In this document: in pieces, positions 1-64,000 of the stretch
Position numbering within the stretch: position 1 is the stretch's first letter
Layout: every line of letters starts with the position of its first letter
NCBI GenBank assembly: GCA_001953115.1
Contig: LSSL01000653.1
Location: 43,866-107,865, forward strand
Direction of reading: 5' to 3'
Source: Smittium mucronatum
Lineage: Eukaryota > Kickxellomycota > Harpellomycetes > Harpellales > Legeriomycetaceae
DNA length: 64,000 nucleotides
Position numbers and translations under genes: made by a program
Notes under the pieces: model-generated
Database searches by the model: none
Told to the model about the DNA's origin: nothing
Seen by the model: the letters and a program-made list of their open reading frames with translations, nothing else

Positions 1-3000
1 TAAATAACATTTTATATCGGAAAAAAGGGCTATCTACAATTACTATTCTACTTTTATCCGAATATTATTCTGTATTAATATAAAATTCCTTTTTTATATT
101 GCAATTTTACTGTAGTAAGAAAACTAGTTTTGTCTATGAAAAAATCAAAATATATTGAATTTTTTGGAAATTATATACACTAAATTCCTAAAAAAAATTT
201 ACAGTTATAGATTTAAATTTGTATTAATTAAAGTTTATACGGATTTATTTATAAAACTAATAAGTTTTCTCTAGCTCGTAGTGATAAATTACAAAATTCA
301 ATATAAAATAAAAACATTTTTATATTAATCAAATTTAACAATACAGAAATATTAGCATAGTTTATTATTGTAAAATTACATTATTTTAATAATTTTCTAA
401 AAATCTTGGGTTTGAGTTGTATTTATTTCTTACTTATTTATAAAATTTAATAAAATTGGGTTAATGATCTTAAATAAATACTAGAATTTATAATAAAAGA
501 TTTTATATTTTTTATTAATATATACATTAACAATTTATGCACAAATTTGCTGTAAAAAACAAATAAATTTTTTCAAAAGAGTAATTAGCCAAAAAATTAT
601 AGTAGAATATTTTATAAAGTTATATAGAAAAATCTTATATTCTTTATTGAGGGCAGAATTTTTCTAATATTTAAAATTAATTTTTAGAATTTATAATATA
701 ATTATAAATCGAATAATTCCCAGAAAATTGTGAAATAATCCAATATTTCGGCTAAAAAGATATTTTACAAATTAAAAAAATTTAATGCAAAATTTCTTGA
801 AATTTATCTTAATTTACTTAATTTTTTTTATTTGGTATAATAATATTAAATCTCTTAAACATGAAATATTTTTTTATTAATTTAAAATTTTAATAAAATA
901 AAGTGCACATTATCTAACTTTTTATAAAAAAAATGTATCGTGGTACCTGTATAAAACTTTCAATTAATACATAAACCAACAAAAATATGATGACTATATT
1001 TATTATTTAGCTTTACAGACTATAAATAAAAGAGGAGTAGAAAAAATATTTTTTTAAATCTCTTGAACAAGAGTTTTATAAAGGAAAATAAAGTATAAAT
1101 AGGCTAACATTTCAAAATAAAACTAAATCAGAGGGAAATTTTTTTTAAAAAGACGTTTTTCGACTTTAAATATTTATTTTTTCCAAACTTCATGGATATT
1201 ATTTATAGATTTTTGAAAATTTTAAAATTTTAATTTTTGCATCCATGAATTTTAATAAAATTTAACTACCAATTTCCCCTGCTTAATTTAGATATTTTAA
1301 ATAAATAGTTTATTTTTTATCATAAAAAAAAAATTATTCTTTTAATATTTAAAATGTACATTAAATTAGAATATTAACAAGGAGCTTTTTTGAAAAATAA
1401 TAATATTCACAACTCTGCGCTAGCCCGTACTTATTCTGAATAAATTTTGATGTAAAATTCTAAAAAATGCAATTTTGGTAATTTTCGTTCAAACATAAAT
1501 CCGATTTGGTATTTTTTTTATGATTATTTTTCTTTATTAAAAATATAGCTAATAAAGTTTTTCATATATCTATGATACCATTATTATTTATTTATTTTGA
1601 CTTAATTTTAGAATATTAAATATTAAACTCAAATCAGATTAAATTTAGTCTCAATAGTATTGATTTTCACATAAGATCATTTTTTATTAGCCCTACAAGA
1701 TTTTTTATTTAATTAAGCAAATGATTGATAAAATAATTATTTATAATGAATTACTTTAAATATATACAAAAAAATACTTTGAAAAATTCCGATGAATAAA
1801 TTTTATAGCCAGTATTCGAACCCATTTTCTTGAAAGTTTTTTTTCCAAAAATGATGATGAAAAAAAGACTTTAATTAAAATTTTCAATTCTAGTTTTCAA
1901 ATTATTCAATCTCCAAATCAACTATAACTTCTAAATGAGCCTTCCTTAAATGGTAATTGTCTATTATATTTTCAATAAATATCTATTTGTATATCTATAT
2001 ATAATTTTAAATTTAAGATTTTTTAAAATAAAATTGATGGAGCAAGAAATATAAATATAAAAAAAAAAATTCATTGATGAGAAATAAAAATTTATATCGT
2101 TGCAAATCATATTTCAAAAAAAAAAAAAATTAACACATCTTTTATAAATTTTTTTTTTTTTTTCTAAGATGGTTTTTGGTATACATTTATGACTATTTAT
2201 CATTTATTTATTTTTATACGCTCTCTGATAATATTTTATAGTTATATTCATTTCAAACTTATTTTATTTCATAAAAAAAATCTTATTTTAAATATTCCTT
2301 CACAAATATATGTTAAAAATATATTAATCTATCCTGAGTTAAATCGCTGAATATAATATTATAAAAATAAATACATCAGATTCTTTATCTTACATTATAT
2401 TATATTACTTTTTATTTTATGTTATTCTATTTTTTTTCATAATAGTGAAAAATATTATTGAAAATATGCAAGAGCTAAATTTAAATCCATCGGAACCTTT
2501 AATATGTGAAGATGCTACGTCAAATTATAATATAATATTTAATATTTATATCAAATAGTATCTAATTTTTTTTTTTAATATAGCGAAAGCTTAATGTTGT
2601 TTTTGATTGGTGAAGAGTAAAATTGGGCCAAATCATGTTTTCAAAAACAAAAAATTAACTTTTGTGCAAAGTTAATATAAAAAATAAATTTAGAGAAATT
2701 TAAATCAAATTATCCCAAAAAAAATCCAAAAAAAGACAATAATTTGCAGGAAAAATTTAAATAATATTAAATAATAAAATAAATAAATAAAAAATTTTCA
2801 TAGGAGAATTTTTTTTCTAAACTTTTGTTCCATTGAATTACTACAATATTTGTACTTTTAAACCGAATATAAATCTTTTGATTTTAGCTAATAATATTAT
2901 TTTAAAGGGTTTTATAGGTTTTTTTATTTCTTAAAAATAAACTAATAAGATAATTTTCTTTAATACTCAATTGTTTTTTACTCCAATTCTATAAATAAAC

Positions 3001-5280
3001 ATAAGTAAAATCATTATATCGATCCTTGTTTGGTTAAAATTTCAGTATTTGAGATAATAGACAATCAAATTAAAATTAATTTGAATATGAATACACTTTA
3101 TGTCGTTTTTTTACACAGTTTTATGATATCTTTTAACCTATTTTGCTTTACTATTTAACGAAGCGCAAAAAAAAAATTCCATTTTGCCTAATTTGAACAA
3201 TTATGTATTTCTGGATTTTAAGAACACAATTGGGTACATTTCCATATAATATGATTAGATATTTTTGTAGTATTTTTTTCAAAAACCAGTATTCAAAGCT
3301 TTCTTAATCCGAATGATTTTTAAAACGAAAATACTTTTCAATAACATTTAAAAAATTTCTGATTAGATTTTTTTATCAAGATTTGGGTGTTTCTATTGGA
3401 TTATATAATTTATATGTTTTGTGAAAATATATATATAGTTTAAATTTTAATTTATTATATTATATTTATTTCTTTTTATTACGGATATAATTGTTTTCAT
3501 TTCAAAATACAAAATATTGATAAAATTAGCTAAGATTTATATTGTTTAGATCTTAATAAATTTACAAATGTACTTGTACTCTCCACTTAAAGTTAATATG
3601 TAATAATATTCAGACAATTAATTACAATTTTGCTGTTATATTAATAAACCCTTATCTTCGGTCACATAATTACGCTTTAATTGATCTAAAATATTATCTT
3701 TTCCTCTTATCTATTAGTATTTTGGATTTTAATAAATAATCAAATTGTATAACAGTTGATAAAATTAAGAAATAAAAATTTTAATGAGAATTCAACATTT
3801 AGTAACTCTTTTTCATGATTTTTCATAAAAATTACATAAATCTTTAAGTAAAAATATTAATTTTGCCCATTGGTAAATTTTTTAAAATAATTATATATAT
3901 ATTATTAAAAAATCGTCAGATTCGTAATAATAACATTATATCTTACAAATATTTGATTTAGTAAAAAGTTTAATCCTAATTTTCATTTTTTTACTCTGGA
4001 AAACATAATATGAAAGTTAAATGATTATAATTCATTTGCAATTAGAAGCTAGATTTTGTGTTTAATTCAAATTGAGCTTTGAAATATAATATATACGTAT
4101 TTAAGGAAAATAATTATCGGCAATAGTTACACGAAGGAGTATAGATTAGTTTCCACGAAAAACATTGGTAGAAATTTAAAACATTATAAACTTCAAAAAT
4201 AAATGAATGAGCGGATTTTCGAAATATTTGAATTTAAATCATTAATCATGTGTCAAAATTAAATCCGTTTATATGATTAAAATCTTTTTAGTAATTTAAA
4301 ATCCATAAATTCTTGCCGCCATTAATGAAATATTTTTTCTGTACATTTTTTTTCTCAGTATGAGGTTTGAATTGGTAAAATCAAGTTAAAATTACTATAT
4401 AAGGGAAAAAATAATTATTTTTGGTAATTTTATAATATATATTTTCATTGAATTATTGTAAATTTTCAATATAAATTTTTTTTTTTTATTAAAAATATGG
4501 GTTTTGAATAAAACATTACATGATGAGCTTCTTTGATTAGCCTATTTTTTTTTAATATTCACGGTGAGGATACTTTTTTTCATTATTATTTTACGCTTTC
4601 ACTTTTTTATCTTAGAATTAGGTAAATAAATTTTCATCAAAACAAAAATTCTGAGTCTTTGAGCTGTAAATATATAACAGTAAATTTATAAGTCTTGTAA
4701 AAGAAAAAATATGGTTATTTAAAATTAACATCATGTTAACGTGACACTCTAATTAGATATAAATAATAGCCTAAATATTTTGAAATCTGGTTAAAATCGG
4801 ACAATTGTAAGTTTATTAGGAAACCCATATTTTCACCCTCAAAAATCTTATATTACTTGGTTTATGCTTTAATTTATCAAAAATAATTTTTTTGTAACTA
4901 TAAAGAAAGAAAATAATAATTTTAAAACCATCTTATTACACTGGAACTTTGTTATTATTGAATCTTCAAGCTTAACTTTGATATTTTTACTAATAATAAG
5001 TAACATTTTATTAATAAATTCAATAATATTACCTCTTTTATACTAAAAATATCTACATTTTGTGGTAAGGTTGAATCTCTCAAAGAATTTTTAGTACTGG
5101 TGTTAAATTTTTCGATCTCAAGGTACCATTTAATCAAGTATCAGGGTTTATTTTTTTACAAGTTGATATAATTTCATCTATTTCTGTAAACTCTTACCGC
5201 TTTTTTAACTGCAAATTTATTTTAATTTTAATATTAAGTTCTAAAAACTTTTTAAAATAATTTTAAAAAATTTAAAATAA
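1..5280. other. Gene-free AT-rich desert
   Basis: This stretch is dominated by A/T runs, with stop codons in all six frames at short intervals. The longest open frame is about 60 codons and is Leu/Ile/Lys-rich, as expected by chance at this composition. I see no tRNA or rRNA signature and no family motif. It borders the 3' end of the minus-strand retrotransposon. Confidence 0.7.
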
Positions 5281-5523
5281 TTCCAACCAACCCCTCTCTG
5301 CCTTTCTAGCATCTCCATACCTCTAGGGCATTGTTTCAAGGGGGCTGATGAATCACTTAAACTCTGGAGCTTAAGTGTTCGTGGCACGCAGATGCCAATT
5401 AGAAATTTGATTTTTCCATCACAAATTTATTAATAAAGATGTCAGCTTATAGCTTACTTAAAGTATTTTTAGAACCCCCCCCCCAGAAGCTTTCCAACTA
5501 TCCGCAACCGGGATTAGCGGAAA

Positions 5524-5760
5524 TTAAAAAGTTAATTTTTTTATTTCTGGGCTTATCGGTGCAGGTATGAACCGGAATATCGTCTCATTTCGCTGTTTGT
5601 CCCATTGAGTTAAATTTAATAAGATGTGGTCGACAGTTTCAGGCACATTGATTTTGCAGAAGGGACAATATTTTTTAAATTTTTCATCTAAATTTTTCAT
5701 ATTTGATAGTCGCTGGAAGGTCAGGAAGGTCCCCATTCACATTTTCTCGATTTCCTGGAA
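5524..5760 (-). pseudogene. LINE C-terminal zinc-knuckle region (zf-RVT type)
   Basis: A 70-codon open frame reads YCPFCKINVPETVDHILLN followed by a W and a downstream Arg. This is the CxxC...ETxDHxLLxC...W pattern found just behind the reverse transcriptase in many fungal and plant LINEs. The third metal ligand, usually Cys after DHxLL, is Asn-Leu here, a likely decay mutation. It is collinear with the RT remnant upstream on the same strand. It is a fragment, not a free gene. Confidence 0.75.
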
Positions 5761-7460
5761 GCCAAGTTTCAGGTCAGGGTACAGCAGCTGAACATTCATC
5801 CAGTATCCTTTTCCACTGACTTTTCGGTCCACCGTCCACTGGTGGATTTTAGACCGGTTATTTTTATTTTTCCTGTTGACTATGGTGATATTTTTTTAGC
5901 CTTTTGAGTTTTAAACACAAAATCTTTTTATACATCTTGCACTGCCGATCGTCCAGGTGGCCAACCGAGCCTTGATTGGGGCCTTGATGATGTCGGCTAT
6001 CCAAGTTTTTAAAATTGGCCATTTGTGATATTCTCGCTCTCGAGCAGTGCTGGTTTTTAAGAGGGCAGATTTTATCCCCAGTTCGGTTCAGGACAGTTCC
6101 ATGGCTGCAAAATTACCCACATTGGCAACCAATCGGTTGACTTTTTTGATTTTTGCTTTTATCTGTTTGACTCTGACCTCGCTCAAGCTAAAGTCTCTCG
6201 TCGGTAACAGCCAATAGGCACCATAGCCGAATTTATGAATTATATTTTTAGGCTTATAGGCACTTCGCTACGTTTCAAGAAACTATTCGCAGCATAGAAC
6301 GCCTTTCTAAAAAAAAATTAGTTATTTTCGATGGTCCCATAAACGTCCCATTTATTGTTCATTATGTACCAAAAAAAAGATATATTTATCAGTATTTGGA
6401 TTTTTTTTGTCATTTTAATATCAGATCGGACGTTCGGGGACAGGTGACATTCATTAGGCTGCACCTGTATACATTTTCAGTCATCTCCCATTTATTCTGC
6501 CAATTTTAATTTGATCTAATTCCAATAGCACATCTATATCTGATTCAGCCAATATAATGGCATTATCGGCAAAGAACATCCCAGATGTCTTATAAGTTAT
6601 TCCAGAGACATATAAACCCTGAATATCCTCAAAAATATTATTTATATAAAAATCGAAAAAATCTAGTGAGGCTGGCGAAGCTAGGTAGCCTTGTAGAATC
6701 TTACACGGGTATTCAGTAAGTTTGGAGACATCATCTCCAATTATAACAGATATTTTCTAGGCGCTTTGCAGGCCAAAGATAGCATTTATTAATTTCCCTC
6801 CGATCCTGATAGCATTCATTTTTTACAGTAGTGAGTTGTGGAGCACTCAGACATATGCTTTTCTATTTTTTATTTTTCTTCGACGGGAAATTCCTTATAT
6901 TGTGGTCGTTTGAGTGGCGCACTCTTCGGAATTTCAAAATCCAAATTGTTCTATTACTAATTATTTTTTACTTTTTATCGATTCGTGCCAATTTGTCATA
7001 TAATATTTTATAATAATATCTTTGAAAGAGTTGTAATAAGTTAAATTCCCAGATAGCTATTTGGATACTTCATATCATCCTTTTTATGTACCGCTACTAA
7101 AATACTAGTATTAACACTTTTTGGTATTTCCCCCGAATATTGCATTAAATTGATAATTTTGAAAATAATTTTTTTCATTTTTGACTCCGGAATATTTTCA
7201 GAATTCACCTAATTCCATACCTCGTTGGTTATACTGTCAGAATGAGATGCCTTTTTATTGCGCTTATTAGATAGCGCTATGGTAATATCAATACATCTGG
7301 TATTATAGCCCCACTCTGGAAAGTAGTCACAGTATGTATATATCAGTGATTCAAACTTTTTTATATTGCAACTATTGCCATAGTATCATTTTCCAATTCT
7401 CCAAAATAGCTATTCCAAATTTTTAGCTTTTTATTTTTTCAGTTAATTATTATTTTTTTC
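5760..7460 (-). pseudogene. LINE reverse transcriptase remnant
   Basis: Minus-strand translation, switching frames several times, yields the RT signature blocks in order. Near 7.1 kb is a GEIPKSVNTSILVAVHKKD block (the GxIPxxWxxSxIVPIxKKGD pattern). At about 6.95 kb is EQFGF with a following EECATQ. At about 6.68 kb is KILQGYLASPASLDFFDFYI, the QGxxxSPxLF block. At about 6.57 kb is GMFFADNAIILAES, the catalytic FADD box with the second Asp changed to Asn. Further down, near 5.95-6.2 kb, is a conserved-looking post-RT segment with ARER, WPILKTWI and ARCIKRFC. Multiple stops and frameshifts show it is non-functional. Confidence 0.8.
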
Positions 7461-8640
7461 GTAAAATTGACCGACCAAGATGCTCCTGAGCGTGTTTCAA
7501 GTGTACGGTTTGATGGCTCTAAAGTAGTTTCTGGATTCATCAGTTATTGTTTATCTATATAGTAATTTCATTTCTTATAATAATGAAATTTGTGATCAGC
7601 TTTTACTTGTTAATTGAATTCTATTTGGAAATTTTTAAATCATATTTATCGATTTTTCTAGGTCTTAAATTACGGAATTCATCCACACTATTTTTGACGG
7701 AAATAATTCATCTTTTGGAAAGTAGTTTAGACTAGAGCTCAGTAGCAGCATTATTTGCTTGAATCTGCTTCGATACTTTCCATAAATCGTCATTAAGGTT
7801 TTTAGAAGTCTATTTAGATCGATATAAGCATCAATTAATGGGCTAGATCTTTTACTATTAGTTAATTGTTCGACGGCCAATAGAATTCGATTCGAGTTAA
7901 TTTTTATTTTTTTGGATGGTATTATGAATGAATCGTAATTCCACTCTTCAGTAATCGGCATATGGTTGAATTTTTCGATTTATTTGTTGGTGGTACACCA
8001 GCTTTCTCTTCTTCTGAGTCCAATGTATAATATATGGTCGATCATGCGATCGATTTTGGATTTTTTATATCTAGAGTCTGGGTAATTCGTTACTTCGACT
8101 TGTTGATTGGTCTACCCAAGTCTAGATATAAAACTATTTTCCCTTGGAACGTTCATATTGAAGTCTTCTAGTATTATATTTTTTTTAATTTTTAATTTTT
8201 CCATTTGTTAAACCCAAAAATTTTATCTTTGAATTTTGCGAGCATAATACCACCGCTTGATATGTGCACATTGGTTATAAGAATATTAATCATATTTTCA
8301 TTAGAGTATTTCCCACTTATAATCCCATATATCCATGTTTGAGAAGCCTTATATTCATTTATCAATAGTCCTGATTTGTTCATAGTAGCTAATAGTAGCC
8401 CGGATCCACCCTTTGATAAGTTCCTTTTGACTCTATACATAAGTACTCAGGTATTCTTTATCTTTATTTTTTTTGTTCAAAAAGGTTTCCTGGAGTGTCA
8501 GAATATCTGGCTGGGCTGAGTTGAGGTAGTGCTTAAGCTTTTCCGGAATTTTTTATACCTCTGAAATTAAATAATATAATCCTGAGCTTATTATTAAGCC
8601 CATAATTTGGGGCTTTGAGTTTTGATCTTGATTCATTTTT
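7460..8640 (-). pseudogene. LINE apurinic-like endonuclease remnant and linker
   Basis: Minus-strand pieces match the exonuclease-endonuclease-phosphatase fold used by LINEs. Near 8.58 kb is LFNFRGIKNS. After a frameshift comes QPDILTLQETFLN, the PDIxxLQET metal-ligand block containing the catalytic Glu. An 82-codon frame (8192-8440) has GGSGLLLA and ITNVHISSG. Near 8.15 kb is ILEDFNMN, the GDFN block with Gly changed to Glu. Near 8.03 kb is IDRMIDHILY, the IDxIL block. A further 98-codon frame at 7665-7961 fits the poorly conserved linker before the RT. The frames are interrupted, so this is a dead copy. Confidence 0.75.
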
Positions 8641-9399
8641 TTCATTTTTCAATAATTAATTATTCATCGAATTTGTTATTTAAGAATTAGAGCCAATGAA
8701 ATTCACGGATCGAATTTTTTTTTCTCATCTGATTTTGGAATTCAAAGATTTTTTTATTTTTTTATTGTCGCACAGCTGAATTTCGCGACGCAATTTGCCG
8801 TTGCAATGTTTTATTTTTCGAACTTTGAATTTTCCCTAATTCAAGGAGGAGTTTTGTAGGACATGAATTTAGATTTTCTTACTTTTTATCATTAAACTTT
8901 AAATACTAATAATATATTTTTTCTGTATTTTATTATTTTTATTGATTTTTCATTCAAAAATAACGTTATCGAATTTATAAAAAATTGTGGGACCTATTTT
9001 AGTTCAAAACTTGTATTGGATCAGTCCTATCATATTGATTATCAAAAACAAACCCAGATTAATATGATATTCCAGTGTCTTTAGAAATGCTATGGTTGAA
9101 ATTAGCCTCGTCTTTTATAATTAAGCTCATTTTTTTCTGGGCAAAAGTCACAGGAGAGGGTTCTGGTGTACATATATGATTATAATCTACATAATATGAA
9201 ATTTTTCTAGATTTTAAGCTACATTATACCAAAAAAATCATATTTATAATTCCTGGTTTTGTTTTATTACTGCATTAAATTTTTCGAAACTTGTGATTTT
9301 AGATTAGATTGACTAATATTCTAGTAAAATTTTAATAGCAGAGTAAAATTTGGAGTTTTTGGTGTCTATGGTTGCTGTTATGGCACCATCAGAATCCCC

Positions 9400-10440
9400 C
9401 GATAATTCTTTGTACATTTCAATTTTTTTGAAAAATTTTAGGGACGGTATTTTTGCTGATCTTGCTTCTTCTGGTTTCAATTACATGACTAACTTCCTCT
9501 ATTGATGTTTCTATTGAAGAAATATTAATTTTAACGTTTTCCTGTTCTTCATTTGCTGGTTTTTTACTTCTTTTTCTGAGATCGGATACCAGAATTCCAG
9601 TGGTACATATACTTTTAATAGATTCAAACCTTCTGGCAGCCTTTGTAGAAGATTTTGATATTCCAACTTTCTTCATCCAGAAGGCTAGTAAGCAAAGACT
9701 TTATTTTTTTTCTTTAATAGAACCTTCATCCAAAATATAGGTATTCATATGCCCTAATTTTGTACCATGCGCTAATGTCACAAATTTTGCCGGTGGGAGA
9801 AAGGAATTTATCAATTAATTGTATCATTTTGAACGTCACATCATCTCCACATTTGGGGATTTTGATAATAACTATATCCTATTCCATCTGAAAAGTTTGA
9901 TATATATCAACGTTTCTATTGGAGGATACCAGTTTTTTTCGAAATGGAATCATCGGCAACGGGTCAAAATCAAAAATAAAGTAAGTAGACTTGGCTCTAG
10001 AATCACCCTTTATCACTTGATTAATGCTGAAAATGAACCTACAGACATATTAGATTCCATTCTTTTGGTTGCCACTAAATTGATTCCAGGAACACGCCAC
10101 TTTTCTGTCTGAGCCTCCAATGCAAAAAAATTTCAAGCAGCGTTGGTCCCCTTCATGGAACATGTGCCTGACTGAGACATCTTAACAAAGACCCATATTA
10201 TTAATATTTCGCTTAAAGATGTTATTTTTATTTTTTATTTCATTATTTATGCTTTTTTTGGTGTTGATAAAATTTGAATTATTTGTGTTATCAGCAGAAT
10301 ATCGGTGCTGAGACCCAGGGAAGTTAACCACCACTTAATTTTTAAGATCCATGGCGGTCTTTCTTGTGATCTTTTCTTTATCAAAATTCAAACATAATGG
10401 TCCGGTACGTTTAGATAGTCATGGTTTCTCCATTTTTGGT
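9400..10440 (-). pseudogene. LINE ORF1-like / 5' region remnant
   Basis: Upstream of the endonuclease, minus-strand pieces of good coding complexity occur in shifting frames. Examples are ALEAQTEKWRVPGINLVATK, MESNMSVGSFSALI, then after a frame change GDSRAKSTYFIFDFDPLP, and an 85-codon frame at 9419-9676 that is Lys/Arg/Ser-rich. Their position and basic character suit a LINE ORF1. I recognise no specific ORF1 domain such as CCHC knuckles, so the assignment rests on position and shared decay. Confidence 0.45.
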
Positions 10441-13400
10441 AAGTATAAAACAAAACAAAAGTACTTCCTGTATTTTTTTGCTTTATTTTTGTTTTTAGGA
10501 TTGAAAGTCAGAATCGTGATCTAAATCTTTTTTAAATTTTTTTAGATCTTTGGCTCTTTTTTCTTATAAGAGCATTTATTTTTCGTTAAATACTTAGTTT
10601 AGATAGCCTGTATACAATTTAAAGCTCTCTCGTGTTATCTGGAAGCATTTAGAAGCTTCTTAGGGTCAATAATATGAAAAGTGTGAATAGAAATATACTA
10701 TATTAGAAATTTAAAAAAGTAGAAGGACAGCTTAATTGATCTCAATTACTTTCTGAATTATATCAGAAAAATTTTTTTAAATTAATTATGTATTTTATTA
10801 ATATTATGGATAGAATCCTCTAAAAGTTTAACAATAGTGATTTCAGGGTAATTTGTTTTAAAAAAAACGAAAATCTTGGGGTTAAATCTGATGCTAGTTT
10901 TGCAATAATGAAACTAATAAATTATCAATTGGCCTCATATTTTATATTGACGAAGAAACATGTTACACTTTATTCGATTTCAACCGGAAGTATAAAGTAA
11001 CAATTGGTTTAAATCTTTTTTCCAATTTTTGTATTTCAAGTAAAAAAACCGAATAACTTAAATATATAAAATTATTTGCAATATAAAAATATTCATTTTT
11101 ATAAGCTTCAAGACAGTGAAACACGCCTTACAAGCTTTTCCATTTTTATAAATCCTTTCTATCTAAATATTAAAAACTTTTAAATAAATATGTTAATCCA
11201 ATTATCCATTTTAATAAAAACAACTTCCTATATTAATAAAGCCAATTTATCACTGTAATAAGACCAAGCCCCCACAAAAAAGATAATTTCTTTCTCTATA
11301 TCAGATTATATATTTTTCATTAAAATTTAAATTCAATGATATAAATGGCTAGTAAATAACAGAGGGTATAGTTTTTTTTCTTAATATTCTAATAATAAGT
11401 TTTTTCTAGTAACTTATATTATAATTTTAAGTAGCTATTTTTTGGCCAATTAAAGTTAAATTTGTATCAATTTACACTTTAAGTTACACCAAAAACATTA
11501 AGAGTAAAATTATGAAGCTTAAAATGATATCCTAATTTATTTACCGGCCAATTATTTTTGTGATAATTAAATTTCAAAGAAAATCATATTCCCCGAATAT
11601 TAAAATCGGGTTATTTTTTTGTGAGGATGGGGGGGGGGGGGGGCTTTATTACCTTGGAAAATACGTTTATGAAATAAGAATTTGGTTTTATTGAAATAGG
11701 TTTTTAATTTATATAATTATCGAAAGCTTTATTATCCGGCCCAAAGTTTTTATCATTTAGACCGAAGTTTTTATAATTTGGATCAAATGATTTTTAAAAA
11801 TGTGAAAATTTGTAATTTTTTGACAGCAAAACTCATGAAATACCACTTTCGAGTTCTAATGAAAATATAATAAGGTAATTAGTTGTGTTTTGAATTAGTT
11901 TAATCTCTGCGAAATCCTATAAGTTGTGAAAAAGCAATATTTTTCAAGCAATATTTTTTTTATTTTAAAATATACATAGTATAATTTTGAGGCTTTTATT
12001 GGTCAAAGTAAGACTTTTTCCTGCAGTTTCCCAGCAGATTTCTAAAAGTTAAAAAAAATTATTTAGTCATATTAATTTCCTTTTTTGATAAAAACTTTAA
12101 ATTTGGCTCAAAATTATTTAAACAATTTTTTTTTCTATTCTGTGTTGTTCTTCGAATTTTTTTTTACTAAGAAATAGTTTTAAAATTTTTATTTAAATAA
12201 GAGAAAAAAAATTTATTTATTTATTGGGTATTTTCAGTATCAAAAAATGGTTATTCAATAGTTGTAAAAATTTAGTAGACATTCATTAATGAATTTTTAA
12301 TGAATTTTAATTATTTATAAAGCGTGCTTTTTTCTACTTTGGATAATAAATACATCTCATTTATACAGTAATCTGTTTGCATGGCATTTTTGTCTTTATT
12401 TGACTTTTTTTCTTTCTAAATTTATTTTTATTTTATATAATATATCCTAACCAATTTATTTATATATTTTTAAATTATTTTTTTATATCTTTCTCTCATT
12501 TGCAAAACAATCTCGTTTCAAATCAATATTTCTCTAAATTGATATTTTCATAAATTAACCTCTTTGCAAATCTATATCTTTTTAATTAGTTTTTAAAAAT
12601 GAATTATTATCTCATTTAATTGTTTGCAAATTAATTCTAATATTTTAATTGATTACCATTCTTGGAATTTTTGTAAATAATTGTTGTTTATTTATTAAAG
12701 TCTTTAATTAAGATTTAAATCGCGGGAGTTTCATTATTTCCTTATTAAAACTTCCACGCATATCCCTTTCATATAACTTTATATCATTTTTGCTGGCTTT
12801 TTTTTTTAACTTCAATTTTTTTTTTTATTTAATGGAGATAAATATCTCTATTTTTAATATTTTCTTTGAATTTTTTTTCCATTTATTAAAAAATCTCCGA
12901 ATAATCGAGATATTTTAAACTTTAAATTCAAGTTTTTATTATAAGATTTGATTTTCATTCCGGTAGGCTATCCATTTTTCGATCTTAATTTATAATTATA
13001 CTAAATTCCCTTAAATCGGTTTATGTAGTAGTATTTTTTAAACTCCAATGAAATTTTATATTTTTATAAATATTAAAGCTTTATTTGACTCTCATTATAT
13101 TTTCTTTAAATTTTACTAAATTAAAAAAAAATCCCAGAATTTTGATACTGGGAATACATAAAATTAAATACAGCATAAAAGCTTCAAGGTTTTATTTTTG
13201 AAAAAGACTATAATAAATAGGATATTCGAATAAGTTTTATCCAAAACTCAAAAAAATAAAATTCTAAAAAGGCCGATAATTTACAAATCGACTGATTTTT
13301 TATCTTTTCCAAATAAAAACAATCAGATTAAACAGAAATTTACTTCAATTTTTTAATTTTTTCTATCATAAAGGTTTTTTAAGTTATTTTCAACTAATCA

Positions 13401-14223
13401 GGCTAACAATTTAATTAAATATTTTGAATTTTACTTCGAATATATTCAATTTAGAGGCAAATTTTGTTTTATGATTTCCTTTTAAAAAAATTGAACTAAA
13501 AAAATTTACCCATTATTAGATCGTAATCTATTTTTTTTAATTTTTTCTGATAAATAAATAAAGATTGAAGTTGAATTTTTCTCAATGTTCGTAAAAGTAG
13601 AAATTACATATATAATTCAATAATAACTTGAATGAAAAATATGTAATTGAAAAATTTTCCGTAAAGAGAATTAAAAATCTCTAAAATTGTTAAATATAAA
13701 TATTTTTGTCTCAAATAAAATTATTAAACCTGTAAATCTTCAAAGGATGAATAAAGAGCTAATTAAAATCAGTAAATACAGGTTAAAACTTTATCCTTTG
13801 TCCTTTTTTATTTATTTATCTATTTTGATCAAACTTTTTTTTATACCACTTTTGGATTAATTGAAAATTCTTGTACTAATTTCATTTTAATTTTGTAATC
13901 AGTTTATTTATAAAAAAATTAGAGAGTTTTGTGATAAAATGGATATTTTACATATAACTTCATCTGACTAGTAGGGCTAAATGATTAAGCGCATAATTTT
14001 TATTCTTCTTGACTCTTTTTCATTTAGGGTTTAAAGATTTTAAATATATTGAAAATATCAATATATAAATCTTAATTGGGTTTTTAAATTAGTTTAGTGT
14101 AAAAATAATAAAATATTTAACCTATTTTTAATTTAATTTTTGAGGATTTAATAAACTAGAAATGCAGAATAATAGCTTTAAATGCGAGTTTTGCTCTCAA
14201 CACATTTAATTATTTGGTTAGCT

Positions 14224-14384
14224 AATAAACTGCTGTTTATTTAAACGGATTTAAGGTTTTTCAAATAAGAATTTGATCTTTTGTAGCTTTTCTGATTTTT
14301 ATTTGTTTACCTGAGCTTTTATGTGAAGAATGTTATGTCTTTATTAAATCGTGTAACATAATTCCAAAGTATGGAAATTTTTAT
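14224..14384 (+). repeat. Left arm of 161-bp imperfect inverted repeat
   Basis: This segment, starting AATAAACTGCTGTTTATTT, reappears as its reverse complement at 15561-15721 over the same length. Shared blocks include GGATTTAAGG, TGATCTTTTGTAGCTTTTC, GAGCTTTTATGTGAA, TTATTAAATCG and GTAACATAAT. Roughly six of every seven bases agree, and many of the differences are C/T or G/A transitions. The arms are separated by about 1.18 kb without a convincing open frame. A decayed inverted-repeat transposon or a long foldback unit are the likely explanations. Confidence 0.85.
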
Positions 14385-15560
14385 CAATGAATAAATTTTT
14401 ATATAGTAGTATTTTCAAATTCATAATTAAAATAATAAAACATATGTTGATTGATTGAAAGAATCTTATTGTTATTTAAATAAAATAAAGTTTATCTCTT
14501 CTGATTTTTTTCAAGAAAACTAAAGAAAGCAATCGATAATTGGTGCTATTCCACGGTAAAATTGAGTTTGATATTAATTTATATCGTGCGAGCATTAGAT
14601 TCCGATTAAACACTAGCCTTTTTAAAAGCAATTTTTCGTCTTTTAATGAATGATATATTGAATTTTTTGGTTCCTAAACTAACTAATAAATAGAATTATA
14701 TAGCATGTATTATAGTTATATTCATACACGTTGAAATGAAATGAAATGTAAAAAATTGTGCTATAATTACTCTAGATTTCTTTACTTTTAAGGGGTTTGT
14801 AAAATAAAAATATTTTTAAAATTAATGTTTAAATTTAAGCTCAAGTTTTATAATATAAATTTAGATGAAGTTTTTATCAAATTCATCAATTTTCTTTGAC
14901 TAAATTAAAAAATAATAGCCCATTTATTAATATTAAATCATTTAAACTGAAGATTATAGTTATAATAACATTAATGATAGCTTTATATGAAGTGATGTAT
15001 AATGGATTATAACTTGCTTTTGTTTAAAAAATTTAAAAGTAGATCCAATTTTAGAAGCTATAATTACATGCCATTTTTTTTCTATATTAAATATACCTTA
15101 TATCTTTATCATTCAAATTTCACTTATAAAGTATTTTATTGTTTTTTTTTTCGGGTAACATAAAAATTTCTAAACCTATGCGTAAATAATATATAATAAA
15201 TCCGCTTCATTATTTTGAAATTTTTTATAAATAATAAAATGATGTTAGTCAGTACTCATTAAAAAAACGACTTAGGTTAAAACCATTATTTAAACCAAGC
15301 TAAAATTCGAAAACTATTACAATTTATTTTTTTTAGGTGAACTTACTTGGATTTTTTTTCTTTTAAAATACATTAGCTAAGAATGAAAGTTAACTCTGAT
15401 AATTTTTAGCTATAACATGTTATAAAAACTCTTCAGTGAAAAATCGATTTTTTTTGTGATATTATTGTCCCATTTTTTCTTGCTCAATGTATAACAATTA
15501 GCACTCAATTTAAAGTTATCCAATAAGTTTTATCTTTAGCTTTTTTTGCAGTTTTAATTA

Positions 15561-15721
15561 TAAAGTAGTCCATAAATGGAAATTATGTTACTCGATTTAA
15601 TAAAAACATCAGATTTTTCACATAAAAGCTCAGATAAAGAAACAAAAAATCAGAAAAGCTACAAAAGATCAGATTCTTGCTTAAAAAACCTTAAATCCAT
15701 TTAAATAAACAGCAGTTTATT
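15561..15721 (-). repeat. Right arm of 161-bp imperfect inverted repeat
   Basis: This is the reverse-complement partner of 14224-14384, with outer end AAATAAACAGCAGTTTATT. Outside the arms the match fades within a few tens of bases, and inside it fades just past the shared ATGGA block. The equal arm length suggests the visible ends are close to the real ends. Confidence 0.85.
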
Positions 15722-16291
15722 ATTTATCCTAATTATTTCTGCATCTCTGCAATTAAATAGTTGGTAAAAAAAGATAATCTCTCAATATAAATAATATACA
15801 TTATTCATAAATGTACAATTATAATCTTTAATATATAAATGATATATTAAATTACTTTTCACAATCCCTATGAGCTAGGGAAAAAATTCTACTTAATATC
15901 TAAGTCTAATAGCTGGTTTCGAATAAAAAAAATTAATTTCAAACCAAAAAAACAAAAATTTTTATTAATTTGATACTAAATATCTAAATGAAATCAAAGT
16001 TAACATATGTTAATCAGTTCAACTAAAATTGAATAAAACTATCTTTTATAATTCTAATGTTAATTCATGTTTCAGATTAAATAAAAAAAAAGCAATTTTG
16101 GTGCACATTGGAAAATTTTAAATTTATTCGAGTAAAAAATAACTAATTAACTTGATAAAAAAAATGATATCAAGATATTTACAATTTAAATTTACACAAA
16201 TTTATAAGTCTCTAATCTCAAAAATTTCTTTTTACCGCACAAATAATGGTATGAGATTTGTTTCATATTTATTTTTGAAATCGAAATAAAA

Positions 16292-16356
16292 AATACTTGT
16301 AGGTTAATTATTTTTTTTTTTTACGCTGAATTTTTTTTTAATACTTGTAGGTTAAT
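16292..16356. repeat. 17-bp direct repeat
   Basis: AATACTTGTAGGTTAAT occurs at 16292-16308 and again, unchanged, at 16340-16356. The copies are separated by a T-rich spacer, and the site lies in the 3' flank of COG5. It could be a small slippage duplication or a short insertion footprint. Confidence 0.7.
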
Positions 16357-16901
16357 GAGTTTGGATAATCGATTTATTATAAGATACCAAGAAACCATCA
16401 AAAATTTATAACCTTTATTTTAGTAAAATTTTTAGAATGGGTTTAATGAAGTTTATCCACCTTATGAAAATCAAAGTATGCCAAATTCTTAAAGTATAAC
16501 TTCACTTGAGAAATGAAAAATTTAATCTTTTTTAAATTTTAATAATCCAATATTAATTATTTATTTGATATAAACTCGGAGCATTTAGAAACATTTTTTT
16601 ACTTGGTCTGATTTAAGATTTGCCAATGTGCATTCAAATTTTAGATCTTTTACTTAATTCTATTCTCAAGTTAATATTCGGAAATTAATAACACATTTGG
16701 TTAAATTTAATTTATTAAATTTCTTTTAATCAAAATTTATTACATTTTATTTTTTAATCTGAAACTAAATTGAAATGCTTAATCACATCGAAAATATGAG
16801 AACCTTATAATTTAATGGATTTTAAATAAAAATTTGTTTAGGAAAAAAGATAATTTATACTCCTTACAAAAAAAAATAGAAAAGGGTAATTAATAATTGA
16901 A

Positions 16902-19900
16902 TTAGAATGCTCCCTTTAGGAAAAAACATACTGCTAAAGAAATGAGTAACTCTGCATAATTTGACGACAACCTCTCATCCAATTGGGTCCTAGATTTTTT
17001 CGTATTGCAATCATTGCTAATACTTACTATTCCCTGCAAATTTATAGATATTTCAGAATCATAAATACTTGATGGAAGTTTGATACATGAACTTGATCCC
17101 TCATCACTTTTTAGGCGAAACAATTCCGCTACAGATTTTGATAAACGATTATAAAACTCTAGTTCAAAGTTTTCAATGGAAGGAGCTGATCCGCAAATAT
17201 AAAGAACTGAGAATAAGGTAATCCACTGTGAGCGTATATCTAATTGACTATCAACTTCCACATGCTTTAAATCTATTTCAGAATCAGATATATATTTTGA
17301 ATCTACATTTATGGGAAAGTAACTCCCAAATTCCAAAGTAAGCTCGGAACTTACTGAGAGTTCAAGGTCAAAAGAGTAAAGAATATTAACAAAATCTTCC
17401 CACGATTTTAAATCTTCTTTTTTTTCTTGTAGATTGTTGGAATTTTCGAAAGATTTGCCAATTGTAATAGATCTGCTTATCAAGTGATTCATTACGTCAT
17501 ACTTGTTAAAATCTTTGATAAACGGTATTTTTTCCAAAGTCCTTTTTACATACACTTGAGCACTGATATTTATATCTTGACTAGGTTCGTCAGAATCATA
17601 AATACCAGTAATCAGCGGTTCTAATATATCTGATGTAGAGTAGAAAATAAGCTGCCTAAATGATCTAAGAGCCTGATAAGTTTTGCCTATATGGTGTGGT
17701 TTATAAATTGAGGATTTCTTTTTATCACTGATTTGTGCCTTATTTTTGTTATCTCCAGAGAATGACGAAAATGTAAAGCTTCCAAGCGAATCGAAAGCAA
17801 GATGAGAATAATCATCATCGAGATCTATAAATTCTAATTGGTTGGTTTCTGTACAGAGGGTCAAGTATGAAAGTAGATGACTATCCCGAATAATGAGGGA
17901 ATTGAATAATTGTAAACTATCAAACTCAAAATTAGAGACAAAAGAAACTAATTGTAGACTAACAACTTCGGTTATAGGGGTAATAGAGCAACCAATGCTA
18001 ACAAAGGCTGAGAATAAGGATCGAAGGAGAGTAATTACTGGTGGTCCGATTAGGGGAGATGTAATGATCTTGATAAAGTTCTCAAAGAGTATGGAGAATG
18101 ATCTTTTAATCAATAAAGAAAGATTTTCAAAATAATTGGAAAGTTCATCGACTTTTTCATCCAAATTGCGATTAAGGATGTTGAAATTTTTTTCTGGTTT
18201 ATATCCCAAATACTCTAGTTTTTTTAATGGATCGATAATTTTAAGCATTTCAGAAATGATCAACTTGGAAATTGAAGAGAAGGTGGAATCAATTGCTTTT
18301 TTCATAGAAATTTGAGTTGAGGAGATTACGTCTTTAAAAACGTTGTAAAACTTGGTTTGGTATGAATTGTGCTCGGTCAACTTTTTATATGAAGATTTAG
18401 GACTAGCGTATCCATTGGGAATCTCGCTAAGGTTTTTGGAGAAATTACTAAGCAAAGATGGGCTTTGGACCTTTTCATTTTCAGGAGAATCCTTATAAGA
18501 TATCCTTGCTAAAAAAAAAACTAGAGAATTGAGAAGATTGATGTGTTGGCTAGCCAGTTTCAAAGAATTTGAACATAATAATTTTGAAAGGTCATGATCA
18601 TTGGGGTTTATATCGATAAGCTCCATGAACAGATTCTCTTTCTCAAAAATAATACTTAACCTGAATAGGGTGATGTCAACCAAATGATAAATAGTAGGCA
18701 AAGAAATTTGGGCTACCTCAGCAAATAGAGGATCAAACAAACTAACAACTTCAAGTTCGGTCTCGATATATTTTAGAACCCCAAGGGCTGAAGTAGTATC
18801 CAATACGTTATTAATATGAGATTTATCTTTAGAACTGTAAAATTCATTAATGTCAAGCGAGTTGGAATCTTGATTCTTGGAAGAGCTGTGAAAGCCAAAT
18901 CCTAAGTTAGATTGCCATGAATTCGTAGAGGTGTTAGATTGATACTTGTTTTGATTAGATTTATCAGCTGAGAATATATTTGGAGAGGATGGATATATAG
19001 TAGATGGATTGTAATTTAAACATTTAAGTAAAACGGTATCTAATTTTTTTTCCAGTATGGTGAAGTAGTCCTCTTTGACATTCGTTAGTACGGTTTTGAA
19101 AACTATATTTTCAGACAATGAACCAAAAGCTGGTCGTAAACTAGATGAAAGTAATTGATAAAATCTTGGATAAACCGATAAAAACGCCTTCCAGACAACG
19201 GGATTCTCTAAAATAAATGAAATACACAAGAAATGTTATAAAGAGCATCACAATAAAAGAAGGAATATTTATTAAAAAGTCAATATATAAGAAAATTGAA
19301 AATAAAATAAATGAAACTAACCTTTAGTTTTAGTTAACTCGCTATTGATAGATTTAGACACGTCTGTCCACCAATACTCAATTAAGGTAGAGCAGGGCGA
19401 AGAAGAAGATATTTCAAAGAAGAAAGTGGATGTAAAATCGGAAGAAAAAGAATTTTGATCAAAGAATGGATCCTTTGAATCAAACTTTTTACTGCTGAGA
19501 ACCCTTTCTAAGAGGGATACTTTGTTGGCCTGATTAGAAATGTGGTTGGAAAATGACCTAATAATGGACCATAAAATATCAGAAATTTCATGTGAAAAAT
19601 TGTTTGAAGTTTCCTGGTTGTGAGAATAATGGTTTTTAGCAGATGAGTGGTTTGAAATTGAGCCTAAAATAAAGAATAAAATAATAAGCAAAAATGTAGG
19701 TACAAAAAACGAATATAAATAAATTAATGAAAGTTACTGTTATTAGGGTTTGAAAGACTTTCGAGATCAATTTTTCCCACAATTTCAGATGAAGTGGAGC
19801 TAATGAGACTATCGATTAATTCAAAACCTTTATCTCTTAAAAGACCAAGATTGAAATAAATTTGCAGTCCAACTCCTAGATCTAGCATTCTTTGGGAGTC

Positions 19901-21066
19901 TAGACCAATCTTGATATGTTTAGATGCTTCTAAAAGGATAAAATCCCTTCTTGGATTAATATAATTATCCAGTAAGTATACGATGAAATCAATTTTGAGA
20001 AATTTGGGATTCAAAGTAATACTGTCGATATCGGAAATTAACATGGCGGAAAAGGTGAGATATTGAGTATCGGTTTCATTTTTGTAAGCAGATTTATCCA
20101 AGGATATTTTATTTATGAGAGAAGAAGGAAGATGGGATATTAGTCTCCCTAGTAAGATGAGAATTTTGGACAATGACCTAAGTATATCCAAAGTGTTTCG
20201 CAAATTTACTATTCTATTTAAAGACTTTTTCATTTGATCTAAAGGAATTCGAACTTGCATATTGAGCCTATAAACAAAATATTTATGCTGTAAATAAAGA
20301 TAGTTGATAAGAAAAACATAAAATGGATTTGAAATACTTTTGTATATCATATTTGGTATCAGAAATTCTGGATTTAGCGGTTTCTACAACCTCTTGCAAA
20401 CCATTTAAACCGGTGAAATGGCTTAATAGCTCAATCCGATTTTTTGAAATCTGAAAGATATAAATAAAAAAATTAAATAAAATAAGGACAAATGAAGATT
20501 TATTTTTCTTACGTGTTCGAAATAAGCAGACTCTATTTTTTTTGTAAGTAAAAAAATATGAGACTTGATTTCATCAAATTCGATTTCAATACTAGAATTA
20601 GTTTGGATTAAACTTTTAGAATCTTTTGGAGGGAATAAAGAATTTTGAGGAAAAGAAGAGATCTTTGTTAAATCTTTATTGGGAACAATTGAATCGAAAG
20701 CAATAGATTCATCTGTTGAAGGATTGATGAGAATAGGAAGCAAAGCAGGGATTTTTTCGGAAATGTAATTGAAACCGGAAAAGGAATTGGTTAGAAAGTC
20801 ATCGAAGGCTAACAAGGGAAATAAGGGATTAAAATAAGAAAACTATAAATCTGTTGAATTAGAACGAAATCACAAATAAACAAAAGAAACGGGGTTAAAA
20901 TAGAGAACAATGAAAAAAGAGGAAGCTTTATTGTGAACCCGCGACTTTTAAGTATGATTAGAGGGAATTGTCTCAAAACAAGGATAAAAAGAAAGGAAAA
21001 TGACGAGATAATCTTACCTGATCCCAGCTCATCTTCGTGATTGATTGAGGAGGTTGAACTGCTCAT
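16902..21066 (-). CDS. COG5: Conserved oligomeric Golgi complex subunit 5 (COG5), six exons
   Basis: COG5 is a subunit of the COG tethering complex that captures retrograde vesicles at the Golgi. Exons (minus strand) are 21066-21018, 20808-20513, 20450-20338, 20267-19738, 19663-19322 and 19207-16902. All introns are GT...AG, all phases match, and the product is 1211 aa. The ATG at 21066 is the first in-frame Met. COG5 hallmarks are FDDFLTNSF at residues ~18-26, ELLSHFTGLNGLQEVVETAK in exon 3 (compare HEDLLxQATGIExLExVL), LNRIVNLRNTLDILRSL, and LGVGLQIYFNLGLLRD near residue 290, which matches the family's VGTALQVFYNLGTLKD. The C-terminal two thirds is Ser-rich and poorly conserved. It is much longer than human COG5 (about 840 aa) because of insertions. 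It is divergent from the cysteine synthase gene, 470 bp away. Confidence 0.88.
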
Positions 21067-21535
21067 AATATCCTTTGATATAAGAATCGAATGACCCAAT
21101 TTCGAAGGAAAAAAGAATACTTTAATGGAAAAGCTTAATTCTGATAATTCATACAAATCTCGATTTTAAAAATAAACGCTAAAACTATCAAAAAGAGCAT
21201 TATAAAATGATTGGAGAGGAATAGGAAATTGTTGAAAGATATCAATAGTTTTATTGGTTTGAATGTGAGTAGCACGCTGAAGTCAAACTATGGACTAGAG
21301 ATGTATTGAATATCTATTGGAAGAAACCGTTGAGTTTATTCAAAGGGACCAATTATCTAAAAAAAAGCCGAAATACCTGCCCAAGGAAACATCTACTGGT
21401 TAAAAAAAAGGTGGCATCCAGCTTTTGGCTTAATAAATTTAGTTGAATTTGATTAGAAATTTAAATCCACAAAGTTTGAGAAAATTTGAATTTCGTATTT
21501 CCACATAAAGATTGATTAGAAAAATATTAATTTAA
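21067..21535. promoter_or_regulatory. Divergent intergenic region between COG5 and cysteine synthase
   Basis: This 469-bp gap separates the two divergent start codons and must hold both promoters. It contains A-tracts but no element I can name with confidence. Nothing in it suggests a further exon. Confidence 0.4.
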
Positions 21536-23340
21536 ATGATAAAATTGAATAATGACCCATTTGTTTTTGCTAGCCTCGGTGCAATCTTCGGTCTTTCATT
21601 CCTTGGACTAGTGCACTTATGGGGCAAGTTTACTGCAGTAAATTCCGTAAGATAGACCTCACTTATTTTAATGTTTTTTGAAACATCTTTATTTTAATAT
21701 TTTTTGAAACATCTTTATTTTAATATTTTACCAGAGATTTAAAGAACATTTCAACCCATTTGGTTATTTAAATTTATAAGACTGTATTATGATTTTAGAT
21801 AGAAGAGTCTACTGAAGTCTCCAAGAAGAATCGAGCTTTCAAAAGGAATTATCCAGAAATTACAGAACTCATTGGGAATACTCCCATAATCCGAATAAAT
21901 AGTTTGTCGGATTTACTTGGTTGCGAGATATTGGTAACAGAATATAAAATCTTTATCAAAACTCTAGTTTTTATATTTTTAGATCTATTTAAAAAATCTT
22001 AATAATATTTATTTGAAATTTTTTGTGGCGAATCATAACGATTCATAATCGTTAATAGGGAAAAGCAGAAGTAAGTAAACTGTATTTTTAAAGCAATTTC
22101 GCTAAAATTGCCAGATTTTTGATGATTCAAATTATTTAGCTATCTTTTGGATTCAACTGAGGTTATTTCCGTAATTATGAAAATACTAAAGCACTATGAC
22201 TGAAATATTTTTTTTATTTAAAAAAAAAAATTAAAAAAACTTTCACAGTACTTGAATCCTGGGGGCAGCGCTAAGGATAGGGTAGTTTTGGAAATAATTG
22301 AGGATGCTGAAAGAGCTGGGTTACTTGATCCCAAGATGGATTGCTGCATTTTTGAGGGAACTTCAGGCTCAACGGGTATATCATTATGTTTTGTAGCAAG
22401 AGCTAAAGGTTATACTTCATATATTGTTATGCCTAACGACGTGGCATCCGAGAAGCGACAGATACTCGAGAAAATGGGGGCTACAGTGGAACTGGTAAAG
22501 CCATGCTCAATAGTCGATCCAAACAATTTTGTGCGAGTGGCTGAACGTAGAGCTCAGGAATATGAGTTATTTGAGGGTGAAGCCAAAGATGGTTCCGGGG
22601 AATCTATCACACGAAAAGGGTTTTTTATGGATCAGTTTGAAAACCCTAGTAATTTTGCAGCACATTACAAAAACACTGGGCCAGAAATCTTTAAGCAGAT
22701 GAAGGGCAAACCCAAACTAGATGCTATTGTGCATGGATCAGGAACTGGGGGTACGATTTCAGGGCTCTCTTTGTATCTTAAACCTAGAATACCCGGTCTG
22801 AAAATGTACCTAGCCGACCCACCTGGGAGCGGACTAGCTAATAAAGTCAACCATAATGTAATGTTTTCGGAGACTGAGAGAGAAGGAACGAGAAGACGAC
22901 ATCAAGTCGACACAATCATTGAAGGAGTGGGACTTAACCGCCTAACATCCAACTTTAGCTTGTTGTTTCAAAATAGTTCTTTCGACATTTCGAGCTCAAG
23001 CAAAACAGAATTGGAGTATGAGCAGGACCAGGCCGGGAATGATTTAGGGTTAGATGAACAGGACTTCAAGTATATAGATGGGGCCTTCAGCGTAAGCGAT
23101 CAACAAGCAGTGCATATGGCTCGGTTTGTTATGGACAACGACGGGCTTTTCCTGGGAAGTTCCTCGGCGCTTAACTTAGTGGCAGTGGTCCAATTAGCTC
23201 GTAAATTGGGGAAGGGCTGTACAATATTGACGATTTTGTGCGATTCAGGGCAGCGGCATTTAACGAAATTCTGGAATGACGAATGGCTAGCTCAGAGCGG
23301 GCTTGACACCTCTACTCCGTCCGACCTATCATTTTTCTAA
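21536..23340 (+). CDS. Membrane-anchored fungal cysteine synthase (PLP-dependent, CysK/CBS fold), four exons with a 12-nt microexon
   Basis: This belongs to the O-acetylserine sulfhydrylase / cystathionine beta-synthase superfamily (PLP-dependent beta-replacement). Exons are 21536-21646, 21799-21933, 22059-22070 and 22249-23340, all phase 0, giving 449 aa. Residues ~9-30 form a single hydrophobic segment, as in the mitochondrial outer-membrane fungal enzyme type (S. cerevisiae YGR012W, S. pombe cys12). The catalytic core shows ELIGNTPIIRI, KAEYLNPGGSAKDR with the PLP lysine at K95, the substrate loop GTSGSTG at 123-129, the phosphate loop GSGTGG at ~249-254, and FLGSSSA near 387. An insertion of about 35 residues, acidic and Ser-rich, follows NRLTSNF. 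The C-terminus (RHLTKFWNDEWL) is typical of this subgroup. It is convergent with the NDUFAF3-like gene 256 bp downstream. True substrate specificity is not shown by the sequence. Confidence 0.9.
21663..21729 (+). repeat. 26-bp tandem repeat inside intron 1 of the cysteine synthase gene
   Basis: A 26-bp unit containing TTTTTTGAAACATCTTTATT is present as two full copies (21663-21688 and 21689-21714, differing at one base) plus a 15-bp third partial copy. It lies wholly inside the intron, so it does not affect the protein. Confidence 0.9.
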
Positions 23341-23596
23341 TAGCTAACTACTGGCGTATAATTTTTAGTAAACTGATAGCTTTTATAATAGTGTATTCCT
23401 ATTTGTTAATGGGTGAATAAGCCTGGTTAATTATGAACATTAGCATTTTATTAGTAGAGCATTTTTAAACGCTAAATAAAAAACAAGTTAGAAATACGTC
23501 GGAAGGGAATTGAGACACTGAATGGAAACGAAACAATATGTGGAACTAAATAAGGCAATGGTGGTCAAAATGTATAGGTGAAAATGTGAGCATTTA

Positions 23597-24226
23597 TCAA
23601 ATGCTGTTTGACAACGCCAGTATAGCTACTTTGCGGCCCTCCTCAAGAAGAATGTTGTAGGTGCCACAAGCATTCCTGGTATTAGAAACTTCCAGCTTTA
23701 TCCCTTGCTTTAGAATGTATTTGCGAGCCTCAGCAGACAATTGCAACAGTTTGCGACCAGTACCAAAGACCAATATTTCCGGTTTAGGAGTAACCACCTC
23801 CAAAATCCTTAAATTTTCCTCCCCCATCTGACTCATCAGCGATTTCCCGTCAATATTTTCAGCCTCAGAGAGAGAATTTGAACTTTCAGAACCATTTGCG
23901 TTGATTTGAGGTGTCCATTGGAAGGCTACGTTTTCGACAATTACAAGACTCCCGGGAACTGTTCGCGAATCGGATAATTTGAAACTGTGCAGGTAATCTT
24001 TTGCTATACTCAAACTCTGGGTATCGTACACGAACATGTTCTGGAGTGTGTCGAAATCTGACTTGATTTGAGCTGGTTTCAATGTTGACGGGTATTCACC
24101 TTGATTTGTTGCTAATCCCGGTGGTGGATTTTTCGTGTGACTCAATTTAGATTCGCTAGTGTACCACGAACGACTGAAACGCAGCATTACTTTACTAATG
24201 CCGAGCCGGCTAATGCTCATATACAT
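23597..24226 (-). CDS. NDUFAF3: NDUFAF3-like complex I assembly factor (Mth938-domain protein)
   Basis: This single-exon gene encodes 209 aa, starting at the ATG at 24226. NDUFAF3 is a mitochondrial matrix factor that works with NDUFAF4 in early complex I assembly. The first ~30 residues are rich in Arg/Ser with no acidic residue before E25, consistent with a mitochondrial targeting sequence. The Mth938 domain covers about residues 64-206. It has FVYDTQSL, the SFKLSDSRTVPGSLVIVENVAF block, then PEILVFGTGRKLLQL (149-163) and the diagnostic GIKLEVSNTRNACGTYNILL (175-194) followed by EEGRKVAILAL. A Ser/Asn/Glu insertion at ~108-135 interrupts the domain; the human protein lacks one of this length. 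Its presence argues for a fungus that retains respiratory complex I. Confidence 0.9.
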   Translation of the reverse strand: MYMSISRLGISKVMLRFSRSWYTSESKLSHTKNPPPGLATNQGEYPSTLKPAQIKSDFDTLQNMFVYDTQSLSIAKDYLHSFKLSDSRTVPGSLVIVENVAFQWTPQINANGSESSNSLSEAENIDGKSLMSQMGEENLRILEVVTPKPEILVFGTGRKLLQLSAEARKYILKQGIKLEVSNTRNACGTYNILLEEGRKVAILALSNSI

Positions 24227-25171
24227 TTTTAGATAATCTTCTAGGTAGATGTGGATTTTATATTACTGATAGTAGAACTGCATATCAAGCGCAACAGTAA
24301 CAAGTGGGATTATTTAAGTATTTTGATAGCTATACCTACTCTATCTTAGTATTTCTTAATTTATGCTCCATGGAAGCCTGCATCCGATCCAAACGTCTAA
24401 CCAACACTTGATTCGTAGCCTATGGCTTTTGAGTCTGTTGATCACGAAATAGTCTTCAGAATAGCCTATTTGATAACTCATTTTATAACTTCGTTTGATT
24501 CGTATACTCTTTTTTCTCAACTCCACTCGCAATATTTAATTCTGATTACTAGGAAACAATTTCTTTTAAATATGATTGGCTAAACTTGAACTTTTTCAGA
24601 GATGTTAGTCAAAAATCAATACCAATTTTTGACCACTATAATCTCTATAACAAATTTTCAGTTTCAATTAGCTAATAGTCTCCCACTTAGCCTGTTTGAA
24701 AAGGTAGATAGAGCGAATAGGTGCCAGGATATGTTTTGACCCTGAAAAAATTTGAGAATTTTGTCACTTCATATATTCTAATTATAATTGGTTAATAACA
24801 ACATCTTTTGCTTATAGTAATCAAAGAGGAATAAAAATTAGCCTGTTAGCCAATTGGTTTTAACTATAAAATTTCCATTATGGACTGATCAAACCAAGAA
24901 AAAAAAAAGTGAAAAAAAAAAAATTCAAGCTGGAAAAGAAAATTTTATATGCCATGTAATTTACTCCATGTATAAAATTATTAGTTGTCCAAAACTATTA
25001 CTTTTAAAAATACAATAATATCCAAACTACTTTATTCCTGAGCATCGAATCTCAAAGTTACGTTTTCGATAAATACAGCATATTCAATTTACTCGACCCT
25101 TTTCCCTCCATTTACTAAAATAGTGCTTGGATTTTATATATTCAAATTTTATCCAAAAGCAAGATCATCAA
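24227..25171. promoter_or_regulatory. Divergent intergenic region between NDUFAF3-like gene and UTP12
   Basis: This 945-bp region of moderate complexity lies between two divergent ATGs, so it should contain both promoters. No open frame or RNA gene is evident. An A-run near 24.90 kb is the only notable local feature. Confidence 0.4.
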
Positions 25172-28100
25172 ATGGTTAAAGCATATCAGAGGTACGAAGC
25201 CGAAAAAAATTTCGGTGTCATATGCAGTCCCTCTAGCAATTCAGTTTATTCTCTCGATGGAAAATATGCCATTTCACCCGCACTTCAAGATGTTATGGTT
25301 TGGGACTTGAAAAAAGGTCAGCTTTATGAAAGGTGGTCAGATTTCGACAACAACAGCCATGTCACTTGCATTACCCGTTCACCTAGTGAGGATTCATATG
25401 CTATTGGTTATTCCGATGGCTCCATTCGCCTATTTGATTTCGAAAACCCTTCTCCCTCGTGTATATTCAATGGCCATAAAGGTGCCATCACTGCCCTAAC
25501 TTTTGACCCAACCGGAACAGTACTATGTTCCGGAAGCAGAGACACTGACCTAGTTTTATGGGACATTATAGCCGAAACTGGTTTATATAGACTTAAAGGC
25601 CATAAAGATCAAATCACCGGTATAATATTCGTTAACGACCAGCAAAATGCTGTTTCACCTGAAAAGAGTGATTCCGTTGTGGATGTAGGCAGTACTATGG
25701 ATTCTTATACCTCCCAGTCTACTGAAACAAAAGATGCTTTTACTGCTGGTGAAAAAGGGTTCCTGATCACCAGTAGTAAAGATACTCTTGTTAAAGTTTG
25801 GGATTTAGAATATAGACATTGCGTTCAGACCATCGTTAGTCATAAAAGTGAAGTGTGGTCTATTGCCATTAGTCCTGATCACAAAACTCTCATAACAGGA
25901 AGTTCTGAATCTAATCTTAAAGTATTCAAATTAAATTTACAGGACTCCCCAGATCCCAGCGTACCTCTCCCCAGTTCCGGAACGTCTTTATCTGAAAACT
26001 CTTACAATAACTCTGCAACATATTCTGAAAATTTACTTGAAAACTTAGTTAAAAAGGGAAATAAGGAAATTCTAGTAGAACTTGGTTTCATTAGTAAACA
26101 GAGCAAAGAACGTGTCACAATGCTGCAGTTTCACCCCGCCGGGATATTGCTGGGCTGCCAAACCAATGACAGAATGGTCGAGTTTTTCACCATCTCTACG
26201 CCAGAAGAAATAAAAAAGAAATCCGCTAGAAAAATCAAGAGAATCCGCGAGAAAAAATCATCTGAACCCTCTACTATTGATGATCCTTCTGTTTTTGAGC
26301 TATCAACTCAAGACTTGTTAAATTTGGAGTATCTTCCAAGGCAGGTTCTGAGATTAGTTGCTAAATCTCGCAGCTTTATGTTCAATCCCACTGAAAGTTC
26401 TTTGCTTATAGTCAATAGACAAAAAAACACTAAAATTATGTTTGCGCTTGTAAATAATTCATTAAGTGTAGCGTCTTTACCAATCATCAGCAGCTTAAAG
26501 ACATCTGATTCTGATTCGAAAAAGTTGCTTGAACCCCAATGGATACATTCTATAGAAAGATTAGGACATCGAAGTGAACCTCGATGCATTTCTTTATCCT
26601 CTGATAATGAGCTAATAGCCACAGCCTGTTCTTCAAACATTCTTGTTTGGAACTCGATTACTAAAGCTTGTATACGTACTTTAGAGTGCTCCCAACCTTT
26701 AACTGTAGTATTCTTACCTGGTGATCAACATTTAGCTGTTGGAACAAAAAGCGGAACAATTGAATTGTTCGATTTAGCTGCTGCCGGACCACCGATTGCC
26801 ACGTATGAGGCTCATGAGGGTGGTGTTTATTGTATTGCAGTGACTCCAGACAAATCAGGGATCGTGTCTGGGGGTGGTGATAAGGAATCTAAATTTTGGG
26901 ACTTTGAAATGATCTCTGCGGCTCTCGCCAACAACGATGATACTAACACTCCTTCTCTCCAAGTAGGCAAGACTTTATCGCTTGTCCACACACGAACATT
27001 GAAGTTGCCCGATGTAGTTTTGTCAGTCGTGGTATCACCAAATCTTAAATTTGTAGCTTACTCGTTGCTTGATACGACCATAAAAGTGTTTTTTTATGAT
27101 TCATTAAAATTCTCCCTATCATTATATGGGCATAAATTACCAGCATTATCGATAGATATTTCTTCTGATAGCACATTGTTGGTATCGGGATCAGCCGACA
27201 AGAACGTGAAAATATGGGGCTTAGATTTTGGTGATTGCCACAAGTCCATTTACGCACACAAGGATGCAATCACATCAGTAAAGTTTGTATGGGATACCCA
27301 TTACTTCTTTTCAGCGGGGAAAGATGGAGCGGTGACAATGTGGGATGCCGATAAGTTCGTGAAGATCCAGTCATTGGCGGATGGAGGTTTCAGTGGAGGG
27401 GATATCTGGGGGCTTGCGGTGGCCAAGTACGGAAACTTTATAGCCGCAGTATCGCAAGACCGATCGATACGGATATGGAACAAGACTGAAGAGCCATTGT
27501 TTTTGGAGGAAGAGAGGGAAAATGAACTCGAGAAATTCCATGAACAGTCGATGGTGGCTGATGCCAACAAGAACATTTCTGGATTCGAAGAATCTGAAGT
27601 CGCACCAGATAGTAATGTGCTTGTGCATTCAACAAGGGGTGACCAGGAAAATGAGGAGAACGATGATGCCGTGGCTCAAGTATCAGGGGTTAAGGTGACA
27701 TTGGAGAACATGAAGGCAGGGGAGAAGATAATTGAAGCTATCAAAGTTGTTGAACTCGAATTGCAAAAGCGAGATGCTTACGATGAAGCACTGGCTAAAT
27801 CCCAAACAAACTCAATGTACCCGAGACCAACAATTCCACCACCCAATGTTTTGCTTAAGGCTATGAATATATCGGTGGCCGAAGTGTACTTACTAAAAGT
27901 AATAGAGAAGATTCGACCAAACTACCTAGAAGACGCCCTGTTGACGCTGCCTCTTAATTCATTCCCGGTTATGCTGCGGTGTATAACATTATGGGTTGAA
28001 CATAATTATAACCTGGGATTGTCAGCAAGGATTATAACATATATGATGCGGTACAACTTTGAACAACTGCAGAATATGAGGTCTCTAGAACCTCAGATTA

Positions 28101-28297
28101 TAGAGTTGCGAAACAAACTGAGAGGATTAATTGTAGGACTGAAGAGACAAGTCGGTGTGAATGTAAGCAATTTGAAAGCGGTGGCCAAATTATGGGAACA
28201 GAATGCAACAAACGAATTGTTTGATGAAGAATCCATTAAAGCAGTGCTAGAAGCGAATATTAAGAAACGCAGATTCGTAGGACTAGCCACAAAATAG
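25172..28297 (+). CDS. UTP12: UTP12/DIP2 (WDR3) U3 snoRNP WD40 protein
   Basis: UTP12 is part of the UTP-B complex of the small-subunit processome and acts in 18S rRNA maturation in the nucleolus. The gene is intronless and encodes 1041 aa. I chose the ATG at 25172 (MVKAYQRYEAEKNFGVI), which matches the conserved DIP2/WDR3 N-terminus; the frame stays open 15 codons further upstream but without an ATG. Two sets of WD repeats are visible, for example VMVWDLKKG, LVLWDIIAETGLY, LVKVWDLEYRHCV, NVKIWGLDFGDC, AVTMWDADKFVKI and SIRIWNKTEEP. The C-terminal Utp12 domain spans about residues 898-1010 (LEDALLTLPLNSFPVMLRCI). Family members are about 940 aa; the extra length lies in acidic/Ser loops in the first propeller and between repeats. 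Confidence 0.95.
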   Translation: MVKAYQRYEAEKNFGVICSPSSNSVYSLDGKYAISPALQDVMVWDLKKGQLYERWSDFDNNSHVTCITRSPSEDSYAIGYSDGSIRLFDFENPSPSCIFNGHKGAITALTFDPTGTVLCSGSRDTDLVLWDIIAETGLYRLKGHKDQITGIIFVNDQQNAVSPEKSDSVVDVGSTMDSYTSQSTETKDAFTAGEKGFLITSSKDTLVKVWDLEYRHCVQTIVSHKSEVWSIAISPDHKTLITGSSESNLKVFKLNLQDSPDPSVPLPSSGTSLSENSYNNSATYSENLLENLVKKGNKEILVELGFISKQSKERVTMLQFHPAGILLGCQTNDRMVEFFTISTPEEIKKKSARKIKRIREKKSSEPSTIDDPSVFELSTQDLLNLEYLPRQVLRLVAKSRSFMFNPTESSLLIVNRQKNTKIMFALVNNSLSVASLPIISSLKTSDSDSKKLLEPQWIHSIERLGHRSEPRCISLSSDNELIATACSSNILVWNSITKACIRTLECSQPLTVVFLPGDQHLAVGTKSGTIELFDLAAAGPPIATYEAHEGGVYCIAVTPDKSGIVSGGGDKESKFWDFEMISAALANNDDTNTPSLQVGKTLSLVHTRTLKLPDVVLSVVVSPNLKFVAYSLLDTTIKVFFYDSLKFSLSLYGHKLPALSIDISSDSTLLVSGSADKNVKIWGLDFGDCHKSIYAHKDAITSVKFVWDTHYFFSAGKDGAVTMWDADKFVKIQSLADGGFSGGDIWGLAVAKYGNFIAAVSQDRSIRIWNKTEEPLFLEEERENELEKFHEQSMVADANKNISGFEESEVAPDSNVLVHSTRGDQENEENDDAVAQVSGVKVTLENMKAGEKIIEAIKVVELELQKRDAYDEALAKSQTNSMYPRPTIPPPNVLLKAMNISVAEVYLLKVIEKIRPNYLEDALLTLPLNSFPVMLRCITLWVEHNYNLGLSARIITYMMRYNFEQLQNMRSLEPQIIELRNKLRGLIVGLKRQVGVNVSNLKAVAKLWEQNATNELFDEESIKAVLEANIKKRRFVGLATK

Positions 28298-28624
28298 ATA
28301 TCTAACATACTAATCATCAAGGATTATCCCTTTAATTACAATACATTTTATATTTTTTCAATAAAATTTGACTAAATTGCGATAAATTTACGAGCAATAC
28401 ACTGAAAACATTAAATAAATAATTTAACAAATTAGGATTATAATAAATTTAATTTAAGTAAATACAAGATATTGAAAGGAGATACGAAACGCATATGTTC
28501 AAAAAAAATGAAATGAAATCGGATAAATCTTTGTAAGATTACCCAACAAACCCATGTGGGATTTAGTTTATTAAGGAGAAAAACAAATCATAAACAAGGG
28601 AATAATGATTTGGTGTCGAATATC

Positions 28625-29338
28625 TTAGCAGCAGGATTCATCAACAAGAGCTTGACCTTTAACAGCAGGATGCTTGTGCGAAAAGTCCAAGTCGCTTGAA
28701 GCGCCGTAATAGTCCCGAGAATCAGAGGATGAGTAGCCACCTTTAACAGATTGACTTTTGAGTTTTTTGTCAAGTATAAAGTACCTGATGACTTCAACGA
28801 TCATTTGACCCAAGGTTAATCCACAACACTATTAATAGCAGCAATTAAAGAGATTATTAAAGAGACAAAATGGTGGTTTTGAAAATGGAATAAATTGGAA
28901 AATAAATATGAGGTGTTTTGGAGGAACCTCGGTGGAGAAATTTAGAGATATATAGCTAAAGATAGACTTACGATAACCATGAATAGTGGGATTTTTCCAG
29001 TCATGATAGCAATCATAAGTACATACCGCAGAATAGTAACCGCGAGGTAGAGTGGGGCTCTATAGGTTAGATACCACAGCTTTCCGATTCTAACAAGAGA
29101 AAAAAACCCCCGTTAAAAGTAATGTACAACGAAGGAGAATGGGGAAAGAAAAAGAGTAAGAGAGAAATTACCTTAGAGGGTACATATCAAAAACCATGGA
29201 TAAAAGACGTTCCAAAACCCCAAGTAAAATTAGCACAGTATAACCCCTAGCCAAATCCGCGTTAGTTCTTAAACTAACAGCGTAAAAGACAAAATTGACA
29301 TAGACCGGAGCCCTTGATATGGTTGTGCTGCTACTCAT
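28625..29338 (-). CDS. CTR-family copper transporter, three exons
   Basis: CTR proteins are trimeric three-TM permeases for Cu(I). Exons are 29338-29172, 29089-28972 and 28828-28625 (minus strand), joined by GT...AG introns in phases 2 and 0; the product is 162 aa. TM1 lies around residues 30-50. TM2 carries M81-I-A-I-M85, and exactly twelve residues later TM3 carries G98-L-T-L-G102. This M-X3-M-X12-G-X3-G arrangement is the CTR signature and supports the splicing, since it spans the last exon junction. The chain ends in Cys-Cys (161-162), the expected place for a C-terminal copper-handling motif. Oddly, the short N-terminus (about 25 residues before TM1) has no Met-rich motif, so a vacuolar CTR2-like or low-affinity role is possible. 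The gene is convergent with UTP12, 328 bp away. Confidence 0.85.
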
Positions 29339-30685
29339 TATTAATGCTTGATAAATATGATTGCTCAAAAGAGATTATCGGAAAGATTACAATTAAATAA
29401 TACAGAAAGATAAAAGGCAAGATGGGGTTTTAACCTTTATATACTAAGCGAAAAATAGAAAAAAAAGAAAAACAAATCTCGCTCCGAGTTTAAATAGTCG
29501 AAATTACAATATGAAGAATGTTTTTTTCTTCAATCCATCTGTTGGGTTGGAGAGACAGAGAAGGGGTTGAATGGATTTGATAAATAATTGGAAATTTCAA
29601 ATATAAAAAACGTATATAATTCAGGCTAATTAACCTATATAGGACAAACAAGGGATTTCTTGGCCAGAAAAAGCAACATTAACCTATTCTCATTCACCCT
29701 TCGTTCCGAGGAGAAATTTAATTATTCATATGCTGGTCCTAATTAGGGTTGCATCTACAATATTTTCCCATAATGATACAAAAAGCCTTTCTACCAATAA
29801 ACTGGCTTTTATACGTTTTCAAAATGTATCGCCAGCGTTATTTATCCCAATTGTTTGTTGGGAAGATATGCATAAAAGTGATTAGTGTAAACCCAATACA
29901 TATATTATTAATTGTACGTGACTATGTATCCAATTATTTATGGATTATTGTTGATCATAAACTCGTAATCTAATAAATTGAATTTGCTTAGAAATTCTAG
30001 CCCCACATTTAATAGGACCAGAAAGAATTGGACGTTTTTACACTTTTCAGGCCAATTAGATTAAAAAACTTTTGAAAAGGTTATCGATTAACTATTGGAG
30101 CAAAAGTGAATGTCATTTCTAAATTTGTCAAAAACAAGAGCCAAAATTGGTTCTGCCAATTTGTAAAAAATCCTCCTTTTTTTAATATTTGTTTTTACAT
30201 CTAGTAAATTATTGTAATCAATTTCTACCTGAAAATCCAGCTAATAATACCACCCTGATTAAAGATAACAAATTGATCAGCAATTTGAAACATCACAGAT
30301 TCAATCTTTGACGGAAGAAATTTCTCGCAAGTGTTTATGATGGAAATCTAATTTGCATTGACAAAATCGAACCAAATACTATTCTCCGTTTGTAATTAAA
30401 TATATACAACTATTATCACTAGCATCATCCGATATTGCTTTCTCATCTAGGAGGTTCTTGTTGAGATTAGACTTGCCTATTAAATCTTTATTACTTTCTT
30501 ATTTTGCAAATAAAACCATTATACGCATATAAAGCACTTGAGGGTGTTATGACTATTTGCATACTACCATTTCTTCTACTTTTTCTACCTATCATTTTAC
30601 ATGATTAAGTTTGTATTGACAAATGAAATTTGACTATTTCTTAAAATTATGCATCAAAAAGTTTAATTCTTAATTCTTTCTATTT

Positions 30686-30750
30686 ATTGGTAAAAAAGTA
30701 TACGAAATGTCCATTATGTGAATTGGTAGTATACCAATAGTCCTGACACC
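30686..30750 (+). repeat. Dispersed ~65-bp repeat, copy 1
   Basis: It begins ATTGGTAAAAAAGTATAC and ends in the exact block ACCAATAGTCCTGA, which recurs at the same internal distance in 31073-31138. The copies are in direct orientation, about 390 bp apart, and diverged in the middle. Confidence 0.65.
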
Positions 30751-31072
30751 GTACTTGGATAATCTAGTATTAGAATTGCAAAAAGGAATTTTCTTGTAAG
30801 TGGTATGCTTTTCTATATTTCTTGGCTTGATGATGGTTAAATTTTGTTATAGACGATAGTTTACATTGTAAAAAAAAGCCTAGTCTTGAAAAGAATCCCC
30901 TCAAACTGCATATGATAAAAATTACAGTGCAGTGACTATTCCATAAATTGACAATTTTTTAATCTTTTTCGGCCCATCACTCTAAATAGCTAAAACGGTG
31001 TTATGAAATTAAATTGATTTATTTTTTAAAAAAATTATTCTGGTTTAAAATCTAATCCTAATCAAAATCCTG

Positions 31073-31138
31073 ATTGGTAAAAAAAAGTATGCAGGGTGTC
31101 TAGTTTGTAAATTGAGAATAAACCAATAGTCCTGATGC
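31073..31138 (+). repeat. Dispersed ~65-bp repeat, copy 2
   Basis: It starts ATTGGTAAAAAAAAGTATGC, contains GGGTGTC and ends with ACCAATAGTCCTGATGC. A third partial match to its first part (AAAAAGTATGCTGGGT) sits at 31852-31867. Confidence 0.65.
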
Positions 31139-34100
31139 TAAAAACGACAAATAGTTTTAAATTGTGGTGTTTTATTTTACCAATAACCATCTCGAGTTCG
31201 AAATATTAACTATATCAAATAGTAATCGGAAATCGACAAGTCTATAGATAAACAAAAACCAAACTATCAAGATAAAACGGATTTCTTATTGTACAGCTAA
31301 TATTACCTCATTTGAATACTTGAGTTTTAGAAATAACACGCTATGATATACGCTTTTATTTCTCGCCGCACATATACTTATTAATCACTTTTAAATAAAA
31401 CAAGTTATATTCTCTAAAAAAATGCAAAAATTTATTAATAGCCAATAGGACCAGAACACAAATCCCAACAAAACATCTGTTTTTTTTTTGTTCAATTCTT
31501 GAAATCCTGTTCGAAGATATCAATAATGCAAAAATACAGCATATCTTTGTAATCAACTTTATTAGTAATAATTTACTAGAAACAACTATTCTTTTTTTTA
31601 GATCTTGAAGTATCTTTAAAGTGGATGGCAAATTAGCGACTTTCTATTTTAAAGCCGTATAAATATAAAATCGCATTATCTCTATATTCTAATAGAATAG
31701 TACGATGGTGTATTTACTTGTTTGGTCAACAAAAACATTTTATTAAAAGTGGGGTCTTTCGCTTGCTTTAAATTCAAAATTAAAGAACTAACATGTTTAT
31801 TTACACGGATCTGAATTAAACAACTTTTTGGGCCCAGAAAGTTTTAACATCAAAAAGTATGCTGGGTAATTTTTCATGGCACTAAAATCAAGATGTAAAT
31901 TTTTTACACCATATTAGAACGTAATATAAATTATATTCCTGAATAAGCTAAACAATTAAGTATGTAATATGCATTATAACTGACGTTTTAATTTGCCCAG
32001 TAGACTATGCATCGCACACGTTATTAATTTAATTAATAGTTTTGTCATGGGATATTTCTTACTTCCTAAAAATTAATGGGCATTGCCAAATGACAGTTTA
32101 TTTACATCACTAACAATATGCCTAAAATCCTCAATGATAAATATCAGTTATTTATCTCGTTTTACGCTTTTAATTGGAAAAAAAAACCTTTCTTATCAGA
32201 TTACTTTTATAGGTCTAAACTTTCCAAAACCTACTAAGCTTTAGAAAATGCAATATCGTATCATATTGTAGTGAAATAGATTAATTGTCTTGTTTCCAAT
32301 GTATAAAACCAACAATATGGCAGTCCAGTCAATAAAACAAATATCTTTAGGGTGCTAATATTATTTTCATTTTGTGGATCTATATCTTTCTTCGCTTTAT
32401 TGTTTTTTATGGAAAATGCCATTGAAAAATACAATAGAAAAAAATCAATGTGAGAGATTGTATTTACGATTGAGACTCGATCCCATCACTCACCTATCTC
32501 CCGCTTAGTAACAATGAAATCTCGATAAGCCCTGCTTGTTGATAAGATCATAAAAAACAATTTCTGCAAATTATTATAAAACTATGCGATAAAAATTTTA
32601 AAAATATATGTGGAAAGTATTCAGAACAGCTAGCCATTTGGCCTTTTTTGCCTATTACCCCCACAAGATTTATTTGGGGTTAATATCTAGTATAAACTCA
32701 ATATTAAATAGGAAAATGTAGAGCAGTAAAAAAATGTAATGGAGTCAAAGACAGGGGGGAATGAAGTATTTTAACTAATATTCAAGGTAGCTTTTTCACC
32801 TGCCTCAATAGAAAACCAGAGGCTCCTTTTTCCATAATTTTCGATCCCTGTGTAATATATTACAAATGAAAAATAACCATCATAAAAGTTTCCCCATCAG
32901 TAATTGCAACAATATAAATCTATCGTAATTAACGTTTTCTACTTCATTTTTGTTTTCGTTGATTTCTATTGGATTTTTTTTGTACAAATCAATTATCACA
33001 AATGATTTTCGTTTTCACTTAAAATGAAACTTAGCACAATTATCAAATTTAGATAAGTCTTACCCAATAAAGTCCGCATTTACTCAAAATCTCCGATATT
33101 TGAGTTTTTTAATCTGTTAAAGTATACATTTTTTACATCATTTTATTGGCTTAATATATTTCACTTTTTGTCCATCGCTCCGAATTATTTTACCCAATAA
33201 ATACTTTTCAATACTTCTCTACAATAGCAGAAATTAGTTGATTATTAATCACAAATATGTAAATAATAAACCAACCAATACTTTTATCAAAATATAATTA
33301 TCTCATTTCCAGCTCAGAACTCTGTTTAAAAGCCCAATAGAATACCATCTCCACATAAAAATCCCTCATTTTAAAAGGAAATTATTTTAGGCACAAAAAA
33401 GCAATTGCGTCGTGCCATATCATATCCCCTCCAGTAGATTTAGTATTTGTTACTTTTATTTTTTTACCAAAATTTGTGCCAAATGGATTTTCCTTTTCAG
33501 GAATCAATTAAATCGCCCAAAATAAGGAAAAAATTTATTAGTGCATTTTATTTTATTTTTTTGTATCACGGAATTTTATTTAGTGCATTTTATTGTTGCA
33601 AGATAAAGTGACTATAATTATTAGAGTAGCTTAAAGAAATATCAAAGATAATTTTCTATGAATTTAGATGCCTCTATTTGAACCTCATACCCCAATGTTT
33701 GACATTTTCTGTAGCTGACAATAATCCTTACTGATATGAAAAAATAAAAATGAAGGTCAATCCAGATAAAAAATGTTTTATCGTGACCTTAATTGATTTT
33801 GTATAGAGCAAAAGAAGGCAAAACAGCCGAAATTTCGTACCAGAAACGTTTATGCTATAGGATATTTCACCTGCATACTCCCATCCTACCTAATTACTTT
33901 CCCTCTCCACTATTCCATGCCTTTATTATTTTTTACGGAGAAAAAATCGAAGTTTTAATTATCAGTTGAATTGAAATTAACACAATCTTTAACCCTTGGT
34001 TTATGGGTATTTATTTTATGGCTCTAATTTAGATACCGATGACTTATGTTGAGCCTTGGCCGAAAATGCGAGCATGGTAAGCCTGTTGGTGTTATTTATA

Positions 34101-34500
34101 AATTAAACATTGTGTTATATTCTAATTTTAAAACGGTTTATGCGTCGTTAAAAGTCCAATACTCATGGTATTTCGGCCAGATTTATTACTATAAGCTTTT
34201 AAAACTAATGGTTGATAGCTTTTAGTAGTGTATATTTATTCAATACCTTTTAGATGTGGCTTTTCAAATAAACACTTAGAAGCACAGTAGTAGCTTTTTT
34301 TAAAATTTTCATGTAAGTATTAGAATTCAAAAGGTTCAAAAATCCAAATATTCATACTTGAGCCCTATTTACGTCCAAGTGATTATTTCTTTTGCTTTAA
34401 ACCCCTTCATAAGTCTTTGGGCTAATGTATGAGTTTTCTATAATTCGAATCATTAGTCCTTTTTGTTAAACTTCTATCAAAACTCGCTCATAACATAAAT

Positions 34501-37500
34501 TGAAAACTGACCCTATTGCTTATTTTATAATTCTGTAATCTTTTTTATCGAATTAATCTGTCAAAAAATATATTTATTTAAAATGCAAACAGAATTAAAC
34601 TGTTTTTTTTTCTGCAAACCGTCCAAGATCATAACACATGTCGGAAATTCATTCCCGAAAATATTTATGCTAATTTCAATTTTTATAAATGGAAATTTGT
34701 GCAAAAAAATTTAAACAAGAGTTGCAAATAAAGTTTTTGGGTTGATTTTTATTTTTTAATCATTTCAATTTTGTGATTTAAACCCTGTATGAATCAAGCA
34801 AAAATGGGGACACTTCATGACAATAAATCTTGAAAAATATATTGATTTATTGCAAATATTTATGTTATATCCTTTATCATCTGCTTTAATCGGTACTATT
34901 ATAGCTTAGGAAGAAATTTTCTTTTTTTTTGTTAAACAGACTGTTTAAATCTTCAATAAATAACATAAAATCATCTTTTAAAAAATATATGTAAATAGGC
35001 TTTGAAGTCTGTGATTAGAAATCAGATTTAAATTGAATTAAAAGATCTTATTTTGGGAGTTATCATCAAAAAGAAAATGTATAAATATAGTCAGAATGCA
35101 AATAATAAACAATATTTCTTTTTTATCTTGAGCTCTAGATATTTAATGATTTTAGATATGATATATGATCTATTTTAGAGATTGGCCGCTATAAGTTATG
35201 CACGATAGGAAATTGAATTTTTTTTTTTTAATAAAAAAAAAGTATACAAAGTTATAATCTACACCTTTTCGTTGATCTTAACTTTGAAGATATCGAAATT
35301 TATTAAATACAAGATTTTACTTAAAAAAATTACGTAAATCAGAATTTATCGTTAATTACATTTAATTTATTCCAACCTCATTCTACTTGAACACAAAAAT
35401 ACTTATATGCTAAAAAAATTAACATTATCGCTCAAAAAAGAAACATTTTATACAATTATAACTTTCTCAACTACAATTTTCATACATTTTTCTTTATCTT
35501 TTGCTAAAAATTAAAGTAAAAACCTAAGCCAAATCCTGATTATAAATTGGTTGATAATAAAAAAAAAATCGCTCTTCATTTTAATGATTTAATAGTCCTA
35601 TGGATCCTATAGATTTTAAAACAAAAAAAATAGCAATTATAAATGAGTTCTTGCTATAGATATTAATAAAATTTCTGCTTGATAATTATTTGTGTTTGAA
35701 TCAACTATATATATCAGGGCATTGAATCTGATCGGTGTTCTTGCTCTACGATGATCTTAATCTAGAAAAAAAATCAAATTAGGAAGCATAAAACAGTATC
35801 ATTAAAAAAAAATGAGATCTCAAATATTATGATTTTTTAATGAACCAATTTTAAAACTATCACAAATAGAGTTTAATAAAATATTAAAAGTTCTTATATT
35901 CCAACAACTGTGTTTTAATATATAATTTGATATGATATTCGTATTTCATCAAAACTATATGAAATAATGGTAAAAAACACCACATAAAATTTATTAAATT
36001 TATATATTGATGAATTCAAAATGATATAATTAAGAAAAACTAATGTTATAAAAATGGAATTTAATCGTATACTTCACTCTGGGATTATTTTTTAGAAATT
36101 TTTATTATTAATAATAAACCATGCTAACAAAACAAAAATATATTCCGTTATAAAATTTTTTTAATGAATTGAACCACATTTTCATCGATTAGGAAATCTT
36201 CTTTAAACTAATATTTTTAATTATAAACTTTCTTTTTTTTTAATAAATATAGATATATTAATTCTAATAATAACCTGAAATTGGAAAATATTAATAATTG
36301 GAAAATATATCAGCTTATTAAAAAATTCATAGTCCTGAATAAAATATTTAAATACTGCAGTATATGCAAATTTAGTTAAAACTTCAACACATTTTTTGTA
36401 AAATCTACCCAGAATTAATCAAAACTAAAATCTAATAATGCAAAGTGATTAGAATTATATTCTTTTAAAAAAAAATTGATTCGACTAAATTTTAGTCTCA
36501 GATTTCTACCCTAGAAAAATTTTCTTAAAATTCTGTTTAAATTATTTCTAAGAATTTTTATATTGTTATAAAAAAAATTTATGAGTGGAATGATTTATAC
36601 TAACTTCAGCTTATTACAAATTAAATAGCTATAGTTTATTCTGGGAATTTCCTGGCTATATTTGATATATTTTTTATAAAAATTCTAACTCTGTTTAATT
36701 TTTTTTGATAAAAGTTTTCAAATTCATCACAAAAAATATTTTTTATTTTAACTATATAAAAATAAATAAATTTAAAGGTTATTATTTGTTATTATAATGG
36801 TAAAAATGCTTTAAAAAATCAAAAAAAAAATAACATCATCGAATCTATTTTAGTTGTAGATATCTAAATTTTGAAATTAACTAATTTATCTTAATACAAT
36901 TTAAGTTTAGCAAAATAATCTAAATTTTGGTTTAAAAAAACATCAAATTCCTTAAATAAGGATTTTATTTATAGATTAAAATGATTTCTTTTTTAAATTG
37001 AATTACGATATTACTTAAAAATAAATTGGTTCAATCTAAACTGAAATATATAATAAAGATAATTCAAATAAACATTATAGTGAAGTTTATATAAAATTTC
37101 AAAAAAAAACTATCGGGATTTTATGAAAATTTTCTTTAAAACAATTATAATATTTTTACGTGAATTTGAAAAAATCCATTAATTTATAATAATGTTTTTA
37201 ATTGGAAGATCTATAAATCACAACAAACTAATAGTATATTTCATTTGAAAAAAGTAAAAGTTTTAAATATGAGATCAAAAAATAATTTATAATTACATTT
37301 AATGCTATTTCTTAAAAATTATAAATGGATTAGAAATTTTATTTATAAATTTGTTGATTAAATTATAATATCTAGAATGAAAATATTTTATATTCAAATA
37401 ATCATACTTTTAGTAATGAAATTAATTCTTTTTTTTGAAAATTACTCTATCCACATCTAATATTCTTTACTTAAGGTATTTTTATAGCTACTAAGAATAT

Positions 37501-40500
37501 TTTTTTAGTTGCTAATTATAAATAAAATAAAATTTTCACTTTAAAATTACTAACCAATATATAGAAAACTAATTAAATAAATATTTTTTACCATGAACAT
37601 GTATATAATTTCAAATACAAAAATTGAAAATTAAAAGGGTTTAGACTAAATTGAAACGGAAGAAATTTACATCCAGCGAGATATTTTTTAGATTGTAGCG
37701 ATTTAAAGAATTTAATTTTAAATATTATACTAAAATATACTCTGAATCAATTAAATTTCATTTATAATGAATATTTTTTGAAATTAAAGTTAATTTTTTC
37801 TTGATATTTTATTAAAACTCCTAGTTCATAAATTCATAAAAACCATTATTTTATAAACCTTATAGCTTACTAATTAATTTTTTCGATAAAACGATCCTGT
37901 ATTATAATAATCTAAATCAAAATATCTTATTTTAACTCTTAGTATATTTTTTTTATATTTGCAAAATTTACGCATATATATATAACATATTATATTTAAT
38001 GTTCAGTTAATATGAAAGCTGCTTTAAATAATTTTAATTTGGAAAATCTATAAATTATCTTTTGTTTTCAAATAAATTTTTGATATAATTTCTATTTTCA
38101 GAAAATAAACTTTGAAGTATTATTTTTGCTCTGTATGATATAATTTATGCATAAATTAAAAAAAAAAAAATCCCAATTTGGACTATAAAGGTTTAGTATA
38201 GTATTTCGATATTAAATATTCAATTATCTCTTAGAAAAAATATCTGTATAATAGAAAAAACCCCAATAAAACTCAAAGGTCAAAAAATAAATTTTTTTTG
38301 GTAATATGAGGTAAATTAAAATCCATGTTAAGTCCCCATATCTTAAAATACACGTAAAAATATTGTGATTTATTTAAATTATTTATTTTTCATATGTATT
38401 TTAAATTTAAGGTACTGGATAAATACATTTATTTTAAATTAATATTTGTGAATAAGTATTTTATATATCCTAATTATTTCTAAATTGAATTCCAAAAAAA
38501 TTAATAGTTATAAAAATAAAATTCTGTATAGATAAAATTTAAGAACAGTATCTCCGTTTATATATAAATATGATATATGAATATTTTTATTAAAAAAAAA
38601 AAAAAGAAGATTCATAAAAATGAAATATTTAGATTTTATTTTTGGAAGATAATATTCAATTTATATATATAAACACATTTTGCTTTCATTGAGTGTAATA
38701 AAATGTATATTTAGAATATTTACAAAGCTGCATATATTGGAATTAAACATAACTTTTTTTATATTTTAAAAAATTAAAAATGTATATATTTTATTTTATT
38801 TACAAAAGTTTAAAAAAAATTTAATAATAAATAAAATTTATATTAAAATTAATTTTAAAATTTAAGAAATTAGATTTATATAGAGAGCTATGAATAATAA
38901 TGGAATATGTCTTTCAAAATTTAAAAATTTTGAAAAAATAAATATAATGAGGATTATTAATCTAATATTTTTAATTATTATTTCTCATAAGCAAAACTTG
39001 ATTAGGATATAGGATTTAATTTCCCTGTTATAAGAAATTTTGAATGATTTTTTATTCTATTTTTTTTATGGATTTTGTGAAATTACATGACTTAGACTGA
39101 GAATGGGTATTTGTGGTTTTATTTACACAAGACGTATTATATTTTAATTATAATAGCATAAAATATTCGGGAAAAAAAAGTGGTTTTTTTGGAATGGAAT
39201 AAAAAATATTAATTATCTCAGCGCTAATAAACTCTTCTTCCAATCTGCATACAAAGTACTTAAGGTTTATTGAAGTCACATTTATTATCCAATACACATA
39301 ACCTGGTATTACTTCAAATATTCTAAATGACTGTGTAGACATGCAGACAAAAATAAAAGCTCAAAATTAATTAAAATATGTTAAATAGGATGTTTAAACT
39401 CCTTTTTAGATATTAACTATGCAGGATTAATAAGATTTAGACTCGAGCTATAAAAATTTGAATTTAGTTATACAAATTTTCTAAAAAAAAGCTGATAAAA
39501 ATTGGAACACCGCTTATCCTACAGAGAATTTTTTTTGTGTATTTGGTGTATATTAAACCATAGATTCCAAGTCGATTTTTTTTTTGATCTTGGCCTGATA
39601 AGAGTTTTATTATGAAAATCTTTTAGTTATATGAATTACTCTTTATCTAAACCATAGCAGTATATGTGGAATTTTTGCATGGATTAATATTAATTTTTAT
39701 ATATTAAGGTCCTAAATATTGAAAGTGTTTTCCAGGGTTAAAGAACATATGGGGGAGTCAAATCTCAATTTAAAAAATATTTTACATTTATTAAATTATT
39801 CTAATAAATTATCAAATAGTAGATAAAAATTAGTAATCCTTAGAATATATGTAATTTTTTATGTTTCAAGATATAAAAGCTTAAAATCAAATTAATTATA
39901 AATAAACAATTTTATTCATTATTTTTCCAAATTAATTTTCTCTTTTTTGCATTAATTTCAATAATTTATAAATTAAATTAAAAATATATATTGGAAATAT
40001 AATGGGCTTAAATAATGATTTTTCTGTCCATAAAATATGATATTCCCCATCATAATATTTTTAAAATTATAAAATATTAATTTTATATTGTTTTTTTATT
40101 GAAAAATTAATATTGTATTTAAAACTTATTAGAAATTTTTTTTGATGTTAGTAAAATTCTCTAAATCTAAATATTATTTTTTTTTTAATTTAAAGGTCAT
40201 ATTTCAATATATTAGCCCAATGAAGAATTCAATACTAAATAAAATTTATGTAAATGAGTTTAAAATAGCATATTCTATATATTTATATTTCAATATGTAT
40301 TATTACTTATGCAGTTTTTTTTTAGGTTTAATATTTTAATAATTATGAGAATCATCAAAGATATAAACAATATAAATTTTATGAGATAGCATAAATTTAA
40401 TAATAAAAAAATTAACTGATTCATTAAAATAATAATAACTATAAATTAATATTTTTCGGATTTAATTGGGAAAATAAAATAAAATAAAGAGCTTCTAATA

Positions 40501-42600
40501 TTTAAGGATTATAATAATAAAAATTCTTAATTTAAAGTAAAAACATATATAATGGATCGTGATTAATATTAAAAGTTCATGATTTCATAATCTGTATTTG
40601 TTTTAAGATTTAATTTTAAAATTTAACATAAATGATCAAATAAATTTATTTTATTTATTTAGCCATATTATTTATTGTAAAAAGATGAAAATGGTTAATT
40701 TAATAGAGTTATTTAGAGTAAAAATTTCATAATATATGTTATAGTAAGTAAATAATAATTTATATAAATAAATAAAAATTGTTATTATATTATTCTAAAA
40801 ATTAATTATTTCAGGAAGATTTTCTCTTTATATAATCCATAATTTATCGGATGAATTTATAATCAAACTTAGAATTATTTTTGCTTATTTAATTATATAA
40901 ATAGAGCTAAAGTTATTAATAATATTACAACGAGATTATTAAAATACTTACTAAATATTCTTTCGTTTAATATTTTTTAATTAAATAAATCACATACAGT
41001 AAAATTAGAAATTTAAACTTACATATATGATAGATTTTTACTATCCAATTCGAAAAAATTTAATATATTTATTTTAAGCTTTAAAATTCCAAAAAATTAA
41101 TGGCATATTTTGAAATTCACTCTTTAAAATTTTATAAAAATATTTAAATTATTTTCTAACAGAAGAATTGATAAAAAAAATCCACATAATGAATTTTAAA
41201 GACCATATTTAAGATAAAATTTATTATTAGCTCTCTATAAGCCAAGTTGAAACGATATTAATTATTGTTTAATAAATTTTATTTACTAGAAAAAAAAAAT
41301 TATGTTAGTAATTTACTCAAATTTATTTCTGCAATATTTAAAAAGATTTCTAATTATTAGCCAAAATTTTATAACTTCTTAATGAATTTTTTCGATGATA
41401 TTTATCAAAGGAATAAAAAGGGAAACAAAGAATTCGAAAAAGATAAGTGTAAAATTATTGAAAAAAATCCGATTAAATAGCTAAAAACATATTATATCAA
41501 AAAAAAAGATTCAAGGCTTATAACCTTCAATATAAATGATTTTTTTTGATTTTTTTTCAAAATTAATTAAAAATTAAATTTCACATATTTTTTCGAAATT
41601 TTTTTTGTATAAAATACACACTTACTATTGTATTTATATTTTAATTTTCACTGTATTTTTTTCAGTCAATTATACCTAACGTAAAAATTATAAAAGCAGC
41701 GTTAAAAAAATCTATTGATAAATTTATAATTATAAATAGCATAAAATACTTATAAAAATTAATCTAAGATTTAATATTAAATTATGAGCATTTAATATAA
41801 AAATAATAGATTTAATTAATCACTAATTAGATAAAATTAAGTTTTTATATAAATTTATAATTTTCGCAATCGATACAAATTTATTTTATTCAATATTTTT
41901 ATATATAATTTTTTCTTCTTACTCTTTCAATTATTTATGTTTTAAGTTATTATATTTTACCAATTTTTCAGTACAATTTTTATGATAATAAGTTTAAATT
42001 TTTAAAAATAATGTATTTTTGATTTATTGCTAGGTTTACAAGGTTTCTAATATATATAGAAAATTTTTTATAATCCTAAATGGCTTTTTTTTCTGGATAT
42101 TTGCAATCATTTTTATAAAAATTTAACGATTTTCTCTTTTTAAAGTTTAAATATTCCATTTTTGATAATAATTCAATTGACCTTAGGTATTTTATATTTT
42201 TTTCCTTTATTTAGTGCAATAAATTATTTAATTAAATAATTATTTTTCTGTATCTTCATCGAAAAAACGTCCTCTCTGATCTAAAAAAAGGATTTTTTTA
42301 TTAAAAAAAAACCCTGAAAATATGGGTTTTTATGGAAAAAAGATCTTGATTAAATTATTAGTGAAACATGAAATTTTCATATAAATAATTAAATCAAACC
42401 GATGATATCAATTTTTTTATTAAATGGTATTATACTTAAGCAAGATAAATTATTTTTTCTTCGAATTAATAATTTAATATATTCTCCGATTTAAATTATA
42501 ATGTTTTTACTAGATACGACCGCTTATATTAATATATTTTTTAAAAAATTAGTAAATTGAATTTATTTTCTTTCATTTAACTGAAGAATTGGTCGGTGTA
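34501..42600. other. Extremely AT-rich gene-free desert
   Basis: The DNA is almost entirely A/T with long homopolymer tracts. Open frames are short and made of Ile/Lys/Asn/Phe/Tyr/Leu, as chance predicts. I see no promoter, RNA gene or repeat that I can support individually. Confidence 0.65.
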
Positions 42601-43228
42601 AGATTCAAATATTAAATTAAATAATATGCTCTCACACTGGAAAGTTACTCATGATCCCAAAAGCATGAAAATATTTGAGGATGATTTTTTGAATATTAGT
42701 AAGGAAAAAATTATTTATCAAAATAAATAAAAAACCCGAGTCGAAAATTTTAAACACAATTCAATAAAAAAAAAACTACCATCTTCTGAAAAAATTAAAA
42801 TGAAAATATAAAAATTATTTTTTTTATAAAAAAGTTGGAAATTTCCATCTAAAAAAGTTTTGATATGATTCAAATTGGATGTTTGGAATAAAAAGATTAT
42901 AAATAAACCAATTTTAATCAAAAATTAATATTATATTAATAAATGATAGCAATAAAAAATCGTTAATTTGCGGAAAAATTAATTAGGTGAAAAATTTAAA
43001 TATAATTTCTTCAATTTAAATACGCATATTTAATGGTATTAAATCTATCCATTAACCAAAATAAATAAATAATTAAAGCTGTTTCAGAATAAAATATGGT
43101 ATAATAATAATCAAAACATTAGATTAACTTCAGATGAATAAACCCAGAAACTCTTGGGAAAAAACCGAAAATACATATTAAGAATTTGAATAGAATTTTT
43201 GGAAATTTAATTAATAAAAGTTATAAAA

Positions 43229-44457
43229 TATGATATTAGAGCTTTAATTGAATGAGAAAAAATTATTGATAACAAATGAGATTTAGAAGAGTAAGGTTTT
43301 GATGTAAATATTAGTGAAATGATCTCTAAAATCGGTTTTTTAAATTAAAACACAAAAAAAAAACAGTTAAACTAGTTTCCTTAAAATTAAATTTGTATTA
43401 ATTAAAATATTCGGATAATTACATATTTGGATATGTGGCTAAAAATTACCCATATATCTAATATTTGAGGCGTTTGAAAACATAAACAAATCAGAAAGTA
43501 AATTTAGGGAATTCCGAAAATATCAAACTAAAACATTAATTTAATTTAACTATTTGTTGTTATAGTTACCCCAAATATTTTACAAATTAGTTTGAAAATA
43601 GATTTGAAAATCATAAAAATAGAAAGCCATAACAGATTATTTGGGCAATTGGTAAAGTTTATATTGAATCGATAGGGTATTTATTGTATCCATAGATTAG
43701 ATGTAAAATAGATGAATCAGTCCTAAAAAAATACATTTCTTTTAAAAATAAAACCGCAGTATATAAAGCGGCCATTTTTCGGATCATGCTATAAAAAAAT
43801 ATACAAAGTGTTTTAAAATTTTTGATTCAATGAGAAAAATATAACTATTAAGGCTTAAAAATCATCTTTATTTCCAATTTAAAAAGTATGTAAGGTACTG
43901 GGAAACTATTTTCCTTAAAAAATCACGATTTCTTGAATACCTAAACAATTTTTTATCAAAAATAAAAAAACTCAATAAAAAAGAAGTGAAATCTGATATA
44001 ATCATAACAGCATAATTGGATCATCCAAAAAAGAAACCACTGAAGGTTTTATCATAACTCAAAAAAATAAATATTTCGAATGAAGCAAACTTGAAGTCTT
44101 AGAGTTTTTGTTATTTCGATAAAAATAATCAATGACTCTGGAAATTTCTAAGGTCTGAATAAGAAAAAATAATATAATAAAAGCTAAAAAGAGACTCAGA
44201 TTCCAACTTTTCCCTTTTAAAATTTATATATTTATGAAATTATCAGGTTTATTACATGAATTAAATTAACAATCCGAATTTAATAATATGAAAATACCCA
44301 CCTTATTCACTGCTTGATATTTTCCGACATTATTTATCTAAGGATAGCTATTATCTCCATTCAATTAATTTTATCAAAAACTGGTTTGAATAAATGAAAG
44401 GATTTATATTGTACGTGAAATCAGTTTTGAAGGACGTAAAGTCAATAATTGTGTGCT
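43229..44457 (+). pseudogene. Probable dead member of the orphan paralog family found at 54126 and 59192
   Basis: Between long A/T tracts, this stretch reads like protein through in-frame stops. It includes YDIRALIE, GFDVNISEMISKIGFLN, WETIFLKKSRFLEYLNNFL, SDIIITA, LDHPKKKPLKVLS, SFCYFDKNN and WKFLRSE. From ~43.88 to 44.45 kb a single frame carries these words, with stops TAA, TAG and TGA that could each arise by C-to-T change. SDIIITA and YFD are separated by nearly the same distance as EIIITG (842-847) and YFD (882-884) in the 59192-62788 protein. ISEMISKIGFL lies at the right distance upstream to match DLISKIPFL of that protein. These matches are by eye in low-complexity sequence, so this is a moderate-confidence call. 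A short frame at 42626-42730 (SMKIFEDDFLN) may be an upstream piece. Confidence 0.4.
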
Positions 44458-47400
44458 AAATATTAATAAAAAAAAAAGGGTAATATCTACAATTATTATA
44501 AAATATTTAAAAAACAAAGGTTTACCGAGAAAAGTTAGAAAAAACTAAATAGTTGTTAAAAGAGCAAAATGTTGTTTTAATAGCCATTTAAACGTAAAGA
44601 ACCGAAAATAATGAATCAAAATAACTTTAATATATTTATTAAATCAAAGAGAATATTTTTTTTCTCAATTTAAAATCAAAACTTTCTAAATTTATAAATA
44701 AACCATTGAAATGGAATATATATATAATTTATTTCATTATTATTTTATATAACAAATATAATTCTTTCCAAATAAAGAAAAGTGTATTGATGTATATGTC
44801 AAACTAAAGTAAGGTTTTTATTATTATAATATGTGAATAAGAATGATTTTATCTTATAAAAATTTAAACAAATAATTCAGAAATGTTTAGCAAGTATAAA
44901 AAAATAATAAATAATTTTAAATTATAAAACGTTTCTTATATTTTTATTATAATTTGATTAACTTTAAAACTATTTAAATTGGATTAATATATAACACATA
45001 AGTGAAAATTTGTAGTTATTTATATTTATTACAAGTAAAAATTTATCAATAATGAGTTTAGAGAATATATATAGCTTTTTTTATTCATAATTTAAAATCT
45101 AAATTACTTCTTTATATATAATGATAATTGAATTTTTTTTCTAAAATAATAACAGGTAGTAAAATTTTAATTAAAAAAAATTAAACCAAAAAAAAATTAT
45201 ATGTTTAAGTTTTAATGAAGCTTTACTGGAAAGTTTAGATAATTTAAATTTTTTATTAGATTTATAATGCAAAACAAAATGGTTCAGTTACTATTTCGAT
45301 CAAGGTAAATTTTATTTGATTTTAATTTGTAATTCAGTCTATATTTACATAAAAAAGGTGTTATGTCCGTTAATAATAAATTTGTTAGTTTCATTCGTAT
45401 TTATCAGTAAATCATTAATAATGTTTGAAAATAACAGGCTGATCTATTAATAATTTTTATTTTGGTATTTTATCGATATTAATAACTAAAATTCGTATTA
45501 ATGATAATTATTTTTTTTATAATTAATATATTTAAAGTTTTTTTGGTATTATATTTCTACTATAAATAGATTCAACCAAATTTTTAAACAAAAAGTAAAA
45601 AATTATAAATAAAATTTTCTGTTCAGCGAATTAGCAGAATTTACTGACATCAATAATATATTATATTGTAAAAAAAAATTCATAATCATGTTTAAAATAT
45701 TTTTTTAAAATAAAAATTTTTTCAATAAAAAGTAAATTAACTTCAAAAATTCATTAATAAGGAATAAATCGAAATCAAAATAAATTATAAATTAATTCAA
45801 AATATATAGCTTTTTTAAATAAATTTTATACATTCAATTTTATATTGCATGTATTCCTTTAATTTCGAGAACCATCTTGCCTAAAAATGCCTGAAAGTAT
45901 TGAAAATCCCATAAAAAATATATTTTTTGATAAATAGCTTTTTTAATTTAAGAAATAAAATATAAATTATGAGTAATTTTTTTGCCACTGATTCTTCAAT
46001 TAAATAATATCGTTCCGAATGGAAAAATAAAAATAAAAACACACATATATATATATTTAAAGAATAACTAGTAAAATGAAAATAAAAAACGTTCCAAATT
46101 TTTAATTTATACAAATTAGGATCCATATAGAGATATTAAAAATAAGAGTTCGCCTAAAATACCAAATAAATAAATTAATTATGAATCCAAATTGCCATTT
46201 AAAGTTGAATTCACGCCCAATCATCCAAAAAATTTCCACAGTATACATTGTTTTACTTTTCATATATCTTTTTTTGTTTTTTGATAGAATTATTATGCTA
46301 ACCTATCAATATCATTTTTCAATTAAACCTTACTCCTAATAAATATATTTTAAAAATCGATACTTAGCTATTAAAAATAAAAATTAAATTAAACTTACAA
46401 TAATGACTCAAAAAATCAACATTTTCCCATTTCAGCCATCAATAAAACCATATTTACTTTTTTTTATATTAATAACATTTTTCATGAAATTAATTTGATT
46501 TAGTTATTTTTTATACATGTTTATTTTATACTTTAAATATCTTATTTACTTTTATATTATAATATGTAAAATTTTATTGCCTTTTAAATCAAATTTTTAA
46601 TAAAATAATACTATCTAAATTAGAATTTCTATTATATTGTTTTATTTTAGTTTTATATATTATTGGTCTACAGAAATAATTTTTTTCACTTATTTTAGTC
46701 TATTTAAATAAATATTTAATATTATTTTTGCATTTTTCAAATGGTTTTAAATGTATTATAATTTTTTATTAGAATAACTTTACCTTAAATTTACTATAAA
46801 GTATAAAAATAATTCTTGAATATCAAATTTAAGTGATATAATAATAAAAGAATCGAATTCCATGAATAAAATAGCATTAAATAATAATAAAATCATTTAC
46901 AACCAGAAAATTTTCCATTTAAAATTTTTTACTTTTTAATTAAAGATTTTTTTTTTATAATAAAAAAAAACCATCAATTTAAATACTTTTTTTATAAATA
47001 TATATTGATACAGTATTATTCATATGTTTTTACATTTTTGATAATTTTTATAAGTAATATATGAGAAAAATCGATCTCTGAAAATATTTAAAATTAAACA
47101 ATCTTGAAAACCCGAATTTTTTTGAGAATAAATGATCAAAATATACTCATATACTTATTAAATATGGTTTTGAACATCAAAATAGCGTATCAGCCTTTTA
47201 CAAAAATTTTTATATTTATTAATGTTTTTAACCGAGATTTCAAAAAATAAAATCATAATCTTTAAGAAACTTAAGCTTTTGAAAATCCAACTAATTTTTT
47301 TTTTTATAAACTGTATCAAATTAATGATAAATTTTTATTGTACTCAAACTTGATTTTTACTCTATAAACTTTCTTTAATATACTTATTTTATTTAAATAA

Positions 47401-47762
47401 ATACGCAGAAGTGTGATTCGAAAAATCATTATATAATGATTTATTTTTCTTGAATAATTTTTTGGTTATTCACTAATTGTAGCTTCCAATATGATAATCT
47501 TTGAGTTTTTCAGAAGATTTTTTCTCCTATTAGTGAAACAAATATCTTAAATTTAGGGATTTATTTCTGTGCTATATGGACTAAACTAAACCAAAAATCA
47601 ACACAGGGTTGTAAAATTCGAAAAAGGTTGAGAAAAATACTTAACACAAATAAAAATTTGATATTGCACAAGTTCAATGATTGAAAGTCAGATGAATATT
47701 AGTGTCTAGCAGTTATTTGAATGAAGTAATATCTATCAATTCCGCGTTTGCGAAGAGAACTC
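44458..47762. other. AT-rich gene-free stretch
   Basis: A/T homopolymers dominate, with no supportable gene. The last ~350 bp may be the worn 5' part of the LTR-like repeat whose 3' part is recognisable from 47763. Confidence 0.6.
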
Positions 47763-48061
47763 TTTTATCAATCCTGTTAGAATTAAGTTCTGAATAAAAG
47801 CTCAATGATCCAATAAATTATTTTTTGTTGAAAAAGAGCTTAAATATTGACTGAAATGACAGAAATCTCTTCTATTAAAGCAATTCAAGGATGGGTCTAT
47901 CTGTTGGTAGATTGCAATTTTTTCGGGGTTGTTAAACAGCCGGTGGTCCTGCAAAGGAGCTCATTGTAGTTAGTATAATAGTCTTTTCATTATGTATAAA
48001 AAAGTATTATTATTTGTGAATAATTATTAATGAATATACCTTACAATAAAATTCCGAGATA
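47763..48061 (+). repeat. LTR-like repeat, copy 1 (3' portion)
   Basis: It shares with 52488-52797 the ordered blocks TTTTAT(C/T)AATCCTGT, AAAGAGCTTAA...GACTG, AAAGCAAT, TTAGATTGCA-like, GGAGCT(C/T)ATT and AATAGTCTTTTC. It ends in TTACAATAAAATTCCGAGATA (CCCGTGATA in copy 2). The AATAAA near the end fits a polyadenylation signal within an LTR. The 5' half is too worn to delimit. Confidence 0.7.
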
Positions 48062-48133
48062 AAAGCAAAAAAATATAAGATTTATTGAAAAAAAGATGGA
48101 GATTTTCTCAAGAAAAAGCAAAATATATTAAAA

Positions 48134-48571
48134 TTAGTTTTTTTCTTGAAAGAATACAAAAATAATTGTTGTGAGTGTATAACTGATTATTGTAAAGTTA
48201 ATTTGAAAAATTAAATACAAATCTATAAGGTGTAAAAAAAATGCGTGTTTAATGGGATAATAAAAGTAGAAAATTGGATTAATTTTATTTATTATTTGTG
48301 TGATGGCATGTATTTTCCATAAGGGGGACTGTTTTTGAAAAAATTTAAAAATGTTTAAAACATTATTTAAACTAATATTTATGTTGCATTTTATTATATC
48401 CTTTAGGTATGTAGTCTTCCTTATATTGGATTTTAAATTAACTCTATATCGCCATTTTTTTTTAAAATTTTTATAATTTAAACATTTATTGTGAGGGATT
48501 AATCCTATAGGGTACATAATTTTACTGGAATAAAATGATTTGATAGAGTTTTTTCTTAAAAGAAAGTTCAA
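48134..48571 (-). pseudogene. Unrecognised open frame; weak resemblance to the orphan family C-terminus
   Basis: This is an open frame of 145 codons (first ATG at codon 19), long for such AT-rich DNA. I recognise no domain. Two segments might correspond to the 59192-62788 protein: CLNYKNFKK with CIINNFKK, and FYFYYPIKH...FLHLID with NFNFPKLGR...LELEIYD. Spacing between them is roughly right, but the matches are weak and the composition is biased. It lies just downstream of LTR-like copy 1 and on the opposite strand. A chance frame remains possible. Confidence 0.25.
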
Positions 48572-49049
48572 TAAATATTTTTTAAATATAGATGCACTTT
48601 TTTTTGAATCGAATATATCTATGATGTAAATAAACCTTTCAAACCATCATCCTGTTAGGCAGATATTAATTTTCAAAAATTATAAAACACCTCTTCTAAA
48701 GATTCTCATGTTAATTTAATTTCATTAGACTTCTTTTTTTCTGTAAAATATTTTAAATCACTTGTTGTGGATATAAAAACGGAAACCAAAAATATTGATT
48801 ACATATATCGCCATTTAAAAATTTTAAAATTATCTTAAGTTCTACATTTGCTGTTTTTTCATATGATTTTGCATGAAATTGGATTTTTATGTCTTTGAAA
48901 GTTTAGAACGTAATAATGATTAATTAAAAGGTTCTTATATGAAAACTGATATCATTATAATTTTTCGTTAATTTTTACACATTTCTTAAATCTTCTGAAG
49001 ATTATATTTACATATTAATTCACTTTAACAAACACTTTAACACAAAAAA

Positions 49050-49164
49050 ATACAAACATACAAACATAACACACAAACATAAAAACATAAAAACATGAAA
49101 ACATACAAACATGCAAACATACAAACATACAAACATAAAAACATACAAACACACACACATATAT
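49050..49164 (+). repeat. Minisatellite of 8-bp unit (ACAAACAT)n
   Basis: About thirteen imperfect copies of ACAAACAT, with AAAAACAT variants, run head to tail and dissolve into an ACACAC/ATATAT tail. C is almost confined to the plus strand, giving clear strand asymmetry. Confidence 0.9.
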
Positions 49165-50999
49165 ATTATATATCCTAGATAAAATTTAATTTTGGTATGA
49201 AGTTATCAATAGTTCTAAAAAATATGAAAAATATTTAGGAACCATTTTTTTATAGAATTATTATTAAATTTTAGAATTTGATCCTTTGACACAATTTTTT
49301 TTAGTTAAATCTGAACTATTATGAGAAACTAAATCGCTTTGAATAGATAATTTAGTATTAAAAAGTAACACTTTTTCACAATTTAACACAGTTTTATTTT
49401 AGGAAGCAATTAGATTAGATTAAAATATTGTTGGATGTATATAATAATATAAGCAGAGAAAAATGAATTGAAAAAAAAAAATGAATTTTTAATTTAAGAA
49501 ATTAAAAATAGAATAAAAAATAATTCACATAAAATGATTGATAGTTATATTATAGATTATTCTTGAAACCAATTATCCCAAATATTATTTTTACTATAAT
49601 TATACACATATTTAAATATAATCCAACCATTTTTATAGTTTTAAAATATAACTAAATCAATGAAGATATTTTTATAATAGTTTTAATAAGCAAATTGATT
49701 TATAATATACATATTTTTTACAAAAATAAAGGAAAATATCTGGGATCCTCAATTATTTAAAAAATAACATTTATTATATTTTTTTGAAAAAGCTTGTTTT
49801 GGTTAAAAAAATAATGCTTATTTATTTTTGAAACTAAACCAATCAATCTTTTTTTTTTTGAAATATAATAGAGTTAGATTGAAATTTATCATATTAACTC
49901 TAAAATCCTTAAACGCTTGCTCAACTATATTAAATGCATTGTTTTTTTAATTTTTTAAGCTGCGAATTTTTTTTATATGCAAAACTTCCTTTTCTCTATA
50001 AAAAGAAAAAAAATTTGTGTATAAAACCTTAATCAAAAAATATAAAACTAGCGATAATTAACTTTAAAGAACAAAAATGTTGTAAAAAATGTTTATAAAA
50101 ATAAAAAATGAGCTCAAATTTGTATCATTTATTTTCTATCAATTCCTTGATTTTTATCAGTATAGAATAAATAATCAATAAATCTGATTTTTATAATTAG
50201 TCAATAAAATTTTTTTAATCGTTTTAATATTTTTTTTATGTTTAGGAAAGGCATTTTAAATAAACAAATCATTTATTTATAAATGTATTTTACATAAAAT
50301 AAATGTGAATAAACTATTTTTAAATGATTTTATGATAAAACGAATAGTTTTTACTGTTAGAAGAATTTAATAATATAATTCTCTCATTATTTACCAGGTA
50401 AAAATTTATTATAATATAGAAAGAGTATTTTAATTTGTTTTATAAGATAAATTATATAGAGAAATAAATTCTTTTGATATTTTCATATTACAACATATTT
50501 TTTATCCTATTATTTAAAAAAATAAAATCATGTAAAATTTTATTTTTATATACTTTCTAAAGACTAAAAAATGCTTATATACAGCATATATAATTGAATT
50601 TGTAAAATTTATAAATTATGGAAGCGATAAAAAGTGGTTTTTGAACCGAAATAATTTTTTAGGTCAATATAATCTCAATATTACCAGTTTTTTGAATAAG
50701 TAAATTAAATCTAGAATTTCTAAGATTTCAAAATAAATTTAGAAGTATCTCTCCCTTTAAGACTTTAGAGATTCCAATAATTGTTTTTTCTATCAATATT
50801 ATTCTTTATATCATTTTTACATATAAAAATTATATTTCTAGAGTTTATAATTTTTTTTTTCTTTTAAGCGGTTTTTCGTTTATTTTTAGTAAAAATAAAC
50901 AGAAAAATTCTGTATTAACATCTTATATATTTTTAATGAATAAATATAAACGGATATTAAATCTATAAATATTTTTAGTAATACCACGGTTTTTAAGTT

Positions 51000-51540
51000 T
51001 ATTTTTCACTTTAAAAAATAAAAGTGATCAGGTTTTGGAAATTTAAGCACCTTATAAAATCTATTCATTCTAAAAAGATTAAATTTATATTTTCACATTT
51101 GATTTAAATGTATCTAACCCCAAATATTTCTTAATTAAATTTACTATTTATTAAAATCTTCAAATTAATCAAAAAAATAAATACACTACTATTGTTTTAA
51201 AATCATAGTGGTTGCCCCTTCCAAACAGATGAATTATGGAAAGCTTTACTATAAATCATATGAAAATTGGTAATAAACCTTTTTAAGATTAATTTAGATC
51301 TATCGAAGTATATTATAAAAATCGCTTTTTTTCCGATTATTTTCCCTATATAATCGTCAAATGTTTTTATCAATAATATATAAAACAAAAAATAATAATT
51401 CTATATATGTATAAATATAAATAATGTTCTGTTAATAAATTTTTTTCGCTATTCGTTTGAATTTTTTCTAGATATATTTTGTCTTAAAATCAAAAGATAT
51501 TTGGTCAGTCTGTATATATTACTTGTAACTTTTACTAATT
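51000..51540 (-). pseudogene. Probable dead fragment of the orphan paralog family
   Basis: A 61-codon open frame (51203-51388, minus) contains IIYFDRSKLILKRFITNFHMI. The 59192-62788 protein has IVYFDHSKYQPLEFI...MI at residues 880-901, so YFD, SK, FI and MI line up with one two-residue gap. Reading on in the same frame through stops gives EIFGVRYI, corresponding to NLFGRELYI; the distance from YFD is 63 codons against 74. Upstream in the same frame, SRKNSNE...INRT resembles GKFSNESNEIIRNR. It is broken by several stops, so it is not functional. The assignment rests on short blocks in biased sequence. Confidence 0.42.
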
Positions 51541-52063
51541 TTTTTTTATCATTTTTTTATCATATAATATTGTAGTATAAATCGATAAAAAAAAATATTT
51601 GTAAAAAAAAATCTAAATTTAAAAAGGTATACTAACAATGAACTCAATCATTTCAACACATCCAAAAGCGAAATGTCCAAGAAAACATGATGATAATACA
51701 AAAACAGAACGAAATTTCTATAAAAAAATTAACCACTCATAGGATTATTAACTTCCAGAAAAATTAGTTTCAATGTATATTAAATTCTTATTTTTCATAG
51801 TTATATACTAATTCAAAAATATCTGAGATAAAATAATAATAGTGTATATAGATACACAAAAAAATGAGCAGTAAGTTTTTAATACCATTTACATATAATA
51901 AAAATCTTTATAAATTATCTAGACAATTAATAGAAATTTGGAAATTATATCAGCAAAAATATAAATAAGAATATCGTAAAACTGTTTAAATGGGCTTTTA
52001 AAATAGTTTTAGAATAAAAAATAAGAAAAAATAAGAGATATTATAGAGGCTGTAAACATTTTT

Positions 52064-52098
52064 GGCTAAAAATGTAAATGTAAATGTAAATTTATTAA
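52064..52098 (+). repeat. Short (AAATGT)n tandem repeat
   Basis: About four copies of AAATGT stand immediately upstream of LTR-like copy 2. Confidence 0.8.
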
Positions 52099-52140
52099 AT
52101 TTTTTTACATCCGTTATTGAAAGAAAAATTCAACCCTATT

Positions 52141-52799
52141 TGACACCTCAGAATATCAAATAAGCTCTAAAACAAGTCCCCTAAGAGTAAAATACCTTGC
52201 CGTGGTTTAGGAGCTTAATAGTGTACTTTTCAAAATACTCCAAACCAAAATTTCATGCGGCGTTGTACTATTCTTGGTTGGGAGAAGTGGGGACAGCACA
52301 CAGTGATTCGGAGGACAGCGTTTCCAGAGGAGGACCATCTCGAAACAGTAGGATCCGATCGTTTAGCACAGCTGAGACATAGTCTAGTGCAAAAGTCCAG
52401 CATTCGACTGTCAGACGGACCTAAGCGTACAACATCTATTTTTGGGAAAGTCGTTTCGATCAAACTCACTTTTGGTTAGGAGCTCAGTTTTATTAATCCT
52501 GTATGAAGTGGGCTCATACTAGGAGCTCAGTAGCTTCAATAGACTATTATTCATTATCAAAGAGCTTAATTCATGACTGCACGTAACCTCAGCCATCCAG
52601 CCTACTTGAAGCAATGCCAGGGGGGGGGGTCTTTCGGTTGTTAGATTGCACGCATTTAACGCAGGTACGCAGCAGGTAATCCGGAAAAGGAGCTTATTAT
52701 AGTTAGGATAATAGTCTTTTCTATAATTCCTATTCTTTTTTTCATATTTTCTTATATATTTTTTAATGATGTTATCTTACAATAAAATCCCGTGATACA
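52141..52799 (+). repeat. LTR-like repeat, copy 2 (best preserved)
   Basis: This segment is far richer in G and C than everything around it and runs from TGACACCT to GTGATACA, about 660 bp. It shares the start (TGACACCT against TAACACCT), the TGGTTTAGGAGCTTAA block and the whole 3' third with copy 3 at 57991, at nearly the same internal spacing. It begins TG and ends CA, and has AATAAA 17 bases before the end, like an LTR. Open frames on both strands (about 60-80 codons) carry no recognised domain. No clear target duplication, primer-binding site or polypurine tract is visible, so it is probably a solo LTR or a related non-coding repeat. Confidence 0.7.
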
Positions 52800-54125
52800 A
52801 AAAAAAAAGCTCTAACAAAAGTAATATATATGCCAACACAGCTGATATGTAAATTTATGGGGTAAATAAATACATTCAAGATTTTTTTATAATTTGATAA
52901 AAATATCACCCATTTCAAAGTTAAAATGCATTAAAATTTGATTTTTGTCACAAAAAATAGAAGCATACACCCTACACACACATATATATATTCAATAAAT
53001 ACATTTCTTTTACAGAAATAATTTAGCTTAGTCAGAAATTGGATATAGAGAAACGGGTGTAATTTTAGCTATTTTTTTAAAAAAAGCAGTAACATAAATG
53101 TAATGTAAAAAAATAAATAAATGATAAAATTTTTCTACCAAAAACAATATTTTTTCATTTAAAATTCCTATCTAGCAAAAGAATCACTAAAAATAAAACA
53201 ATTAGATAAAAATAATTTACATTTGGTAGGGGGAAATCAATTTTTAGTTCAATAGATCATAAAAGAATGATAAACAATGTATATATTGAATAGGTTATAG
53301 ATTATTAATAATAAACAAAGTGATTATTCATTAGTATAAGGAACTGTATCAAGTTCTTAGTGCCACAAGTATTTCGCATATACTAAAATGCAGTAAAGAT
53401 GATGTAAGGAAATATAAAATAATACCCCCCCTCCCCCACCCAAATATAACAAAATTATGTATAATAATAAATTATAATGAAAGATTTAAACAAGGCTTTT
53501 TATTTAGTCAATGGATGAAATTAATAGCAATATTACAAGATATGAGAATTATAGGAATTCATTTCTATAAATAGCAAAATGAAATCCTTTTTTTTTTAAT
53601 ATGCAGTAAAAAAATTATAACATTAATAGCTACAATAAATGTTTTAAATATTAAATTTTTCAATGATAAATAATGAAAAAAGTCATTTTTCAATAAGAAA
53701 AGATTTTAATGGGTTTCAGGTAATCTTGTAGCTAAAAATGTCTTTTTAAACCTATATTTGCATTATTGATAAAAAAATTTAATCGAAAAGGTATAAAAAC
53801 CCGGTTTTGAGCTTAAATTCTCCCTTCTGAATGTTTATATGTTCATTTTCTTTTATTATTAATCTCAATTTCCTTAGTAAACTTATATTAATATAAGCTG
53901 ACACCAAAAAAAAAACTATAGATTAAAATATTGCTAACACCTTATAATTATTCTGGATTTAATATCACTTAATAAATCTATCCTTGCAAAAATAAAATAT
54001 TTTAAATTATATAAAAGCCAGATAGGTTTTAAAATATTACCGAAACCTTTTTCAGAAAATTAGGAAACATATTCCATATTAGGTATAATAACACAACGGG
54101 ATTCTTGATTAAAATATAAATTAGA
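52800..54125. other. AT-rich upstream flank of the 54126 gene
   Basis: No gene or recognisable promoter element is apparent. A C-rich tract sits near 53.43 kb. The promoter of the gene at 54126 must lie here. Confidence 0.5.
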
Positions 54126-56693
54126 ATGGATTATCCAGCAAGGAATTCGGAATGCGCCTGTGAGGATTGTCTGAGATATATTGAAGCTAGAATGATAAGG
54201 TGTTCATTAATCCATTCATTCTCCGATATTACTGATATTTATGAAAGCGATATCAGTCATAAAAAAGATTCTAATCTTCAAAATGGCTTAGATAGGTGTA
54301 ATGATGGTACATATATATATAATTCAGACATCAGTTTAAGTGTACAAGAAGGTTTGGATATAGGCTCTTCTATTGTAGACGGTTCTCATATAATACGGGA
54401 ATGGAGTTCAGATGAATTTACTGATAGTGGAAGCCAAGTTCAACGAAATGTATTGATCTCTAGAACCTCTAACATATCAAATACATACATAGACACAGAT
54501 ACAAGTGATATTACAGATGAGGATGATTCTTTATTGGAAAATGACTTTTTCAAAAAAGTATACTACGGCGCGACGGCGAATAAAGCATTTGGAATAATAT
54601 CTAACCAAATAATTAGCAAGAAAAACAGAAGAAAAATGTTTAAAAGCACTATAAATGAAGCCATTGTTTATGGAATTAATCTTTATCATCAGGGTACCAA
54701 ATCGAAACAACATTCTGAAGATGATAATAACAGTAAAATATCGCAGAATATGAATGATTCTCAAGAACGTAAACATTCCCAGAATTTTTTTAAAAATAGT
54801 TCAATACAAGAATATGGGGCTAACAAAAAAACAGATGTAGAAATGGGAAATAGAAATAAAAAAAATGAAATGTTTTTACCTAGATTAGATGAAAATTCTA
54901 TCCCAGAAGAGGTTTATAATTTAAACGCCAAAGATGAAATTAATACTGGAAAATTAAATGTCGTAAATATAGTCAGTGATGAAGAAAACAAAAAAGAAAA
55001 AAACTGTAAAATTCATAATTTAGAATTTGATTTATCACTAGATGGAACAATGGAGCTGGATATTTCTGAAAATTGTAGTTACAGCATATCTGAATATCCA
55101 TATTGTCGAAAAGATGAAGTTAATAAGGCGAGAATATACAGAAATTTTGTGGAATCGGATAGCGAATTTTTCAAAAACATAATTCCAATAGATGGTCACA
55201 GAAAAAACAATATTCCCCCAAAGGAAGTCAAAAATTATTTTTGTAGAATACTAAAGAACGAAATTTGTCAAATAGAAGATGTTTCAGAAATAAATGCTGC
55301 GATGTTTCACGATAAAACTTCTTTAATAGATAAGAAAATTTTATACCATAAAAAGAAGTTTTTTAGAAAGGGAATTAATGATATCGATGGATTCTTTGCA
55401 CCTTACGAATCAAATAAAGAAAAATTCGATGAAGATAGAGATCTTAAGTTTAAAACAGCTCATTCTAAATGGGTAAAAACAAGATTGTTTTTAAACACTG
55501 CCCCTATGCATAATAAGAGTGAAAGCCTAATTGATAATGATATATATTCATTTACCAACGATTATTATATCGACCTCATGGCTGCTATACACAACAAGGT
55601 TCTAACCTGTTGCTGTAGTGAGTGCTGTGAGAAAAATTATATTTATAATGTATTATCTCGCGACAAACCGATATTATTCACCGAATATAACCAACCGGAA
55701 AAGATAAATATAAAGGATTTCGAAAAAAACTGGGGAAAAAGTGAAATTAGAACATCTGTTTCAGAATTGGGAGCACTATACAGATTAATTAAGAAGGATC
55801 GTGATTTATATATAATCCACAAGAAAGAAAATGAAAAAAAATTTGAAAAAATTAGCTTAATAACAAACATCGTTGATGCTCCATTAAAATTTAGAATTAT
55901 AAAATATGTTGCTAAATTGGGGGACGCAACAATATCTAAAAATGGGATTGGTGAAAAAAGAATTTTAACAGTAAAAAGAAAATTTGGAAAAGACGTGTAC
56001 ACAGAGAAAGATAATTTTGTTTCTGATGGAGATTTTTTTAGACATCTGCACAAAACCCCTGAGATAGTTCCATATTTCGTTAGCGGGGGGATGAATATCG
56101 ACATGGATCTGTTGAAGGAATTCAGAAATCAGTTATCTAAAGTATTATCTAGAGATATCATAGGTTCAGATGAATTTGGATTTCTATTCCCGCAAAAAAT
56201 AGATAAAAGCTTGGTTGAAATTTCTTTTGGATATTCTAAATCTGAGGTGATTAATGAAACTGAAATATCAAGTTTATTTTTCACAGTGAATGGAAACCAT
56301 CTAAATGCTAAAAATGTTACGAGGTTTGCAGTTTTTGCATCGAGAACGAGAATAGATGTCGAGAAATATGACTACTTTGACCAGATATCGAGAATCGACT
56401 TCAAATTAAGCTCTAATACAGATAATTGGTTTAAATTGGGAGTGATGCCTTTGATGTATGTCGATTTTAATGAGAAAAACAGTTATCGAGCTCTATCACT
56501 ATTCAAAGAAGGAGTAAGATGCAGATATTTGTACTTGAAGGTTCTTGAAGTAGGAAAGTTTTTCCAGACCAAAATTTTACTCTCTAAAGCCAGCAGCGTT
56601 AATTCTACGGAAATCGTCTTCAGTAACAACGATTCAGACTACGCAAGATTGCCAGATATGATCGTTTCTGGAAATATGATAAATATAATATAG
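54126..56693 (+). CDS. Orphan protein, 855 aa, paralog of the 59192-62788 protein
   Basis: This is an intact intronless frame with an ATG start and TAG stop; I do not recognise the family. Residues 1-~330 are hydrophilic and rich in Ser/Asn/Asp/Lys, except for a Cys cluster at the very start (C10, C12, C15). Residues ~339-855 are homologous to residues ~607-1198 of the minus-strand gene at 59192. Matching blocks include RNFVESDSEFFKNIIPI, a Cys-rich spot CCCSECC (495-501), FGKDVY...SDG (620-635), IIGSDEFGFLFP (678-689) and a final VRCRYLYLKVLEVG (798-810). There is no signal peptide and no transmembrane helix. The last ~170 residues alternate hydrophobic and polar like a beta-sandwich; a galactose-binding-like fold is only a guess. 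It is convergent with its paralog, with an LTR-like repeat between them. Confidence 0.8.
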   Translation: MDYPARNSECACEDCLRYIEARMIRCSLIHSFSDITDIYESDISHKKDSNLQNGLDRCNDGTYIYNSDISLSVQEGLDIGSSIVDGSHIIREWSSDEFTDSGSQVQRNVLISRTSNISNTYIDTDTSDITDEDDSLLENDFFKKVYYGATANKAFGIISNQIISKKNRRKMFKSTINEAIVYGINLYHQGTKSKQHSEDDNNSKISQNMNDSQERKHSQNFFKNSSIQEYGANKKTDVEMGNRNKKNEMFLPRLDENSIPEEVYNLNAKDEINTGKLNVVNIVSDEENKKEKNCKIHNLEFDLSLDGTMELDISENCSYSISEYPYCRKDEVNKARIYRNFVESDSEFFKNIIPIDGHRKNNIPPKEVKNYFCRILKNEICQIEDVSEINAAMFHDKTSLIDKKILYHKKKFFRKGINDIDGFFAPYESNKEKFDEDRDLKFKTAHSKWVKTRLFLNTAPMHNKSESLIDNDIYSFTNDYYIDLMAAIHNKVLTCCCSECCEKNYIYNVLSRDKPILFTEYNQPEKINIKDFEKNWGKSEIRTSVSELGALYRLIKKDRDLYIIHKKENEKKFEKISLITNIVDAPLKFRIIKYVAKLGDATISKNGIGEKRILTVKRKFGKDVYTEKDNFVSDGDFFRHLHKTPEIVPYFVSGGMNIDMDLLKEFRNQLSKVLSRDIIGSDEFGFLFPQKIDKSLVEISFGYSKSEVINETEISSLFFTVNGNHLNAKNVTRFAVFASRTRIDVEKYDYFDQISRIDFKLSSNTDNWFKLGVMPLMYVDFNEKNSYRALSLFKEGVRCRYLYLKVLEVGKFFQTKILLSKASSVNSTEIVFSNNDSDYARLPDMIVSGNMINII

Positions 56694-57990
56694 TTTAAAA
56701 ATAATTTTTAAGAGGTTCTAACTAAATTATAAATTAGGATTTTTTTCCATAATTGATTATTATGCGAAAGAAGCAATTTTCTACTATTTAAATAATATAA
56801 TCATTAAATTAGTTTAACTTTAAAAGAAAACTATTCATTAAAAAAAATAAAATACTTAAAACCAAAAATTTCAAAATATTCCACATAAAAAAAATTAATA
56901 TAAATAATTTGGGCTGTTTCAATAATATAAATGTTAATATCAAATAAAATCTTATTATATTCAAATGAGAGACCAAATAAAAGTGTAGAAAGAGACATAT
57001 ATAGAGAAGAGATTTCCATTATGCCATTGAAATCAATGTCGTATTTTCTTTAAGGATTTACTCGAAAATAGCACCAAAAACGATAATAGAGTTATGGAAA
57101 GATATAAAAATAGGGATAAATTTAATAATAATACCTAAAAAGCCTAAATACAAAAAAGCTTATTCCTTGTTAAAATATATTAATAAACCTTTCCTGATTT
57201 GTACAAATAAATTAAACGTGCATATGAACCAAGAAAAACATAAAATCTCTCAAGTAATAACCAGTGATATATTGAAATAATTTTGGAGAATAATTATCCC
57301 TAAGATTTTCACTAGCAATGACTGATGTTGATGTTATAGCTTTTCCCATTATTTTGTCTTAGCAATAATAAAAACTTTGATTTTTAATTGAAATTTATTT
57401 CTATCATAAGTCAACAGACAATGGCACTAAATAAATCTCAAATACTTTAAAAGAAGTACAGCCCGCACAGTAGAAACCATGGGTCCCAGAAAAACTAAGT
57501 CGAAAAAAATTTCTAAAAATATTACGTTAAATTCGTCAATATTTTAAAAAAAATAATTGTTAAATGCATTGATGGGATAAATTTTATATTATTATATAAT
57601 CATTTCTTCCAAAAGATAATAATATTAATTTTTCGATCGTTTTTCATAATAAATTGTATAAAAATAGATAATTTTCGTAGCTATTCAAAATTTTATGATA
57701 TTCAACTAATTAACACTATTATTAAATTATTTTAATTTTATTATGAATAAATCCAAAAGCTATTCTCAAGTATAGCTTAGCATTGAATCTTTTAATTTTC
57801 TTTATATTATAAAAAATCTATTCAACAAAAAGTGAATGTATTTGAATGAAAAAGAATTTGAAAACATTAATTTCCATTTAGAAAATATTCTGACCATGTT
57901 GAGAATGATTTTAGTACAACATACCCCCTTACTTCTTTCTTGCATATATTTTTCAGATATGTAAGGTTTAAATCTCAAACTTGAACTTTA
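56694..57990. other. AT-rich 3' flank of the 54126 gene
   Basis: No gene is supported. The only longer frame (56831-57019, minus) is short and hydrophobic and has no motif. Confidence 0.5.
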
Positions 57991-58646
57991 TAACACCTTA
58001 ATTAGGAGAAATGGGTTAAAATTCTTTCTAAACCCAAAATGCGAAACGTATAGTCATGGTTTAGGAGCTTAAGTGATGCTTCTAAAGAGATATATTTATA
58101 TAAAGTATAACAGAGTGCTGATATACTTTAGATATGAAATGGTTATCAATCCTTAAAAATTCAGTGATAAAAGATTTAAGAATAAGAACAACATAACACT
58201 CGAGGAGCTGAAGCAAAATCTGTGCAGTCTAATAAACAACCCGTAAGAAAAGTTCATACCAGCCAGCAAATCCATCCTCCAGAGTTTAGCAGATTGCTTA
58301 TGAAAGCCTTATCAGAGATATCGACTTTTTTTAAAGCCATTACACAATTTACTAATCCTTTTAGTAGTAGGCACTAACAAAATGCTCAATAATCTCATTA
58401 AATTATTCTCACTGGTGTGAAGCTTTTAATTCTTGACTCCATTTTATCTAAGCTATAAAAATCCAGAATAAATACTATGGGATGGTTTTTCTTGTTAGAT
58501 TTTACCCCCTTCTCGTAAATATCAGCAATTTAGCAATTAGAGGAGCTTATTGTATTTAAGGTAGTGGTATTTTAATACAAATTTTACTTTTTGAACATTT
58601 TAAAATAGATTTTAATGAAGCTACTAAACAATGAAATCCTGTGATA
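57991..58646 (+). repeat. LTR-like repeat, copy 3 (decayed)
   Basis: It is about 656 bp, against 659 for copy 2, and in the same orientation. Shared landmarks in order are TAACACCTTA, CATGGTTTAGGAGCTTAAGTG, ATTATTCTCA...AGCTTTTAATTCTTGACT, TTGTTAGATT, AGAGGAGCTTATTGTA and AATGAAATCCTGTGATA. The interior is strongly AT-shifted relative to copy 2. It lies between the two convergent paralogs. Confidence 0.65.
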
Positions 58647-59191
58647 ATAAATAAAAGTAATTTGTTCAAAATATTTTGAAAGCTAGAAAAAATATAAAAA
58701 AGCACATTAAAAGAAAAAATCACAGATTATTATCCTATTTCCATCTACCGCTCAATTTTTTCTGTACCAATTGCAGTTTTTTGTAGAAAAATAGAAAAAC
58801 TACATGTAAGTCATAATAAAAAAATCAATGAGCAGTATTTCGATTCCTATGATCAAGAAATACTTAATGATAAATTTAAAAAAATGTAGTTTTTTTATAA
58901 TTGGAAGGATGGGCTTTTAATAACGTAGTTTAAATCAAAAAGATCATTTAATTACTAAAAATTTCTTTAAAAAAAATTCGATCTAATTATTCAAAATAAA
59001 AAAATAGACATGGTAGGTTTTGAAAAAATGGTGATAAATTAACATAACTTTAAATTATCCAGAAGCAATACTTTATAGATAGTTATTAAGTATGATAAGA
59101 GGGAAAATGTCATAATAAAATTTCCAGGGGGGTTTCAAAAATAATTTAATTCAATAAATTAAATTTATTTAAGATGAATCTATTTTTTAAA
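58647..59191. other. AT-rich spacer 3' of the 59192-62788 gene
   Basis: No open frame, RNA gene or terminator-like element can be supported here. Confidence 0.5.
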
Positions 59192-62100
59192 TTATAAAAA
59201 CTTTAAATACGATTTATATTCTCCACATATGTATACCTGAGGAAGTTTTAAAAATCCTTTACAAGTATTGTGAACTACAATCTCTGGCTCCCTAGCATTC
59301 AATGATTTCTTATGAAAGTCATTGGACCCAGATAAAGATTCCGAACCAATAATTATGAAATATATATATTTACATGTTATTCCTTTCCCGAAACATAGAA
59401 AGCTATTAAAAAGATTATTTTGGCCTAATTCTACAAATGCCGAGGGAGCAAATCTCGGATAATCTCCGACAAGTAAATCATTTTCCATATTTTTTTTCAT
59501 TTTCAAAAACTCGCTTTCACTCATCCATCGATATTCGTCAAATCTACATTTTGGGATTTTTTCTATAGAAATAAACACCAAAATTTTTGTACAATGCCTA
59601 GAATATAAATATCTTGCATTTAAGCTAATAAAAATCCATTTTACTGTCCCTAGGGAAGATTTTGACTTTTTTTGATCGTATATTTCTAGTTCTAAAATAT
59701 CTCTTCTTCCTAGTTTCGGGAAATTGAAATTCAATTGGTCGTTTCCGCGAATCCCCCTACCAAATTCACGAGTTAACACATCGCTAAAGTTTTGAATATA
59801 CTTATTTTCTACTGTACCTCCATTACCAACCCTAAAATCTATTAAGTTATGGTCTTTTTTGAAATTATTGATAATGCAACCATCCGAAAAACGATTAGCA
59901 TTAGGTATGTACAATTCTCTACCAAAAAGATTAGGAGATGAAAGCAAACATTCAATTTTGGTGAACTTTATACTTTCGAAACTGTAGTTATAGAAGTCTT
60001 CATTTTTATAAATTCCAAAATGGGGAATATTTTGATTCTCTTTGCTGTTTCTTTTAATTTCGGAATGTTCCCACAATGTTTTAATCATCTGTGCTTTTTT
60101 TTCTTTAATAAACTCTAAGGGCTGGTATTTTGAATGGTCAAAATATACTATTAATCTATCTTCGGTTTTTTTTTTGTAAATTTTGTTTTTTATTTTAAAA
60201 CCACTGGAATTTTCACGGGGCGATAATTTGATCACATCATTTTCTCTCCCAGTTATAATTATTTCCATTGTATCATTCTCTCTGTTTCTGATTATTTCAT
60301 TTGACTCATTAGAAAATTTCCCAGATTTTCGAACAGAATTTCCTGGGATAATAAAGTTTTCATCAAATCTATTAGTTTTTGAGGTTTTATTATAGTTTAT
60401 TTTATTATAGAGAGAACTTTCATAAGATTCTAAATAAGGTTCAAACTCATTTATTCGACATTGGCAAACATATTTAGAAGTTTGAATCATCTTTCTAGCG
60501 TGTATACGAGCTCTATTAGTTAATACTATATCATCATTAGTTTCACATCCCTGGCAGAAAGATAAATCATAATTTTCTTTATTTTTATTTTTACACAAAT
60601 ATAATTCATATCCGAATCCGAATTTCGTTTTCCAAAAGACAAAAGCTTTATTAATATGTTCTAATTTATCAATTTCTTCTGCAATTTTTTTAGAATTTAG
60701 ATTAGATAGGATCTCAGAATAAAAAACACCATTTTTATTTCCTTCGCCCAAAAACTTATTTCCGGTGATAATTTTTTTGTACTCAGAGATTTTTTCCATT
60801 GAAATTTTGTTTTTTAGCTGATATTTTTTCTCGCTAAAATATTTCTTGATTGCATCTATGTGATGGGTTCTTTCCTTTTCTTCAGTGTTAGAAATATCTT
60901 CAAAATCAAATAAATCCACAAAAAGAAATGGTATTTTCGAAATTAGGTCATCTCCACGAATAAAATCCCTATGTAATACACATTTGGGATCTATTAACTT
61001 GTCATAATCAATTGTTTTTGATCTTTTTTCTTCATCATAGTCATATCGCCATATTGGCTGAATATAATCTTGATTTTTATTTTTTGAAAATTTGTCGATG
61101 CGATTTTCGTAAGATAAACTTCTGTTTGAACTTAATCTCTTGATATTAGACTCCGTCCCATTAGCAATGTTTGAGTTAAGAATAATATCACTTTTCCCAA
61201 CTTTTAAATCCTTTGGTTCGGTACATCCATTTATCAAAATCTTTTCATCGTCGCAATAATCATTGGGCTTAAAATTGATTATTGGATTGATTTTTAATTT
61301 TTTAATTTCTTTGGGGTCATTGCTATTTCGTTCTAATGATTTCGGGTTGGAATTTATTTCAACATTTAATTTTGTTTTTAATCCTTTATTTGATGAAACT
61401 CTTTGCGAAAGAGCTATATCAATAAATTTTATTATATTTTCTGTGCTATAAGCGAGATGATTTTGTTTATTTGCACCATTCAAAGGCATACCACCTCCAC
61501 TCAAACTAATCTCATCGCTGTTTATTTGTAAAGACATGCCATCGGTGTTAGAAGCTCCCTCACTAGTCATCTTGGTGACATTCGAAATTTTTTCGTTCAA
61601 ATAATCTATAGGTTTTATTTGTCTTACCTCATTTTTTGTAAGATCAAATCTCACTTTATGCTCAGAAAGACCGCTGTTCAGAATTTCAGAATTTAGTTTT
61701 TTTTCTTTTTTGAAAAAGTTAGAGTTTTTTTCCTTGTTTAAGTGTTCAAATTCGGATATGACATCACTCGATAAAGGAATTATTAATTTTTCTTTACAGC
61801 TTGTCTTTAATGCAGATTTTAAGGCAGGCCTGGTGTTATAAATGAATTCAATATTTTCATCCTTGAGATTTGATATTGGAGCTTTTAATATTGATTGGTT
61901 GCAAAAATAATTTTTATATAAATTCAATGATGAGGACATCTTATCCGCTTTAAAAGACTGTTTTTCTACGCCATATTTCGCCTCACCTTCATTTCCTAAG
62001 GGATGTTTCGAACTTAAGACGATGAATTCCATTTTTTTATCAAATTCGTTGGTAAAAACTTCAGTTTCTTCACCTATTTTATTATTATAAGAACCATGAA

Positions 62101-62788
62101 ATTTTGAAAGCTCACCGTTATGTGAATTTGAATCAACTATGTTACATTCAAAATTCGAATCATTTTCAATAATTTCAATGTTCTCATTTTCAATTTTTTT
62201 GTAATATATATTTTTCATTGAGCTATTTTCATTAAGATGAACCACTTTATATATTTTGAATCCACATAGTTTATTATTTGGAGTAGGCTTTACATCATCA
62301 CTATTTATTATGGATACCTCATTACAAGAATAGCTTCTAACTACTATTTTTTCACCCAATTTAGACAAACTTACAATCCGATTTGAACCGAATTCAGCTA
62401 CACGATATTCGATCAAATCTTCTAGGTTTTGAGTGGAACACGTAGCGGGATTTTCCAGAAAATACTTATCTGCTTCCATTCTAAATTGGTAATTATTTGG
62501 GTGAAGATTTGATATTTTTTTCCCGTGATAATCACCTGATACGATTTCTGACCTATACCCTGAAATATTTTCTTTATTGATATTTTTATATATTGGTAAA
62601 AGTCTCTTTAGAGTTGGTTTTTTTGGATGTTTTGATACTTCTTTGTTATCGATGTTAACAAAAAAAGACTTAAATCCAGTCATATTAAATTTAATTAGTC
62701 TTTTTATGGATTTCCAAGCGAAATATTTTGGTTTTAGCTTAGTATTATCTGCTCTGTAAACTGAGAATTTTTCAATGGAGATGATCAT
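59192..62788 (-). CDS. Orphan protein, 1198 aa, paralog of the 54126-56693 protein
   Basis: This is an intact intronless frame with its ATG at 62788; I do not recognise the family. Residues 1-~600 are hydrophilic (Lys/Asn/Ser/Glu) and share no clear similarity with the paralog. Residues ~607-1198 do. Blocks are HRDFIRGDDLISKIPFLF (606-623), a Cys group (C732, C745, C748, C775, C777) near the paralog's CCCSECC, YFDHSK (882-887), LFGRELYIPNANRFSDG, GIRGNDQLNFNFP (1012-1024) against IIGSDEFGFLFP, and GITCKYIYFIIIG (1136-1148) against GVRCRYLYLKVLEVG. The Cys group could bind zinc. No signal peptide or membrane helix is evident. The upstream 1 kb is plain AT-rich DNA followed by a hexamer satellite. 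Confidence 0.8.
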   Translation of the reverse strand: MIISIEKFSVYRADNTKLKPKYFAWKSIKRLIKFNMTGFKSFFVNIDNKEVSKHPKKPTLKRLLPIYKNINKENISGYRSEIVSGDYHGKKISNLHPNNYQFRMEADKYFLENPATCSTQNLEDLIEYRVAEFGSNRIVSLSKLGEKIVVRSYSCNEVSIINSDDVKPTPNNKLCGFKIYKVVHLNENSSMKNIYYKKIENENIEIIENDSNFECNIVDSNSHNGELSKFHGSYNNKIGEETEVFTNEFDKKMEFIVLSSKHPLGNEGEAKYGVEKQSFKADKMSSSLNLYKNYFCNQSILKAPISNLKDENIEFIYNTRPALKSALKTSCKEKLIIPLSSDVISEFEHLNKEKNSNFFKKEKKLNSEILNSGLSEHKVRFDLTKNEVRQIKPIDYLNEKISNVTKMTSEGASNTDGMSLQINSDEISLSGGGMPLNGANKQNHLAYSTENIIKFIDIALSQRVSSNKGLKTKLNVEINSNPKSLERNSNDPKEIKKLKINPIINFKPNDYCDDEKILINGCTEPKDLKVGKSDIILNSNIANGTESNIKRLSSNRSLSYENRIDKFSKNKNQDYIQPIWRYDYDEEKRSKTIDYDKLIDPKCVLHRDFIRGDDLISKIPFLFVDLFDFEDISNTEEKERTHHIDAIKKYFSEKKYQLKNKISMEKISEYKKIITGNKFLGEGNKNGVFYSEILSNLNSKKIAEEIDKLEHINKAFVFWKTKFGFGYELYLCKNKNKENYDLSFCQGCETNDDIVLTNRARIHARKMIQTSKYVCQCRINEFEPYLESYESSLYNKINYNKTSKTNRFDENFIIPGNSVRKSGKFSNESNEIIRNRENDTMEIIITGRENDVIKLSPRENSSGFKIKNKIYKKKTEDRLIVYFDHSKYQPLEFIKEKKAQMIKTLWEHSEIKRNSKENQNIPHFGIYKNEDFYNYSFESIKFTKIECLLSSPNLFGRELYIPNANRFSDGCIINNFKKDHNLIDFRVGNGGTVENKYIQNFSDVLTREFGRGIRGNDQLNFNFPKLGRRDILELEIYDQKKSKSSLGTVKWIFISLNARYLYSRHCTKILVFISIEKIPKCRFDEYRWMSESEFLKMKKNMENDLLVGDYPRFAPSAFVELGQNNLFNSFLCFGKGITCKYIYFIIIGSESLSGSNDFHKKSLNAREPEIVVHNTCKGFLKLPQVYICGEYKSYLKFL

Positions 62789-63845
62789 GTCTGTTACATA
62801 ATAGTTAAAAGATAACTATTTATATATTTCCATGTTGAGGACTCTTCGTTTTGAAAAATAAAAAAAACATCCTTATCCGTATAAAATATTTTGCAGAATT
62901 TGATGTGAATTTTATCCGATTTTCTCTAAAAAATATTCTCATATCTAGCTTATTCATCTCAAAAAATTTATTCCAAAGCTTGAAAATTGCTTTAAATTCG
63001 CCTTAGCGATCCTTTGGCTTAATTTCACTAGGATTCTTTCGGTAGAATAACAAATATAGTTATAATAGGTGAAAAAATCTCAAAATGATATAATGGCATT
63101 TAATTATAAATTTTTAATTATTTATTTTGGAACAAATAAAAGTCTACTACATTTCAATAATATTTTTTTTAAATAATCGATGAAGTTCATTCTTGACAAA
63201 TATAAGAAAAATCATGCCATTGTTAGTATATATATTCACAAATCCATTGCTTATCTAGAAGTTATTATAAATAAAAAATAGAGTAATTCAAATATCAAAC
63301 CTACAAAAGATTCGAATTGGGGGGAGGGGATGGGCGAGAAATAAATATATTTAAAACAATCTTGATTTTTATAAAAATCACATAGATAATATATACTTCA
63401 CTTAATATACTGAGTCTTAAAAGCAATAGATGTTTACTATTAAATTGCTGAAATGAAACATATTAGCAACATTATATATACTAGAGGCTAAGTTAAAAAA
63501 TTTTTTTTGTGAATATTTAATAAATGTATCAAAAAATAAAATAATACTAATAATAAAATAAGTATTTCAATTTTATGAACAAATTTTCAATGTGTTATTT
63601 TTATTATTTTTTTGAAATATGAATAATTTTTTGATCTAAGGGGTTTTTATTGGCAAATGCCAAGTAAATCTTTCATTTGGGAATAATTTTAAACTCGAAA
63701 TTTTCGTCCATTTTATATAATATGCGGACAAAACCCCATTCTATTTTTAATACAAAAATGAAAAAACTCGGCTCACATGATTTACTCGTGTGAAAAATTA
63801 AATTAAAATGACTATAGAAAACGAGTACATTTTACATATACATTT
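62789..63845. other. AT-rich 5' flank of the 59192-62788 gene
   Basis: It must hold the promoter of the minus-strand gene. A G-rich patch occurs near 63.32 kb. Nothing else is recognisable. Confidence 0.5.

Positions 63846-64000
<155 letters not shown>

Follow-up and report, generated by a model that had tools for sequence, protein, structure and literature searches.

P1 and P2 are two genes that face each other on contig C507 of Smittium mucronatum, within the 64-kb stretch of DNA analysed here (the window; Table 1). As the earlier note had described, each runs from ATG to stop in a single frame; base composition would predict about 76 stops in P1 and about 107 in P2, and both frames are uninterrupted. 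A further open frame lies antisense to P1 and is most likely a chance frame. The surroundings had been called a repeat-rich AT desert. GC content indeed falls to 15–21% per 2 kb at 36–52 kb, compared with 26% for the whole window, but P1 and P2 themselves lie at ~24–29% GC, and window 30000–64000 holds few tandem arrays (10 rows). One array, (TACATA)n, sits exactly at the contig end, and another has the unit AAACATAC.

Table 1. Coordinates of P1, P2 and neighbouring features in the 64-kb window
Feature	Position	Strand	Description
UTP12/WDR3	25172..28297		Single open frame, about 1041–1057 codons
(AAACATAC)n array	49046..49161		~15 copies
P1 gene	54126..56693	+	855 aa, single ATG-to-stop frame; variable N-terminus (~1–575), discoidin/DOC-like C-terminal domain (~576–855, predicted fold)
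Open frame antisense to P1	55643..56104	-	153 codons
P1 residues 576–855	55851..56690	+	Modelled galactose-binding-like domain; pLDDT 77, pTM 0.83
P1–P2 intergenic region	56694..59191	.	Between convergent stop codons; 2,498 bp, 24% GC
P2 gene	59192..62788	-	1198 aa, single ATG-to-stop frame; ~940 aa N-terminal part with no detected relation to P1, homologous C-terminal domain
P2 residues 948–1189	59222..59947	-	Homologous to P1 613–849 (BLASTP)
(TACATA)n array	63833..64000		~28 copies, 97% matches

P1 and P2 are homologous at their C-termini

BLASTP aligns P1 613–849 with P2 948–1189 at 22% identity (E = 3e-21), and the full-length Smith–Waterman score of 244 compares with a mean of 70 (SD 10.5, maximum 106) in 200 shuffles. 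All four motif blocks quoted in the earlier note are found in the two sequences. The homology had been thought to cover the C-terminal ~520–590 residues, but upstream of the last ~240 residues the claim does not hold: P1 339–612 against P2 607–947 scores 56, a value equalled in 21 of 200 shuffles. Profile comparison gives the same picture, with a significant HHalign match between P2 561–1198 and P1's group (E = 7.8e-20) whose 240 columns span under half of the proposed alignment of P1 339–855 with P2 607–1198. The paralogy claim therefore survives the refuting condition set in the earlier note, although over this shorter length. P2 561–1198 also matches class B, a second group of relatives defined below (E = 2e-17, 207 columns), whereas P2 561–960 has no HHalign match to either group. 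The N-terminal halves are unrelated, as had been proposed, and P1 1–600 against P2 1–940 scores 77, equalled in 68 of 200 shuffles. At the level of sequence, detectable homology between P1 and P2 is thus the last ~240 residues. Upstream of the C-terminal domain, P1 (residues ~495–500) and its relative C92 have a common cysteine cluster, CCCSEC, possibly a metal site.

At least 15 genes make up the family of P1 and P2

Genome searches with P1, P2, C2675, C6 and C547 (8, 14, 9, 13 and 10 matches, respectively, the last query adding no member) revealed at least 15 members on 11 contigs. Named by contig, these are P1 and P2, C92, C1827a, C1827b, C2675, C147, C1864, C1251a, C1251b, C1251c, C6, C547, C2575 and C480, so that the diverged family of the earlier note is larger than the pair. 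Member counts are lower bounds for the 73.8 Mb in 2,957 contigs that were searched; the S. mucronatum assembly is reported as 102.35 Mb in 7,797 scaffolds (PMC5954228, Table 1). Members throughout the family share conserved residues, and none of the 15 members has an internal stop in its matched stretch in the five genome queries. The 'dead relatives nearby' of the earlier note were not found: tblastn with 14 members as queries (E <= 0.01) detected no further family fragment in the window, the P1–P2 intergenic region included.

In 13 of the 15 members the whole matched protein (824–1198 aa) lies in one frame, although further short upstream exons would need RNA to see. C1827a and C1827b each have an upstream frame of ~300 codons followed by one of ~450 codons, with a short GT-AG intron between them, read by eye; the public protein AYI68_g5574 uses this intron of C1827b. 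AYI68_g5574 and AYI68_g7822, annotated merely as S. mucronatum hypothetical proteins, are in fact spliced C1827b, with its one intron, and C2675 itself. P1 and P2 had been set, as intronless genes, against intron-rich conserved genes, a contrast weakened by these two introns and by UTP12/WDR3 in the same window, also a single frame, whose alignments with relatives reach 100% coverage. The public S. mucronatum UTP12/WDR3 protein covers 87% of this query at 100% identity and, at 913 aa, is the shorter of the two.

A tree built from the last 250 residues (15 rows, of which 14 differ) splits the family into class A (P1, C92, C2675, C1827a/b and, on a long branch, P2) and class B (the other nine). 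P1 and P2 are homologous and in this sense paralogs, as had been claimed, but they are not sisters: P1 groups with C92, and the placement of the long P2 branch is unsure. C480, assigned to class B, has an odd letter make-up. Its GC content is 44% in the gene and 38% over a 7.5 kb stretch (C480:1–7500), against 19–32% in the other fetched stretches, and it could represent a GC-rich pocket or a contaminating harpellid relative. Class B members display an additional common mid-region of ~350–400 residues (BLASTP, C1864–C547 over 604 columns and C1251a–C6 over 632).

Searches beyond the genome

A search of the protein collection with P1 586–855 produced 1599 candidates, none at E <= 0.01. Since P1 itself was not returned, the result suggests that P1 is absent from the collection as an annotation of comparable length. 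C2675 560–824 yielded two matches at E <= 1, both from S. mucronatum and one of them the query itself. These searches require shared 5-residue words, and the C2675 search missed C1827a, C92 and P1 (42, 36 and 33% identical to C2675), which may be missing from the collection or too distant for such a search. Because it missed these three paralogs from the same genome, its silence on other species says little, and the label 'lineage-specific' of the earlier note is neither supported nor refuted by these results. Proteins of close relatives are present in the collection: a control search with UTP12/WDR3 returned, as next-best relatives, Furculomyces boomerangus, S. culicis, S. simulii and S. megazygosporum.

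Query A4 (5 of 14 members then known) gave 196 pattern matches in viral contigs and 96 in prokaryote contigs, none of which was confirmed. The viral structure library gave nothing at E <= 0.001 (best 1.9e-3). We found no paper joining Smittium with discoidin in a literature search whose scope fell short of most subscription journals, and the main text of PMC5954228 contains neither 'discoidin' nor 'galactose-binding'.

The C-terminal domain has a predicted galactose-binding-like fold

The earlier note had regarded the family as unrecognised. Indeed, the members scanned had no Pfam match above a cut-off shown, and the PDB sequence search gave no match, but the predicted fold is already known. 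The model of P1 576–855 has the jelly-roll beta-sandwich topology of galactose-binding-like (discoidin/DOC) domains, and Foldseek, which the earlier note had proposed along with HHalign, matches it to this binding fold, with 3ggl as the best match (E = 3.4e-5). The evidence for the fold from class B, taken by itself, is weak. Overall, a family of 15 or more members with a C-terminal galactose-binding-like fold appears very likely.

The known bearers of the fold differ from the family in several respects. APC10/Doc1 and the DOC domains of HECTD3 and CUL7/9 have the fold type predicted for the family, whereas the family is multi-copy, has a long variable N-terminus and lacks a PF03256 (ANAPC10) match. 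APC10 ends in an Ile-Arg tail, and none of the 15 members ends in IR. F5/8 type C domains (CBM32, chitobiase C-terminal domain) include the best Foldseek match, but the family has no PF00754 match and no signal peptide was seen in a crude scan. For both Pfam models, none of the 14 members in alignment A1 matched at E <= 1 (C1251b and C1827a/b entered without their N-terminal part), nor did C480, full-length C1251b or spliced C1827b. Genome-wide, PF00754 was detected in one place, on C1942, outside the 15 members; the corresponding PF03256 search, in which the controls were silent too, is uninformative. In muskelin of the GID/CTLH E3 complex the discoidin domain is N-terminal, whereas the family's domain is C-terminal and carries a helical insert, and no Kelch or LisH domain occurs among the members' Pfam matches at E <= 1.

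Cellular location and possible ligands

FoldIndex, calculated in 60-residue blocks for the 14 members other than C480, is mostly near or below zero in the N-terminal part and above zero in the C-terminal part, C147 being an exception and P2 mixed. A crude hydropathy scan found no signal peptide among 15 starts (C1827a/b entered without the upstream exon; a mildly hydrophobic segment, 1.57, lies close to the start of C6). By the same scan, no 19-residue window exceeds 1.6 in 14 of the 15 members; the exception is C480, with a window of 1.98 at residue 438, the point from which it matches C547. With no signal-peptide-like start and no membrane-like helix in 14 of 15, the sequences fit an intracellular protein, and members of the family most likely stay inside the cell.

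The modelled fold by itself does not discriminate between protein, sugar and lipid ligands. SUN and CBM32 domains score as high as APC10 in structure comparison, and the C-terminal domain might resemble SUN or CBM domains in structure while serving an unrelated function, such as that of a nuclear-envelope or scaffold protein; we consider this unlikely, the crude scan having shown no membrane-like helix in all but one member. Carbohydrate-binding modules (CBM32, galactose oxidase) are frequent among the structural matches, and insect-commensal fungi are reported to depend mostly on adhesion anchors (PMC5954228). Both observations would suit secreted or surface lectins or adhesins, in which the discoidin-like domain would attach to a glycan of the host gut or fungal wall and the long N-terminus would form a stalk, but the crude hydropathy results above speak against export, and such a role seems quite unlikely.

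Local duplication and divergence

Five member pairs lie within 33 kb (P1–P2, C1827a–b and three in C1251). When 15 genes were placed at random on 73.8 Mb, none of 100,000 trials was as clustered (contig breaks ignored). The sister pairs C1827a/b and C1251a/b are local, which points to local duplication. For the 'birth and death' evolution proposed in the earlier note, local clusters and local sister pairs thus speak for birth, but death finds no counterpart in the stop-free matches.

C1827a/b differ by dN 0.29 and dS 1.43 over the last 240 codons, and P1 and P2 by dN 0.91 and dS 1.32. For other distant pairs dS is 1.8–5.0 over all codons, with the last 240 codons of three pairs not computable. 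The first halves of C547 and C2575 (dN 0.66, dS 1.07) indicate a weak constraint on the N-terminal half. Except for the identical last 240 codons of this pair, dN is below dS in all computable pairs, and the divergence of the family, judged from codon comparison, is old (dS 1.1 to saturation).

The last ~2.9 kb of C547 and C2575 are identical bar one 6-base gap. This stretch starts within the family gene and reaches both contig ends, forming the right end of C547 and the left end of C2575, while the upstream coding sequences are mostly ~42–70% identical per 100 columns. We considered gene conversion and rejected it, since the run to both contig ends is explained by a shared assembly end. The common end is probably an assembly-graph duplicate, and one of the C-termini may be such a duplicate; the two were counted as one observation, alignment A2 (13 of 14 members then known) retaining one and A1 and A3 both.

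The predominance of single-frame members and their spread over 11 contigs could reflect a mobile-element or retrogene family, in which retroposition, or transport as element cargo, scattered the mostly intronless copies. However, no transposon domain occurs in the Pfam matches of scanned members, two members have an intron, and the copies are old. Moreover, when 14 stretches outside the window and the C480 locus were compared all-against-all (> 100 bp, E <= 1e-10), DNA shared outside genes and fetch overlaps amounted to two matches (197 and 277 bp) and the C547/C2575 tail with its internal repeats; a mobile-element or retrogene origin is very improbable. Spurious or decaying open frames without function might account for the very fast divergence and for the failure of the P1 search to recover P1 itself from the protein collection, but are hardly credible in view of the stop-free matches, the conserved residues, dN below dS and the public annotation of two members.

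A possible family of adaptor proteins

P1 and P2 come from a multi-copy S. mucronatum family with at least 15 members, most of which, we propose, combine a long, low-hydropathy, probably disordered and fast-diverging N-terminus with a C-terminal galactose-binding-like beta-sandwich (discoidin/F5-8C/APC10-DOC fold) bearing a short helical insert; in class B, a mid-region of unassigned fold would be added. Inside the cell, the partner of the C-terminal domain may be a protein or peptide, as for the DOC domain in the E3 ligase HECTD3, and the variable N-terminus may give a second, member-specific contact. The proteins would then be adaptors or recognition proteins in which a conserved head does the binding and the arm differs from member to member. 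We put the probability of this explanation as a whole, comprising family, fold, intracellular location and adaptor role, at roughly 0.4; the adaptor role, drawn by analogy, is a tentative suggestion. It is favoured because intracellular DOC/discoidin folds can bind proteins. The DOC domain of HECTD3 is reported to be sufficient for CRAF association, and degron recognition is the role described for APC10 (PMC5489699). A possible part in substrate recruitment is discussed for the discoidin domain of muskelin, and discoidin domains elsewhere bind lipids, galactose or collagen (PMC9180843). More speculatively, and improbably on present evidence, the family might constitute a private repertoire of DOC/discoidin-headed recognition proteins, each coupling the conserved fold to a hypervariable disordered arm; such proteins could be interchangeable substrate receptors or recognition modules, with a diversification resembling that of an immune or self/non-self repertoire.

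Thus, an apparent orphan family is probably a divergent branch of a known binding fold, illustrating that sequence-only annotation can overlook a multi-copy family. If C480 derives from a contaminating relative, the family occurs outside S. mucronatum. The predicted fold offers a testable way into the function of 15 or more genes in a fungus that lives obligately in insect guts. Should the domains prove to be receptors, the family would exemplify, in nature, a repertoire built on the APC10/discoidin scaffold.
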